From assembly GCA_949130485.1 (NCBI GenBank), contig OX422187.1, forward strand, positions 5,374,659 through 5,438,658: a stretch of 64,000 bases of DNA, in the 5' to 3' direction. The position numbers and the translations under genes are program-made. This stretch comes from Agelas oroides (Eukaryota; Porifera; Demospongiae; Agelasida; Agelasidae). Each line of letters opens with the position of its first letter. Positions within the stretch are counted from its first letter, which is position 1. The notes under the pieces were generated by a model, which was not told where the DNA came from, ran no database searches, and saw only the letters and a list, made by a program, of their open reading frames with translations. This document shows positions 1-64,000 of this stretch, one piece after another.

Positions 1-15
1 ATTCGATATTTCCAG

Positions 16-2056
16 TTGCAAATGTTGAAATCAGAGATTGATGGGGTTGATGAGATGGTCAGAGAGGTGGTGCGTGCCTGGTTAGAGGAGAAGTATAACA
101 CTCAAGTATTTGGAAGGCCCTCCTGGAGGAAACTGGTGGAGGTGGTAGGAGCCCGAGCAGGGGGCAGCCATGCTGCACTTGCACAGGAGATAGCCACAGA
201 GCATAGTGTAACTGCTGCAAATGGTTAGTGAGTCAGTATACTGCATTTCTGTACCTTTAAATTAGACACCACCCACAAATTTTTATAACCGTCACCACAC
301 CTCAAAATGACTGAATGCTATATACACCTTGCATAGAAATTTGCTCCTGACTTAGACTATGAATAAACCTCATAACAGAAACATTGCAAGGCACAAGAGT
401 GCAGTTTGGTCCCACCTACTAGTTGCTTTTCCACTATAACTATCACGTCTGCCGCTATGTCACATAATTAACATTATAGCAGGAGGCCACCAACTTGGTA
501 TGGTTCTACTCCCATCGCGTGCATATTCTACAAGTCATAGCTTTGCCCCTTGCTATCACTATTCTGTTTGCTATGTATAGCATGCTCAGGTGAATTAAGG
601 ACTGGGACCAGAGTTAGAAGAGGCAATATTTGGAGTGATATATATCAGTGTCAAAAGTGCTGCAAGAGTGGAAACTGATATCACCACATCTCTTCTCTAT
701 TATGTAGTAAAATTTTGACCACGCCCACCTACTTATTGCTGGAATATGGCTTCCTCACCGATCCACGTCTGGCCTGAGCAAACAACGCAAAGGCGGTGAT
801 TTAAACCGCAATTGTTTTCAACTACACCACGTTTTTCCGAAACTAGGTAAGCCTAGGTAACATGTCATAGTTTTGGAAGTCATTTTGTACCACTGCTTCT
901 GAGCTATGAGCAAAAATGCTGTTCGTCGTGGTGTGCATTAATTAGAATTACGCGTTTTTCTCCGAGGCGGTAGCATCAAATCACTTCCAAAACTATGACA
1001 GATTAGGTCATCATGAGGTCTTTTCTGCGTGCAAGTACGAAAGCCATCGCTCGTCTGTACATACACCGCCTTTCAGCAAACGTGTCTAGCGACCCAATTC
1101 CAAAGACAATCGATCACGTGATCCCAAAAGTGGGCGGTGCCATATTAGGGCCGGTCAGATAACCCATCTGGGGCATTGAAGTGGAGTTATTCTTAAAAGT
1201 CAATCTTTGCATACCTTAATGAGGGACCACGTCCTGACCCAGTCCTTAACACACCTGAGTGCAGCATGCGGTGGTGCTTGACTGCTTGTTGCCCAAAAAC
1301 ACACATCATACAAGATACCCGATCAATCTTGTTCTGTAGCTCAAACCAGTCAGGAGACTGTCACCTCAACAGTGAAGGCTCCTGGTTCTCCTTCCACTGC
1401 CACTAATACCTCCACTGCAGCACAGCAGAGCAATGTTGTAGATGAAGGACCCCCACTAGGTATGCTTTTAAGATCACAATATGATATACACTCAATTCAA
1501 CTGACTACTGGTGCATGTATACTTTATCATGAGCCTTGTATATACCAAGGCTCTTAGTGGGGCCACACCTACTAAAAGCAACTCATAATTATACTGGTAG
1601 GTGATAGACTGGAAATGGATCATGCATGGCGAAAGACTGGGAATGAAGCTATAGCTCTTGGCATCCTTGCATGCATAATATGTGGCTCTTTTGATCTCTA
1701 GAGATTGTCTTACACTAATACTATACTTATAGTTATGTATCAATGACACTGTCTGTTCTCGTGCAGGTGTTGGTTCCTTGATAGATGTCAGTGAATACCT
1801 GAACCTTCTTAATAAAGACCAGATATTCCAACTAGGACTGGTACTGGGGCTTCGAGCAGTCCCCACTTTGGAAAACATGCGTTATACTCCAAACTTTCTC
1901 AATGACATGCTAGCTGCTTGGCTACGGGGGCAGGATGATGTCAACAAAAGGGGAGGGCACACATGGGGGGCCCTTGTGAAAGCACTAAAGAACCCATTAG
2001 TGAATCAGAATGAAATTGCTGACAAAATTCAGAGAGAGAAATGCCACACACATTAG
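16..2056 (+). CDS. Death-domain protein, 3' part (last three exons)
   Basis: Three exons join in frame: 16-223 (after ttccag at 10-15), 1340-1459 and 1767-2056 (stop TAG 2054-2056), together 206 codons. The gene begins before the window. Exon 1 encodes the second half of a Death domain (VVRAWLEEKY, then GRPSWRKLVEVVG, GGSHAALAQEIA). Exon 2 is a Thr/Ser/Pro linker of about 40 residues. Exon 3 is a complete Death-like fold (LLNKDQIFQLGLVLGL, MLAAWLRG, HTWGALVKAL, EIADKIQ). Death domains are six-helix homotypic adaptors in apoptotic and innate immune signalling, and sponges carry many. Tandem Death domains with short linkers suggest a scaffold or receptor tail, but the upstream partner domains are not visible. 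All junctions use GT-AG with phase 1. The gene converges on the Skeletor-like copy A. Confidence 0.85.
585..1259. mobile_element. Fold-back MITE in Death-domain gene intron
   Basis: The ends are inverted copies: CTCAGGTGAATTAAGGACTG at the left and the reverse complement of CAGTCCTTAACACACCTGAG at the right. Nested inverted pairs sit inside, for example about 852-890 against 970-1010 (both contain the core CATAGTTTTGGAAGT) and about 772-795 against 1058-1083. No coding sequence is evident. No convincing target duplication was found, so the family is not assigned. Confidence 0.65.
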
Positions 2057-2262
2057 CTGCATACAAATTAACATGTAAACATATAAATGAGGCTTTAAAC
2101 TGTTGTGTTTTTGTGGCAACCATACCTTGCCCCTTGTATGATCTTTGCTCCTTGGTGTATCTATATAGATGGTTATACCAGTAGTTTTAATTTGTCTAGA
2201 TCTTATGCATGAGTAGTATAATTACATCTTACATGCACTGCCTAGATTTTTATTTTTATGTT

Positions 2263-2283
2263 TTTATTTTCTTGCTAAATAAA
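2263..2283. terminator. Convergent poly(A) signals
   Basis: AATAAA at 2278-2283 on the plus strand lies about 220 nt after the Death-domain stop. TTTATT at 2263-2268 reads as AATAAA on the minus strand, about 230 nt after the stop of Skeletor-like copy A. The two genes therefore seem to end tail to tail with overlapping 3' regions. The hexamers are seen; their use is inferred. Confidence 0.5.
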
Positions 2284-2494
2284 TGATCCTGAGTGCGTAG
2301 TTTTAGTCTCCCCTTCAAACCAATAAGGGCTACATGTATTGATACACAGTATGACTATGCTGAATAATCTGATGACATCATGCATTCTAAAATATCATTG
2401 GTGTGTACAATATAATCTGTCATAAAACTAAATGACACTAGCAAGTTGGTAATATGAGAAATGTGCTCAAAAACAAACTAATATCTAATAACAA

Positions 2495-5400
2495 TCAAAG
2501 AAAGAGTGTTACCATGGCGATCAAGAGGACTGTCAAGAGAGAGGCAACGACAGACGGAGCTCCAAGTGATCGAGGTGGAATAGGATCTCCCTCATTTAGA
2601 ACAAGGATCCTCCAACCAAGGTTCAAATGTGTGGCACACTGCAACAACAAAGTATGAGAAGAAGGGCATGCATGTGAGTTACATGTGTGCCAGATCTCTC
2701 TCTTTCATTTCACAACAATCCTGAAATCAGCCTTGGGACAGTGTGATGTTCAGCTGGGACTGCAGCAAAAGTACCTTGGTTCTCAATATGGTGAGTGCTT
2801 TGGCCCTCACCATGCAGAAAAATGCCTATATACATCAATCATACATTATACCTTAGCTTTATCACCATTGGGCCGGGTTTCAATGGAGTAGCTTGCCAGA
2901 CATCATTAGTTTACTGTCTTGAACAAGCAAGACACACTTTGCATCAACCTTTGCTAGAGAACAGTGTTACATGAGTATATACCATATATTGGGTTTCTTT
3001 TGTTGAAGAACCATTCATGAATTTCATATTTCATTGGAAAGTTGTGGAAATTTTTTCAGACACTGGTTCATCTGGGGGCCAACCATCTTACCTGGTAGTA
3101 CACAACATCAGGAGTGTTCTCATCAGGTGTCCAGACAAGAGTGCCGGGCTGTCCAGAGTTGCAGGAGGCACTCGGCACCAGCGTAGTGACATAAGGTCTG
3201 ATTTCACTGCAACTTTGTCTACTTCTTTCAGATGATGCTGTCTCCGTCAACTCACACAGACGACCAACTGCAGGTGTACAACACAGACGAGGAAATGCTA
3301 CATGATGATGTCACAGCAAGACACACAACCCTCGTTTGTCATGCCACATCTTAGAAATAATTAATCAGCCTTGTACCAAAGGTTGCCATATGAATACTCA
3401 GCAGGAAGAGTGTGGATGACGTGAACATCGCTGTAGCTTACATGACAGTGACTGCATATACCAGAAGTACTCTACAGTTTACAGAAGTACTCTACAGTTT
3501 ACCTCCTGTTGCATTGCCGTTCTCATCAAATCCAGCATATACAGTCTCTCCCTACATGTGACAAAGACAAATATTTTATAACATTACCTGCACAATCTTT
3601 AGTATAATTATACCTCTTGCTCCTGCTGTGTGTTCTGTAGCCTGCCTCCACCAATGGAGTCAGTAATGTAGAAGGGATGGTAAACAGCTAAATTATTAGG
3701 GTCGGTCCCTCCTTCTACAATGAAGGTGTAGGTTCTGTTACGTTCTACAATCAGTTCAGGGATTAGAGTTCCATTGATGTACCATGCAATGCCCCACCCT
3801 GCTTGACCTGTAGCATGTGAGTGTGCGTGTGTGTGTGGCGTGTGAGTTCATGTGTGCATGGTGTGCATGTGAGTGATGTACATGGATACTATATAATCAC
3901 ATACCCAGATCCTTGTTGATATGAAAAAGCTAAGCCAATGCAGGGACCTGTAAAAGGTGTGATGAGTGAAGCCAAGTGCATCATGTAGTTTGTGGGGAGG
4001 AAGCCCAGTATGCTCAAGTGTATGAGCCAATCTGATACTGCTAACAGTAAAGTTATCTATAAATATACTGTATTATATATAGCTCCTCACAAGCAAAATG
4101 CTCTGAAGCACAAAATTAAATTTTGTGTGCTAGCGCATGCTTACATGCAGGTCTGGTGATGATGAGACTAGTGTAACCAAACAACATTCCAAAGTTTTTG
4201 TGACAAGCTCATGCAAAAATGTTACAACACCTCCTGCAAAATTTACTGCTGTAAGGGAAGTGGTACACGTATCAATTAACCCTCTGAACTCGGTGACCAT
4301 ATATATATGGTCACATTATCCGGTCGTTGCGGCGACCATATATATATATGCTCACGACAAGTTCATGCGCTTTCCGCACGAAGCTAAAAAGCTCAATGAG
4401 ATTTGAGGGTAGAACCCTCCATGATAAGTGCTAATGAAGCTAGGCCACACCTTGACATCATCGTCTGGAAAGACAGAAAGAGGTGGTACTTATTCGCAGG
4501 TGACTGTCAATGAGCTGAGGGCACAAAATGGCTTCAAACAAGCAGAAATAGCTTACTAGGCACTTATCAGCCATTTAAACTAGTCCAGCCCATTTATACC
4601 CTTTCTACACAAATCAAGCCATTGGTGCAGCCAGAGACTTGTTAGCACGCTTGTCACTTCACCGTTCGAGTTGATAACACTGATAATGGCCAACTTCCGC
4701 GTTATTAAACTGTTTTGAATAAATTACTTCCGTGTTCAAAGGGTTAACAATATCGTAATCAGGCTTATTGGTCTTTTCTGTATTCTTGGAATAGAGTCAA
4801 GAAGTTTGACTTGGTGCACCAAAGCATTTCTCGTCAGGAGGCACGCATGTTCTGGGCATTAGACTACTAGATCCTTGATCTTTCATTCTTGGTGCGGCTG
4901 TGTACAAGACTGACTAGTATTAGTCTCATAGTGAGGCATCCCCTCAGTAAGAGCCTGGGTATGAGGATACCCTATAGTACTATTAGTGACAATCATAACA
5001 AATGCTAGCGAAATGGGTAGCAATCTACACCTGTTATTGCTCACTTCCCCATTTCACCATGTATGTGGATCCAATCTATACCTGTTATTGCCATGTATCC
5101 CCTCTCATTTCCAGAGGGGCCGATCTGAGCACGAAAAGTTGCATCATCTCTAGCAATGATTCGTTCATTCACAAAAGGTTGACAACCTCTGCAGACAAGT
5201 TGACTACCAGAACACTGGTCCTGAGGTGTCCTACCCAGGTGGATAGGAGAATCACCAGCTGTGCATGTGGATCAAATTAAGATAGTAGAATTATATGGAG
5301 GACATAACCGACACTTGTGTCCAAAAGATAAACGTATCTATTACCAAACCAGCAAAACACATGTGTGGTGGATCAGTGAACTTGGAAATGTCAACTATAA

Positions 5401-5986
5401 ATACAAGTACCTATCAAAACTGTTGCTATCAATTTTCTGAATAGTACAAACATAAGTACCCTACAAATACTAGTACCCATCAGCCGGTAAAACTTGACTC
5501 ATCTGTGGGTGGACTTGACTCATGTGTGGGTGGAATTTCACCATAGCTAGCTGTCCCAGGAGTAGAAGCAGCAATACTGAAGCTTGGGCATCAATGGTGA
5601 GAATCTACTTCACAGCCGCTGACTACAATTGTACTGATGCCAAAAACGCTGTGTAGCGAGCTGTGTGTAGCGCTTTCAGTGGTTAGTCACGCAGCTGTTT
5701 TCTATCAACAGCGATGCCGAAGATTGACAGCAGATGGCATTAGGTCTGTTTGAAAGCGCACAGTAGTCAAGCAGTTCACTCTAGTGGAAGCTTTGTTGTG
5801 GCATTGTGATGGCAGCCTTTGCACTGTTGCATATTTTAATTCCCAATGATTATAAGTACCCTACTTAATCGGCACCACAAAATTGCGCAATTTTGAAATA
5901 GATGTATCAGTACATATGCTCCCGAGTTTACAGTAGCATCAAACAGGTTAAATAACAGTTGTTGCTACAGTATTTACTCGCCTCCA

Positions 5987-6043
<57 letters not shown>

Positions 6044-9000
6044 ACATACGTTCGGCTCTAATAAAGTGTTTGAAAGCAGTTGCTCCCAGTCCACCCACTG
6101 CCCACACAATGTACTGGTCCTGGTTGGTGGGATCCATGGTTCTGTCACAGGTGGTATCAGCTGCAGAGAGTACACATCATGTGACAAATATGGCAATCTT
6201 ATCAGTGCATGCATGAGTCTATTTCCTGCATCAACATTGCTTTATAAGGCAAGTATACAGAGGGAGTATACTCCATCTCTCATCTGGGAAGAGCCATGCT
6301 ACATTGAGTGCTTGTCTTGTATGTTATGACTGAGAAAACATCTCCTTCTATGGTCATATTAGAGTGAAGCAACAGTGCATGATGATGTCAAGAGTGACAT
6401 CATCATGCACACTTGCATGAAGTTAATCAGCAAAACAGCATTAAACATGTAGCCATTTTTTGTAAACGCAACAGACAACAGATGGACAAAAGCAAAAGTC
6501 AAGATCACTAGGCAAAACTAAATTGAAAAATACATCCTGGCAACTTATGTGCATTCTTACTGGTTGTGAAAGGTCTGGTGAAAGCAACACACTGCTGTCC
6601 ATCTCTAATAAATCCTGTCACATCAGTGACATCATTGGTACATGTTCCACTAGAGTCCATCGTATCAGGACATGCTCCCACACCTGCACGACACTGCATG
6701 CGGGTACATGCGAATCAACATGACAATTGTTACATAGACAGCAGATGTCATGACAAATTTCCTGAAATACGGTGGTTCACTGTTTCTACCACATTTTGGG
6801 CTTCTAGCATGACATCTGCTGTCTGGTCATGCTTAGCCTTGAAGCTCAATAGATATATCATTAATCCAGCCTGTGTAAATAGTCAAACACCACTCTTCCA
6901 ACCTGTGTATAAGCACTGAGGTAATAGTCAACAGCTTGAGGCCCATCTGTTTCATCCACCCAGGCTATGGTGGGATCAGCTCCGAACATCAGAGTACTAG
7001 AGGTACTTCCACTCAGACCAAACCCCATGTACTGGTTGGTGCTGGTGGAACAGAGGAGATGAATCAGATTCACATGTATGGCCAATAGGTATAATACTGT
7101 GCATGCAAGGCTTTTTGGGGCAATTTCTCATGAATAAGGTGGTTGTCAAAGTAAGCACCATACCTTTCCAATAAAAATTCCCTGAAATACCTGAAAAAGG
7201 TTGTACTCTAGCTACATAATTATTTGGGGGAGGGCACCTTCCAACGAGAATGCCCTTGTGAAAATAGTAACCACACCGTAATTCTGCTGTACCAAGCTAT
7301 GCTTCAGCAGCACAGATTCCAATGCCAAAGCATGCGGTATGTTGTCCAAAGAGCACCAAAAGCTTGAGCACAGGTTCATATGGCTGCTTTAATTAGAAGG
7401 TGGGTGCCTCTCTAAACAAGGTATCCCTACGAGTCCGAACTACTAATTTTTCTTTTCAAAGTAGTGCTCATGTGGATCATTATGTTTACTAGCTGTACCA
7501 TTCAAATGCATATTGTGTATACACTGTCACATAGAAATTGGGTAGAAATCAAACGTTGCGTATTTCAATCGCATTACTGTATTCGAAGTGCTGTAGTCCA
7601 GAACTTCCGTTAAGGGCGGGGCTCATATGCACTGCATAGATGCATGAATACCTGACAAGTCTATGCAGTGTGTATGAACCCCGCCCTTAATGGGAGTTCT
7701 GCGCTATAGTGCTTCGAACACAGTAACAAGAAATAGGCAATGGAATCATGTTCGATTTCTACCCGGGACGGCCACATGTGTGTATTTATGTCACAAAATG
7801 TGGCAAGAACTATCTTGATCAAGCCAATGATAAAGAGTCAGAAGGCATTTGCAGATCCAAAATACAAGACCACACACTAACCAGATGGAAATCAAAGCAT
7901 GAACTCACCCTGGCTCAAGGGCCTGGCATCCACACAGCCTGAACCTGACCTGTGAGTTGTCTGTGTCCACCCTCCAAGACAGCTGCAGTGTCTCATGAAG
8001 GGGGATGCAGTTGTCAAAGTCTGGAGTGTTTGTCACGGGACCTCCTCCTCCCTGCAGACCAAAAACAAAAATGACATGCAAACCAAAATGTACAAGTAGA
8101 TCTACCTATTCTCATTTCCTTTAAGTTCTAGTTAGAGTCGACATATGATGCCAAACCTCCCGAATAGGAAGGTGGACAAAAACAGATATACTGAACATAC
8201 ACACACGTTCTGTTTTGGGTGGGAGCTTCAAATACATCTGGTACCACGTTTGAAATCTCCTTATATGGATAACAGTATACATAGAAGTTAGTTCGCTGTA
8301 TCTAACCACCACTTAGGATATAGCAAATTGAATATTCAATAGTACGGTTTCTATATACAGTTGTGTGTAAATAATCAGGCCTGTAGGCAGGAAGGGCTTG
8401 AGGGGGTTTGCTCGAACCCCCCTTTTGGCCTCAAAAGATTTATACACCGCCCAGCTATACATTTTAAGTGTTCTAGGGTTTGTAAGTGGTCAACTAGCTT
8501 TTCTGCCATTGAGAATCACCGCTTTCCAAATGAGTTTGGTTGCAGCTATACTCCCCGTCTGTTCATCGGGGAGGACCAGTGGATGAATGTGGACTACACG
8601 CGTAAGAAGTTTATGGAGCTGCAATGAAAGGACGCGTGTAAATACGTGCGTAAATAAATCGTGATTCACCACCAACAATGAAGCTGCAACTGAACAGGCT
8701 GGAGTCAAACCATCTTTCTGAAAATGCATGGAAGCGTATACATGCATGGTGTATTGGTAGTCTATAGGCATCTTGCTGTCGTATAAGCTTGATGCTCTTC
8801 TGACATATTCTCGGCATACTATTTCACCATCTGTCAACCCACCTGCTGTTTTGCCAACTGTAGTACCTTCTTTCGTGGAAATTCAATGTCAGCTGGCTTA
8901 GCAAATGCATGTATGGACAATTAAAAATTGTATGCAATACTCTGCGTGTCATGTAGCTACTATGGCTCTGCTTCTGTCCCACAATGGCCTCAGAAGCAAT

Positions 9001-12000
9001 CTCAGAGCATCTAAATTTCCCAGGGGAGCATGCTCCCAGACCCCGCTAGCATATACACACATCAGACACCTATGTAACCCCCCTTCTGAAAATCCTGGCT
9101 ACGGGCCTGATAATGTTGAAGTTATTGCACATGTACAGATGTGTTGACTGTAAACACTCGCACATGTACGGATGTGTTTACAGTAATAACAACAAAGGAC
9201 CAATCAGGTGGGATATATAATAGTTGACCAAAGGTGGCCAGGGATTTATGGCTGTTAGTAAACAAACCTCATCCTTGGGCTACACCCTTGGACTGTTTGC
9301 TGCCATAAATCATTGGCACTGTGCTATTAAATACCTGCAATTGATTGTCCTATTGTCAGGGCCGTACTTACTTTTTTATCTGGGGGGAACAAACTTATTA
9401 ACTGAAGTAGAGCACATGGCTGTCCTGCAGCTTTTCACTCTACAGGTGTCTGGGGCATGCTCCCCCAGGAAATTTTGGTAGTTTTATGTGTTCTGAGGCA
9501 CATTCCCGTGTATTCTGAGGCATACAGAGAAGCACACAGAGCTTCTTGAGAGGAGGCTTATCAGGTGGCTCATCATTATCATCATTGTTAGCTGAGCTAC
9601 TGGAGGCTGGAAACCATCTCCACCAGCACAACGCATGCATGCCGAGCTGACTGGTCATCTGATAGTGTGCATTATTACCAATTTGAAAGCCACTAGGCAG
9701 CCAACACTTAGCAGCCAACAGTCTCACAAGCCAGACTCAACCAACCCCAGTGCGAATGGTTTTCAGTATCATGCACTAGGCACGCATACTGAAAGCGGTC
9801 TGCGCTGGGGTTGGTGGGTCTGGCCTTGCAAGACTAGTAACAGACGGCAGGCCAGCGGTGAGTCAGTAAGTGAACGCAAGTGAGTCAAGTTCTCTGGGGG
9901 GCAGTTGCCCCCCTTGCTTTCCCCTATGCTATAGGTATGGCCCTGATTGTGCCATGACTATATACTCATGTTTGTATGCACATCAGCCAGTGAAATGTCT
10001 GCCTTTTCCTCTTCAATGACCATTCAGACATCAAACTCTTATTTTCAGAAACCACTTTGTTTTCCTCTTCAAACTGCTTCCTCCACTTCCACTGACCACC
10101 AGCCCTTAGAGAGCTCTAACATCCTCTTCTTACCAATCATTTCAACTTAATAACCACAACACCTCACACATAACAGTTAACAATATCTGTATCTGGTATT
10201 TGCTTTCATATTAAGGCACTCCAAATATTCGTATAAGTACCTGCAAGTGATTGTCCTATCTCACTCATGCTTGTACATGCATCTGCTACGTAGTGAAACC
10301 TCTTTTCCTCTTGATTAATTACAGCAAGGCTTCACCACATGACACTTTACAGGTGAATCACACTTGTTTATTTGGGTGTGTTGGAGGAAGCTGTGTCACA
10401 CATTGCTGCAATCCAAACACTTATGATAAACATATTTATTGTACGTCTAACACCCGAATCATGCAATGAAATCAAAGGTTTGTATGATAAAATCATTATC
10501 ACCATAGTGCCAAGCTATACTGGGAAAAATATCACTTGTTTATTGCCATTGGCACTGGTAACAATACAGACGGCAACAAACTCGTGATATTTTCTGGTAT
10601 AGCTTTGTACCACGGTGATACTTATACAATGGTAACCCCTTTCCCTCTTAATTACAGCTAGACTTCACCACATGACACTTTACAGGTGAATCACACTTGT
10701 TTATTTGGATGTGTTGGGGGAAACTGTGTCACACATTGCTGCAACCCAAACACTTACTGTGGTAAGAGCAGAACCTAGATGGTATAATTATTTGACCTCA
10801 ATGATGTGATTAGTTTTGATCCTTTCAGACTGATGTGTACAACAGTTATCCAGATAATGGCGAGGTTCACCTCAAACATCATTTTATATAACCTTTTATC
10901 TTGGCAACATATAAGAATGTTGCTCATATGCAGGACTGGCTTCTGCTTTGTGAGTTACCAGCCATCAGCACTAGAATCCTCCACTCCCTATGCTCCCAAT
11001 CGTTCAAGTCACAAAGTTGCCATTCTCCAAACTTTTATTGCCAACCTATCCTATCTTCCCAATCAGCTAAATTCATTGCCATGCATGTGTACATGACTGT
11101 GATATACCTACAACATTTAACATTCATGGGTTGCGATTAACATTCCTCGTGATAAATTTACCTGACTAATATCTATGTATTTCTAAGCATGACCGACACA
11201 TGTGTACAATTGTATGCACTTCATGAGAATAGATCCCACATTCAGAGTCTCATACTAGTGCACTCAGCAGCTAGCGAAAAATTGTACATTAATTAACAGC
11301 AGGAAATGGGAAGTGGTACTTACAATGACTGTGCACGGATCTGCTCCATCACTGACCTAAAAGAAAGACATTTTCAGCAGTAACTATGAGCTACAATAAT
11401 GCCCCTTTAAATTTTAGTGACTCCTTCAGGAGTGTATATATGATCTGCCCAAAGGACTAGGAAAGGAGTGTTGAACTTCACATTCTTGTATGTTTACCAA
11501 CATGTCTAACAACAATATTATGATATTGTGTGAAAACTTGATGTGTGATAAAGAATGGTTCGTTCACTTGCTTCCATTCATTGTATTAGTTGTGGCTCAA
11601 CTCTCCTCTGCTGCCCTTTAGGTACATGACACAACAGCTTATTAATTAACCCACTCATAAGGATACTGCTCCATGCTATCATTTGCAGTCAGCATCTACA
11701 TTTCAATGGTGATGTCACGTCTTAGTTTATTCAAGAACAGCTGGATTATTCACTCGCAAATGTGTTAGACTTCATGTTTTAGTTAGATCATATGAGGTGA
11801 ATTATTCACTCACAAATGTGTTAGACTTCATGTCTTAGTTAGATCATATGAGGTGAATTATTCACTCACAAATGTGTTAGACTTCATGTTTTAGTTAGAT
11901 CATATGAGGTGAATTATTCACTCTCAAATGTGTTAGACTTCATGTTTTAGTTAGATCATATGAGGTGAATTATTCACTCACAAATGTGTTAGACTTCATG

Positions 12001-15000
12001 TTTTAGTTAGATCATATGAGGTGAATTATTCACTCACAAATGTGTTAGACTTCATGTCTTAGTTAGATCATATGAGGTGAATTATTCACTCACAAATGTG
12101 TTAGACTTCATGTCTTAGTTAGATCATATGAGGTGAATTATTCACTCACAAATGTGTTAGACTTCATGTCTTAGTTAGATCATATGAGGTGAATTATTCA
12201 CTCACAAATGTGTTAGACTTCATGTTTTAGTTAGATCATATGAGGTGAATTATTCACTCACAAATGTGTTAGACTTCATTAGTTAGATCATATGAGGTGA
12301 ATTATTCACTCACAAATGTGTTAGACTTCATGTCTTAGTTAGATCATATGAGGTGAATTATTCACTCACAAATGTGTTCCTTGGGAACTCAACAAATCCA
12401 AAGACGACATCAAAGGGTTGACACCAAACAGTGAGGGTGCCAATGTCACAGACATCCATCCCTTCTGGTAGGGTCACTGTAAAGTCCTCATTAGTATAAC
12501 GACTTAGGCGAAACCGGCCTTGACTACTGCAAAACAAACATAATGCATGCAAAGTGTCATGGCAATGCTTTACACATTGTCATCACTATAATATAATATT
12601 AATGTACACATATTAAGAAAGAATTCCCCACTATGTGGCATAGATTGCAAGTTGGGATGTTTTGCACATACAAAGTTAATTTTCCACTGATTATGCTGAA
12701 GTTATTGCTTTGAGATAGAAGAAGATGGTAATCTTCTAGGTTTGGGAAGACCTCCAGCAGGTTTCATGTAACACATAGTCATTTGGTTCCAATACTCTAA
12801 CAAGTCCAAGGTGGTATTCATTGAATTTCTTCCTTGTGAGGTCTATGTACAATAGAATGTGTACTGACTTGCTCTGGATGGCATATTCAGGTTTTATGTT
12901 ACAGCATAATTACCTTATGCTGTTCCTAAGAATACATACATGTACATGACTGCAGGAATAGTAGTGAATGAATTAATTTCTTATCACTTACTCTCCAGCT
13001 GAAGAAGGGAGACGGATTATAGTACCTGGACTACCACGTGTTGCAGACACTCCAGGGGCATAGGAGTATAGGAACACCGCTGCAAAATGAGAATGTATTA
13101 TAAGGACCACATATTCACTACATTATTTTTGCATACAAGTATATAAGCTATTGGCATTCTCTCTTACCTACTCCTAAGCCATCATAGTTGAAGTCATTAA
13201 TAACAATGGTCCTTGCGTTGGGGAGAGTCACTGTTCCTGATATCCCATGAACATTGCTGTTTACGAACTGAAGACCACCTAGCAGAGAAGGATGATAAGG
13301 GTTGTAATCCATATATCACTGTATGTACTGTATACTTGCAGTAGTTTAGTACACAGAAGCCAGAAAACTAACTGGTTGGAATGGAGAGTACATACATAGC
13401 ATAACAAACCATTCTGTCATATGCAAAACATAGCACAATTGTGTGCAAGGATACTATTATGTCTAGGATGCGTTATGTGAAAGGAGTTAATGGTGACCAT
13501 ACATGCTTGTACATAACATAACACAATGCATATAACACAGTCTCAAGTTCAATGGTAGTGGACAACATGTTGCTGTCATTTGCCACAGAAGCAAAGGCTT
13601 TAATTGCCGAGCGCCTTAGCGCGAGGCTACTAATCTTGCAGTGCGTGTTCTCGGTTGGCGGGGTGTGGCCTTGACTTCCGTCCCGCTTTAGGAATGCAAG
13701 TAAAGGTGTGGCTTGTGCGCAAACATCCGTCCCGTTTAGGAATGCAATTAAAAGATCCTGTTTACAAAAAGTTGTCGTTCCCAGCGCTGTAGCGGCGCTA
13801 GTGGTCTCATTGTCGCGACGTCATAAAGTCAAAAAACCGTGATGAGAGCGAGGAAGAGCGAGCTAAGAGACTGACGCGAAAACGGAAGCGAAGACAGAGA
13901 GCCAAAATGTAGCCACTACCCCGTGAAGTCCGCGGCAAGATCGATGAGTACGAGAGAGCAGCGGCTAGCGAAGCAAAGAATGGCAGTATCGAGACACAAC
14001 CATATCCTAGCATTCGGTGAGGTGTTCGAACCTCGCTCACTTCCTTCCAACTCTTTCAACGTGCGCTTTGCCATCTTTCTCACACTTCGTTGCACATGGC
14101 CGTCGTATGTGCCACGCCTACGAACAGTTATGCACACGTGTCGCCTGTCAGTTCAAAGGTCATTGAGATGCGCGCGCGAGGCATACACTGCGAATACGTA
14201 CACCTAGTATAAAGTTTAATCATGGATGGCAAAGTAGTAGTACCTATATAAAACAATGTTTGCTATACAATAAATTTACTGGAGTTCTGAAAATGGTATA
14301 TAAGGTTACAAGCTACACCCTATAGTATAAATGAGTGTTATTTTTTAAGGGCTGTCTATTAGATTACAATTACTATACCAGGCATACAGTTAGTATACTG
14401 GGCATACACATAGATAGTCGATTAGTGGGACACTACTATCTATGGCATACAGTTATTTGACTAGGTATGCATATTATTGACGTCTTGGAAAGAAAAAAAG
14501 CTGTGTATAGATTCAAACTGGAATTGTGAAAATGTGTAAATGTTTTTAGCTGACTGTGTCAATGAATGGATAACTCCGGCAACTCCCATGAATGGAAGCT
14601 GTTCTGCACTGTCACATACAAACAGTCATTTCACTGAAATTTGTTTGGTATGGCAACTATTCATCTATTAAGGATTTTCAAAACACTGTACAATAGCAGT
14701 TTACTTCAATAAACAATAAACAACAGGCCCCTTTCTCTGCTGGTAAACTGCATGTGACCTTTTACCCCGAGTCAAGAGTATACAAAGAGCTACAGGAGAG
14801 TTTGTCTTGAGTGAGATATTTTTGGCACTAGGTAATGAACCAATATACAGTAATTATTAGATAATTCAAACCATATGCTATACTATCTATGCTCAAACTC
14901 TTTAGACCCTTCATCACATACTCGCCGCGAGTTAGACATTTGCCGAGAAAGGTCTGCATCTTTTGAATACAGGGGCACAGCCACGCTTTTCATACGCTTC

Positions 15001-15095
15001 CCCCCACAGTTAAGCTGTACGATACCTGCAGGTTGCCCGGTAGCCTCATGTATCTCCAGAGCTGCGAACAAGCAAATAACTAAGGGTAACAACAT
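2495..15095 (-). CDS. Skeletor-like DM13-DOMON-cupredoxin protein, copy A
   Basis: Coding exons in order on the minus strand: 15095-15026, 13278-13168, 13079-12992, 12526-12370, 11356-11324, 8051-7909, 7041-6903, 6693-6561, 6160-6050, 5258-5082, 3807-3614, 3551-3503, 3267-3092, 2638-2495. All join in frame (1725 nt, 574 aa). Residues 1-23 form a signal peptide (MLLPLVICLFAALE). About 24-142 is a DM13 domain (VHGISGTV, NFNYDGLG, LPEGMDVCDIGTLTVWC). About 160-330 is a DOMON domain (LQLSWRVD, GFGLSGS, DPTIAWVD). About 388-545 is the Skeletor-type cupredoxin module (GIAWYINGTLIPEL, YHPFYITDS, YYQCATHLNLGW). The His of YHPF with the Cys and His of CATH resemble a type-1 copper site, with Trp at the usual axial Met position. 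The last exon ends in a short stalk and a hydrophobic tail (VVASLLTVLLIAMVTLFL), as in GPI-anchored proteins. Copper or haem binding is inferred. No break was seen. Confidence 0.9.
3463..3502 (-). repeat. Perfect 20-bp tandem duplication of a 5' splice-site region
   Basis: Two perfect 20-bp copies (3463-3482 and 3483-3502; unit AGAAGTACTCTACAGTTTAC on the plus strand) abut the end of exon 12 of copy A. Each copy carries GTAAAC on the minus strand, so the exon has its used donor plus an identical one 20 nt downstream. Copy B lacks the duplication. Confidence 0.85.
5989..6042. repeat. (CA)n microsatellite beside exon 9 donor, copy A
   Basis: About 27 CA units lie a few bases beyond the 5' splice site of exon 9. 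In the transcript the donor GTATGTG runs straight into (GU)n. Copy B has a shorter array at the same place. Confidence 0.95.
6375..6410. repeat. Perfect 16-bp hairpin in intron, copy A
   Basis: Arm 6375-6390 (GTGCATGATGATGTCA), loop 6391-6394 and arm 6395-6410 are perfectly complementary. The hairpin lies between exons 8 and 9 and is absent from copy B. It could be a miniature element or an RNA hairpin. Confidence 0.8.
7575..7725. mobile_element. TA-flanked MITE, copy A intron 6
   Basis: Inverted arms of about 65 bp run from TACTGTATTCGAAG at the left to CTTCGAACACAGTA at the right, bounded by TA on both sides. Both arms contain the core AAGGGCGGGG or its complement. TA duplication and length suggest a Tc1/mariner-type MITE. 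It is absent from copy B. Confidence 0.75.
8376..9109. mobile_element. Non-autonomous DNA element with 5-bp target duplication
   Basis: The left end is CAGGCCTGTAGGCAGGA and the right end TCCTGGCTACGGGCCTG, flanked by ATAAT on each side (8371-8375 and 9110-9114). About 734 bp with no transposase visible. It lies in copy A intron 5 and has no counterpart in copy B, so it inserted after the gene duplication or was lost from B. Confidence 0.75.
9357..9945. mobile_element. Second CAGGGCC-ended DNA element with 5-bp target duplication
   Basis: The ends CAGGGCCGTAC and GTATGGCCCTG are inverted and flanked by ATTGT (9352-9356 and 9946-9950). About 589 bp. It carries a nested MULE-like MITE at about 9719-9837. 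Similar ends and target length to the element at 8376 suggest the same superfamily. Confidence 0.7.
9719..9837. mobile_element. MULE-like MITE nested in the CAGGGCC element
   Basis: Ends AGTCTCACAAGCCAGAC and GTCTGGCCTTGCAAGACTA are inverted, with further pairing of CAACCAACCCCAG inside. It belongs to the same family as 18401-18595, 38724-38832 and 42863-43632. The target duplication here is not clear. Confidence 0.6.
9975..10140 (-). mobile_element. LINE fragment
   Basis: The minus strand encodes ELSKGWWSVEVEEAV, matching the segment just after the endonuclease domain of the LINE relic at 35.7-37.0 kb (ELSKGWWSLEVEDAI). Only this short, stop-interrupted piece is recognisable. Confidence 0.6.
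10324..10762 (+). repeat. Duplicated ~100-bp segment with Cys-rich exon-like reading frame
   Basis: Two near-identical copies at about 10324-10425 and 10660-10760. Each has an acceptor-like TTTACAG followed by an open stretch reading CLFGCVGG, then CVTHCCNPNTY. The second ends at GTAAGAG, a donor consensus. The strand is opposite to the host gene. This could be a captured, duplicated exon of a Cys-rich protein; no parent gene is seen. Confidence 0.35.
11744..12369. repeat. 56-bp minisatellite repeating the exon 4 donor, copy A
   Basis: Eleven intronic units of about 56 bp (one shorter, near 12270) run directly into exon 4 of copy A. On the minus strand each unit contains AACACATTTGTGAGTGAA or a close variant, that is, the last bases of exon 4 plus its GTGAGT splice site. 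The true exon end (12370) is the twelfth instance. A matching array lies in copy B. Confidence 0.9.
13598..14215. other. Copy A-specific GC-rich insertion
   Basis: Aligning intron 1 of the two paralogues shows about 600 bp present only in copy A, bounded by TTAAT at both sides. It is richer in CpG than its surroundings and has two short direct repeats of CCGTCCCG followed by TTTAGGAATGCAA (about 13678 and 13731). Overlapping short frames exist on both strands but none is recognisable. Origin unknown. Confidence 0.45.
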
Positions 15096-15215
15096 CTTTC
15101 CACACTCACAGAGAGACCGACAGTATTGCAATTCACCAGCCACACCCTCCACAGTTTGCGTTGGCACCACCGGAAGTACTATTTTTGTTAGGGCCACCAC
15201 GTGACCTTAATCTGG
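15096..15215 (-). promoter_or_regulatory. Conserved promoter-proximal block, copy A
   Basis: Upstream of the copy A start codon, ACCGGAAGT (15169-15177, ETS-like) and CACGTG followed by ACCTTAAT (from 15198, E-box) are shared with the same positions upstream of copy B, inside otherwise diverged sequence. Conservation between paralogues is seen; factor binding is inferred. Confidence 0.45.
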
Positions 15216-15238
15216 CTTCGCTCGTAGTCTGGTTCCGA

Positions 15239-15815
15239 TACAGGGATTTTCCAAGTTCTTGCAACAGCGCATACCGTCAAAGATTACGCGCATGCGTTCA
15301 ATTCTGCATGCCGTTGAATTCAAATTTGAGACCAAGGATGCTCGTTCAAGCTACGAAGCATCGCGAAGCAGCGCCTACAGCGATGATCTCAGGTGGAGCC
15401 TTGTTTGGCAGAGAGAGGCTATGAACCTGTCCATCTGTACTTCCCTGAGGTAGAATATGACAAAGAACTGTGCTGGTTCGGTCAGTTTTCGAGAAGCTCG
15501 TTCGGATGGATAGGGTTTCTTGGCTACGTCTCCCGTTGTTCTGAATAGCGTTGTAATCCTGGAAACGGTGGACGGATCAACACACAAGTTACCAGCTACT
15601 TCTCGTACAGACTGGTTCATACCCTCTCTCTGCCGAACAAGGCTCCACCTGAGATCATGGCTGTAGGTGCTACTTCGTGATGTTTCGCAGCTTGAACGAG
15701 CAGTGGCCATTGTCCCAACAAGTTGACCTCAAATTTGAATTCAACGCCAGAATTCAACGCATGCGTGTAATCTTTGACGGTATGCGCTGTTGCAAGAACT
15801 TGGAGAATCCCTGTA
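15239..15815 (-). mobile_element. Tc1/mariner fold-back with transposase N-terminus
   Basis: TA-bounded ends TACAGGGATTTTCCAAG (left) and CTTGGAGAATCCCTGTA (right) begin inverted arms of about 180 bp. The right arm and centre encode, on the minus strand (about 15710-15440), an HTH of the IS630/Tc1 type (DLRWSLVRQREGMNQSVREVA, then CVDPSTVSRITTLF). The left arm repeats the start of that coding region in opposite orientation. The catalytic DDE region is absent, so it is non-autonomous. Confidence 0.75.
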
Positions 15816-15819
15816 CACA

Positions 15820-17090
15820 GATTTTCAAATTCGTTGTCGGAATGAGACTGAATGAAACTACGCATGCGCAGTTCAATTGACCCGGCTTACATTTTGGACA
15901 AGGTTCCTTTGCTATCTGAGATACAGAGAAGAACGATTGAGTCTCGTTGTGAGTTTTAAGCGCCGCAGATCTATGCAGAAATCGATAGTCTTTGTGAACT
16001 TGTATCTCGTTTCAAAGGTCAAAGGTGGATAGTAAAGCGTATGTGTTGTCTAGGTCTCATTCTGACAAAGGACTTGAAATTCGGAGTACTAGATATGTGG
16101 AGATGATGCACCTCCTCAGATGTCTTTTCTCAATAGCTGAGCACTTCCTCAAACAAGTAGAGGCAGTCAATCTGCCTGGGGAACTTGGATTTACCCCAAA
16201 TTTCTATACAAGCATGCATTCAGGCAGTATGCAGCACATCAAGGGAAAAGAGACCAAGTAAACATGGTGTCCGTATAGTATTAAGTAGTCAGTATTGAAT
16301 AGCGAATATGGGATACATTTCTGGCAGTTGTGTAGGGGGATTAGACTCCGACATCTCAGAGCAGCCCTCACAGGATAGGGCTATTTCATCAAACAACTAT
16401 ACACTCCCTGCGGAGGACATATTTTGGTTGCCCCCCTGGGACAGTTATCATGGCGTACGGTAGTACGCCATATGTAGGGATGACCCCGGAAAAAAATGGC
16501 CGCCACATTAAAAGTGCACAAATAACACGCTCGAAATGTCTTCGTTAGATTAGTCAAAGGCCTGTATGAGCCATATCAGGCATTATCGAGTGTTTTCATG
16601 AGCAAAAAGACTGTTAAGTTTGCTGGAAAGTATCGCTAAGCACCAGACTGGCAAGTCGCCAAAACGGACAAATCGTCTATCTTCTGACTTTCTTTCTTCT
16701 GCCTCTCACCGCGATAGCACGATAACGGCTGGAGCTTTTACAACGATTCAAACGCAAAACAACAGGATAAATCACTAGGTATTGCACCTGCCACTTATCC
16801 GTCTAAAAGAAAGAACTCAAACTTGTCGGCGATTCTCAGGTAATCTCACACTTACGCTAGCTGCTACACGCCATTTTGCTCGAATTAAATATTACTCATA
16901 ATTACGTCACCAGGGTTCAACTGAGCGCGCACGTGGTTCAGTACTTCGTAGAGAATTGAGCGTTGCAGTTTGCAAATCTGATTTCGTGGATCAGTTGACG
17001 TGGTTGTGCTGCACTTTACATCGAATGCAATATGCGTAATGTCCGCAAGAAACAGGACAAGCAGAACTACCTGCGAAACAAAGGGGGAAA
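15820..17090. other. Intergenic, nothing recognised
   Basis: Short open frames only (for example 16025-16261, plus) with no family signature. There is no clear element end. Moderate CpG content occurs around 16480-17000. Confidence 0.5.
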
Positions 17091-17093
17091 AAA

Positions 17094-17366
17094 GCGTCCA
17101 GTAATAATTACTGGAAGGACCCGGAGAAACACGGGCATCTTCCCGGGCGTCCTCCCATGCCTGTTATTGGAAGGACCCTGAGACGAAAAGGGCGTCCTCC
17201 CATGCCTGTTATTGGAAGGACCCTGAGACCAAAAGGGCATCTTCCAGGGCATCCTCCCATACCCGTTATTGGGAGGACCCTGAGAAAGGAAGGGCAGCTT
17301 CCCGCGTATCCTCCCATAGTAGTTATTGGAGGAACCCTGACAAAAAAGGGGCAGCAGCTCGTATGA
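17094..17366 (+). repeat. 57/45-bp tandem repeat with open basic reading frame
   Basis: Five diverged units, each built on CCTCCCATGCCTGTTATTGG followed by an AGGACCCTGAGA-type core. Units are 57 or 45 bp, so both strands stay open. The plus frame encodes a 19-residue repeat, PPIPVIGRTLRKEGQLPA in one unit, ending at a stop at 17366. A Pro- and Arg/Lys-rich repeat peptide is possible; a non-coding minisatellite is equally likely. Confidence 0.5.
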
Positions 17367-17369
17367 CTA

Positions 17370-18197
17370 ATTTGAAGGCTGCAAAAGCCAAGCTCAAGTG
17401 GTATAGACGGTACTATGCCAGCTAGTGTTTTAACCATCAAGTACTTCATATGACTTAGAACACTAGCCACTGATATTCAATTTTTTATTGTCAACTTTCA
17501 CATTTCAAATTTGCTTGTTATAGTCATTTACATGCATATAGTATACACATACAATGTTTACTGCGAGTTGATGGTAGCACTTTGGCTGGTGTCTTCTTAA
17601 CATCCTCCTTTTGTGTTGTGCCTGAGTCTTCATATTCCTCCAACGAAGCAAGTGGCAGCCTATTGGTAGCTTGGTATACTCAAACTCTAGTAGCACTGAG
17701 TCAACAGTGCATGGCTTCATTCCAAACTTCTGCACTAGAGGTGGCCACAGAACTGGCGGTTGTTCAGCTCCACAGACCCCTATGCGTTCGTTTCAAACCG
17801 ATTTAGACTATAGCTACTCACCATCAAACAGTTCTGTAATGGGGTCTTACGACTCAATACTCTGGTGACAGTCTATGGAGAGTTTTTCGGTGAACCCATT
17901 AGTAGTCCACGTGAAATGAGCACAGGATTTATAAGCTTGCATGCAAAGCCTTATTAAACTCATCTGCTTTTCACTTGGTTTTTATGAGGCTTTGCTTGGA
18001 CTGTACTTCTAAACCCCCCCGAAGTTTGATGTTTGGATTGACGATTTCACTTCAAAGCGTTTGAATTTATGACAATTCTTAGCTCTTTCTACTATCATAC
18101 TGTACACACCATGCATCTTCCCCTCGGCCTACCCTCCCATGTCACTTCTCTCTTACCATTCCTAAAAAGCAATACAAACAAAAAAAGAGCAGGAACA
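17370..18197. other. Intergenic, nothing recognised
   Basis: AT-rich sequence with short frames on both strands, none with a recognisable domain. No repeat structure was noted. Confidence 0.4.
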
Positions 18198-18893
18198 AGT
18201 CACAAAAAAGATTTCTGAATGAAAACAAGTGCATGTAGGGATGGAACCCTCAAAAACCAACCAAACTAGATGGGAATCACTCCACAGCCTTTTACATAAA
18301 GACAATCCATATCTGCCATGTTCAGCAGCAATAAAATTTCACAACATAACTTACTCCAACAGACCCAGCTCATGCACTCGACAGTTTCTGCATTCAAGAC
18401 TAGTCTCACAAGCCAGACCCTTTCCGTTCCACAGTGCAGATCGCTTTCAGTATCGGCACGCAGAGGAAGGCACTAAGAATCGTCATAAATGCTTTGAAGT
18501 GAAATTGTAAATCCAAACATCAAACTTCTTCCCTCTGTGTGCCGCATACTGAAAGCGATCGGTGCTGCGCAGAAAGGGTCTGGCTTGCAAGACTAATTCA
18601 AGACAGACCATACCTGCCATTCTCAGCATAGCAACTACATCACAGCCACCCACAACATAACTCACCCCCCATGCACATCAACATGCACTCCACACCCAGC
18701 ACTACCCATCCCACTGCCTTCCACAACCCTCCTATGAACACAACTAAAAAACACAAAGCATAGTTGGCAAAATGGCACAAGATGTAGGGATGGTGTGAAA
18801 TTGTTGTGGTGTCATTCCCATCTAGTTTGGTTGGTTTTTGAGGGTTCCATCCCTACATGCACTTGTTTTCATTCAGAAATCTTTTTTGTGACT
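18198..18893. mobile_element. Element with ~80-bp terminal inverted repeats
   Basis: About 80 bp at 18198-18281 are repeated almost perfectly in inverse orientation at 18812-18893 (both include ATGGAACCCTCAAAAACC or its complement). A second, unrelated MITE sits inside. No transposase is visible. Family unassigned. Confidence 0.75.
18401..18595. mobile_element. MULE-like MITE with perfect 9-bp target duplication
   Basis: Ends TAGTCTCACAAGCCAGACCC and GGGTCTGGCTTGCAAGACTA are inverted. ATTCAAGAC flanks both sides (18392-18400 and 18596-18604). Long TIRs with a 9-bp duplication fit Mutator-like elements. It is nested in the 18.2-18.9 kb element. Confidence 0.85.
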
Positions 18894-18894
18894 T

Positions 18895-19500
18895 TTTAGA
18901 ATACACTAAACCACAGGAAAGATATTCCCTCCAGCCCTAGGACAGATCAATCCCCCCTCCATCTCCCCCCAACAACAGGTGATTAGATGGGTTTCCAACC
19001 CCCTTAGGACAAATCAGTTTGCCCTATGTCCCCCCTCCAGACAGGTAACGAGAAGAGTTTGGATTCCCTTGGACGTCAATTACCCATTCCCCCCCCCCTC
19101 CTCTGGACAGGTAATAAATAAGATGGGTTTGGACCTCTTCAATTGCCCCATTTCTCCCTCTGGTAGTAGGAATTAAGTTAAGACCCCCTATATAGGACAG
19201 ATGAATTACCTCATTTCCCCCTTCCAGATGGGTGATGAGATGGGTTTGGATCCCTCATCTACCTCTCACAGACAGAATAATGAGATAATTATGCTGTAGG
19301 ACAGATAATCATCCAGCTCCGCTACTTAAAATTGATGAAGCCAAGTTTCTCATTCAGCACCACTTTTTAGGCTATGGATCATTTTACCATTACATTCAGG
19401 GTTTACCCCTTGACAAAGTACGTGCTCCAAAGTGCTGCATTTTGCAATATACATGACGATTGACTTGACATAAAACTGTTTGAACAAGTTTAATTGTAAA
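18895..19500. other. Pyrimidine/purine-patterned spacer
   Basis: A diverged series of segments, each mixing CCCCCCTCC-like runs with GATGGGTTTGGAT-like runs about 60-70 bp apart (18940-19260), looks like an eroded tandem repeat. No gene was seen. Confidence 0.4.
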
Positions 19501-19625
19501 GGAATTTAGATGTTATGAGGCGAAAATAGAGGAAAGTGAAAAGGCCAGCAGTCGCCAGGAGTCGAACCCAGGACACCTCTGGGTTGAGCTGCCAGTGCTC
19601 TTCCACTGATGGAGATTACCAGAGT
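19501..19625 (-). mobile_element. tRNA-derived SINE
   Basis: On the minus strand an A-box-like CAGTGGAAGAGCACTGG is followed about 35 nt later by a B-box GGGTTCGACTCC, then a tail GACTGCTGGCCTTTTCACTT running to CATAACATCTAAAT. The same tail occurs at 57.6 kb and the same head at 57.5 kb, which shows a repeat family, not a lone tRNA gene. Confidence 0.75.
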
Positions 19626-19718
19626 ACAAGGCTGTTTTAGTTGGATGATTTGCACCTCTTTTATCACAATTTATAGCAACAAGCTGATGTTTAGTTAGAG
19701 CTGGTATTACAGGTATCT

Positions 19719-22100
19719 TCAAAGGGCTTCTAGCTGTGGTTTAGGTTTTGTATGATATAGCTCATGAGTTTTCCATCTTTCCTTTTCTTCATCTGCTTTG
19801 AGAGTTTCAGCCAACTCTCTCTTGATCTTCTTGTAATACTGTGTTGCTTCTGGCACCGTGATCCAACCTAAAAGTGCTATGCAGGTCATTACGTCTGGTT
19901 GTGGATCTTTCTGTAAGTGGGTAACAGAGATCCAGTACCCTTGTAAGAAGGTAATGGCCACACCACATTCCACGGGCCATGTTGTTGTAGGGTTCGCTCT
20001 CTCCTCTGTATGGGAGGTAATGTTGCTTGCATGTTTTAAGCCATCTTATATAGTAAGGTAGAGGCTGAAATTCATTCTGGAGATGCTTATATGGCAGTAG
20101 TGTACTTGTCTGTCCATGATGTCCTATCCTTGGTGAGTTCAGTCAGAAGAAGTTGGTAGTCAGTGGTGTACGATCCTTGAAAGTCGGGGTCAATACTCCA
20201 TACTATTTTCATTTCATCTAGTAATCTTTTCTTAATAACTCTGTATGTTGTACAAGAATAGTCATGCTTTTTTCTTTACTCAGGCTTATGAATGTGTGTA
20301 ATTCTTCATCATCAAATTTAACCATCACGGTATTTTATGCCTCCATAGCAATAGCTTTCCTCCAAAAGACACCCAATTAATACACTCTATAGCTTCACTT
20401 GCCATGTGTTGTCAATGTTCATCAGATCCAGTGGTGGCATTAGGGTTTACACAGTTACTTTTGAAAGGCACGTGTTTGGAAAGAACTCTGTTTTCTTCGG
20501 CATGTACCCATTCAACATAATTACGCTTACTATGGTATTCAGCAAAGGATACTTGGATAATCTTCAGAAATTTTAATAGGCGAACCTTGCACATTTGCAC
20601 AAATGGACAGCTGGGTTGTTCAGCTGGGCCATTATCACCGATAAAAATAAACTCTTCCCTGAATTAGCTTTTCTTGCTGTTACATCTTCCTGCTTTAGAT
20701 AGCTTTTTTAGAAGTAGCATAACAGGAGATTCAGGCACTTAAACATTGTGTCTGGTTCAAAGAAAGATAGGGTTAACAAGGTTACTCCTTGTCCAGACCT
20801 AGTAAGAGATATTGAGCTCGTCACTTGAGTCTGTGGTGGTTCCGGTGATTTTAGTCTCCAGGAACAGAAGGTCATTGGAGTCAGGGCATTTGTTCTTGAT
20901 TGGTCCCAGGTATGGTCAGCAAGGATGTCACGCTTTCTCCAAGAATGCCCAGGGCGCTGCATGCACTGGAGGATGATCGACTTAGCATCCTTAGAGATTA
21001 CTAACGAAGAGGGCAGGTCTTGTGAAGCATATTAAATATGTGGATGACGTTAGCAGTTGAATAGTGGAGGTTTATGACTAACTGTTCCACTCCAGTACGA
21101 GGAGGTCTTATTAGTGAGAGTTTGGCCTTAGCATCTTTGCCAAAATGGTGACACTTTGACTGCATGCTGCCTCAGTGGCAGTTTTCAGTGTAGCTAATTG
21201 CAACATGATTGAGGAGCAAGTGATAGTAAAACTTTTTTGTTGCTTATTTCATGGTTGTAGCACTGTCAGCTGCTCTGTATAGAGTGCCTGCTGTGAGACG
21301 AGGATGAGCTTCCAAACCTCCTCCTCCTCTACTGAATTGCATGCAAACTCTCCAAATGCATACTCCATCACAGCTGATAAGTCTGGAAACTCATGTGCTG
21401 CTTGTGACCATGTCCTTCAGCAATTGTTTGAATTTCATAAACCTTTCTAGCTGAAATCACTCTCTCAGTTATGCGGTACAGCTGCTGAGCAGTCATGTCA
21501 TTCTTCACGATCTGTGAAGTTCTACAAACATCGTGGTATCGTGGAAGCTTGACCTTGAACAGACGTTTTACAGAAGTGGTAGCATATCGACTCTAGATAC
21601 CTTGTAGCTTGGTTGCAAACTTCACACTAGGTACCTCTGCAACCAGTCCTTTAACAACTTGTTTGTCTCAAGGGGTGTCCAGATAATCTAAAGCATTCTT
21701 AAAAAGATCTTACAGGCAGTCTGCGACTCTTTCGTTGAAAACCATTTCCTTTTTAACACTGTCTGTGATGGTGTTGAGAAGCTTCTCAATGTTAGGTCCA
21801 GTGTTATGAACCAGGAATGCCTTGCCATATATGTACACTTGTAGAACTTTGTGTTGAGGTGTTTTGCTTATAGAGTTCTCCTGACTTCCTCCTCTTTTTT
21901 GAACAGTCTTTTAGCATCTATGTAAACTCTGGCCACATCTTGTGTAGTAACAATCGGACCAGAGGACATGATAATGTTTTCTGCCAGCCAGGCAATGTGT
22001 GTTGCAAAGGTTTCACTTATTATTGGCACCTGCTTGAGTGTCTGGGAGGGCAGTAATGAGAGGTGTATTAGTGACCTAGTAATATACCACCTTTAGCTGG
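19719..22100 (-). pseudogene. Decayed protein-coding relic, family not recognised
   Basis: Minus-strand open segments with protein-like composition succeed one another, such as the one at 19719-19973 and one containing RNYVEWVHAEENRVLS at 20412-20600. They are separated by several breaks. I do not recognise the family. It could be an old gene copy or the coding region of an unclassified element. No terminal repeats were found. Confidence 0.4.
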
Positions 22101-22789
22101 AACCTGGTTGTACCTTTGATTTGTATAGCTGCCTAAGTACAATTTTAGTGCTATAGGGGTCCAATAAGATGCGTGGCAGGAGCACAAGGCCTCAAAAGTG
22201 GTAATTATCAACCACATAATGAGATTCACCTGAACATCTTAGACAAGCACTTAAGGTTTGACATCTGGATCCACACTGTATAATTGGCACTTCATCCTCA
22301 ATAGGTGCAAAGTAGTGAAGATATACATTTGTTGGATGTTGCTTAGCAACTAAATTTTTTACCTAGAAATCATTAAGTGGAATTGGTGGAAATGATCATG
22401 GGTGTGGCAGTGGGTTGCTAGGGGTAACATCCATCAGCATTCCTCACACAAAACACCATTTGCCCCTTTAGGCTCATGCTGCTCTGTCTTAGAATGATGT
22501 ACTTGTAGGAACCCCCACTTTGACACACACCTAAACAACCTAGAGGAACCCTTAGAGGTGAATTTGCAGTAAGGTTGCTATCCCCTGTGGATGTAGTTTA
22601 TGAACAGATTTACTCCCACATCAGGGTTGGACATATGTTACAACCCCTTAGACATGCATTATTTGTTGTGTGGGTCAGTTTGGCCTCCACGCAGGGGCAT
22701 TATTTTGCATCCCATGGTAACCCCCTGGATATTATTTCGTGGGTGAATGTAGCCCTTCAACATTATTTTTGGTATTATTTTGTATTCCG

Positions 22790-23060
22790 AAGTAACCCCC
22801 CTGTGACATTAATTTGTATTCCCTGCATGGGACATTAACAAAAGTAACCCCCCTGGGACATTAGTTCATATATTCCAAAGTAACCTCCCTGGGACATTAG
22901 TTCATATATTCCAAAGTAACTGGGACATTAGTTCATATATTCCAAAGTAACCCCCCTGGGACATTAGTCCTCCCTGGGACATTAGTTCATATATTCCAAA
23001 GTAACCTCCCTGGGACATTAGCTCATATATTCCAAAGTAACCTCCCTGGGACATTTCCTT
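22790..23060. repeat. ~36-bp tandem repeat
   Basis: Six or so units of CTGGGACATTAGTTCATATA followed by TTCCAAAGTAACC, some truncated. A looser version of the same unit extends back to about 22690. No coding role is apparent. Confidence 0.85.
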
Positions 23061-23850
23061 TACTACCCCATGGGACTTAATTACTACCATTCTCTACAAG
23101 GGTTATTTAATGGAATAGTCCATATTGCATACTTTTAATTGAGGTGGTCAGTATGGAGGCCTAAGTTTGTGCTCTCATGGGCAGCAAAGATGCTTGAATT
23201 TCCGTTATGGCCATGACTGATCAATACTCTTGTGTTTGGTGCATAATCAGCAAGCCTGCTGTGCACCATTACAGTGTGTATTCGTGAGCTAGCTAGCTGT
23301 ACATGTACAATCTAAATGAGCAAGTCTGTACGTACATGATACGCTAGGACATGTAGCAACCGTCGAAATTTCTGCTGTATCAGTCAGAGAAGGTTCCTAT
23401 GGCCAGTGTGTCAGATACTACAGGTATACTAAAGGAACATAAATTCATTATGGTTCTCTCCTCTGCATTTCAAACTAGGCTAGTGTACACCACTTGACAG
23501 CTTGCTTCCCTGGCATCTAAGACAACAGCTACTCAGCTGCATGTCACTTGCCAGCCACAAATCGAGTGCTCTCTGGCTCTACTTTTCTCCACATCCCAAA
23601 AGCTACACTCCCTTAAGTTGTGACCAGTAAATTTCTATTGATGTACGTGCTGCATAGATATGTACATTCCATCTGACCAATGTTGTGGTGTATCCATGTA
23701 CTGGAAACTGTCTATTCATCCAATGATAAACATCAACATATAAAGTTAAATACAATACTATATTACAGTTTGAATTCAACACCTTGGATGTTACTACTTG
23801 CACTGCACCACATTCACACAGAGATGAATCCATGTAAACACTCTGGATAA
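23061..23850. other. Intergenic, nothing recognised
   Basis: AT-rich spacer with short frames only. No repeats or domains were recognised. Confidence 0.4.
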
Positions 23851-23852
23851 AA

Positions 23853-24000
23853 TCGAGACGGAAAATCGCTCAGACTGAGTGGCTAAAAAGTAGTCAAGCA
23901 TGGGGTGACCCACCAACATGGAAGAAGATGGTGGCACAGTTATTGCATCCAGGGTTGGAGGGGAGAGTGAGGCGAGGAAGATTGCAGAAGATTACTCCGT
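23853..24000 (+). pseudogene. Death-domain exon relic
   Basis: The plus strand reads RKIAQTEWLKSS, then WGDPPTWKKMVAQLLHPG, the second half of a sponge-type Death domain (compare GRPSWRKLVEVV in the gene at 16-223). It runs open for about 50 codons. No partner exon, start or clear splice sites are seen nearby, so an orphan or decayed exon is likeliest. Confidence 0.5.
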
Positions 24001-24721
24001 ATGTAACTTTATTGCCACCATAAACAATGTTGCCTGAGAAAACATCCAAAACTAAATTTTCTCAAGTGCCAGAACCTGGAACTTGGCTACTTAGCTATAT
24101 CTTAAGCAGTTTTGCTCATCAAACATGCATGTATGTAACAGCAGACAGTGACAAATCCTGCTGTTATGCATAGTTTGTGTGCCATGACAAAATATTAAAT
24201 CAGCAATGTGTTGCTCTCTCAGGCTTGCCTCAGGATGATGAATCATGTCACTAGTACATGTACCTAATAGACTTGAATCGTAGTACACTACATGTTCTTT
24301 TGCATTCATCAGGTGCTGTTGAAGTACCAACTCTGTCTGAAAATGTAGACAGTACACCTCCAAGTAGGTTTTTATAACAAATATATACAAGCTTTCACTT
24401 CCTGTGACTGCATCCTCTGAAATCAACATACCGGTATTCTGTTTGTGACACTCAAGAGTGTGTGTAGACTGTAAGAAGCCTCTCTGGTATGGTGTAGTGT
24501 ATATGTATTCTGCCATAACTAGACTAAATAAGCAGTCGATCTTTATACATGCTTGCTGACAATCAAGTATAGTTTAGCTATGATCTGCTAGCTTTGCACC
24601 CAGGCTCTTTCATCTGGAAGAACCTGGGTATGAGGGAAAGAGCCTGGGTGTGAGGCTACAAGTGATCTCCCCACACTGGGCAAGTTGCTGTTCCCCTTCC
24701 TCCTCCCAATCTACAATCTAC

Positions 24722-24786
24722 ATACACACACATACACGCACGCATACTCACACATACACACACACATGCACGCACACACATGCATG

Positions 24787-24817
<31 letters not shown>

Positions 24818-24827
24818 GCACGCATGT

Positions 24828-24865
<38 letters not shown>

Positions 24866-24888
24866 ACACACAACACACACACACATTG
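24722..24888. repeat. (CA)n-rich microsatellite
   Basis: About 165 bp of interrupted (CA)n with GCACG and CATG variants. The reading frames over it are low-complexity artefacts. Confidence 0.95.
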
Positions 24889-25083
24889 TGTCAAACATGC
24901 ATTTCTACATAACAGTATAGTTACAGTACAAAACTATACAACCATGTCTGCTACAAGAATGTTTTTTCCTGCAGCTCTAGACATTCTAGAGCCTGTATAC
25001 TCTGTGTTTAAATGAGTATGTGGTTTTAAAGTCTCCCTTTTTCCAGTAAAAGCAGCCATGTATGGATAGACAGTATGAATGGG

Positions 25084-25822
25084 CTGTCAATAATCACTGG
25101 ACTGGACTAGCGGAATGGAGGACTGACCTTTTTTGCACTAATAATCATTTTCATGCTCTCTAATGAGATTTGTTCTGATTATATAAGTATTCCAACATGA
25201 CCTATCACCCTAGCATGTTTCTCTTGTTGTCTTGTCTTTTGTTGAGTATGTTGACAAAGTGCGATACAGGCTGGAGTGAGTTCAGGATTTTTACTGCGGG
25301 TATGGATGAGAGTTTCACTTGAGACAGCAGCACATAAAGCTGCAAATCAAGCTTCATTGGGTTGGGATGGTAGCTCAGCTCCTACTTGAAGAGACTGATC
25401 ATGCTCAATCACTGCTGGTAGGTACCATAGTCAAGCATGCTTCACAATACATTAATGAGTGATGAGCGTGCAGGCAGCTACCGGGCAGACTGTATCACTT
25501 CAGATGTGATCTTTGATTCCTAGAACCAGACCAGAGTTGTGTCCTCCTACTCTACTTCCATGCTAGAACCTATAGCCACACACAAGTTGGACACAGGCTA
25601 CCTCTTCTTTTAACACTTTGGAGGAAACAACCCATAGCATTACATCATCCATTTACTATTAATTATTAATTTTGCTTGTTCTAAATGAGTCGATCTGTGC
25701 AGCCAGGTATGTACAATTCCTGATAGAATGCAGTTCTACAGGTAATTGACTCTTGTTAGAAAGTAAAAAGGTCAGTCCAGTAGTCCATTCCAGTAGTGTT
25801 CAGTCCAGTGATTATTGACAGC
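25084..25822. mobile_element. CACTGGACTGGACT-ended DNA element, copy 1
   Basis: The ends CTGTCAATAATCACTGG and CCAGTGATTATTGACAG are perfect inverted repeats that continue as a weaker GGACT-rich inverted pair. About 740 bp, no transposase. A relative with the same end motif lies at 34.4-35.1 kb. Confidence 0.7.
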
Positions 25823-26009
25823 TGTATATATCATCTGCTGACACTTTCAGGAACATTATGCAAATGCCGATAAGTTATTGTTAATGTTGCCCAGCTAGAT
25901 AATATAATAGGTGCATGTATACAATAAAACCGGTTTGTTGTATAAGTGAAACAGCACTAGTAGGTTAGTTACATATATTGTGTTCAAAACCAAACTACAT
26001 CAATATCAC

Positions 26010-29000
26010 TCAAAGAAAGGGTGTTACCATGGCAACCAAGAGGACCATCAAGAGTGAGGCAACAACAGATGGTGCAGATCCAGTGGGTGGTACAAATGCA
26101 GTTGGAACAGATCGAGTTGGTGGTGAGGCAGTGGTTGGAACAGATCGAGTTGGAGCAAGGTCTCCCTCATTAAGAACAAGGATTCTCCAACCAAGGTTCA
26201 AATGTGTGGCACACTGCAACAACATATCAGCAGAGGGGAATATTAAAACAGCATGTTAATTAATAGTGCAAATAACACTGCCATATAGAATGGCTGGCTA
26301 GCCCGAGCTAATATAGCAACAAAAAACTACCTTTGCCTAATAATCAACCTTTTGATATGTGCTATTCACAACACGTTGGAAACCCATGTCAAATGCTGTG
26401 TACCAGATCATTTTCATCACACTTGAAGTACCTTAGCAATGCATGGGACAGTGAGACTATACTGTGTAGTTTTGCTAATGCTGCCTCTCTATCAGTGTTG
26501 TTTTTGTAAGGGGTTTATGCCCTTAAGTTTTAGATTTGAAAAACAAACAAATTTGGTTTTATTTTCACTTTAACGATCATTTTTAGTTACTAGATTTCTT
26601 ACTAGAAGGTATTTAGTAAATCTACTCGTCAGTGGAAAAAGTAGCTTATATGGCGTCTGTTTAGTTATAGTTTGTAGCTTGACCAATCATTCATTTACTA
26701 AATTTCTTACTAGGGGGCCAACCATCTTACCTGGTAGTACACAATATCAGGAGTGTTCTCATCAGGTGTCCAGACAAGAGTGCCGGGCTGTCCAGAGTTG
26801 CAGGAGGCACTCGGCACCAGTGTAGTGACATAAGGTCTGATTTCACTGCAACTTTGTCTACTTCTTTCAGATGATGCTGTCTCCGTCAACTCACACAGAC
26901 GACCAACTGCAGGTGTACAACACAGACATTAAACAGGTCACATTATGATGTCACAGCAATACAATTTCAGCAGAAGAATGTACAGGACGTAAACATTGTG
27001 GTAGCTAGGTTACATAACATTGACTAAATGTACCAGCTTACCTCCTGTTACATTGCCATTCTCATCAAATCCAGCATAGACAGTCTCGTTCTACATGTGA
27101 CAAAGACATTTCCTAATCAATACGTGCTTTTTTATTTACATGCTTTCGTATGCCTGGTGCATAGCTATGTCTTTATTATCTTGTACATATCGATTGCTTG
27201 TATTGTACGACTTGCATAGTCTTATTATACACACGTACATACCTCTTGCTCCTGCTGCGTGTTCTGTAGCCTGCCTCCAACAATGGAGTCAGTGATGTAG
27301 AAGGGATGGTAAACAGCTAAATTATTAGGGTCGGTCCCTCCTTCTACAATGAAGGTGTAGGTTTTGTTGCGTTCTACAATCAGTTCAGGAATTAGAGTTC
27401 CATTGATGTACCATGCAATGCCCCATCCTGCTTGACCTGCATGGATTGTACGAGTGTATGCGTGTGTGTGTTTGTGCATGTGTGTGTTTGTGCATGTGTG
27501 TGATGTACATATACATATCTAGATCTAGTCACAGGCCTCCCCTCTCCCCTTCCCCCCTCTCCCCTCCCCCTCTCTCCCCCTCTCCTCCTCCGTTCATACA
27601 GGTTCCAATGTGATAAGTGCAGCTTTACCATAGCTGTCTCACGAGGAAAATGGTCTGGTGCACTAAATCAAATTTCTTGTGCATGCAAGCGCATGCTTAC
27701 ATGGTCTGGTGATGAGAGTAACCTCCAAATGATTTGTGACACACCTGCTCAAAAACATTACAATATCTGATGCATAATTCACTTTTGCAAAGCAAGTGCT
27801 ACATAACAATTTACAATTTCACAATTTCATTGATCCTGACTGTATCCTACAAATAGGGTCAAAAACTTGACTTGGTGCACCAGACTGCTTCTCAGTTGGA
27901 GGCACATAGCTGTACATATACTCAGGAGCTTATGAGCGCCATGAAGATAAGCTCCTGATATACTAGACCCCTTTTTCTTATTTTACGGGGAAGGGGGGGG
28001 ACTGTGTACAAGCATCATTTCCGGGCTCTTAAGGTGTCCTATTAGAGCCTGATAAGGTGATAGACTATTGTATATTTAAAGTAGTAATTAATAACGTGCT
28101 TTCAACTCAGATAAAATGGACAGTACACTATATATATACTTGTTATCCACATGCAGACACAAGTGTAATGCTATGAAACATGACCTCACCTGTTATCCCC
28201 ATGTATCCTCTCTCATTTCCAGAGGGGCCAATCTGAGCACGAAATGTTGCATCATCTCTTGCAATGATTTGTTCATTTACAAAAGGTTGACAACCTCTGC
28301 AGACAAGTTGAGTACCAGAACACTGGTCCTGAGGTGTCCTACCCAGGTGGATAGGAGAATCACCAGCTGTGCATGTGGATCAAATTAAGACAGTAGGATT
28401 ACACTGTATGTGGAGGACATAAGTTACATAACCAACTATACCTTAGTCCAAAAGATGAACGTACCTGTTACAACAAACCAGAAAAACTGTTCTACTTGTA
28501 ACCATATATAGTAAACTAGGGAGTGTAAGTAGAAGTATATGGAGGACATAACCAGTACTTATGTCCTAAAGAGAAACAAAATGGTTACAACACAGATATT
28601 TTGAGAGCTAAAGTGCTCTGAGGTGGGTTTTTAGTAGCTGGCCTAGCTGCTGTGACATTTTATTCAATAAAGCCATTGATTACTTTTCTAAAAAAAAAAA
28701 CAACAACAACATAATCTGGACAAAGCAAACCACAAACTATGCCCAGCTAATACATGTAGTAGCATCAAACAGGTTGTGTTTGCCACATTATTTACTCCCC
28801 TCCTTCTCACACACACATACATTCCCCTCACCGCTGAAGCTCGTCAGCCTACCGCTAGCGTCGGGAGCATCTCTCCGCCTCGTGTTATATGCTCGGCGAC
28901 GCCTCACACTTTGCGCTCGCCCCCCCTCCCCCCACACACACACACATACACCACATACGTTCAGCTCTAATGCATCGTGACGGCTGCCTTTGCACTGTTG

Positions 29001-32000
29001 CATATTCCATGATTATAGGTACCGTACTTAATCGGTACCACAAACTTGCACAATTTTTACCAGTACATATGCTCCCGAGTTTACAGTAGCATCAAACAGG
29101 TTAAATAACAGTTGTTGCTACAGTATTTACTCGCCTCTATCACACACCCACACACACACACACACACACCACATACGTTCTGCTCTAATAAAGTGTTTGA
29201 AAGCAGTTACTCCCAGTCCACCCACTGCCCACACAATGTAATGGTCCTGGTTGGTGGGATCCATGGTTCTGTCACAGGTGGTATCAGCTGCAGAGAGTAC
29301 ACATCATGTGACAAATATGGCAATCTTATCAGTGCATGCATGAGTCTGCAGAGAATTACAAATATGGTAAGTTATGTTTAGTCTATTTCCTGCATCAATA
29401 TTGCTTAATAAGGCAGTAATGTACTGAGGGAGTATACTCCATCTCTCATTTGGGAAGAAACTAGCAAAACAGCATCAAACATGTAGCCATTCTTAGCAAA
29501 CACAACAGACAACAGATGGACAAAAGTAAAAGCCAAAGATTGCCTAAACAAAATTAAGCAGTAACTTCTGTCTCTCTTACTGGTTGAGAAAGGTCTGGTG
29601 AAAGCAACACACTGCTGTCCATCTCTAACAAATCCTGTCACATCACTGACATCATTGGTACACGTTCCACTAGAATCCATCGTATCAGGACATGCTCCCA
29701 TACCTGCACGACACTGCATGCGGGTATATGCGAATCAACATGATAATTGTTACATAGACAGCAGATGTCACGACACTGTATAAGTGAAGCAACATGATAT
29801 TCTGTGTTGCATAGATACCAGATGTTACAAAATTCCATAAATAGCTATGGTAGAAAACCTGATCCTCTGGTTCTACCAAATTTTAGGAGATTTGGATTAT
29901 CTAGCATGCATGGTATCTGCTGTCTGGTTATGGTTAAAATTTCTCTAAAACATCACTAATCCAACCTCTGTATATAGTCAAACATCACTAATCCAACCTG
30001 TGTATAAGCACTGAGGTAATAGTCAACAGCCTGAGGCCCATCTGTTTCATCCACCCAGGCTATGGTGGGGTCAGCTCCGAACATCAGAGTACTAGAGGTA
30101 CTTCCACTCAGACCAAACCCCATGTACTGGTTGGTGCTAGTGGAAGAGAGGAGATGAATCAGTCTTACATGTATGGCCAATACATGTTTGTATCTTGCAT
30201 GCCAGGTTTGTTTGGATTCACAGCTGCAGGTGCCAAAATAGCGCTAACCCAATTTCTAATAAACGTCACTCCACAGTTGAGGATGAACTCACCCTGGCTC
30301 AAGTGCCTGGCATCCACACAGCCTGAACCTGACCTGTGAGTTGTCTGTGTCCACCCTCCAAGACAGCTGCAGGGTCTCATGAAGGGGGATGCAGTTGTCA
30401 AAGTCTGGTGGAGCAGTTGTCACAGAACCACCTCCTCCCTATAGACCAAAACAAGTGGTAACCCAAAATGTGTGAGTTCCTTTTAACTTCCAGACATAAT
30501 TATGATGCACTTCCTGAATAGGAAGGAGGACAACAAACAGAAACATGGAGCCAAATTCTGGTTTGGGTTGGGTTGAAGTACATTTGACACCAGCTTTGAA
30601 ATCTCCTTATACAGGTGTATGGGTAACAGTATATAAACTCAAGCTCATTTGCTGTAACTTAGCACCACTTGTAACTGATGGCTTCCTGGCTCGTGATGTA
30701 TACTACAGTTACAGGCTCATATTACTTGCTCATAATACTTGCATAGTGACAACTATCCTTCAGGCAACTAAGAAAATAGCAAATGTGGAATGTTGCAGCG
30801 GTCCCAACTGTCCAAATCACAAAGGACCCCACAATGCCATCCTCCAGACTTCATTGCCAAACAATGCCATCTTCCCAATCAGCTGCCATGTGTACATGAC
30901 TGTGATGCACCTATGACATTTAACATTTATGAGCTGCAAATTGACATTTCTTGTGACAAATTGAGATTCCAATACATATGTACATACATTGTATGTACAT
31001 ATGTATGCATATCACAAAACTATATCCCTCATTAGACGCTCATGCCAATTGACATGGCAACTAAATGAAAAATTGTACATTAATTAACACCTTACAGGTA
31101 CAGTTACTGTAGGAAGTCACTTATCTGAACTTTAGTTATTCGAACATGTCGGTTATCCGATCGCGCTTAGCAAAGCTGCACCCACTATTTCCAACTACTT
31201 TCGCCGACAGGAAGCTAGCTTTAGCTGTTCAAATGCCTGATATCAAGGGTTTCAGTGCTTACTCTACCCATTGTATGGCAGCTGAAGACTGACAGGATAA
31301 CTTCTAAGGACAAGATACGCTTCTCAAGAAAGGTAAAAGCAACTGTCAAAGTCAGCCACAGGGTATTGCTAGCCTACCGCATATCTGCCCAGTGGAAATG
31401 GAAACCGAGCAACAGCTTATGGTTGTGCGCATTCTAGTGCTTGGTACATACGCAGTGTCCAGAAGTTCATTTTCAGACCCGTAAAGTCAGGAGATGTATC
31501 GCACACCGGTGACAGAAGCACATCACCTGCTCACTGCTAGCTAGTGCTGCAGCTCACTCCGCGTACAGTTTCCGTCACGTGGGCTAGCATTATAATGGCG
31601 CCTTCTGTCATACTTCAGTTATCCGAATGTTTCATTTATCCTCTCCGGTCCCAACGTGTTCGGATAAGTGACTTCTACTGTATTAAATGGGTGTATACTT
31701 ACAATGACTGTGCATGGATCTGCTCCATCATTGACCTAAAAGAAGATTGAAGTATTCTCAGTAGCAACCATAGGTAATGCCCCTTTAAAGTTCAGTGCCC
31801 CTTTTAGAAGTTTATGAGCCAATATGATGACAATGTGTGAAAACTTGATGTGTGGTAAGGATGTTCCATCCACTTGCTTCAACACTGTGCTAGTACAAAG
31901 TATGGCCCCAATCCTCTTTGCTGCCCTTAAGGTACATATGACACAACAGCATATCAACCCACATATAAATCACTAGTCTACATTTGCTAGTGAGAGGGTA

Positions 32001-35000
32001 TGAATTATTCACTCACAAATGTGTTAGACTTCATGTCTTAGTTAGATCATATGAGGTGAATTATTCACTCACAAATGTGTTAGACTTCATGTCTTAGTTA
32101 GATCATATGAGGTGAATTATTCACTCACAAATGTGTTAGACTTCATGTCTTAGTTAGATCATATGAGGTGAATTATTCACTCACAAATGTGTTAGACTTC
32201 ATGTCTTAGTTAGATCATATGAGCTGAATTATTCACTCACAAATGTGTTAGACTTCATTAGTTAGATCATATGAGGTGAATTATTCACTCACAAATGTGT
32301 TAGACTTCATTAGTTAGATCATATGAGGTGAATTATTCACTCACAAATGTGTTAGACTTCATGTTTTAGTTAGATCATATGAGGTGAATTATTCACTCAC
32401 AAATGTGTTAGACTTCATGTCTTAGTTAGATCATATGAGGTGAATTATTCACTCACAAATGTGTTAGACTTCATGTTTTAGTTAGATCATATGAGGTGAA
32501 TTATTCACTCACAAATGTGTTAGACTTCATGTCTTAGTTAGATCATATGAGGTGAATTATTCACTCACAAATGTGTTAGACTTCATGTCTTAGTTAGATC
32601 ATATGAGGTGAATTATTCACTCACAAATGTGTTAGACTTCATTAGTTAGATCATATGAGGTGAATTATTCACTCACAAATGTGTTCCTTGGGAACTCAAC
32701 AAGTCCAAAGACAATATCAAAGGGTTGACACCAAACAGTGAGGGTGCCAATGTCACAGACATCCATCCCTTCTGGTAGGGTCACTGTAAAGTCCTCATTA
32801 GTATAACGACTTAGGCGAAACCGGCCTTGACTACTGCAAAACAAGCATAATGCATGCAAAGTGTCATGGCAATGCTTTAAAATGGGACATTTAATTTGCC
32901 TGTAAACATTTCTTCCACTGATCATGCTGAGGAGAAGTATTCCTAAAAAGAGCTAGGTTTGGGAAGACCTCAAGCATAGGAATTTCATGTGATGCAACAT
33001 AGTCATTTGGTTTCAAAACTCTAACAAGCCCGTGATAGAACATTTGGTCATTGTGTGGTAGTTTTGACGTTCAAAAAATATTTACCAGTGCAAAATAGAA
33101 TGTGTGCTTGGTCTGGGTGGCAGATTCAGGTGTTATGTACGACATAATTATACTATTCAAATGCGGTACATGCGTACATTAGGAGGAGCAACCTGCATGC
33201 ATATTTCCTATTGTTTTGTCACTCACTCTCCAGCCGAAGAAGGGAGACGGATTACAGTACCAGGACTACCACGTCTTGCAGACACTCCAGGGGCGTAGGA
33301 GTATAGGAACACCGCTGCAAACGACAATGCATCAAACCAAGTCAATAATAGTCTTGCTACAGTCTTTCTAGTGTTGTGCATATAAGCTATTGGCATTCTC
33401 TCTTACCTACTCCTAAGCCATCATAGTTGAAGTCATTAATAACAATGGTCCTTGCGTTGGGGAGAGTCACTGTTCCTGAAATCCCATGAACATTGCTGTT
33501 TACGAACTGAAGACCACCTAGCAGAGAAGGATGATAAGGGTCGTAATCCATATATCACTATATGTGCACAAGTACATTATATACTTGCAGTATGTGTTAG
33601 TTTAGTACACAGAAGCCTGAAAACTAATTGGTTGGAATGGAGAGTACATACATAACAATCACATTATAACAAACCATTCTGTCATACAGTGGAACCTCTG
33701 TTAAAGGACACCCTGAAATAAGGACACCTTTGTTAATCAGGACACTTGTGAGTCCCAACTTCATATAAATATTTTCCCCCTGAAATAAGGACAAATATTT
33801 TGGTCCATAGTAGGGAGGTTCCAGTGTATACAAAACAAGGATATGATTGTGTGTCTAGGTGTCACCATACATGTACATAATATAAAGCACAATGAATATT
33901 ACACAGTCTCATGTTCAATGGTAGTGGACAACATCTTGCTGCCATTTGCCACAGAAACAATCGTGAATGGGCAAAAGTATTAGTACCTATATAAAACAAT
34001 GTTTGCTAACTTTACCAGAATTCCGAAGATGGTATATAAAGTTACAAGCTGCACCCTGTAAAGCTTCTCAATTTAATCGACTCTGCCTTCTTATAAGTAG
34101 AAAAGGAATTAACATCTTCATGGACATCATGAGTGTTATTTTGAAGGGCTGTCTACCATTTGATTACAGTTACTATACTGGGCATACACATAGATAGTAC
34201 AGTATATAGTAGCACACTACTATATCTATGGCATACAGTTATTATTGACCTCTTGGTACAAGAAAACTGTGTAGAGATTCAATTGGAAATGTGCAAATGA
34301 AAGCTTCTTTTAGCTGACTGAGTCAGTGAATGGATAACTCCGGTAACACCCATGAATGGAAGCTGTAATGCACTGTCACATACCAATAGTCATTTCACAT
34401 AATGTGGCAACTATTCATCCAGAAGGTATTCTACAATCACTGGACTGGACTGGATTGTTGAACTGGACCGATGGACTGGACTAATAATCTTTTTATGCTC
34501 TCTAATGAGAACTCACCTGTAGGGTTGTATTTAGATGCATAGCCACTTTCCTTCACAGACTCTAGCAAGAATATTTAATAGCTAGATGACATGAAGCATG
34601 CACACTCAATGATATAAAGCCTATTCGGCAAGCCTTGAGGCATCTACCATTGGCAATACATGCAGATGTCATTTGGAATGAGTCTTACTGGTTATAGCTA
34701 CTTGATTATACTTGCAGATTCTTACAGATTGGGCGCTGTGGTATACTCAAAGCTTAACAAGTATTTTATCCAACTGCAAGTGTCATATGTAGCTGACTAG
34801 AGCCTTCACTAAAGACTTGTATTCAGACTACACCATAACATGGAAGGAGCTAGAAAGTTACAACTTATTCCCAGGCACTCCTAAAAACTGGGAGCTGGGT
34901 GTGAGGCTGAAACTACCTCACATCAGGCTGTACACTAAGCACAAAGTAAAGTAAGGCCTCACCACTGTTGTAGCATTACAGTTATTCACTTCAAGTCTAC

Positions 35001-35293
35001 ACAGAGAGAATTGTGTGTCCAGGTTTATAAAGACTAAAATGCATGACTAAACCTATGAGAGTAAGGTCTCATTAGAGAGCACAAAACTGCTTTTTAGCAC
35101 AAAAAATGTCAGTACACCAATCCAGTCCACTAGTCCAGTCCAGCAATTGCCGAGAAACTACACTAATACATGGGCACAGCCACGCTTTTCATACGCTTCC
35201 CCCACAGTTAAGCTGTACGATACCTGCAGGTTGCCCGGTAGCCTCATGTATCTCCAGAGCTGCGAACAGGCAAATAACTAAGGGTAAGAACAT
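26010..35293 (-). CDS. Skeletor-like DM13-DOMON-cupredoxin protein, copy B
   Basis: Coding exons on the minus strand: 35293-35224, 33517-33407, 33314-33227, 32833-32677, 31735-31703, 30438-30293, 30136-29998, 29713-29581, 29287-29177, 28366-28190, 27436-27243, 27090-27042, 26906-26731, 26213-26010. All join in frame (1788 nt, 595 aa). Domain order is as in copy A: signal peptide, DM13, DOMON, Skeletor-type cupredoxin (YHPFYITDS and YYQCATHLNLGW kept), hydrophobic C-terminus (VVASLLMVLLVAMVTPFL). Twelve of the 14 exons have exactly the same length as in A. Differences are one extra codon in exon 6 and a stalk longer by 20 codons in the last exon, made of TRSVPT-type repeats. No breaks were seen. 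Intron 1 holds two elements and intron 5 one; the coding sequence appears intact and probably expressed. Confidence 0.9.
26069..26158 (-). repeat. Expanded Pro/Thr stalk repeat, copy B
   Basis: The plus strand repeats GTTGGAACAGATCGAGTTGG twice within this interval. On the coding strand it gives PTRSVPTTASPPTRSVPT, a candidate mucin-like O-glycosylated stalk just before the hydrophobic anchor. Copy A has only a few residues here. Confidence 0.75.
28933..29170. repeat. Duplicated exon 9 donor region with CA tracts, copy B
   Basis: The true exon 9 end (CATACGTTCTGCTCTAAT at 29173-29190) and a second copy CATACGTTCAGCTCTAATG (about 28953-28971) both sit next to (CA)n tracts. The downstream copy is a truncated echo of the exon's last bases plus its GTATGTG donor. 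Confidence 0.75.
31105..31682. mobile_element. Pogo-like MITE with TA ends, copy B intron 5
   Basis: The left end reads TACTGTAGGAAGTCACTTATCT and the right end is the complement of TACAGTAGAAGTCACTTATCC, with TA flanks. The same termini bound the element at 43686-43878. The TCACTTATCCGAAC motif is typical of Tc1/mariner-pogo ends. Copy A lacks the insertion. Confidence 0.75.
31999..32676. repeat. 56-bp minisatellite repeating the exon 4 donor, copy B
   Basis: Twelve intronic units plus the true exon end at 32677. The unit sequence and relation to the splice site match copy A: each unit carries ACATTTGTGAGTGAATAATTC-like sequence on the minus strand. Three units are shortened by about 5 bp (near 32260, 32310 and 32640). 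Confidence 0.9.
33685..33828. mobile_element. Mariner-type MITE with empty site in copy A
   Basis: CAGTGGAACCTCTGTTAAAG at the left and the inverted end GGGAGGTTCCAGTG at the right lie between duplicated TA dinucleotides. Copy A at about 13420 reads straight through (CTGTCATATGCAAAAC), so it shows the empty site. The insertion postdates the gene duplication. Confidence 0.85.
34434..35149. mobile_element. CACTGGACTGGACT-ended DNA element, copy 2
   Basis: CAATCACTGGACTGGACT at the left pairs with AGTCCAGTCCAGCAATTG at the right. The next internal stretch (CTCTCTAATGAGA) is shared with the copy at 25.1 kb. It lies in intron 1 of copy B. Confidence 0.65.
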
Positions 35294-35455
35294 CTTTGCA
35301 CAGCACTCACAGAGAGACTGACAGATGCTCGTTTAATACGGCAATGCAACAGTCACACCTCCACAGTTTTCCTTAACCGGAAGTAGCTTTGCAAAAGGCC
35401 AAAGTAATTTCCCGTTTTGCAGTAGACGTAAACACACCACGTGACCTTAATTAAT
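35294..35455 (-). promoter_or_regulatory. Conserved promoter-proximal block, copy B
   Basis: ACCGGAAGT (35376-35384) and CACGTG (35438-35443, within CCACGTGACCTTAAT) match those upstream of copy A. The CACAGAGAGA leader next to the start codon is also shared. Confidence 0.45.
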
Positions 35456-35506
35456 CTTGCCGCGCTGCGGCTATAAACAGAGTACATAGACATGATAGAG
35501 CAGCCC

Positions 35507-35545
35507 GTGTTGCGATAGTCTGGCTCCGCGAGACTAGTGTTGCGA
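35507..35545. mobile_element. 21-bp miniature MULE-like element with 9-bp target duplication
   Basis: TAGTCTGGCTCCGCGAGACTA (35516-35536) is flanked on both sides by GTGTTGCGA (35507-35515 and 35537-35545). It is just the two ends of the TAGTCTCG/GAGCCAGACC family fused head to head, with the original target duplication intact. Confidence 0.7.
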
Positions 35546-35689
35546 CTTGTGAACCAGCAAACTTCTGTCTAAGCATGTGCACACCGCTGGATGACCCAGA
35601 CAGCAGTGGATCAGTGATCATGGGCTACGTAGCTCTGGTTCCTGCTCTGAATTTAAATACAAATCTTCCCTACTGAACTCCTTCCAGTG

Positions 35690-37010
35690 TTCAGTTGCCA
35701 ACACCTCCAAGATCTTTTCTGTTTCTTCAACCACTTCACCGTGTTTCCCTCTTATCATTGTGATCCTTTGGTTTTTCTTTTTCCCTTAATTGCAGGTCTG
35801 AATAACTTGCAGCTTGGCTGCCTCCTTGTTCTTTGATTTTCTCAGTAGTAACATGTTCCTCCTGTTCTTTTTTCTAATCACTTTTTTCTCTTGCCTCCTC
35901 TTCTCTCTGTATGTTTCCATTAATTGCCTCTCCTCTCCTCCTAGCCTGTCTAAGCTGTTGACATGCAGGGGCGGAGATATAGGGGGGGGCAGGGGGGGCT
36001 TAGGCCCTCCCACTTTTCAGATTGGGGGGGCTCAGCCCCCCCAATTTTTCTACTAGTTGTATAGAGAAATACAATATCATCTCGTTTCCACACCCCCACA
36101 GCTTAACGTTTAGAACATGAGCCCCCCCACTTCTTGGTAGCTGTCTCCGCCTCTGACATGCTTCCTTTCTTGCTTGGATTGCATCCTCCACTTCCAATGA
36201 CCACCAGCCCTTAGACAGCTCTGCATGAAATCCTCTTCAATTTCCACAGCTGCACATTTTCCATTCTCCCCAGACAATGCTTCTCCTTCTATCCTGACTT
36301 CCAAGTCCCTCACCCAATCTTCCCATCCTTGAAATTCTTCCTCAACTGCTTCCTAAAAATTCTCCGTACTACTTCTTCATCAACCTTCTTCTCTCCTCAT
36401 CTCCTTAGGGTATCCAACTTAATGGGATATCCACAATGTTATTCGATGCACCATACAAATAACATTGTGATCTGACCCTGTATTGACTGCCTCTTCATCT
36501 TCTACTACCATTTCTACCAACCCGTACCTCTATTCATGCATGTGGGAAAAGCACAATCATAGTCAATTTCTTATCTCCTCTTTTCCATGTCCACCTTCAG
36601 TTAGCTACATATACCAGCAGCTCATTTCCAATCACCATGTGCCCTGCATATGCCAAATTTAGTAACCTCTAATCGTTCCAATTTGCAACTTCTCCTCTAC
36701 TGATATGTCCCATTAGCTACCACCACTTTGGGTCCCATCTACACCATGCCATCAGGCTAACTCCCACTTTCAAACTGCACTTGCTTAAACCACTCCAAAA
36801 ACATTAGCTACCTTAATTCCCCTCATCACCCAAGATCACTTCTACCCATACCAGCCCCTCTGTCTCATCCTTTAAAGTTCTGGCTTGCCAACAATCATGA
36901 AGCAATAGACCCACTCCTCCACTTGGATGGCAGTAGCAATTGGTCAGGCAGGTCAGGTTTAACTTTGGCCCGACCACCTTTTCACATACAAAACTTGCAT
37001 GCATGCAAAC
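35690..37010 (-). mobile_element. LINE endonuclease relic
   Basis: Minus-strand fragments match an APE-type LINE endonuclease: GGVGLLLHDCW with LVWVEVILGD (about 36990-36820), a KWTWKRG-like stretch (about 36600), and the catalytic-type GSDHNVI (about 36480-36460). They are followed by the post-endonuclease segment ELSKGWWSLEVEDAIQARKEA (about 36225-36160), interrupted by a hAT-like MITE, and a basic stretch down to about 35790. Several stops and frameshifts interrupt it. No reverse transcriptase region follows, so the copy is truncated. Confidence 0.65.
35967..36153. mobile_element. hAT-like MITE inside LINE
   Basis: The ends AGGGGCGGAGATA and TGTCTCCGCCTC are inverted. The 8-bp duplication TGACATGC lies on both sides (35959-35966 and 36154-36161). 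187 bp, rich in G and C runs, without coding capacity. Confidence 0.8.
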
Positions 37011-37402
37011 ACACACTTTGAATGACTGCTATAGTACATGTAGATCGAGTCTTGGAGTAAGCCAAGCCATCCTTGAAAGGGTATCCATCATTTTACAGAC
37101 ATCATTTACAAAAGGCAATGGTGTGTCAGGATTTGCAGTATTTACAGCCATTTCGGTTCCCTACTCAATGGCTATTTTTTCATTGCAAATTGCAAGGACA
37201 TGGCAAGTTGCCTACTGCTGGCCAACATATTTTGGTCTGGCTGCAACATGCAGCTATTTATTTGTATTAGAATCCTGTTTGCCATGAACCATAGGTCCAG
37301 GTAAGAAGCATTCTCTTCCTGGGTGGTATTTCTTGGTATCGTCAGCATCTAGTTTTGAATTTCCCGCCACTTTCAAAGAAGTTCAAAGTTTCGGATCGAA
37401 GG

Positions 37403-40400
37403 ATGGCGGACCCCGCTGTTCAGAATCATGAGAATCCACAGCAGTTGGAGCGTGCAACTCTTCAGAAGTTGCAGCATTACAACCACCTACTGGGAGGATC
37501 ACCACAAAAGGACATGTGAGTATTGACTGTAATGCATGACTTGTGTGGAGAGCATAATTTATTCATTAGTGGCCTTGTACCCACCGTCCAGCTTTTGATT
37601 GCTTAGAAAGCCTGGGATAGACAGAGGCAAGGAATGGTCACTTATAGTTTGGCTCCCTGACCATTTCATTGTGGGGAGAAGAGAAAGGGTTTAGTGGATA
37701 ATTCTACCCTGGTATGGGTTTCCAATCTTGTGCACTTTCATTTTCGGACCTTCAACGTGATTAGTTGGTCATTGCTTCAAGTTTTTATGTTTCTATATTC
37801 CACCATATAATCAACCAACTAAGTAAAATAAAGAATGATGACATCACTTCCCGTACATTAGTAGATGCTTTGAATCCCTCTGGTGTCACACCTGTTAACA
37901 AACACATACATAAACAATCAACAAACCACATCTCCCTTAGATGTTATGCAAAGTTATACACTGCGCAGGACATGCACATACACCAGAGGAGGGAGGACAC
38001 GACGTCATGTCGTAGTGACATTTAGTGCGCTCTGATGACAATCCAAGGGCAGAATTGTGGATGCAAGCTACAAGAATCGCTCTACCGGCTAAGTCACAAC
38101 GGGCGCATAGGGTTTTCGACTAAGGTGAAGGTATCTGGTTAGTCAAAATTTGTTATAATGACTCACCTCACAGGCCTAAGCTTGTATGTTGCCAGTTTGA
38201 CGCAAGGTGAGTCACAGGAGGCCATTTTAACTGCCAAATATATTCAACCTTGTTTAAAACCATGCACGCCTGTTGCGCCCATTGCGACTTCGTCCATAGA
38301 GTCGTTCGTTTAGCTTGCCTCCACACTTCTTGGCCTTGGAACGTCAGTTAATAGTCGCCAACATGTGATCGCGTCCTACCTCCTCTGCACATACACACAT
38401 GCACACACATGCACACACATGCAAAGACCCTTCTGGGACATAGTGGTGGTGACGGCAAGAGATGAAGAGCAGAGAAAGAGCTATGAGGAACAGATTGAGC
38501 TGAAGAAAACGAGGGCAGAAATTCCTGGACTTGTGAAGTTAGTACATCTTGTGCTACAAATATGTAGGTGCTTTTTGTATTTTCGATCACTGCATGAAGT
38601 GGTTGAGCACATGGGTGGTCCACATTAGAGTAACCACAATCTCAGGTAGACCTACAATAAAGCTTGGAGCTGGTCAACAGCTCCAACAACAAAAGTTCAC
38701 ATGACTTCTTGCTGGCTTCATACTAGTCTCAATCCCAGACCCCAAACCAACCCCAGTGTGGATTGATTTCAGTATCGCATGCATTATGGTGGAGACAATA
38801 TACATGCTGGGTGAGGTCTGTAAACCAGACTAGCTTCAAACACAAAATACTCCAGTTCCATTGTAAGCAATAAGATTGTGAGCAAAAGTAATGCACTATC
38901 ATAACTAAACTTCTCTTTTCCCATCTTCTCAGGTACCTGGTGTTCTCTGACCCTCCTGGTGCTAAGATTGGTAGTGGAGGAGCCACCATGTATGTCCTGG
39001 AGGAGCTGGAGGCAAACATACCCAGAGAGGAGCTAGAGAAAGGTAGACTGTGTGCCTATACTATAGATGTGTTGAAGAAGTGTACATGAACGAATCAGAA
39101 CGATATATGTACATGTACATTTACATATGACTTGTCCCCCCTCTTCTCCTTTCCTCTCTTCCCCTCTGCCCCTTTCCTCTCCTACCCTGTCTTCCTCGTT
39201 TCCTCTCTTCTCCCTTCATATCTCCTCCTCCTCCCCCCCCCCCCCCCCCTCCCTCCCCCCTCCCATTCTCCTCCCCTTCCCTCTCCTTCCCTCCCTCTCC
39301 CTCCCTCTCCCCGTCGTCTCCCCTCTCATCCACTCATCTCTGCTCCTTCCCCTCCCCCTCCCCTCTCCCTCCCTTTCCTCTCGTCTCTCCCCTCCAGCCA
39401 AGGTGATGTTGATCCATGCAGGTGGCTATAGTCAAAGACTACCACATGTCAGTGTGTTGGGCAAGGTCTTCATGGCACTACCCTGTGGTAAGGCATCATC
39501 TCTCAATTTGTTGTCAGTGGCTCTGTTGGCCTTACAACTTTGATGTTTAGCAGCAGTAGAGAGCTCAGGTGCCAGTTTGCTATTTAACTTGTACCCAGTC
39601 CCATAAAGTCTGGTCACTGTGCAATGTACTAAGACAAGAACGGGCGGTTGGAGTAAGAAGGTGTAACTCCGTAAAATTTGAAACCAGTCAGAATTATTGA
39701 ACCGTACTAAAACCAGTAACACGCCCTGTGCACGCTGCATTAACATAAGCCATTGTGTTGCTAAACATGTGACCGGGTGTTCTATTTTTAGTACGGTTCA
39801 ATGATTTTGAACGGACTACGGGCTTCTATTGGAGTTACACGCTCTTACTTTATCCGCCCGTTCTTATGCGCTCTTGTCTAACAGTCTGGGTTGTAATGTA
39901 AAGTAGGATGGTGAGTCAATCAGCCCGAAATTGTCTATCACAATGTACCATGCAGTTCCTTTTTCATGCATTGGGTGTACATCTTCAGCAAATAGGAGGG
40001 TGGAAGAAAGTGAGGGAATGGGGTGAGGGAGAATTTGAGGGATAGAGAGAATAAGGGAGAAGGGATGAAAGGAAGGAGAAGTATGAAAGCTGTGTGAAGT
40101 GAAAGAGAGTAAGGGGGGCTCAGAGAGTGACAGTACCTGTAGTGCGGGGGTGGAGGAAGGTACATATGGAATGAAATACCACACTGACTAATCATAAGCA
40201 GACCTATACGTAGTTGACATTGATTATCACCGTCAAACAAATTCCACAGTGATCTACAGGGTATGTAAACTATTTAATAGTACTTTCACCAGGCTTTAGA
40301 ATGGTGTGAACTTGAGGTTGAAGTGAGACTGACGCTAGAATGTAAGACTCATCGTGTGCTGGGTGATAAAACTTTTGCATACAATGGTATGACATGCATG

Positions 40401-43400
40401 CATCTCCATCTCTTCCCTTGCAGGTAACCCAATGTTCCACATGTTCGACGCACTGCTGATGATGTATGTGGATCTTCCAGCAAGAATGAACCCAGGGGTG
40501 ATCCATGTTAATCTGTACACAGTACACACATGTATACATGACAGTTTAGGTCATACCCACTGTATTTTGCAATCCCCACATGAAGCAGCATGAGCTCCTT
40601 GGGTGATCATAAATGCTGCTCCGTCTGAGGATTGAGTATTCCACTTTGTCTTCCTACTATTAGTCTAAAGATTAAGCAGCTTCCAGCAAATACCTGTACG
40701 TCTTATATACAGTGCACACATGTTTATTATACCAGTAGTCTAGCAATTGTGTTCATAACTCTAAGATGTAGTGTATGTTCACACAGGTGTATACTGCAGC
40801 TTCCGATGTTATATTTCTATATAATGGAGCAGGTAAGCAGAAGCTTACTACTGGGAGCTCATGAACCCTCCTTCCTCCCTCCCATCCCCTCCCCTCTCCG
40901 CCTTCTTTTCCCTCCTTCCTTTCCCCCCTCCCTCTATGTCCTCCCTTCACCTCCCCTTCTCTTCCTCTTCTCTCTATCCCCTGCCCTCCTTCCCCTTTCC
41001 TCCTCACACCCTCCCTCTCCTTCCCCTCTCCTCCTCCCACCCAACTCCTCCCTCCCCTCCTTTCTCTCCCTTCCCTCCCTCCCTTTCACTTCCCTCCCTC
41101 CCTCCATTCTGCCTTTCTCCTTTATCTCTTCCATACCTACAGGTGACTGGTCCTTCACAGAGCCTGGCATCACTGCTATTGGCCACCCTGCTCCTCTAGA
41201 GGCGGCCAGGAATCATGGAGTGTATGTAATGGAGGATGGAGAAACACTCCGACAGAAGTATCTGAAAGGTGAAGTGGACACACTTTAACAATTTATTGTA
41301 TTTGTGTTATATAAGGCCCCTCTAAATCAATTCCTAGTTTCTCATCTCCCTTTCATTTCCACCTGCATCAATTTTCAGCATCAGGAAATTTATATTAACA
41401 TTTAGCACACGCCCAGAACGATAACATTACTGACCTTTGACCCCCCAAAGATTGACTTTCATGTGCACATTTTTTCTTCTGCTGAGAACCAAGGAGTGTA
41501 CTGACTATGTAGACAAGGAAAAGATCAAGAAGTAGTGTTGCTGCTGTTTTGTTTGCTATGCCTCAACCGAGCGTTTAAATGATAGTGTTTTTTTGTGGGT
41601 ACAGTGTGAATAGAGTGCGTGCAGTGTGTATTATTCACAGCAAGAAGTAACATCATAATGATTAGTCTTCACCTTCCAGGCCCGCCCACCCACATGTAGT
41701 TCTCTGTGTAGGGGGATAGGAAACAATAAATTGATTTGGAGAGGCCTATGATGTAATCGCTTGCTATCTAGATATGATTACATAGCCTCGTTCCAAAGCC
41801 GCCCCTACATTTTATCTCCCAGATTTTATTGCTGTGGAAAAAAATAGGACTTCTCCACAGCTGTGAGATGAAACCTGGGAGTGGCTTGGGAACAAGGCTA
41901 ATGATTACATACACCAAAGAGGCCTCTCCTTACCTGTAATTTTGTTATCCCCTCTTTCTCCCTTCTTTCCCCGTCCTTCCTTCCTGCTTCACCCTCCCTC
42001 CTCCTCCTCCTTCCTTTTTGTCCCCCTCTTTCTCCTCACTATCCTTCCCTCTCCATCTTTCTCCCTTCTCACTTCCTCCCTCTCTCCGCCCTCTCCGTCC
42101 CAGACCCTTCTTGCCCTGCTGCAATGGGTGAGGTGAAGCAGTTTCTGCACAAGGTAACTCCACAGACAATGAGAGAGAAGGGTGCCACCATACACAATGG
42201 TGATGAGGTAAGCAACTTGTGTCCCATAAGTAACCTCATTCCCAGGCCCCTCCCACAATCTTTCTCTATGGCTGTGAGATGAAATCTGGGGAGTGGCCTG
42301 GGAATGAGGCTATCCCATCAGAGCATTTGTACATACAGTATATAGTGACTTTGGTACATGTAGATATGCATTGTCCGTAGCCTTGTTCCAGACTCTCCCC
42401 ACCCACGAACGAAAAATTGAAAGGAAAGGGGAGAGCCTGGTAAAATTTATCATAACGTCATAGGTAGCAATTTTCCATACTGTAAGCGACAGACCAAATC
42501 TTTTTGTGCACACCCTGCGGCCTCGTCAAAAAATCTGGTTTGGACATTTTCACTAGGAAAACTGGGGCCAGTTGACATATGGTGGTCAGTAATTGCATTA
42601 TCAGTTACTCATAGCGTAGGTCTTGGCACCATAAAATCTGTGAGCTGGCTATCTATGATGATGTACTTCCCTGGACAATCTGATTGTGCGACAACATGCC
42701 AATACGCTTTATAATTAGGCTCCAGTTTTACCAGTGAAGGTGTCTAGACCATACTTTTTAATGAGGCCGCAGCGCACAAAAAATTCAGTCAGGGGACAGC
42801 ACTACAAAGGTGGCTACTACAACCAATTTTGTTGCTGGGGTTTGGTGAGGCAGTCCAGTGATTAGTCTCGGAGCCAGACCCTCGCACGCGGAGAAGGAGG
42901 GTCTGGTAAACTTGCATACATAAACTCTTTATGGGATATGGCCTCCTTACAGGCTTCCTATGCAATAATTGAAGGTGTTGATTAGGTGAAAATATGCATG
43001 TGCTCAATTAGCTACTGTAGACTGTCGCTGCCAGTGAAGATACTAGTAACGAAGCGACCGTTTGATAGTACCTTGGAGAGCGCCACTGCTACTTTTGGCA
43101 GGCAATTTAAACAGCGAATAGCAGGGCAGCCCAGAACTGTGGTGTTGGCTAACGAAATTTGCGTCACCTGTGTCCATTGCCGTGAATGCCTCGGCTACAT
43201 CAAGCACGAGCGCTTCCAGAGGGCTTACAATAACTACGATGAACTTACGTCTGCCTCCGTGACTTCCATGCGCCAAAATTCGCCGATGAACGTAGACTAT
43301 ATCGTAGCAGAGCAGTTCCACTGCTCGGGTAGTGAAACCGAAGACTTCTATCCCTTTCATAACAGCTTTCCAGCTGCTCGAGATTCGCTGGAGAATATCT

Positions 43401-46400
43401 AAGCTTGTAGAACGATGGTCGCTTCGATTCTTGTATCAATAGCTGGTTCGTCAATCAAATTCGCCATGTTGTTATTACACGAACACGTGCCTTCGTGGGC
43501 AGAAATGTAATTACACAGTCATCAACCAATCAGATTCATCCCGCCGAAATTCTGCGGACTTCAAATTTGTATGTATGCAAGTTTACCAGACCCTCCTCCT
43601 CCTCCGCGTGCGAGGGTCTGGTTCCGAGACTATCCAGTGATTTGATCCAGTGAACAGGTATGAGAGGATATCAATACTGTTTATACAGTAGGAAGTCACT
43701 TATCTGAACTTCAATTACATGTATCACTTATCTGAACCCCCAAATAATGATTTTCATAGTGCATTCAATGGAAAGCAAGCTGCTTTGCATTGAAATAGTA
43801 TTGTTTCTGTTATCTGAATCTTTCACTTATCTGAACATCTTCCAGTCCTAATGTGTTCAGATAAGTGACTTCCTACTGTATATTTTATGCAAGCTCTTAC
43901 ATAATCAGACTATATTTCTGGTAGTATAACAGCCTGATCGTTTCCCCCATTGACAAAGGTGTAGCAACAGGAGCCCCAATAAAGATGCATCAGATGGGTT
44001 GTTTGTGCAAATTGGTTCATACATGTGTAACATTTGCATGCGTTGGGGATGCAAAAGTGACAACCAAATTTTGTTCAATGATTGACTCATTTATGCTACT
44101 TTGTGGTGTCTTGGACACATGAAATCTACAATGCGCTTGTGAACTGATTTCAAATTTGTAATCACAACTGTAAGCACATTTGCCATAGAGCATATATACG
44201 GAGGAGGGGATGGGAGGATCATGTATGTAGACATGATTGAAGCATTTACAAGTTTGTGAGGTACAAACATATCATGAGTTTGATGCTGTTCTTTTGTTAA
44301 GGTGTATGTGGATCTCTCCTACTACATGGATCATGATACTGCTAGCAGGCTGTGCAAGGTTGGACTCTAACACTGCATGAAGCTAAAGTGATACACACCT
44401 TCCACTTCAAATGTGTAGCAGATGATTCATTTATTGCATGTACAAACCTTTCATTGACTACTTTTTGCTCAAGGAATGCATATCTCTACCCCTTGGCATT
44501 ATATTTTGTTTCACTTTAGAATTATCTCTCCCTTACTCATAGTTTTACCAAGAGAACAAACCCCTCACATGTGAGATTGATGCATATGGTGACTTCCTCC
44601 AGGCACTGGGGCCTGATGCAACTAGTGAGGTACCGTCAGCATAACATCACATGTAGAGGATGTACATTTGTCGTAATAATATAGTGTTGGAAGCTAGAAG
44701 TGATTGTGGATTTATCATTGCTGCGCGTATTTTTATGGACTCAGAAATCTATATAAGTAGCAAGGCTTCCCCATTTTTTCACTCTTCGGTTTGCGTTCAC
44801 AACAATACATGGAATCAGAAGAGCAGTAAAAAAAAGATGGGAATTTAAGAAGGCTGTTATATAGGCCAGGGTGGAGTGGCAACCTTCTCTATATACACCA
44901 AGGTGTTGACTGCATGCAAGAATTTCCACTGCTCTAATGTAGGGAACAAAACTGGTTTGCCACTCCTCCCATGGAGCTTGTAGATGAGTTGACTACCTCT
45001 CCAAGTGTTTGGTGAGACAAGTACAAGTTCATAATATTGCTACATGTAGTGATCGACACAGTATACATCAACTTTTGGCCATTCATGGAGAAGTTTTTTT
45101 ATGCCCTGAGCAACTTGCCTACATACAGCTAGAATATTGATCCATAAGTTGGCAGCATGCTGTCTTCCCCTCCCCCCCTTCCCCTCCAACCGCCCCCCTC
45201 CAGTACTGTGGGAACATTGCCAATGTGACGTTGGCCTCAGAGGGCCTAGTGGGGATGAGACAGAAGGTCTACAGCCTCCTGAAGGGTACACCGTTCAGAG
45301 TTGTCATCTTCCATGAGGTCAGTTGGCAGCACCCCTGGAATAGTTCTTCTTGTGCAGTTGTTTTGATAGCTTTTTTTTGCTCATGCTGTGATGACCTTTT
45401 ACTTTCTCATAGTATGATATTACTATTATACTTTCTCATTTATTGCACATATGTGGCCTCCTTTTTTCATGCACTGTACCTGAATGCCAAATACATGACA
45501 TGTATAGGCCCTCTCCCTTCCATCTCCCTATATGTAAATGTTTGTTTTGTAAACCTTACATGTCTTTCCTACCCTTTCCGTCCTTCCTTGTTCCATTCCT
45601 CTCACTAGGCACAGTTTAACCATGTGGGCACCACCCGAGAGTATCTGTACCACCTCTGCTACAACCAGACACTACAGAGAGCCTGCCAGTTCCAAACAGA
45701 GATCATGATCAACACTAGCACTCTGCTGAGTGGAGAGGATGGTAAGCTAGCCGGAGTATAGAGACTGAATGACATGTTCTAGCAACTAAGTCACAACAAG
45801 ATATTCAGAGAATGGATGCGGTGACTTTACTCATGGCCGGAACTCTAGATTGGTGGGTGTGGTGGTTTGTATTGGGAATCAGACATGTTTTTTCTTGTCT
45901 AGTATGCAACTGAGTTAAGAAGTGTGCTTTCTGTGTTCAGATGATCAACAACCACCGTCAAAGAGAGGAAAGCGGTCCAGTTTTGAGGACTGTGCCATTA
46001 TGCATTCTGTTATTCATAACCGAGATAGGTAAGTGCTCGAAGGATGCTTATGCGTAATCCTAGTACTTGTTCTGTTTTAAGAAAACTTTCGCTCCTCGCT
46101 CCTTTTCCCTATTCATCCCCTCCCTCTCCTCCTTTCCCTTCTTGCTTCTTTGCCTTCTCCTTCCAACCCTTTCCTCTTCCCCACTTCTCTTCCATCTCCC
46201 TTTCTCTCTCTCCTTCCCTCTCCTGCTTCCCACTCTCCTCTCCTGTTTCTCTCTTTTTCTCCCCCTCCCTCTCTTCCCCTCCCCTCTTCCTCCTAGCATC
46301 TCAGTTGGAGCTGGAACTGTGGTTGAGTATTGCACTCTAGAAGAAGGGATCAAAGTGGGCAGAAACTGTATCATTAGCAACCTGCATGTACCTGTGAGTG

Positions 46401-49400
46401 TGATTGATCATGTCATGCACGTATCAATAATGTGGGTGATAACAGTGTACATTGTGCAGATTACCATGGGTGCAAGCTGGAGGTTATGGGTCTGAATCAA
46501 GCCATTTAAGCCAGTGGTTTGTTGCCTATAGTCAGACAAAAGTGCGCCAGCACTATGCATCTGGTTTCTTCATCATTTTTATGGCATCTAATCAGGAACA
46601 AGCATTTGCAATGTAGTTATAGGCTAAGTATGCATGCTTGGTATTGGCCAAAATGTGTCCTGTACAGTGGGGAACGTATGCATAACAAATCAAGGCCTGC
46701 CATTTTTCACAGAGATGTGGTTCATTGATTGTTCATGAATATATGGAGTAAAGATAACAGTTGACTTCAAGCAGTGGCATAGCCAAGGATACCCAGGTAC
46801 AGCATGGGCCCAGAGTTAGTAACGTCTACACAAAAGCATCTAAGGAGACTAGGGACATGTTTCCCATGTACATATTACATATTTAAGGAGTGCGACCAAG
46901 CACCACCCTAGTTCACTTATCTGTACAGAACTGTTAGTATTAGTCGTTGATGGTCAGCTCCACTAGTCTGTGGTCAGCATCATGCATGCTACACATACTT
47001 TTCCTATCTTATTCACTTGCCATGTGTATTGCCATGCATGAGCTACTATGCCTCCCAGTGCTTGTCATCACAAAAATTAGAAAAGTAGAGCCACTGCCAT
47101 GGAGGCCAGACTACAGTGGTATCCGAGTGCAGAGCCACTGTCGGAGGCCAGGCTACAGTGGTATCAGAACGTAGAGCCACTGTCGGAGGCCAGGCTACAG
47201 TGGTATCAGAACGTAGAGCCACTGTCGGAGGCCAGGCTATAGTGGTATCAGAACGTAGAGCCACTGTCGGAGGCCAGGCTACAGTGGTATCAGAACGTAG
47301 AGCCACTGTCGGAGGCCAGGCTACAGTGGTATCCGAATGCAGAGCCACTGTCGGAGGCCAGGCTACAGTGGTATCAGAACGTAGAGCCACTGTCGGAGGC
47401 CAGGCTACAGTGGTATCAGAACGTAGAGCCACTGTCGGAGGCCAGGCTAAGTGGTATCAGAACGTAGAGCCACTGCCATGGAGGCCAGGCTACAGTGGTA
47501 TCAGAACGTAGAGCCACTGTCGGAGGCCAGGCTAAGTGGTATCAGAACATAGAGCCACTGCCATGGAGGCCAGGCTACAGTGGTATCAGAACGTAGAGCC
47601 ACTGCCATGGAGGCCAGGCTACAGTGGTATCAGAACGTAGAGCCACTGCCATGGAGGCCAGGCTACAGTGGTATCAGAACGTAGAGCCACTGCCATGGAG
47701 GCCAGGCTACAGTGGTATCAGAACGTAGAGCCACTGTCGGAGGCCAGGCTACAGTGGTATCAGAACGTAGAGCCACTGTCGGAGGCCAGGCTACCTTATT
47801 CATTTTCACCCTGTGCATTCATTTCAAGTGTGTGTTTGATGGAGTGTACGGTTTACGAAAGATTTGTAGCTCACAGAATATTTGTCGATGGTCCATTTGT
47901 TTGCTATAGGCTCACATGGTAATCCCCGATAGCTCTTTCCTACATTGTGTGGCAGTGGAGTCTGAAGGAAAGGTGCAGTATGCAACATTTGCCTTTGGTA
48001 GGTATGGCTAAGAAACTGTAATAGAGTGGTCTGTAGCAGTACTGTACGTGCTCCTTGCTTGCAGACACAGGTGATAACATGAAGGCTGTACAATCCATGG
48101 ACAATAGCAGCAAGTTACAGTACTGCCAGCTAAGTATGGTAAGGATTCAGAACTGTTAAGTATGGTATAACCATTGTGTTTGTGGATACATTACCTACAA
48201 AACTGCTCCTGCCAATTTCTGTATGATTTCCCTTGCCAAAATGCGTCATGGATACCTTTTACAGGTCTGTGGTATTAGCTATACTCTTGGTGTGCATATA
48301 GTGTTAATGTTGCTAACATGCAGTATTCTCTAATAGTGCACGGGTAGTGGTAAAATAGTGTACTGTAAATAATTATAGGTCTACATAATATGTATATGTA
48401 GTAGTTGTTATACGGTGTGTATTATAAATATAATCTACATTGTGTACTGTAAACACTGCTCATCTGTTGGCAAGACAGTGGTTTAATTTGAAATGTATTC
48501 ATATCGATGTTTTAATAGAATGCATCATATTACAGTAGTCTGCGAGCAATACAGGGATATTGCACTTTTATCCTGTATTGCTTGCGAGAGATGTCCAGGA
48601 TTGCCATCAAAGGCTTAGTAGTGCCTTTGATCTCCTTTTGTTCTTTCTTTGTTCTCTAATCCCAACCCTAACCCTAACCCTAACCCTAACCCCCCCTCCT
48701 AACAATGCATTGTTGGCAAACCTGGACATGTATGTATATTGCTCACAGACTAGCATAATAAGATATATTTCATCTCCCTGTATATAGTGGAGACATTGTC
48801 CAATGTGTACGTATAATAACATACTCTAAATCTATACATTTCTCTGCTTCCAATGCACACCACATTTTTGTGCCTTCAATTAATACTCATTCAATCGTGT
48901 GGTTTCTACTGTTGTACACACTATACCATCACTCTATAGGACACTGCAGTTAAGAAACTGGGCTACACTACTACCAGACTGTGGCCTCCTGAGGTACACA
49001 ACTACATGTAGTACCAAGTCTTATTGTGATGTAGTTTAGGAAAGACTGCATGCCTTGTGAAGAGGGCACATCAACCGAGAAGGGAAGAAGGAAGACCAGA
49101 CGTTATTTCTCGCTATGTACAAGGCCTTGCCAGCTGACTTTATGCATTGTCCTTTCCATGATTTTGGATTATCGTAAGAATAACATAGCTTGCCAAAAAC
49201 AATGCAGGGTGGTCAAAGGTGGCATACACTGGTGTTTTTCACTAGAGGTATTATACTATATACTACCTAAGTTGCAACCACATTGTATTTAATGCTGCAC
49301 AGATATGTAGTTTAAAGTCTCAGTGCATGCCTTTCCATGCACTTTTTGTCATGTCCATACAGTGCACCACATGTAGCCTGTGGACAGCCCAGCTCTTCCC

Positions 49401-49817
49401 AGTCTTTGAGAGCAGGCTAGAGTCTTCCTGCTATGCCATCACCATGATTAGGTGCCTCAGGGGCCTTCAGGAACCCTCAGAATGTTGTAAGATATGCACG
49501 TGGAGTGTGTGTATGTGTGTATGACATGTGGTACTTGACAGCATTAGTTGACCAATATCCATAGCCTTTAGGATGATCAGCTTGACCATGCATGTTTATA
49601 CAAGCCATTCTCCATGTTCTCCTATCTACGCATGAAGTGGCCATGTTGGGCTTACGTTGTCAAACTACTCATTCATTGTATGTTACAACACTTTTTCATT
49701 GTAGCTTCATCCACATGGATTTCGGTTGCTGACATGCTGAAGTCAAAGTCTACTGCATGTCTTCTGGCATATCACAGCGAATTGAGAGCAACGATTTTGA
49801 AGTTTGCAGCAAACTAA
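37403..49817 (+). CDS. FPGT: Fucose-1-phosphate guanylyltransferase (GDP-fucose pyrophosphorylase)
   Basis: Nineteen exons join in frame (1803 nt, 600 aa, close to the vertebrate length): 37403-37515, 38427-38537, 38933-39042, 39398-39487, 40424-40497, 40787-40832, 41143-41268, 42104-42207, 44302-44358, 44543-44629, 45204-45317, 45609-45741, 45941-46028, 46297-46393, 47910-47997, 48065-48138, 48940-48993, 49363-49486, 49705-49817. The enzyme joins GTP and L-fucose-1-phosphate to GDP-L-fucose in the cytosolic salvage pathway. Family hallmarks are PFWDIVVVTA, FSDPPGAKIGSGGAT (nucleotide-binding loop, about residue 80), IHAGGYSQRLP, LGKVFMALPCGNP, CEIDAYGDFLQALGP and SVGAGTVVEYCTLEEG (hexapeptide-like beta-helix turn). 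C-terminal segments SLWTAQLFPVF and ISVADMLKSKS also match. Intron 1 uses an AAAG acceptor. No breaks were seen. The coding sequence is interrupted by very pyrimidine-rich introns. Confidence 0.95.
38724..38832. mobile_element. MULE-like MITE in FPGT intron 2
   Basis: TAGTCTCAATCCCAGACC at the left and GGTCTGTAAACCAGACTA at the right. The flanks GCTTCATAC and GCTTCAAAC match at eight of nine positions, so the target duplication is slightly eroded. Confidence 0.7.
39128..39397 (+). repeat. Polypyrimidine tract, FPGT intron 3
   Basis: About 270 nt almost only C and T, running straight to the CAG acceptor of exon 4. Reading frames over it are Ser/Pro/Leu artefacts. Confidence 0.95.
39632..39879. 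mobile_element. MITE in FPGT intron 4
   Basis: AGACAAGAACGGGCGG at the left pairs with the right end CCGCCCGTTCTTATGCGCTC followed by TTGTCT, and a second inner pair (AGTACGGTTCAAT against ATTGAACCGTACT) follows. 248 bp. Family unassigned. Confidence 0.7.
40867..41130 (+). repeat. Polypyrimidine tract, FPGT intron 6
   Basis: About 265 nt of C/T begin about 35 nt after the exon 6 donor and reach nearly to the exon 7 acceptor, so almost the whole intron is pyrimidine. Confidence 0.95.
41780..41900. mobile_element. GCCTCGTTCC-ended hairpin MITE, FPGT intron 7
   Basis: AGCCTCGTTCCAAAGCC pairs with GGCTTGGGAACAAGGCT, with an inner TCTCCCAG/CTGGGAG-type pair. A sister copy lies at about 42233-42313, and shorter relatives at 24600, 50145, 56755 and 62506. 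Confidence 0.65.
41940..42103 (+). repeat. Polypyrimidine tract, FPGT intron 7
   Basis: About 160 nt, nearly all C/T, ending at the CAG acceptor of exon 8. Confidence 0.95.
42863..43632. mobile_element. 770-bp MULE-like carrier element, FPGT intron 8
   Basis: The ends TAGTCTCGGAGCCAGACC and GGTCTGGTTCCGAGACTA start inverted repeats of about 70 bp. TCCAGTGAT flanks both sides exactly (42854-42862, 43633-43641). The interior is CpG-richer and has open frames on both strands (42986-43402 plus; 43043-43360 minus), with a minus-strand ATG near 43470 (MANLIDEPAIDTR). No transposase is recognisable. The inside could be captured host sequence, as in Pack-MULEs. Confidence 0.8.
43686..43878. mobile_element. 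Pogo-like MITE, FPGT intron 8
   Basis: CAGTAGGAAGTCACTTATCT at the left and AGATAAGTGACTTCCTACTG at the right are perfectly inverted and lie between TA dinucleotides. It shares its ends with the element at 31105-31682. Confidence 0.85.
46090..46294 (+). repeat. Polypyrimidine tract, FPGT intron 13
   Basis: About 205 nt, nearly all C/T, ending at the CTAG acceptor of exon 14. A shorter tract (45168-45202) precedes exon 11. Confidence 0.95.
47083..47793. repeat. 42/44-bp minisatellite, FPGT intron 14
   Basis: About 17 units of GTAGAGCCACTGTCGGAGGC followed by CAGGCTACAGTGGTATCAGAAC, with a second type in which TGTCGG is TGCCATGG. The two unit types are segregated, 42-bp units mostly first and 44-bp units later. 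Open frames on both strands follow from the multiple-of-three unit. Confidence 0.95.
48540..48590. repeat. Imperfect hairpin, FPGT intron 16
   Basis: GCGAGCAATACAGGGATA pairs with TATCCTGTATTGCTTGCG around a short loop. Confidence 0.6.
48664..48691 (-). repeat. Interstitial telomere-like repeat
   Basis: About four units of CCCTAA (TTAGGG on the minus strand), preceded by CCCAA and followed by a C-run, inside FPGT intron 16. Short interstitial telomeric arrays often mark old double-strand break repair. Confidence 0.85.
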
Positions 49818-50002
49818 CCCTTCATGAACAGCCATTCAATTCTATATTCTTTAGAGTTTTTGTTGTACACAAATGGAAAGTAAAACTCTTCATAATCATG
49901 GAACTGTATTTGACAAAGCTGGCCAGCTTGTTTGGATGTGTCCAACTTTGCCAGTGTGATAATGGAAAATCATACTGGTAGGTGCAAGCTCTGGGCACTT
50001 TG

Positions 50003-50044
50003 GAACTCAGCTCTGCATGCATGACTGCATGCAGAGCTGAGTTC
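50003..50044 (+). repeat. Perfect 19-bp hairpin downstream of FPGT
   Basis: GAACTCAGCTCTGCATGCA (50003-50021), loop TGAC, then its exact complement (50026-50044). It lies about 190 nt after the FPGT stop, so possibly in the 3' UTR. The duplicated FPGT end at 58 kb lacks it. Confidence 0.85.
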
Positions 50045-50144
50045 AGTTATATGAGATGGTTCACAATCAATGTGGAATTCACCCACTTATTCAGGCATTT
50101 GCCGGCCATCTGTTTCATGCAAGATGACACTCCAGTCAGTACCT

Positions 50145-50206
50145 ATAGCCCTTGTTCCCAGGCTTTCCCCTTGATGGGACGAGGGGAGAGCCTGGGAACA
50201 AGGCTG
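50145..50206. mobile_element. GCCTTGTTCCCAGG hairpin MITE
   Basis: CCTTGTTCCCAGGCTTTCCCC is inverted at the right end, with CAGTACC on both flanks. About 60 bp. Same family as 56755-56812. Confidence 0.7.
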
Positions 50207-50550
50207 TCAGTACCATCATCTGTGGATTGGTTCCTCAGCCTTAGCTCTTGAACCATAGAGATTTCATTATAAAATGTCTATATAATTATACTCACTTTTT
50301 TTAGTGAGGTTGGCTAGGAGAGAAAACTTTACATCATGTGAGGCTTTTACCATGTATGTAGTTTATTTTTTTTGCATGAAGTGTGTTACAGATCCAGTAG
50401 TAGTTTGTTTGTTTTTATAGTTGTTTTTGTTTAGACCGTTATAAACTGAAATACCTGCAGAGATTAGTGTTGGTATGTATTTCATTGTATATGTACTTCT
50501 TCAAACTTAATGCTCCCATCAATAGCATCAGAATGACTTGCTATACGTAA

Positions 50551-50660
50551 TGCTTGCTTGGAGACCTAAACTTTTGTACTGCTTGCTTGGAGATCTAAAC
50601 TTTTGTACTGCTTGCTTGGAGACCTAAACTTTTGTACTGCTTGCTTGGAGACCTAAACTT
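50551..50660. repeat. 29-bp tandem repeat, four units
   Basis: TGCTTGCTTGGAGACCTAAA followed by CTTTTGTAC, four nearly identical copies. Confidence 0.9.
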
Positions 50661-52120
50661 GCCCTCTGACTCTATTTGCATGTATGAAGCCTTACTGTCA
50701 ACTGAGCAACCCCTTCCCATGCAACATTACTCAAGATCATGCATGTACTGGAGGCTATACGTACCTGAAAGCAACAAGGATACTTTGGAATGAATATAGA
50801 AGTGCAGTGCAGATTTATTATGTACTCATTTGGAGATCGATGTTTACCAATGTAATATGATATGCAGCCAAGCAATCCTTTATGGATGTGCACTGTGTTG
50901 AGTAGAAATGCAAAGAACTGAACAACTAACTTGACATACACGCATGATGTATTTCAGTACACTGCGTACAATGTTGCATCTGTGAATACAATGCATGCAG
51001 TACATTGTATACTCACAAAGTCAGAGTGAAATTTATGACAACTTCAAATTGTTCATCAAAGGTTGGCTGGTTGTTGTTGTGATGCAGTGCAAAGTCCCCC
51101 AAGTAGATCTAGAATGTGCACATTGCTTTGCTCAGTATCGAAATTACAAAAATAGCGTCTCACACATAATAGCGCAGCCACTTACACAGATTATAATTAT
51201 CAACATGCAGTAATTTATCCAGGAGAGTCTCCCATTTTCAGTACGTACCAACACCAATGCCATTACACTGGTTGAACTAAGTTGTTTACAGTCTGCAAAG
51301 TGTTCTTCCTCCTTATTATATTAGCTGCTTTAATCTGCAACCCCTAAACTGCACCAGTAGTAGTCTTACATACTGAAGCCAAGGTGTTGCTACTGTCTGA
51401 AAAATGAACAGGATCTGATCGGTCAGCAACCCATGCATACTAATAACCTTCTGTCACTTTTCTGGAGGTTGAGAGATGGTCTGGCTTGATAGACTAACCC
51501 TTATGTAGTAATAACCCTGTGTATAATTGGAAAAAATTGACCACACTGAGTTCTAGCTATTACCTATAGCACCTTTGATGTATTCCAACTGACCAGCTTT
51601 GTAGCAATTGTGGAATATAATGGCTAGAAACTGGCATCTGACAAAAAGTACCCAAATGTAGATGGGAAACACAAACTACAGCAATGCTGTTGTGGATGTG
51701 TGCAGAACACATCAATCACTTTGAGTCTTCAATTCATGCAGGCAAGAATGCTCTTGATGAATCACTTCTGACTATCCTACCTTAAGTGTAAGGTATATTT
51801 CCTGTTGTCTACAGAGTATCAACACTGTAGCACCTTTCATGTGCTTACCTACTATTGGAATGTCATTGGTAGACATAAACAGTACCTATATTTGGACGTT
51901 CTGCACGCAATATTATTACAGCAACCTTATTTGGTGTTTTAGTTACACACCCAGGAATGAGGTTGTTAGGCTTGTACATATATATATATATATACCGGTA
52001 TTATGAGGTAGAGTATGCTGGTGCTTCTTAATACGTACTTGATTGCAGTATACACTTGTGAGTGCAGTCGATCTGTATGCCACTAAGTTGAACAACAAAG
52101 GCTTGTGTGAGTTGCTTTGC
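50661..52120. other. Intergenic region before the beta-helix receptor
   Basis: AT-rich, with short frames only. A short (TA)n run occurs at about 51980-51995, close to the receptor start. A MULE-end remnant (GGTCTGGCTTGATAGACTAA) lies at about 51479. No gene was recognised. Confidence 0.4.
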
Positions 52121-55100
52121 ATGGACATGAATCATTTGGCATTGCTTCTTACTCTGGTTGGGTGTTTCTCCCAATTTGTGGATGGAAAAGTGTACTATGT
52201 TAGGCCTAGTGTTGAGGGTTCTGAAAGTGCCCCCCAGTGTCCCCCTGGACCTTGCCACACACTTCAGTACTATGAATCTAACTCTGAATGGTCACTGAAT
52301 TTGGAATCCAACACCACAATATACTTCATGTCTGGTGTCCACATATTAGACCATGTGCTCTCATTCAAGAGAGTGGACAATCTGTCACTAGTTGGCAGTA
52401 TTAAACACCCACAGAGTGCTACCCTTCGAGAACAAGAACCATCCACTAAAATTGTGTGTAGAGGAAAAAATGGATTCCTGTTTGAAAACATAACATCTTT
52501 GTTGATTGCCAATCTCTCCATTGGAAACTGTGGACGGGAAGTTAAAGACCTTCCTCACTATGCCTTTGCAGTGGATATTGTGTCTGTTACCAATCTCAGT
52601 ATCTCTGGTATTGTGGTAAGGAACAGCACTGGGTATGGACTAAGAGCTTACAATGTTATTGGAACATCAGTGATTTCTAATTCCCTATTCATTTACAATG
52701 GCTGGAATGAGAACTACACTGGTGCACATGCTAGAATCTCATTTGATATGGATTTGGACAATTGTGTCAAATATGCTGCAGACTCACTGTCATTTGTTAT
52801 TGAATCTTCACAATTTCTCCATGGGTACGATCATTCCTTTATAGAGAATACTAGCCTTGTATCAGGTGGCCTTCAGATTACTCAGTCTTCCTCATGCTTA
52901 GACTTCAACATTTATATCAGAAACGTGGTTCTGTCCAGCAATAAACCAACTGGAAATCTTGTAATAGTGGCAGAGGAACCTTGGAATACAACTTCCTCAA
53001 CACACATTACTATTGAGAATACGCTTATTGAAAAGGGACTCTCCCAAACTGGTGGAGGTGGAAAAATTAAGTTTTACTCTGATTCACGGGTACCATGCTC
53101 AAATTCCACTAGAAAGACAAACACGCTACGCGTCATAAATTCCTTCTTTGTTGAGAATACTGCAGTACAAGGTGGTGGTCTACAGGTTTTTTTCAGAAAG
53201 TATGTCAAAGTTATCAGGTGGAGATTAATGGTGTCACATTTAGCAGGAATAGTGCAAGAGGACAAATTGAACACAATCGTACAGGCAAGTATGTGAATTC
53301 ACATGTATATGGTGGAAATTTGGCGTTGACCTTAATATCTCAAAGAGAGTATTCCACTGGTCAAATCTACATTAATATTGAAAACTGTACAGTTGAACAT
53401 GGAACGGCTCCATTTGCAGGAGGGATAAGTATTTATATTTCCCACGGAGATGGGTTATATGGAAAGTGTGAAAACACACAATCAATAAAGCAACCTTCCA
53501 TTGTGAATATCTCGAACACAAAGGTTATTGGAAATAAGGCAATATTAACAACTGGTGGACTAGGAATTACTGTTTACGATATTTGCAAGCACTACAAACT
53601 GAATATGAATGGTGTTTTGTTCAGAGAAAATAGTGGTAGTATTAATGGTGGAAATCTTCGAATATTGGTTCATAACCACACAATTCTGCCGTCCATTGTA
53701 ATTGATAACTGTATTTTTGAATCTGGGATTTCCCGTATTGGTGCTGGAATGTACATGTACCTAGAGAGACCTTTGCTTAGCACTGATAGGGTTCAGAATG
53801 CTTGGTATTCAGTGTTAAATAGTCACTTCATCGGTAACAGAGATGGTGGTGGAGCCAAAATTGAACTTTGGGAAACATCTCAACTGAGCAGGTGCTACCA
53901 GGATCAACATGCTACATATTCAATAAAATTTGAAAATTGCACATTCACAAACAATTTAGGGTGGCCATCCTCAGCACTTAGCATTGAGAACAGAAATTCA
54001 CGTTTCATGCCATTGTATGACAATGTTTTGCTAAGAAACATATCCATTAGTAACAACTACATTCCTCAAAAATATGAAAATGTCTATAGTTTGTCTGGCC
54101 AATGGGATCCCATTACCTTTGTGGTCATTCGATTTTCCACTGTATACCTTTACAGTGTGGATGCTACAATATCAAACTGTACATTTACTAGTAACAACAG
54201 CACTGGTTTACTTGCTATTGAGGCAAACCTATACTTTGAAGACAGTGTTGTTTTCAGCAACAATACTGGTAGAAGAGGAGGAGGACTGTCTCTGATCAAC
54301 TCATACATTATTGTAAAACCAAATACAAGACTTCAGTTTGTAAACAACCATGCAAAACACGTAGGAGGTGCCATCTATGTTAAACAAGACTCCCTGACTT
54401 GTTTTGTGCAACCAAGGGTGCATTTCAGCACCAACAGCGTAACAAAGATTTGGGTCGCAAACAATAGTGCAGTTGAAGCTGGCAGCGATTTGTATGGTGG
54501 ATACATAAAGCGAGCATGTTTTAATGTTACCTTCAAACTTGTTAATGTAGATAAAAGGGATTTGTCTGCAGTCTCTTCAGACCCTCTTGGAACTTGTTTC
54601 TGTGAACTTGCAAAGCCGAATTGCACCAAGCGTATTCACTATGTTGAAGTGTACCCTGGAGACACCTTTAATATTTCAGTTGTGCTTGTTGGGCTTGCGT
54701 TTGGTACTGTCCCCGGAGTTGTGCATGCTACCATCAAACAACATACTGCACTAAACCACTCCTCACTGGATATACTGCAACAGTCACAATCTGTTACAGG
54801 CAACTGCACAACTGTATTTTATACTCTGTCCTCTGGAAACAAAACTGAAGAAATAGATCTTAATCCAACAGTCCCCGAGGCACTACTATTGAAATCCCCA
54901 TTTTTCATTAAAGTTAAGCTTCTTCCATGTCCACTGGGATTCTCTTTGTCAGGCAGTCCTCCTAAATGTGACTGTGCATCACCACTGAATGACAGCACAG
55001 TTTTCCAGTGTAACATTCACAACCAAACAATTCACTACCCTGCAGGAATGTGGCTAGGTTATAATGGTCTCCACAATGTGAATACATCAACAACTATTGT

Positions 55101-56532
55101 TGCTAATGGCACTATCAAAAGTACTGGCATCATTCAACATAATCACTGTCCATTTGACTACTGCAAGCGTGGTTTCACAGACATTAACTTGGAAGAGCAG
55201 GATGAGCAGTGTGCCTTCAACCATTCAGGTGTTCTCTGTGGTGGATGTCGTCAGGGATTCAGTCTAGCTCTAGGAAGTTCACAATGTTTAAAATGTTCTA
55301 ACTCACACCTGTTACTAATGTTTGCTTTCCTAGCAGCTGGTGTTATGTTAGTGGTATTCCTCACTGTATGCAGCTTAACTGTTGCTGAAGGGACGCTGGG
55401 AGCACTTGTCTTTTATGCCAACATCATCCAAGTAAATTCACCAATCTTTTTTCAAGGTGGAAAAACTTACATATTATCTACATTCATCGCATGGCTTAAC
55501 CTTGATCTAGGAATCCAGACCTGTTTTAGTGATGGTCTGGACATGTATACCAAGGCCTGGTTGCAGTTTGTCTTTCCCATCTACATTTGGGTACTGGTGG
55601 TTGCAATGATAATTTCCAGTCATTATTCCACAACTGCTGCAAAGTTGGTCAGTCGGAATGCTCCAAAGGTACTAGCAACTCTTTTTCTACTCTCCTATGC
55701 CAAGCTCCTTCGCATCACAATCACCATTCTCTCATTCACTACCATGGAGTATCCTGATCATACAAAGCGGTTGCTGTGGCTTCCTGATGGAAATGTGGGT
55801 TACCTTCAAGGAAAGCACATTCCACTCTTCATGACAGCAATCTTTGTTCTAACAGCATCTGTTTTGTTTGCCACTGCAGTTCTACTGATGCAATGTCTTC
55901 AAAGATGGTCATGGCATTGGCTACTTAGCTGGTTTTGGAGGATTAAGCCAATCTTAGATGCCTATGGAGGACCTTACAAGGACAAATATCGCTTCTGGAC
56001 TGGAATGTTCCTTCTTCTTCGCATATTTCTCTTCCTAGGTTATGCAGTAAATACACTGGGTGATGAAAATCTCAATCTTCTCATCACCACTGTAGTAATT
56101 GCATGTATTCTTTGTCTAAAGTGTACCTTTGAGGGAATTTATCGAAATTGGATTCTGGATATTCTGGAAAACATATTCCTTGTGAACTTAATAACTGTTT
56201 CCGCTGTTGCATCATATATTCAGGATGGAGGGAAATTGTCAGCTGTCACCAACACATCCATTGGAATTGCATTTGTGATATTTATCGTGATTCTCTTTTA
56301 CCACATTTATAAATACATTGTAAAACCTCAATGCCAGAAGTGCGCACAAAGGTGTTTGAGTGCCAGACGTAACTCTAAATCACATCGAGAATTATCGCAA
56401 ATTGCTGTTGAAGATGAAAGTACAGATTCAAACTCATCTGATACTCAGCCTAATCCTAGATCAATGCAGCCGCTTAGATTGACATTTGATGAAAACGATG
56501 AGCCCATTCTTGTCATAGATGAAGAGAACTAA
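52121..56532 (+). CDS. Beta-helix (PMP-like repeat) multi-pass membrane receptor
   Basis: An apparently intronless gene of about 1,470 aa. I chose ATG 52121 because it starts a clean signal peptide (MDMNHLALLLTLVGCF). The first part (52121 to about 53188) and the second (to stop 56532) lie in different frames, meeting at a run of seven T (53187-53193). The ectodomain has many Asn-rich FxxN and GGxL/GGAI repeats (FFVENTAVQGGGL, FVNNHAKHVGGAIYV), as in right-handed beta-helix or chlamydial PMP repeats, with many N-glycosylation sites. A Cys-rich knot (CGGCRQGFSLALGSSQCLKC) precedes about ten hydrophobic segments, starting at LLLMFAFLAAGVMLVVFL, and a short acidic tail ends in ILVIDEEN. Similar beta-helix plus multi-TM proteins are expanded in sponges and some protists. 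Ligand and function are unknown. The frame change could be a homopolymer error, a real mutation or programmed slippage. Confidence 0.8.
53187..53194 (+). other. Frame junction at slippery-type heptamer
   Basis: In the upstream frame the codons read GTT TTT TTC, that is T TTT TTC, a canonical X XXY YYZ slippery site. A -1 slip gives FFQKVCQ and leads exactly into the downstream frame (EINGVTF). A missing T in the assembly would give the same result. Confidence 0.6.
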
Positions 56533-57470
56533 CTGACTGGTTGCAGTGAAAACATTCACTTACATGAACATATTAATTCATTTTAGTAAGAATACAAACA
56601 GACATAGCTACATGTAAAAATGTGCCCCCATCAGTATTTCCAACGTGGAAATTGCATACTATAGCTAATGTTATTTTTCAGTGCTACATATATTATGTAT
56701 TCATGTTCAATGTTCTGGCAATACATCTGATGTCTTACCCCAGTGTTTGTTAATCATTCCCAGGCTCTCCCCTCGCCCCGATGGACGAGGAGAGAGCCTG
56801 GGAACGAGGCTAGTTAATTGTAGTACTAGTAATTCCAGTGACAAATGGTCTACATAAACGTTTTAGTGATCCTCATTTGGTTGCTGGTTGGTGTTTAGTG
56901 TTTCTCAAATCAAAACAAACCTCCACTTTAATGCAACATTTTAGGCACCTTACCACCAAGGTTCTCATTGTATTATACCATCACAGCTGTATACAGAGAC
57001 ACTCAAATAAACATCTGTACAGTACAATGCAATTGATGCAAGCAGCACAACTAATAGGTAGTGCAGGTAGTATTACACCCCGAGCAAAGAAAAAAAAAAA
57101 ATCTGGGATGAAATAGCCATATGATTGCTTGTGTGTGCTTACTATTATTTCTCTATGAGCCTGAGAGGACTTACTCAAGTTTAATATGACAGCTGAAATA
57201 TTTATGGTGCAAGCACTAAAGCTGAGAGCTAATCCATGACGACTGCATTGGGCCAAATATTAGACAAATTTGTAAATATATAAATTGACTGATAACAAAC
57301 TACATCTATTTTTTCATAGCAAACTATGTCTATTAGCTAGAAATATCTACTGACTGACTGTTTTTCACTGAGTGAGCACAGACACACGCTGACACTTTAG
57401 TCTCATTCCCAACGACGCTACTTCATGCTTAGATCATCTTGCCTCAAACTGGAAACAATGAGATTTACAT
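56533..57470. other. Downstream region of receptor gene
   Basis: AT-rich. It contains the hairpin MITE at 56755 and AATAAA at about 57005, the first plus-strand poly(A)-like hexamer noted after the receptor stop. An A-run lies at 57090. No gene was recognised. Confidence 0.4.
56755..56812. mobile_element. GCCTCGTTCCCAGG hairpin MITE
   Basis: ATTCCCAGGCTCTCCCCTCG pairs with CGAGGAGAGAGCCTGGGAA. GTTAAT occurs on both flanks. About 58 bp with almost no loop. Confidence 0.75.
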
Positions 57471-57477
57471 GAAGTAA

Positions 57478-57660
57478 AATAGAGGAAAGTGAAAGGCCAA
57501 CAGTCGCTGGGAATCAGCACTCTGCCACTGAGCTACAACTACCAGCCCTCACAATCCTCTATATCCACTGCCTCCGTACCCAGGTGTCCTGACTTTGATT
57601 CCCAGTGACTGCCAGCCTTTTCACTTTCCTCTGTTTCACCACATAACATCTAAATCTCTT
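57478..57660. mobile_element. Rearranged tRNA-derived SINE pieces
   Basis: The minus strand at 57550-57478 has a perfect A-box-like TAGCTCAGTGGCAGAGTGC and then the SINE tail. The plus strand at 57577-57660 has the B-box side (GATTCCCAGTGACTG) and the tail GCCTTTTCACTTTCCTCT running to CATAACATCTAAAT. The two pieces lie head to head and match the SINE at 19.5 kb. Confidence 0.7.
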
Positions 57661-57879
57661 TGTTGATTCAATTGCTTCTTCTGGATATGGGTGTTATTTA
57701 AGTTCATCTTGGAGTGTAATCAGAGAGTTGTTAGACTCCCTATGTACATGGATACTCAATTTATAGAAATGGTTAAAAGTTACCTAGTATAGTAGCATGT
57801 ATTTTTTGTTTGAAGTGTACCTATGAGTAAGCTAGAAAATATAGTCCAAGATTATTAAAATACCGATTAATTGGGCATC

Positions 57880-58354
57880 ACACAATGTGCTATTCACATG
57901 CCTTTCAATTTTTGTCATGTCCATACAGTGCACCACATGTAGCCTGTGGACAGCCCAGCTCTTCCCAGTCTTTGAGAGCAGGCTAGAGTCTTCCTGCTAT
58001 GCCATCACCATGATTAGGTGCCTCAGAGAGCTGCAGGAACCCTCAGAATGTTGTGTGAATATATGTGTTAACCTGACATGGGATATATGTGACAGTATCA
58101 AGTCAATTGACTAGCCTTTATGAAGCCTAGCTCGACAATGTTTGTCCATGCATGTTTCCAAACCATTTTCATTTTCCATGCTCGATAATTGTGTATGAAG
58201 TAGCTGTGCTGGGTTACTATTTATGTTGTCAAACTAATTTGTTGCAACTACTTGGATTTCAGTTGCTGGCATGCTAAAGTCAAGGTCTACTTCAAACCTG
58301 GCATACCACAGCAAATTGAAGGCAACAATTTTGAAGTCTGCAGTAAATTTTTAA
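57880..58354 (+). pseudogene. Duplicated last two exons of FPGT
   Basis: 57929-58052 matches FPGT exon 18 (same 124-nt length; CTTCSLWTAQLFPVF kept). About 58247-58354 matches exon 19 (WISVAGMLKSRSTS). Intron sequence between and before them also aligns to 49330-49820. The exon 18 donor GTAAGA has become GTGTGA, and the exon 19 acceptor AG is lost (GTAG to GCAA). It lacks the other 17 exons, so it is a non-functional partial copy unless used as an alternative 3' end. Confidence 0.85.
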
Positions 58355-58789
58355 CTGTGCATGAAAGAGTATAGGAATGTTTTCTAGCACATAAAGTGAA
58401 ATATTTTTTAGCACATACAGTGAACAAACTTGTTCATAAACATGATCATGGGAGCTGTACTGGGAAAGAATAGCAAGTTTGGGTGTGCTCAAACTTGATA
58501 ACATGATGGATGGTTCTGGACATTAGAAATTAATAAGTTGATTAGCTGCAGAACTAAAAAAATTAGTGAATCATAGAACAAGTGTGCATTTCATGATTTG
58601 TGCTCTGGGCATGGCTACCCAGTTTAGAACAATGCTGATAAAGTCATAACACTTGTATGCTGTGAAAAAAGAAGATGCATCTCAGGTGATATGTATAGCT
58701 AATGCGTTTAGTATGTATTGCATTACTTCCAAGAAAATCTTACAACCTAGGCAACAGTACCTGAGTGTGTGTAGTTTTAAGAACCCATG

Positions 58790-59165
58790 TTAGCTCGAAT
58801 CATCGCCGCCCTCGAATAGTAGCCGCACAATCCGAAGCTCTTGAATGAAATAAACGCCGCCCTCGAAAAGTAGCTGCGGCTAGTAAACACGGCACGCACA
58901 CACGTGTGCGAATGATTTCTGACGACGGTCACCACGCTAGCGCTAGGACTGTTCGAGTCGTTCCTACGGCTGACAGCAGGACTGAGAGGCTGCGCGTACT
59001 ACTGACAGCGTGTAGCAACCGTCACCGTTTAACTCGTACGTACCTTATCCAGCCGTCGTTGGCTTTCCAAAGAAATAAACGCCGCCCTCGAATAGTAGCC
59101 GCACAATGAAACGAGCAGTGAAATAAATAGTAGCCGCGGCGTCTGATCAAAGAAATACGGTATGT
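58790..59165. mobile_element. Repeat with GCCGCCCTCGAA modules
   Basis: AAATAAACGCCGCCCTCGAA followed by TAGTAGCCGC or a variant occurs at about 58803, 58847, 59073 and 59120, and the right side ends AAAGAAATACGGTATG. High CpG sets it apart from the AT-rich surroundings. It is probably a non-autonomous DNA element; the exact ends are unclear. Confidence 0.5.
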
Positions 59166-59184
59166 ATAAACAAAATTTTGATGT

Positions 59185-59352
59185 ATGTAAACCACAAATA
59201 ATAGTTAGATTCGGAGGCCATGGAATCTTGATTTAGAAGGCCGAAGGGCCCGGGCTGTAGCGTTCTGAGCGTAGCGAGGACGCTACTAAGGGCCCTAAGG
59301 CCGTAGATTCCATTGGCCGATGAATCTAACTTATTTAGAGTATGTAAACTAT
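59185..59352. repeat. Long imperfect palindrome upstream of recombinase gene
   Basis: GTTAGATTCGGAGGCCATGGAATCT pairs with AGATTCCATTGGCCGATGAATCTAAC, and the pairing continues outward (GTAAAC against GTTTAC) and inward (GGGCCC). It ends just before the TATA box of the recombinase gene. Confidence 0.7.
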
Positions 59353-59361
59353 AACGACGCC

Positions 59362-59368
59362 TATAAAA
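59362..59368 (+). promoter_or_regulatory. TATA box
   Basis: TATAAAA, 55 nt before the candidate start ATG at 59423. Confidence 0.55.
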
Positions 59369-59422
59369 GACCGAACGAAAAACCATAGAAAGAACGCAAA
59401 ATCACAGCCGAACCGAAAAACC

Positions 59423-60970
59423 ATGGATCTTGCCAACCTTTTGAGCGACTCCGTACTGGAATGGTGCGACAACAGCGACGAACCCGACGAACCCGACTAC
59501 CAAAGCGATATCGATCGTATTCTCCTTGCCGCCATTGAATCATTTGAGCGACATACTGCGTTAGACTGTGGGAAGACTGCACGGTAAAAACAAATTTGCT
59601 GTTTTAGCAAATTATTTCGTTACTACAATTGCGTGACTATCCTTCCTACGCTAATTCAAAGAATGTAGTGCTTGTAAAACATTTTGTGGGAGGCTATTAA
59701 AGTTTACTCAAGCATCAGCTCCCACTGCATGAATCTTTTCCAGCACTGCATTCATAAAATTTTATAGTAAGGATAGTCACGCAACTGTAGTAACCAAATA
59801 CTTAGCTAAAATAACAACTTTGTTTTTGCAGTGTGGTGCCAACATAGACGGAGCAATTTCGGAGACTCCATCCCCCAGCTAACGGAACTACAGCCAACAG
59901 AGTTGCAGCAATGGCTTACCTACTTCATTCTGGAGTTGCGCAAAAAAGATGGTTCAGAGTTCACCCCAGATACTCTACACCACATTTGCTGTGGCATAAT
60001 GCGCCATTTGCGATGGAAAGGTCAACCTGCTGTCGACTTCTTTAAAGATCCTGAATTTGCAGACTTCAGTCACTCACTAGACGCGGAGATGAAGCGTCTG
60101 CAAGCTGCCGGAAAAGGTACTAAGGAGAAGCAAGCTGAGCCACTTACCATACAAGAAGAGGACATCTTGTGGCAGAAGGGATTGCTTGGAGACCACACTC
60201 CTCAGGTTCTGCTGGACACCATCATTTCTATGAATGGTCTGAATTTTGCTCTTCACAAGGAACACCGCCAACTCAGATTTAGTCCACCACAGATTGAGCT
60301 AGTCGAAAAACCAGGAGAGATAGCGTACCTGGTGTACAGAGAGGACATTTCAAAAAATCGTCCTGGTGGGTTGAAGGGGAGAAAAATGAAGCCAAAAGTC
60401 GTATACCACCACGAAAACCTGGACGACCCCAACAGATGCTTTGTGAGGCTGTACAAGTTGTACATGAGCCTTTGTCCAGCGGATCCTCCATCAGATTCCT
60501 TCTACTTGATGCCTCTACAAAATCCATCTGCTACCTGCTGGTATTCCAGCCGGCCACTCGGATACCATAAACTTGACAACACAGTTGCTCGCTTCTGCAA
60601 GTCAGCTGGAATACCAGGATACAAAACCAATCATTCTCTCCGGGTCACTGCTGCAACAAGACTGTATGACTCAGGGATTGACGAGCAGTTGGTCATGGAG
60701 ACTACTGGACACTGCAGCACGGAAGGTGTTTGTACTTACAAAAGGACATCTAAAACCCAGCGCCAACAAGTGTCGGACATACTTAGTGCAAAGAGGATCT
60801 GCGTTAAACACCCCATCCCTCCCGAACAACCTCAATCCTCTGAAATTGTTCCAGTTCAGGGGCACAGTTCTACTTTTGAACTCTCAAACACCGCATCTAC
60901 AACCATCCCGGCATCATTTGCTTTCCATTCATGCTCATCTGTCACCATCAGTATTAACTCCCGTACCTAG
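59423..60970 (+). CDS. Crypton-type tyrosine recombinase (DUF3504-like)
   Basis: Exon 1 59423-59583 encodes an acidic N-terminus (MDLANLLSDSVLEWC). Exon 2 59832-60970 holds an N-terminal SAM-like core-binding region (LTYFILELRKKDG, LHHICCGIMRHLR) and the catalytic domain. Numbering the exon 2 frame from 59831, I see HSLR (H268, R271), GH (H294) and the presumed nucleophile in CTYKR (Y303). The first catalytic Arg would fall in FALHKEHRQLR; the usual Arg after FAL reads His here, so activity is doubtful unless a neighbouring Arg substitutes. Cryptons are DNA transposons that move by tyrosine recombinase, and animals have domesticated several (ZMYM, QRICH1, KCTD1). The obvious donor joins the exons off by one nucleotide, so the model is either mildly broken or spliced differently. 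Confidence 0.8.
59584..59831. mobile_element. MITE-like inverted repeat that forms the recombinase intron
   Basis: The 248-nt gap between the two recombinase exons is bounded by GT and AG. About 60 nt at its left end (GTAAAAACAAATTTGCTG and on to CACTATCC-like sequence) are inverted at its right end (AAGGATAGTCACGCAACTG to TTTGTTTTTGCAG). The whole intron is therefore one inverted-repeat element whose tips supply both splice sites. Confidence 0.75.
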
Positions 60971-61149
60971 CTACCTGTACACCTACATGTTCTTCTTGTA
61001 CACCTGCATGTTCTCTGTAATGTAAACATGTATTATGTAAACAATAGTATGTTGTTGTTAAACTCCTCCCTATATATTATGTAAACAATAATTTTTGTTG
61101 TTATCATACTTGAGTTGTATATATTTCTTTTGAACTTCATACCTTCTGG

Positions 61150-61884
61150 CAGTGGCATAGCCAGGACATTGCGGATGCTATAGGGCACAGCATGGGCACA
61201 CTATGTTTGTACGAACTTTGGGGCGGGTCTGGGCCATGCTCCCTCCAAGAAAATTATTAGCATCCCAGCTCGGTTATACCTGCACTGGAATTATACCTGG
61301 TTCGTCTACTGCTGTTTTGTCTACCGCCGTTTCGTCTACTCCAATTTCGTCTACTGACGTTTCATCTACTCAATTTTTTAGTACTTTAATCTTTGTAGAT
61401 CGTCTTTGTATTGCTGGTTGATGGTACATAATGTCCTATGTTAAGGTCAGGGGTTAAATAACAAAGGGAAAAACTAGCTTCTGAAGTGTTCTTTCATAGT
61501 ACAGTCAATAAAGTACATCACTCTGACCCATGAAGCTACCATGGGTTGTCTGAATGGTGGATATAAAAGTTGTGCAAAGCCTCAGTTGACCATCTGGCAA
61601 TAGAAATGGAGTGTGAGTTCGTGACTACGAAGAGAGGAGCAAGGTCTCTAGTTCAAGGTGAATTCAAGTATACCCATAATTATTAGAAGAATACGTAACT
61701 GCACTAGGATTTTGACCTGAAAAATTGAGTAGACGAAACATCAGTAGACGAAACTGGAGTAGACGAAATGGCGGTAGACAAAAACAGGAGTAGACGAACC
61801 AGGAAGATATCCTGCACTGGTGGGGCACGGCCTCTAGTTTCTGGGGCACGTGCCCCAGTGTGCCCCAGCCTGGCTACGCCACTG
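61150..61884. mobile_element. hAT-like element with perfect 8-bp target duplication
   Basis: CAGTGGCATAGCCAGG and CCTGGCTACGCCACTG are terminal inverted repeats. CCTTCTGG flanks both (61142-61149, 61885-61892). 735 bp, no transposase; a nested fold-back lies inside. A single end of the same family is at about 46773. Confidence 0.85.
61308..61805. mobile_element. Fold-back element with 15-bp iterated arms
   Basis: Left arm: five 15-bp units of TTCGTCTACTNNNNN (61311-61378). Right arm: the inverse array, AGTAGACGAAAC-type, at about 61723-61801. Iterated direct repeats inside long inverted arms resemble Foldback-type elements. Confidence 0.8.
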
Positions 61885-61892
61885 CCTTCTGG

Positions 61893-62615
61893 GCTTGGAT
61901 TCTAAGTGAGCAGACTAGATTCTAAGTAGCCAGACAGGATTCTATGAGATTTAGAATCCAGACACTGACCAATCACATTACAGTATTTATTACACCATAC
62001 TCTAAGTATGTAAACAAGCGAATTTCTGTTTTCTGTAAATCTTTTTGCTATTCGGACGTATGCGGAAGTCCGGTTATTACTCCGTACATCACTTTCGTGA
62101 ACAGCTCTGTCTTTGAAATTGGCTGTGTTTCTCGAGTAAAGACACGCGTTCAGCAGCCGTTCGTTGTTCTCAGTGTGACCTTTCCTCACCGAGGTATATT
62201 GTAACCTGCACCCGTACTTTCAGAAAGTTTCTGTGCCTAATTAAGGTTACGGGATACGTAATGGGGCGCGGTCAACACTAACCGCAAAGCGGTTACACGG
62301 CCAGGGCCGCCGAGAGAGCGGGGGGGGGGAAGATTTCGCGCGCCAAGAGCGCCCAAAATTTTGCAAGTAATTAATTATTCGTAATAGGCGTGGCAATTAA
62401 TTAACGGTGTTGGTTCCGCGTATTTACACGCGTCGAAGTATTTTTCTACACTAACCATCCTTTACTGAAAGCGTTACTGATTATTCTACCGAAGCCTCCA
62501 TTCTAGCCTCGTTCCCAGGCTCTCCCCTTGCCCCGACGAAAAATAAAAACGGAGGGGGAGAGGTTGTTATCGATTCGCACTTGATATCGCGGCACGACGA
62601 CGTCACAGTATAATA
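61893..62615. other. Intergenic, element fragments
   Basis: Three short near-repeats of GATTCTAAGT at 61899-61945, a CAGGGCCGCCGAGAG element end at about 62303 with a G-run, and half of a GCCTCGTTCCCAGG hairpin MITE at 62506. No gene was recognised. Confidence 0.4.
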
Positions 62616-63270
62616 ATGGCCGACTTGCATGATGACGTCACGTACGAGGGCTGGGGTAAAAGTTCAGCAGCTGGCCATAGAGAATGTATGGGGAATTCCA
62701 AACGCGTGTTGAGAAGATCCATCAGTTTGCTACGCGGAAAAACTGATCGTCTCCATGCGCTAATATTTGCTACCCAAAGAGTTGGTGTATTCATAAGCGA
62801 GTCCGATGGCTGTATTACCGTATGGTGAGTGGCGTTAATTGACTGGAAAGCCGCTGACGGTTCAGCTGATGATGTCTCCCATTGTACTATTTCTGGAAAA
62901 CGGCTAAGACCTCTGTCTTCAAACTGTTTGTAAGCCACCTTTTTGTCTATATTGTGTTTAATATTTCTGTTTTGTGCAATGGGGCGGGTGGAAAGGCATG
63001 AATAAGCCAGATATACAGCTGAATTTGTATGATTTAATAAGTTGCAGCTGCTGGGATGCTGTTGTATTTCATGTGGGTATGCAGCTTTTTCTTGGAGAGA
63101 GTAACCAGAGAGTAGACTCTCTTCCCCTCCATACACTTTCACAGGGCCAAAAATTGATGCTAGGCGACCATGAACTGTGCTGTGTGCAGATCCAAGAGAC
63201 AATCCTCGAAGAGCTCTTCTGTCCAAGAAAGAGCACAGCTGAACTTGCACAATCAGTGTTAAACCGTTAA
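62616..63270 (+). CDS. Unrecognised two-exon small protein (tentative)
   Basis: Exon 62616-62824 begins with ATG (MADLHDDVTYEGWG) and ends at a GTGAGT donor. Exon 63048-63270 follows an acceptor TTGCAG. They join in frame to 143 aa (junction ITVCCW) and end in AQSVLNR. I do not recognise any domain. The first 90 nt are part of an inverted repeat whose other arm lies at about 63650-63745, so the start could belong to a repeat element. Splice signals and frame agreement are the only support. Confidence 0.3.
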
Positions 63271-63745
63271 TTGTTCTGTATGTACAATTTGAGTCTTATT
63301 ATATCTCTAAAATATGGCATGGCAAAGTGTGGCTGAACCATGGCTAAATCATGGGGAGTGCATGTATATGTGGGCGGGGCAGCGGGTTCTGCGCCTTCTA
63401 CAGGATCTATTCAAGCAAGGTAAGTTATCGCTGACGCTGACTGTAACTTGAGGTAACTGCAAGGGCAGTCATAACGATTATAATTGGGACTCTTGAGCGC
63501 CGTCCATAGCTTTGCATGCTTGCCGAAACGTTGCGCAACGTCTGAAGCGCCTAGAAACTATTCAGGTGATAGAACATTCTGCTGTGGTCAATGCATGCAA
63601 AAAGAGCGGCAACAGCTACTATTGATCACAAGTTATAACGGTGTTTATCAGGAGGACTACAAAATCCCCATACATTCTCTATTGCACGCCGTTGAAGTTT
63701 TACCCCAGCACTCGTACGTGACGTCATCATGCAAGTCGCCGGCCA
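62618..63745. repeat. Fold-back with ~90-bp arms
   Basis: GACTTGCATGATGACGTCAC at about 62621-62640 and sequence to about 62695 is repeated inverted at about 63650-63745 (GTGACGTCATCATGCAAGTC). The arms share AGAGAATGTATGGGGA or its complement. The element would enclose the tentative genes above. Confidence 0.65.
63314..63419 (+). CDS. Possible first exon of a gene running off the window
   Basis: ATG 63314 opens 35 codons (MAWQSVAEPWLNHG, ending LLQDLFKQ) up to a full-consensus donor GTAAGT. No next exon was found before the window end, and no domain is recognised. Confidence 0.25.
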
Positions 63746-64000
63746 TTGCTAAAGTCGTGACGCAATTATGTACTACGTCATCGACTGACTTGAACAGCTA
63801 CGATTATCCCGAGCAAGCGCCCATGGTCGCTCGCAGCTCAAGCACCAACAATTGGGGGTGGGCGGTTACACGGAGGAGGTGCTTGAATGTCCCTGCGCAA
63901 GCGCCCATTCGAGTGGCGCCTGAAGCACATCAGAACGATCGCAGCTATGTACGTGAGCTCAGTGGACTTATTTTCGATTCACTACGCAAGAATTTAGCAT
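63420..64000. other. Window end, no gene recognised
   Basis: It contains the right fold-back arm and a CpG-rich stretch in which CAAGCGCCCAT occurs twice (about 63814 and 63898) around an inverted AGCACC/GGTGCT pair. Nothing else is supported. Confidence 0.4.

Follow-up and report, generated by a model that had tools for sequence, protein, structure and literature searches.

A minisatellite multiplies the 5′ splice site after a DM13 exon in two neighbouring sponge genes

The closest described relatives of the repeat reported here are the minisatellites of human gene duplicates, described by De Grassi and Ciccarelli (2009). According to the part of that report available to us, the minisatellites of recent human paralogs, half of them in coding exons and with an average of four copies of a 30-bp unit, lie in some cases at exon-intron boundaries, where they can form novel introns and are said to alter splicing (PMC2812944). 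A minisatellite at such a boundary with an effect on splicing is, on the same excerpts, an already known kind of element. In fission yeast, genes cited for intron gain carry a 24-bp exonic segment with AGGT in several tandem copies (PMC4974935, in the accessible text). For the DM13 family, the portion we could consult of a study on the beetle Knickkopf gene TcKnk3 describes how the intron that follows exon 5 holds an extra exon and a polyadenylation site, which yield a shorter 5′ transcript (PMC4140639). Here we analyzed a sponge DM13 gene in which a tandem repeat takes in the donor of an intron.

The window is a stretch of 64,000 nucleotides, C5:5374659-5438658, of a 259-Mb assembly of 141 contigs. 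On its minus strand lies gene A, in which a DM13 domain spread across exons 2 to 4 is followed, further downstream on the same strand, by DOMON-type exons (Table 1); the gene model is provisional, exons having been connected by eye from exon 6 on. Exons 1 to 5 form a single open frame of 459 bases once joined. Judged by eye, exon 1 resembles a signal peptide, and a similar exon occurs at 6 other places in the cluster, 1 of them upstream of paralog B. The array adjoins a DM13 exon, as the preliminary description had proposed: Pfam PF10517 (DM13) matched the joined exons with an E value of 1.5e-16 and 61.4 bits against a curated cut-off of 25 (for a query with an additional residue where exons 3 and 4 meet), and the profile was covered to its last position (105/105). 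On the downstream fragments joined by eye, PF03351 (DOMON) matched with an E value of 3.5e-15.

Table 1. Features of gene A and its paralog B, in window coordinates
Feature	Position	Strand	Basis
Exon 1 coding part, signal-peptide-like MLLPLVICLFAALEIHEATGQPA	15026..15095	-	sequence reading
Exon 2, first part of DM13	13168..13278	-	splice sites and open frame; kept in nine close copies
Exon 3, DM13	12992..13079	-	kept in nine close copies; Pfam DM13 over joined exons
Exon 4, last part of DM13, ending ...AACACATTT	12370..12526	-	DM13 profile, translation; kept in nine close copies
Intron 4, first donor (GTGAGT; phase 0)	12364..12369	-	in-frame joint to exon 5; productive by inference
Minisatellite A (56/52-bp unit in 12 copies; GTGAGT in 10)	11745..12378	-	TRF and unit dissection
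Dead donor GAGAGT, ninth copy of A	11920..11925	-	unit dissection, pattern search
Last, degenerate unit of A with GCGAGT	11715..11763 (lower end approximate)	-	alignment with paralog introns
Exon 5 (VSDGADPCTVI), phase 0	11324..11356	-	kept in nine close copies
DOMON, first-part match	7908..8021	-	match extent, not exon ends
DOMON, second-part match	6903..7049	-	match extent, not exon ends
Exon 4 of paralog B	32677..32833	-	matches A at 156/159 aligned positions, a count that takes in two acceptor bases
Minisatellite B (13 copies; GTGAGT in all)	32001..32685	-	TRF and unit dissection
Exon 5 of paralog B	31703..31735	-	read as for A

TRF reported array A with 11.4 copies, 97% matches, and a score of 1191. 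Its unit, ACATTTGTGAGTGAATAATTCACC..., measures 56 bp in ten full copies and 52 bp in one, and these are followed by the degenerate last unit. The first copy takes in the final 9 bases of exon 4 (12378-12370) together with the donor at 12370/12369, in agreement with the earlier proposal of a 56-bp unit across the exon 4/intron boundary. A row of about 12 donors, with GTGAGT in each of 11 intronic repeats, had also been proposed; this was correct for the tandem copies, which number 12 when the exon-end copy is counted, and only partly so for the donors, as GTGAGT stands in 10 of the 12 copies and in 9 of the 11 repeats, the other two having GAGAGT and, in the last copy (11757-11752), GCGAGT. 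Array B, located 20.3 kb from array A, reached a TRF score of 1265. Both are tandem arrays of 56-bp units, within the minisatellite range of about 10-100 bp.

A search with a 28-base core of the unit, allowing up to 3 mismatches, gave 23 matches in the 259-Mb assembly, 11 in A, 12 in B, and zero elsewhere; for repeats, such counts may underestimate the total, and the 23 do not include the last, most diverged copies of A and B. A reversed control pattern had 0 matches across the same assembly, and together these results indicate that the array is not a product of chance. The pattern search also gives no support to a dispersed satellite or mobile element, since the unit was found nowhere else in the assembly, and an assembly copy artefact is unlikely, as A and B differ in the number of units, the order of unit types, and their flanks. 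Within 173,658 bases around the cluster, many GTRAGT motifs occur in 3 of 8 arrays, too few for a base rate, namely A, B, and C5:5342413-5342827 (arrays with units of at least 27 bp and at least 5 copies, an adjoining 30-bp row being counted with one of them).

The search for the DM13 family scored 25 candidates and kept 14 matches, 13 of which lie in one cluster on C5 and 1 on C23. The close copies are A, B, and seven further paralogs of the same cluster, which we call the P copies, with exon 4 96.9-97.5% identical to exon 4 of A. The end of exon 4, the first donor, and exon 5 are common to all nine. Four distant copies (L018 to L021) have one donor at the same exon position, L018 has a similar exon 5 downstream, and a GTRAGT donor follows TTT at the same place in 13/13 exon-4 matches, all judged by eye; the remaining match, L022, is an earlier part of the DM13 domain and has no bearing on the donor comparison. 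This conservation in the nine close copies and, by eye, the four distant ones upholds the earlier view that the element multiplied by the repeat is a genuine 5′ splice site. Just two diverged units, about 60 bp apart, were found in each P copy (7/7). The second unit keeps GTGAGT in 6 of them; P5296 has TTGAGT and has thus lost its second donor, which seems dispensable there. The last unit of A is continuous with intron sequence found also in the P copies, beyond an insertion of approximately 400 bases, suggesting that it is the old second unit. Taken with the two units of the P copies and the one donor of the distant copies, this points to an order of growth from one donor to two and then to a dozen.

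Directly after exon 4, the frame reads GTG AGT GAA TAA, that is, Val-Ser-Glu-stop (VSE-stop), in 9/9 close copies. Any later donor, or retention of intron 4, leads to NTF-VSE-stop immediately after DM13, and because the stop precedes every later donor, it makes no difference to the protein which of them is used. Of the two outcomes that the preliminary description had foreseen for later donors, stops are thus what the sequence provides, and in-frame blocks of roughly 19 residues are impossible in this frame. Only the first donor joins DM13 to exon 5 in frame, at a phase 0 joint that reads ...PRNTF followed by VSDGADPCTVI, and homology and frame together make it very likely that this donor is the productive one. 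Intron 4 has one AATAAA in A (11731-11726) and none in B.

The arrays of the two genes resemble each other as closely as units resemble each other within an array. Mean differences per unit were 0.82 within A (55 pairs), 0.79 within B (66 pairs), and 0.81 between A and B (132 pairs), and the three main unit types (G, A, and a 4-base deletion) are common to both arrays in a different order. Aligned identity between the genes was 67/77 (87%) in intron 2, 289/337 (86%) in intron 3, and 192/236 bases (81%) in intron 4 past the array; exons 2, 3, 4, and 5 matched at 111/112, 84/89, 156/159, and 34/36 positions, with 1-3 intron bases included. Units are no more different between the genes than within them, although introns diverge by 13-19%; an exchange of the arrays between A and B is therefore probable, and a recent exchange of exon 4 together with the array is the simplest reading of these alignments. 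A less likely cause of the likeness is that every base of the unit is under strong constraint. Among the 23 full units, we counted two substitutions confined to single copies and one site with three recurring types, too few changes to judge selection on the repeat donors; the 13/13 intact donors of B could be a mark of such selection.

A hairpin of 10 pairs is predicted over the donor (UGUGAGUGAA UAA UUCA(C)CUCAUA). One array unit folded at -10.2 kcal/mol (z -1.67, 14/200 shuffles as good) and two units at -25.9 kcal/mol (z -2.64, 1/200 shuffles as good). The first unit of the P copies folds similarly (-11.2 kcal/mol), and the second P unit (-2.1 kcal/mol) and the last unit of A (-3.4 kcal/mol) are without such a hairpin. 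By eye, three far-arm changes separate the array unit from the first P unit and all keep the pairing; they are transitions, which preserve pairs easily. The model is weak as proof of donor sequestration, and the first donor lies within the hairpin just as the repeats do. With a 150/100 folding window, the open probability was 0.0061 and 0.0068 for the first donors of A and B, respectively, 0.0014-0.0064 for the other copies, and 0.031 for the last copy of A, the most open copy in all five folding settings. For 62 other GTRAGT sites in the window, the median was 0.016 and the lower quartile 0.0053 at the same setting, and of the 21 intact donors that follow the first ones in the two arrays, 20 fell below the lower quartile. 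When the last copy of A is excluded, the first donor was the most open GT donor in 3/5 settings for A and 3/5 for B, and the 400/300 setting gave it no advantage in either gene. In 6 of the 7 P copies, the donor site of the second unit was predicted to be more open than that of the first, which argues against a general rule.

Pairing with U1 was -6.3 kcal/mol for each intact array donor, -9.4, -7.2, and -6.8 kcal/mol for the donors of exons 2, 3, and 5, respectively, and -6.6 kcal/mol for the second P donor where intact. Each array places several GT donors with good U1 pairing after one exon. The pairing cannot favour the first donor, because the core is identical in all intact donors and the context alone differs. 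Donor choice may or may not tune the protein or its mRNA level, as the preliminary description had suggested it could. Twin donors have reportedly been studied in vitro by Eperon, Hodson, and others, and of equally strong donors, the intron-proximal one is said to be able to win; this would give the last repeats an advantage.

The best explanation, to which we give a probability of about 0.6, is that the minisatellite is tolerated and its repeats act as decoy donors, the first donor being the productive one. The stretch around the donor of intron 4, with the final 9 exon bases, would have been duplicated in the ancestor of the nine DM13 copies, expanded to 12 copies in A and 13 in B, and homogenised between these two genes. 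The first donor would have remained productive, as the only one with an in-frame joint to exon 5. Lying within the intron, the repeats would be decoys normally removed by splicing and, at most, a drain on the productive message. Decoy use or retention would yield a VSE-stop message, which, with exons downstream, would mostly undergo nonsense-mediated decay. Decoy use may be limited, with the repeat donor in the predicted hairpin and inner copies possibly pairing with their neighbours as well.

Several observations bear on this reading. Two copies of A have lost their GT while the exon frame stays open, and the unit is confined to A and B, the seven P copies sharing the exon end, donor, and stop with just two units; these count in its favour. 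Counting against it are the equal U1 cores, the modest z of the hairpin and its presence over the first donor, and a lead in openness in only three of five settings. The same holds for the second donors of the P copies, more open in six of seven and slightly better in U1 pairing, and for the complete set of intact donors in B.

Such intact donors with equal cores, 10 in A and 13 in B, would also suit a dosage device, in which the donor row would capture U1 and send a fixed fraction of transcripts into the degraded VSE-stop message, so that array length would lower the output of A and B below that of the two-unit relatives. The same early stop follows from each later donor, so that splice choice and not sequence would set the dose, and two genes of one cluster have arrays alike. 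We consider this unlikely, given that 2/12 donors have decayed in A, that 1/7 relatives has lost its second donor, and that the predicted hairpins imply low use of the repeats. We give little credence to a self-burying ladder, where each unit would add both a decoy and a strand hiding its neighbour, the length of the array would act as a dial for VSE-stop dosage, and gene conversion would spread it between A and B. An isoform switch, improbable to a similar degree, would use a late donor or retention to make a soluble DM13-only protein ending in NTFVSE beside the long DM13-DOMON form. The stop does come directly after a complete DM13 profile, behind a signal-peptide-like exon, it is identical in the seven P paralogs, and beetle TcKnk3 makes a shorter 5′ transcript (PMC4140639, as excerpted). 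However, the stop is present without the array, which is therefore not required; decay is expected given the downstream exons; the AATAAA of A has no counterpart in intron 4 of B; and in the available text, the 5′ transcript of TcKnk3 appears on knock-down of the full-length form, and another transcript alone is essential (PMC4140639).

The array might instead be a recombination patch, its near-palindromic core slipping or exchanging and driving conversion between A and B, with splicing irrelevant. The core GTGAATAATTCAC is nearly palindromic by eye, and the arrays are indistinguishable across loci whose introns differ, but exons 2 and 4 are likewise 98-99% alike in A and B, so that the likeness extends beyond the array. 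We hold this to be very unlikely as a rival, and it is compatible with a tolerated minisatellite rather than exclusive of it. Far-fetched by comparison are mini-introns, in which splicing from unit to unit would leave a 12-nt in-frame exon (SNTF) per unit. In every full unit, CTAAC is followed by an AG (GAAG) 12 nt ahead of the next donor, and these 12 nt (TCT AAC ACA TTT) do read SNTF in frame; against this, no pyrimidine tract was seen by eye, the introns would be approximately 44 nt, and no SNTF-type exon was noticed in the relatives. No strong acceptor was clear by eye within the array unit.

The locus offers a natural test of 5′ splice-site competition, with identical donor cores, one exon, and one intron, and with neighbouring genes of the same genome holding 2, 12, and 13 donor copies. 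It also makes visible the path by which a donor array grows, first from one donor to two and later to twelve. Should the array turn out to be silent, it would show how far an intron tolerates extra strong-looking donors.

In the literature on repeated, tandem, or competing donors, we found no equivalent of a row of 10-13 intact donors that arose from one already present, with two-unit relatives beside it; most subscription papers lay outside this search, which is no proof of absence. Among proteins of the same domains, Knickkopf and Skeletor combine DM13 and DOMON in one protein, as the domain order here suggests, and the short 5′ transcript of TcKnk3 terminates within an intron that precedes the DOMON part; no array is mentioned for either in the part of the source at hand (PMC4140639). 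The Knickkopf family has two N-terminal DM13 domains; our exon-by-exon search, which gives a lower bound, found one per copy. GYNGYN tandem donors likewise place adjacent donors in competition for U1, but there, as far as the accessible text goes, two donors 3 nt apart cause subtle protein changes (PMC1779574), whereas in the sponge genes the spacing is 52-56 nt, the donors number up to 13, and the outcome is a stop. Intron gain by tandem duplication, in the passages available, similarly multiplies splice signals (PMC4974935); unlike it, the sponge array multiplies the donor of an old intron, and no new intron is required. The nearest match in kind remains the human paralog minisatellites, which, in the excerpted report, also have units at boundaries in recent paralogs and copy numbers that vary between paralogs (PMC2812944). 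Unlike those cases, as excerpted, the sponge unit carries an existing donor, and the array is almost wholly intronic, with 12-13 units of 56 bp.

Among the seven close paralogs of A and B in the contig cluster (the P copies), exon 4s are spaced 3.3 to 12.5 kb apart. DOMON-type exons were detected next to just one of the seven, and several P copies may therefore be DM13-only or broken genes. An additional copy in the same interval retains an exon 2 and an exon 5, with neither exon 3 nor exon 4 found in it, and P5296, one of the seven, carries a second, inverted exon 2.

Coordinates of the features described (C5, contig OX422187.1)
Feature	Location	Description
P-copy cluster	C5:5287000-5335000	
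Additional copy, exon 2	C5:5325901	
Additional copy, exon 5	C5:5324855	
Second exon 2 of P5296	C5:5297877-5297988	inverted
P-copy intron 4 (example)	C5:5289538-5288220	~400-base insertion
AATAAA	window 11731-11726	gene's strand
Minisatellite (outside window)	C5:5342413-5342827	30/50-bp units
Minisatellite	window 47085-47794	42-bp unit, 16.7 copies
Open frame	window 53155-56532	1125 codons
Open frame	window 59810-60970	386 codons

The intron 4 insertion of the P copies lies inside their old second unit; both of its ends carry CTAAGAYATGA, and it is perhaps a mobile element. The AATAAA falls within the degenerate final unit of array A, the minisatellite at the intron 4 donor of copy A, and is absent from intron 4 of B. 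The minisatellite outside the window contains GTRAGT sites, nine on the minus strand and four on the plus strand; exon 4 of L021, a distant DM13 copy, lies about 2.9 kb upstream of it.

Open frames shift within the 42-bp minisatellite, so the array as a whole is probably not coding. Both long frames were taken from stop to stop; judged by eye, the longer appears membrane-like in its C-terminal part, and the shorter looks like a tyrosine-recombinase type protein.
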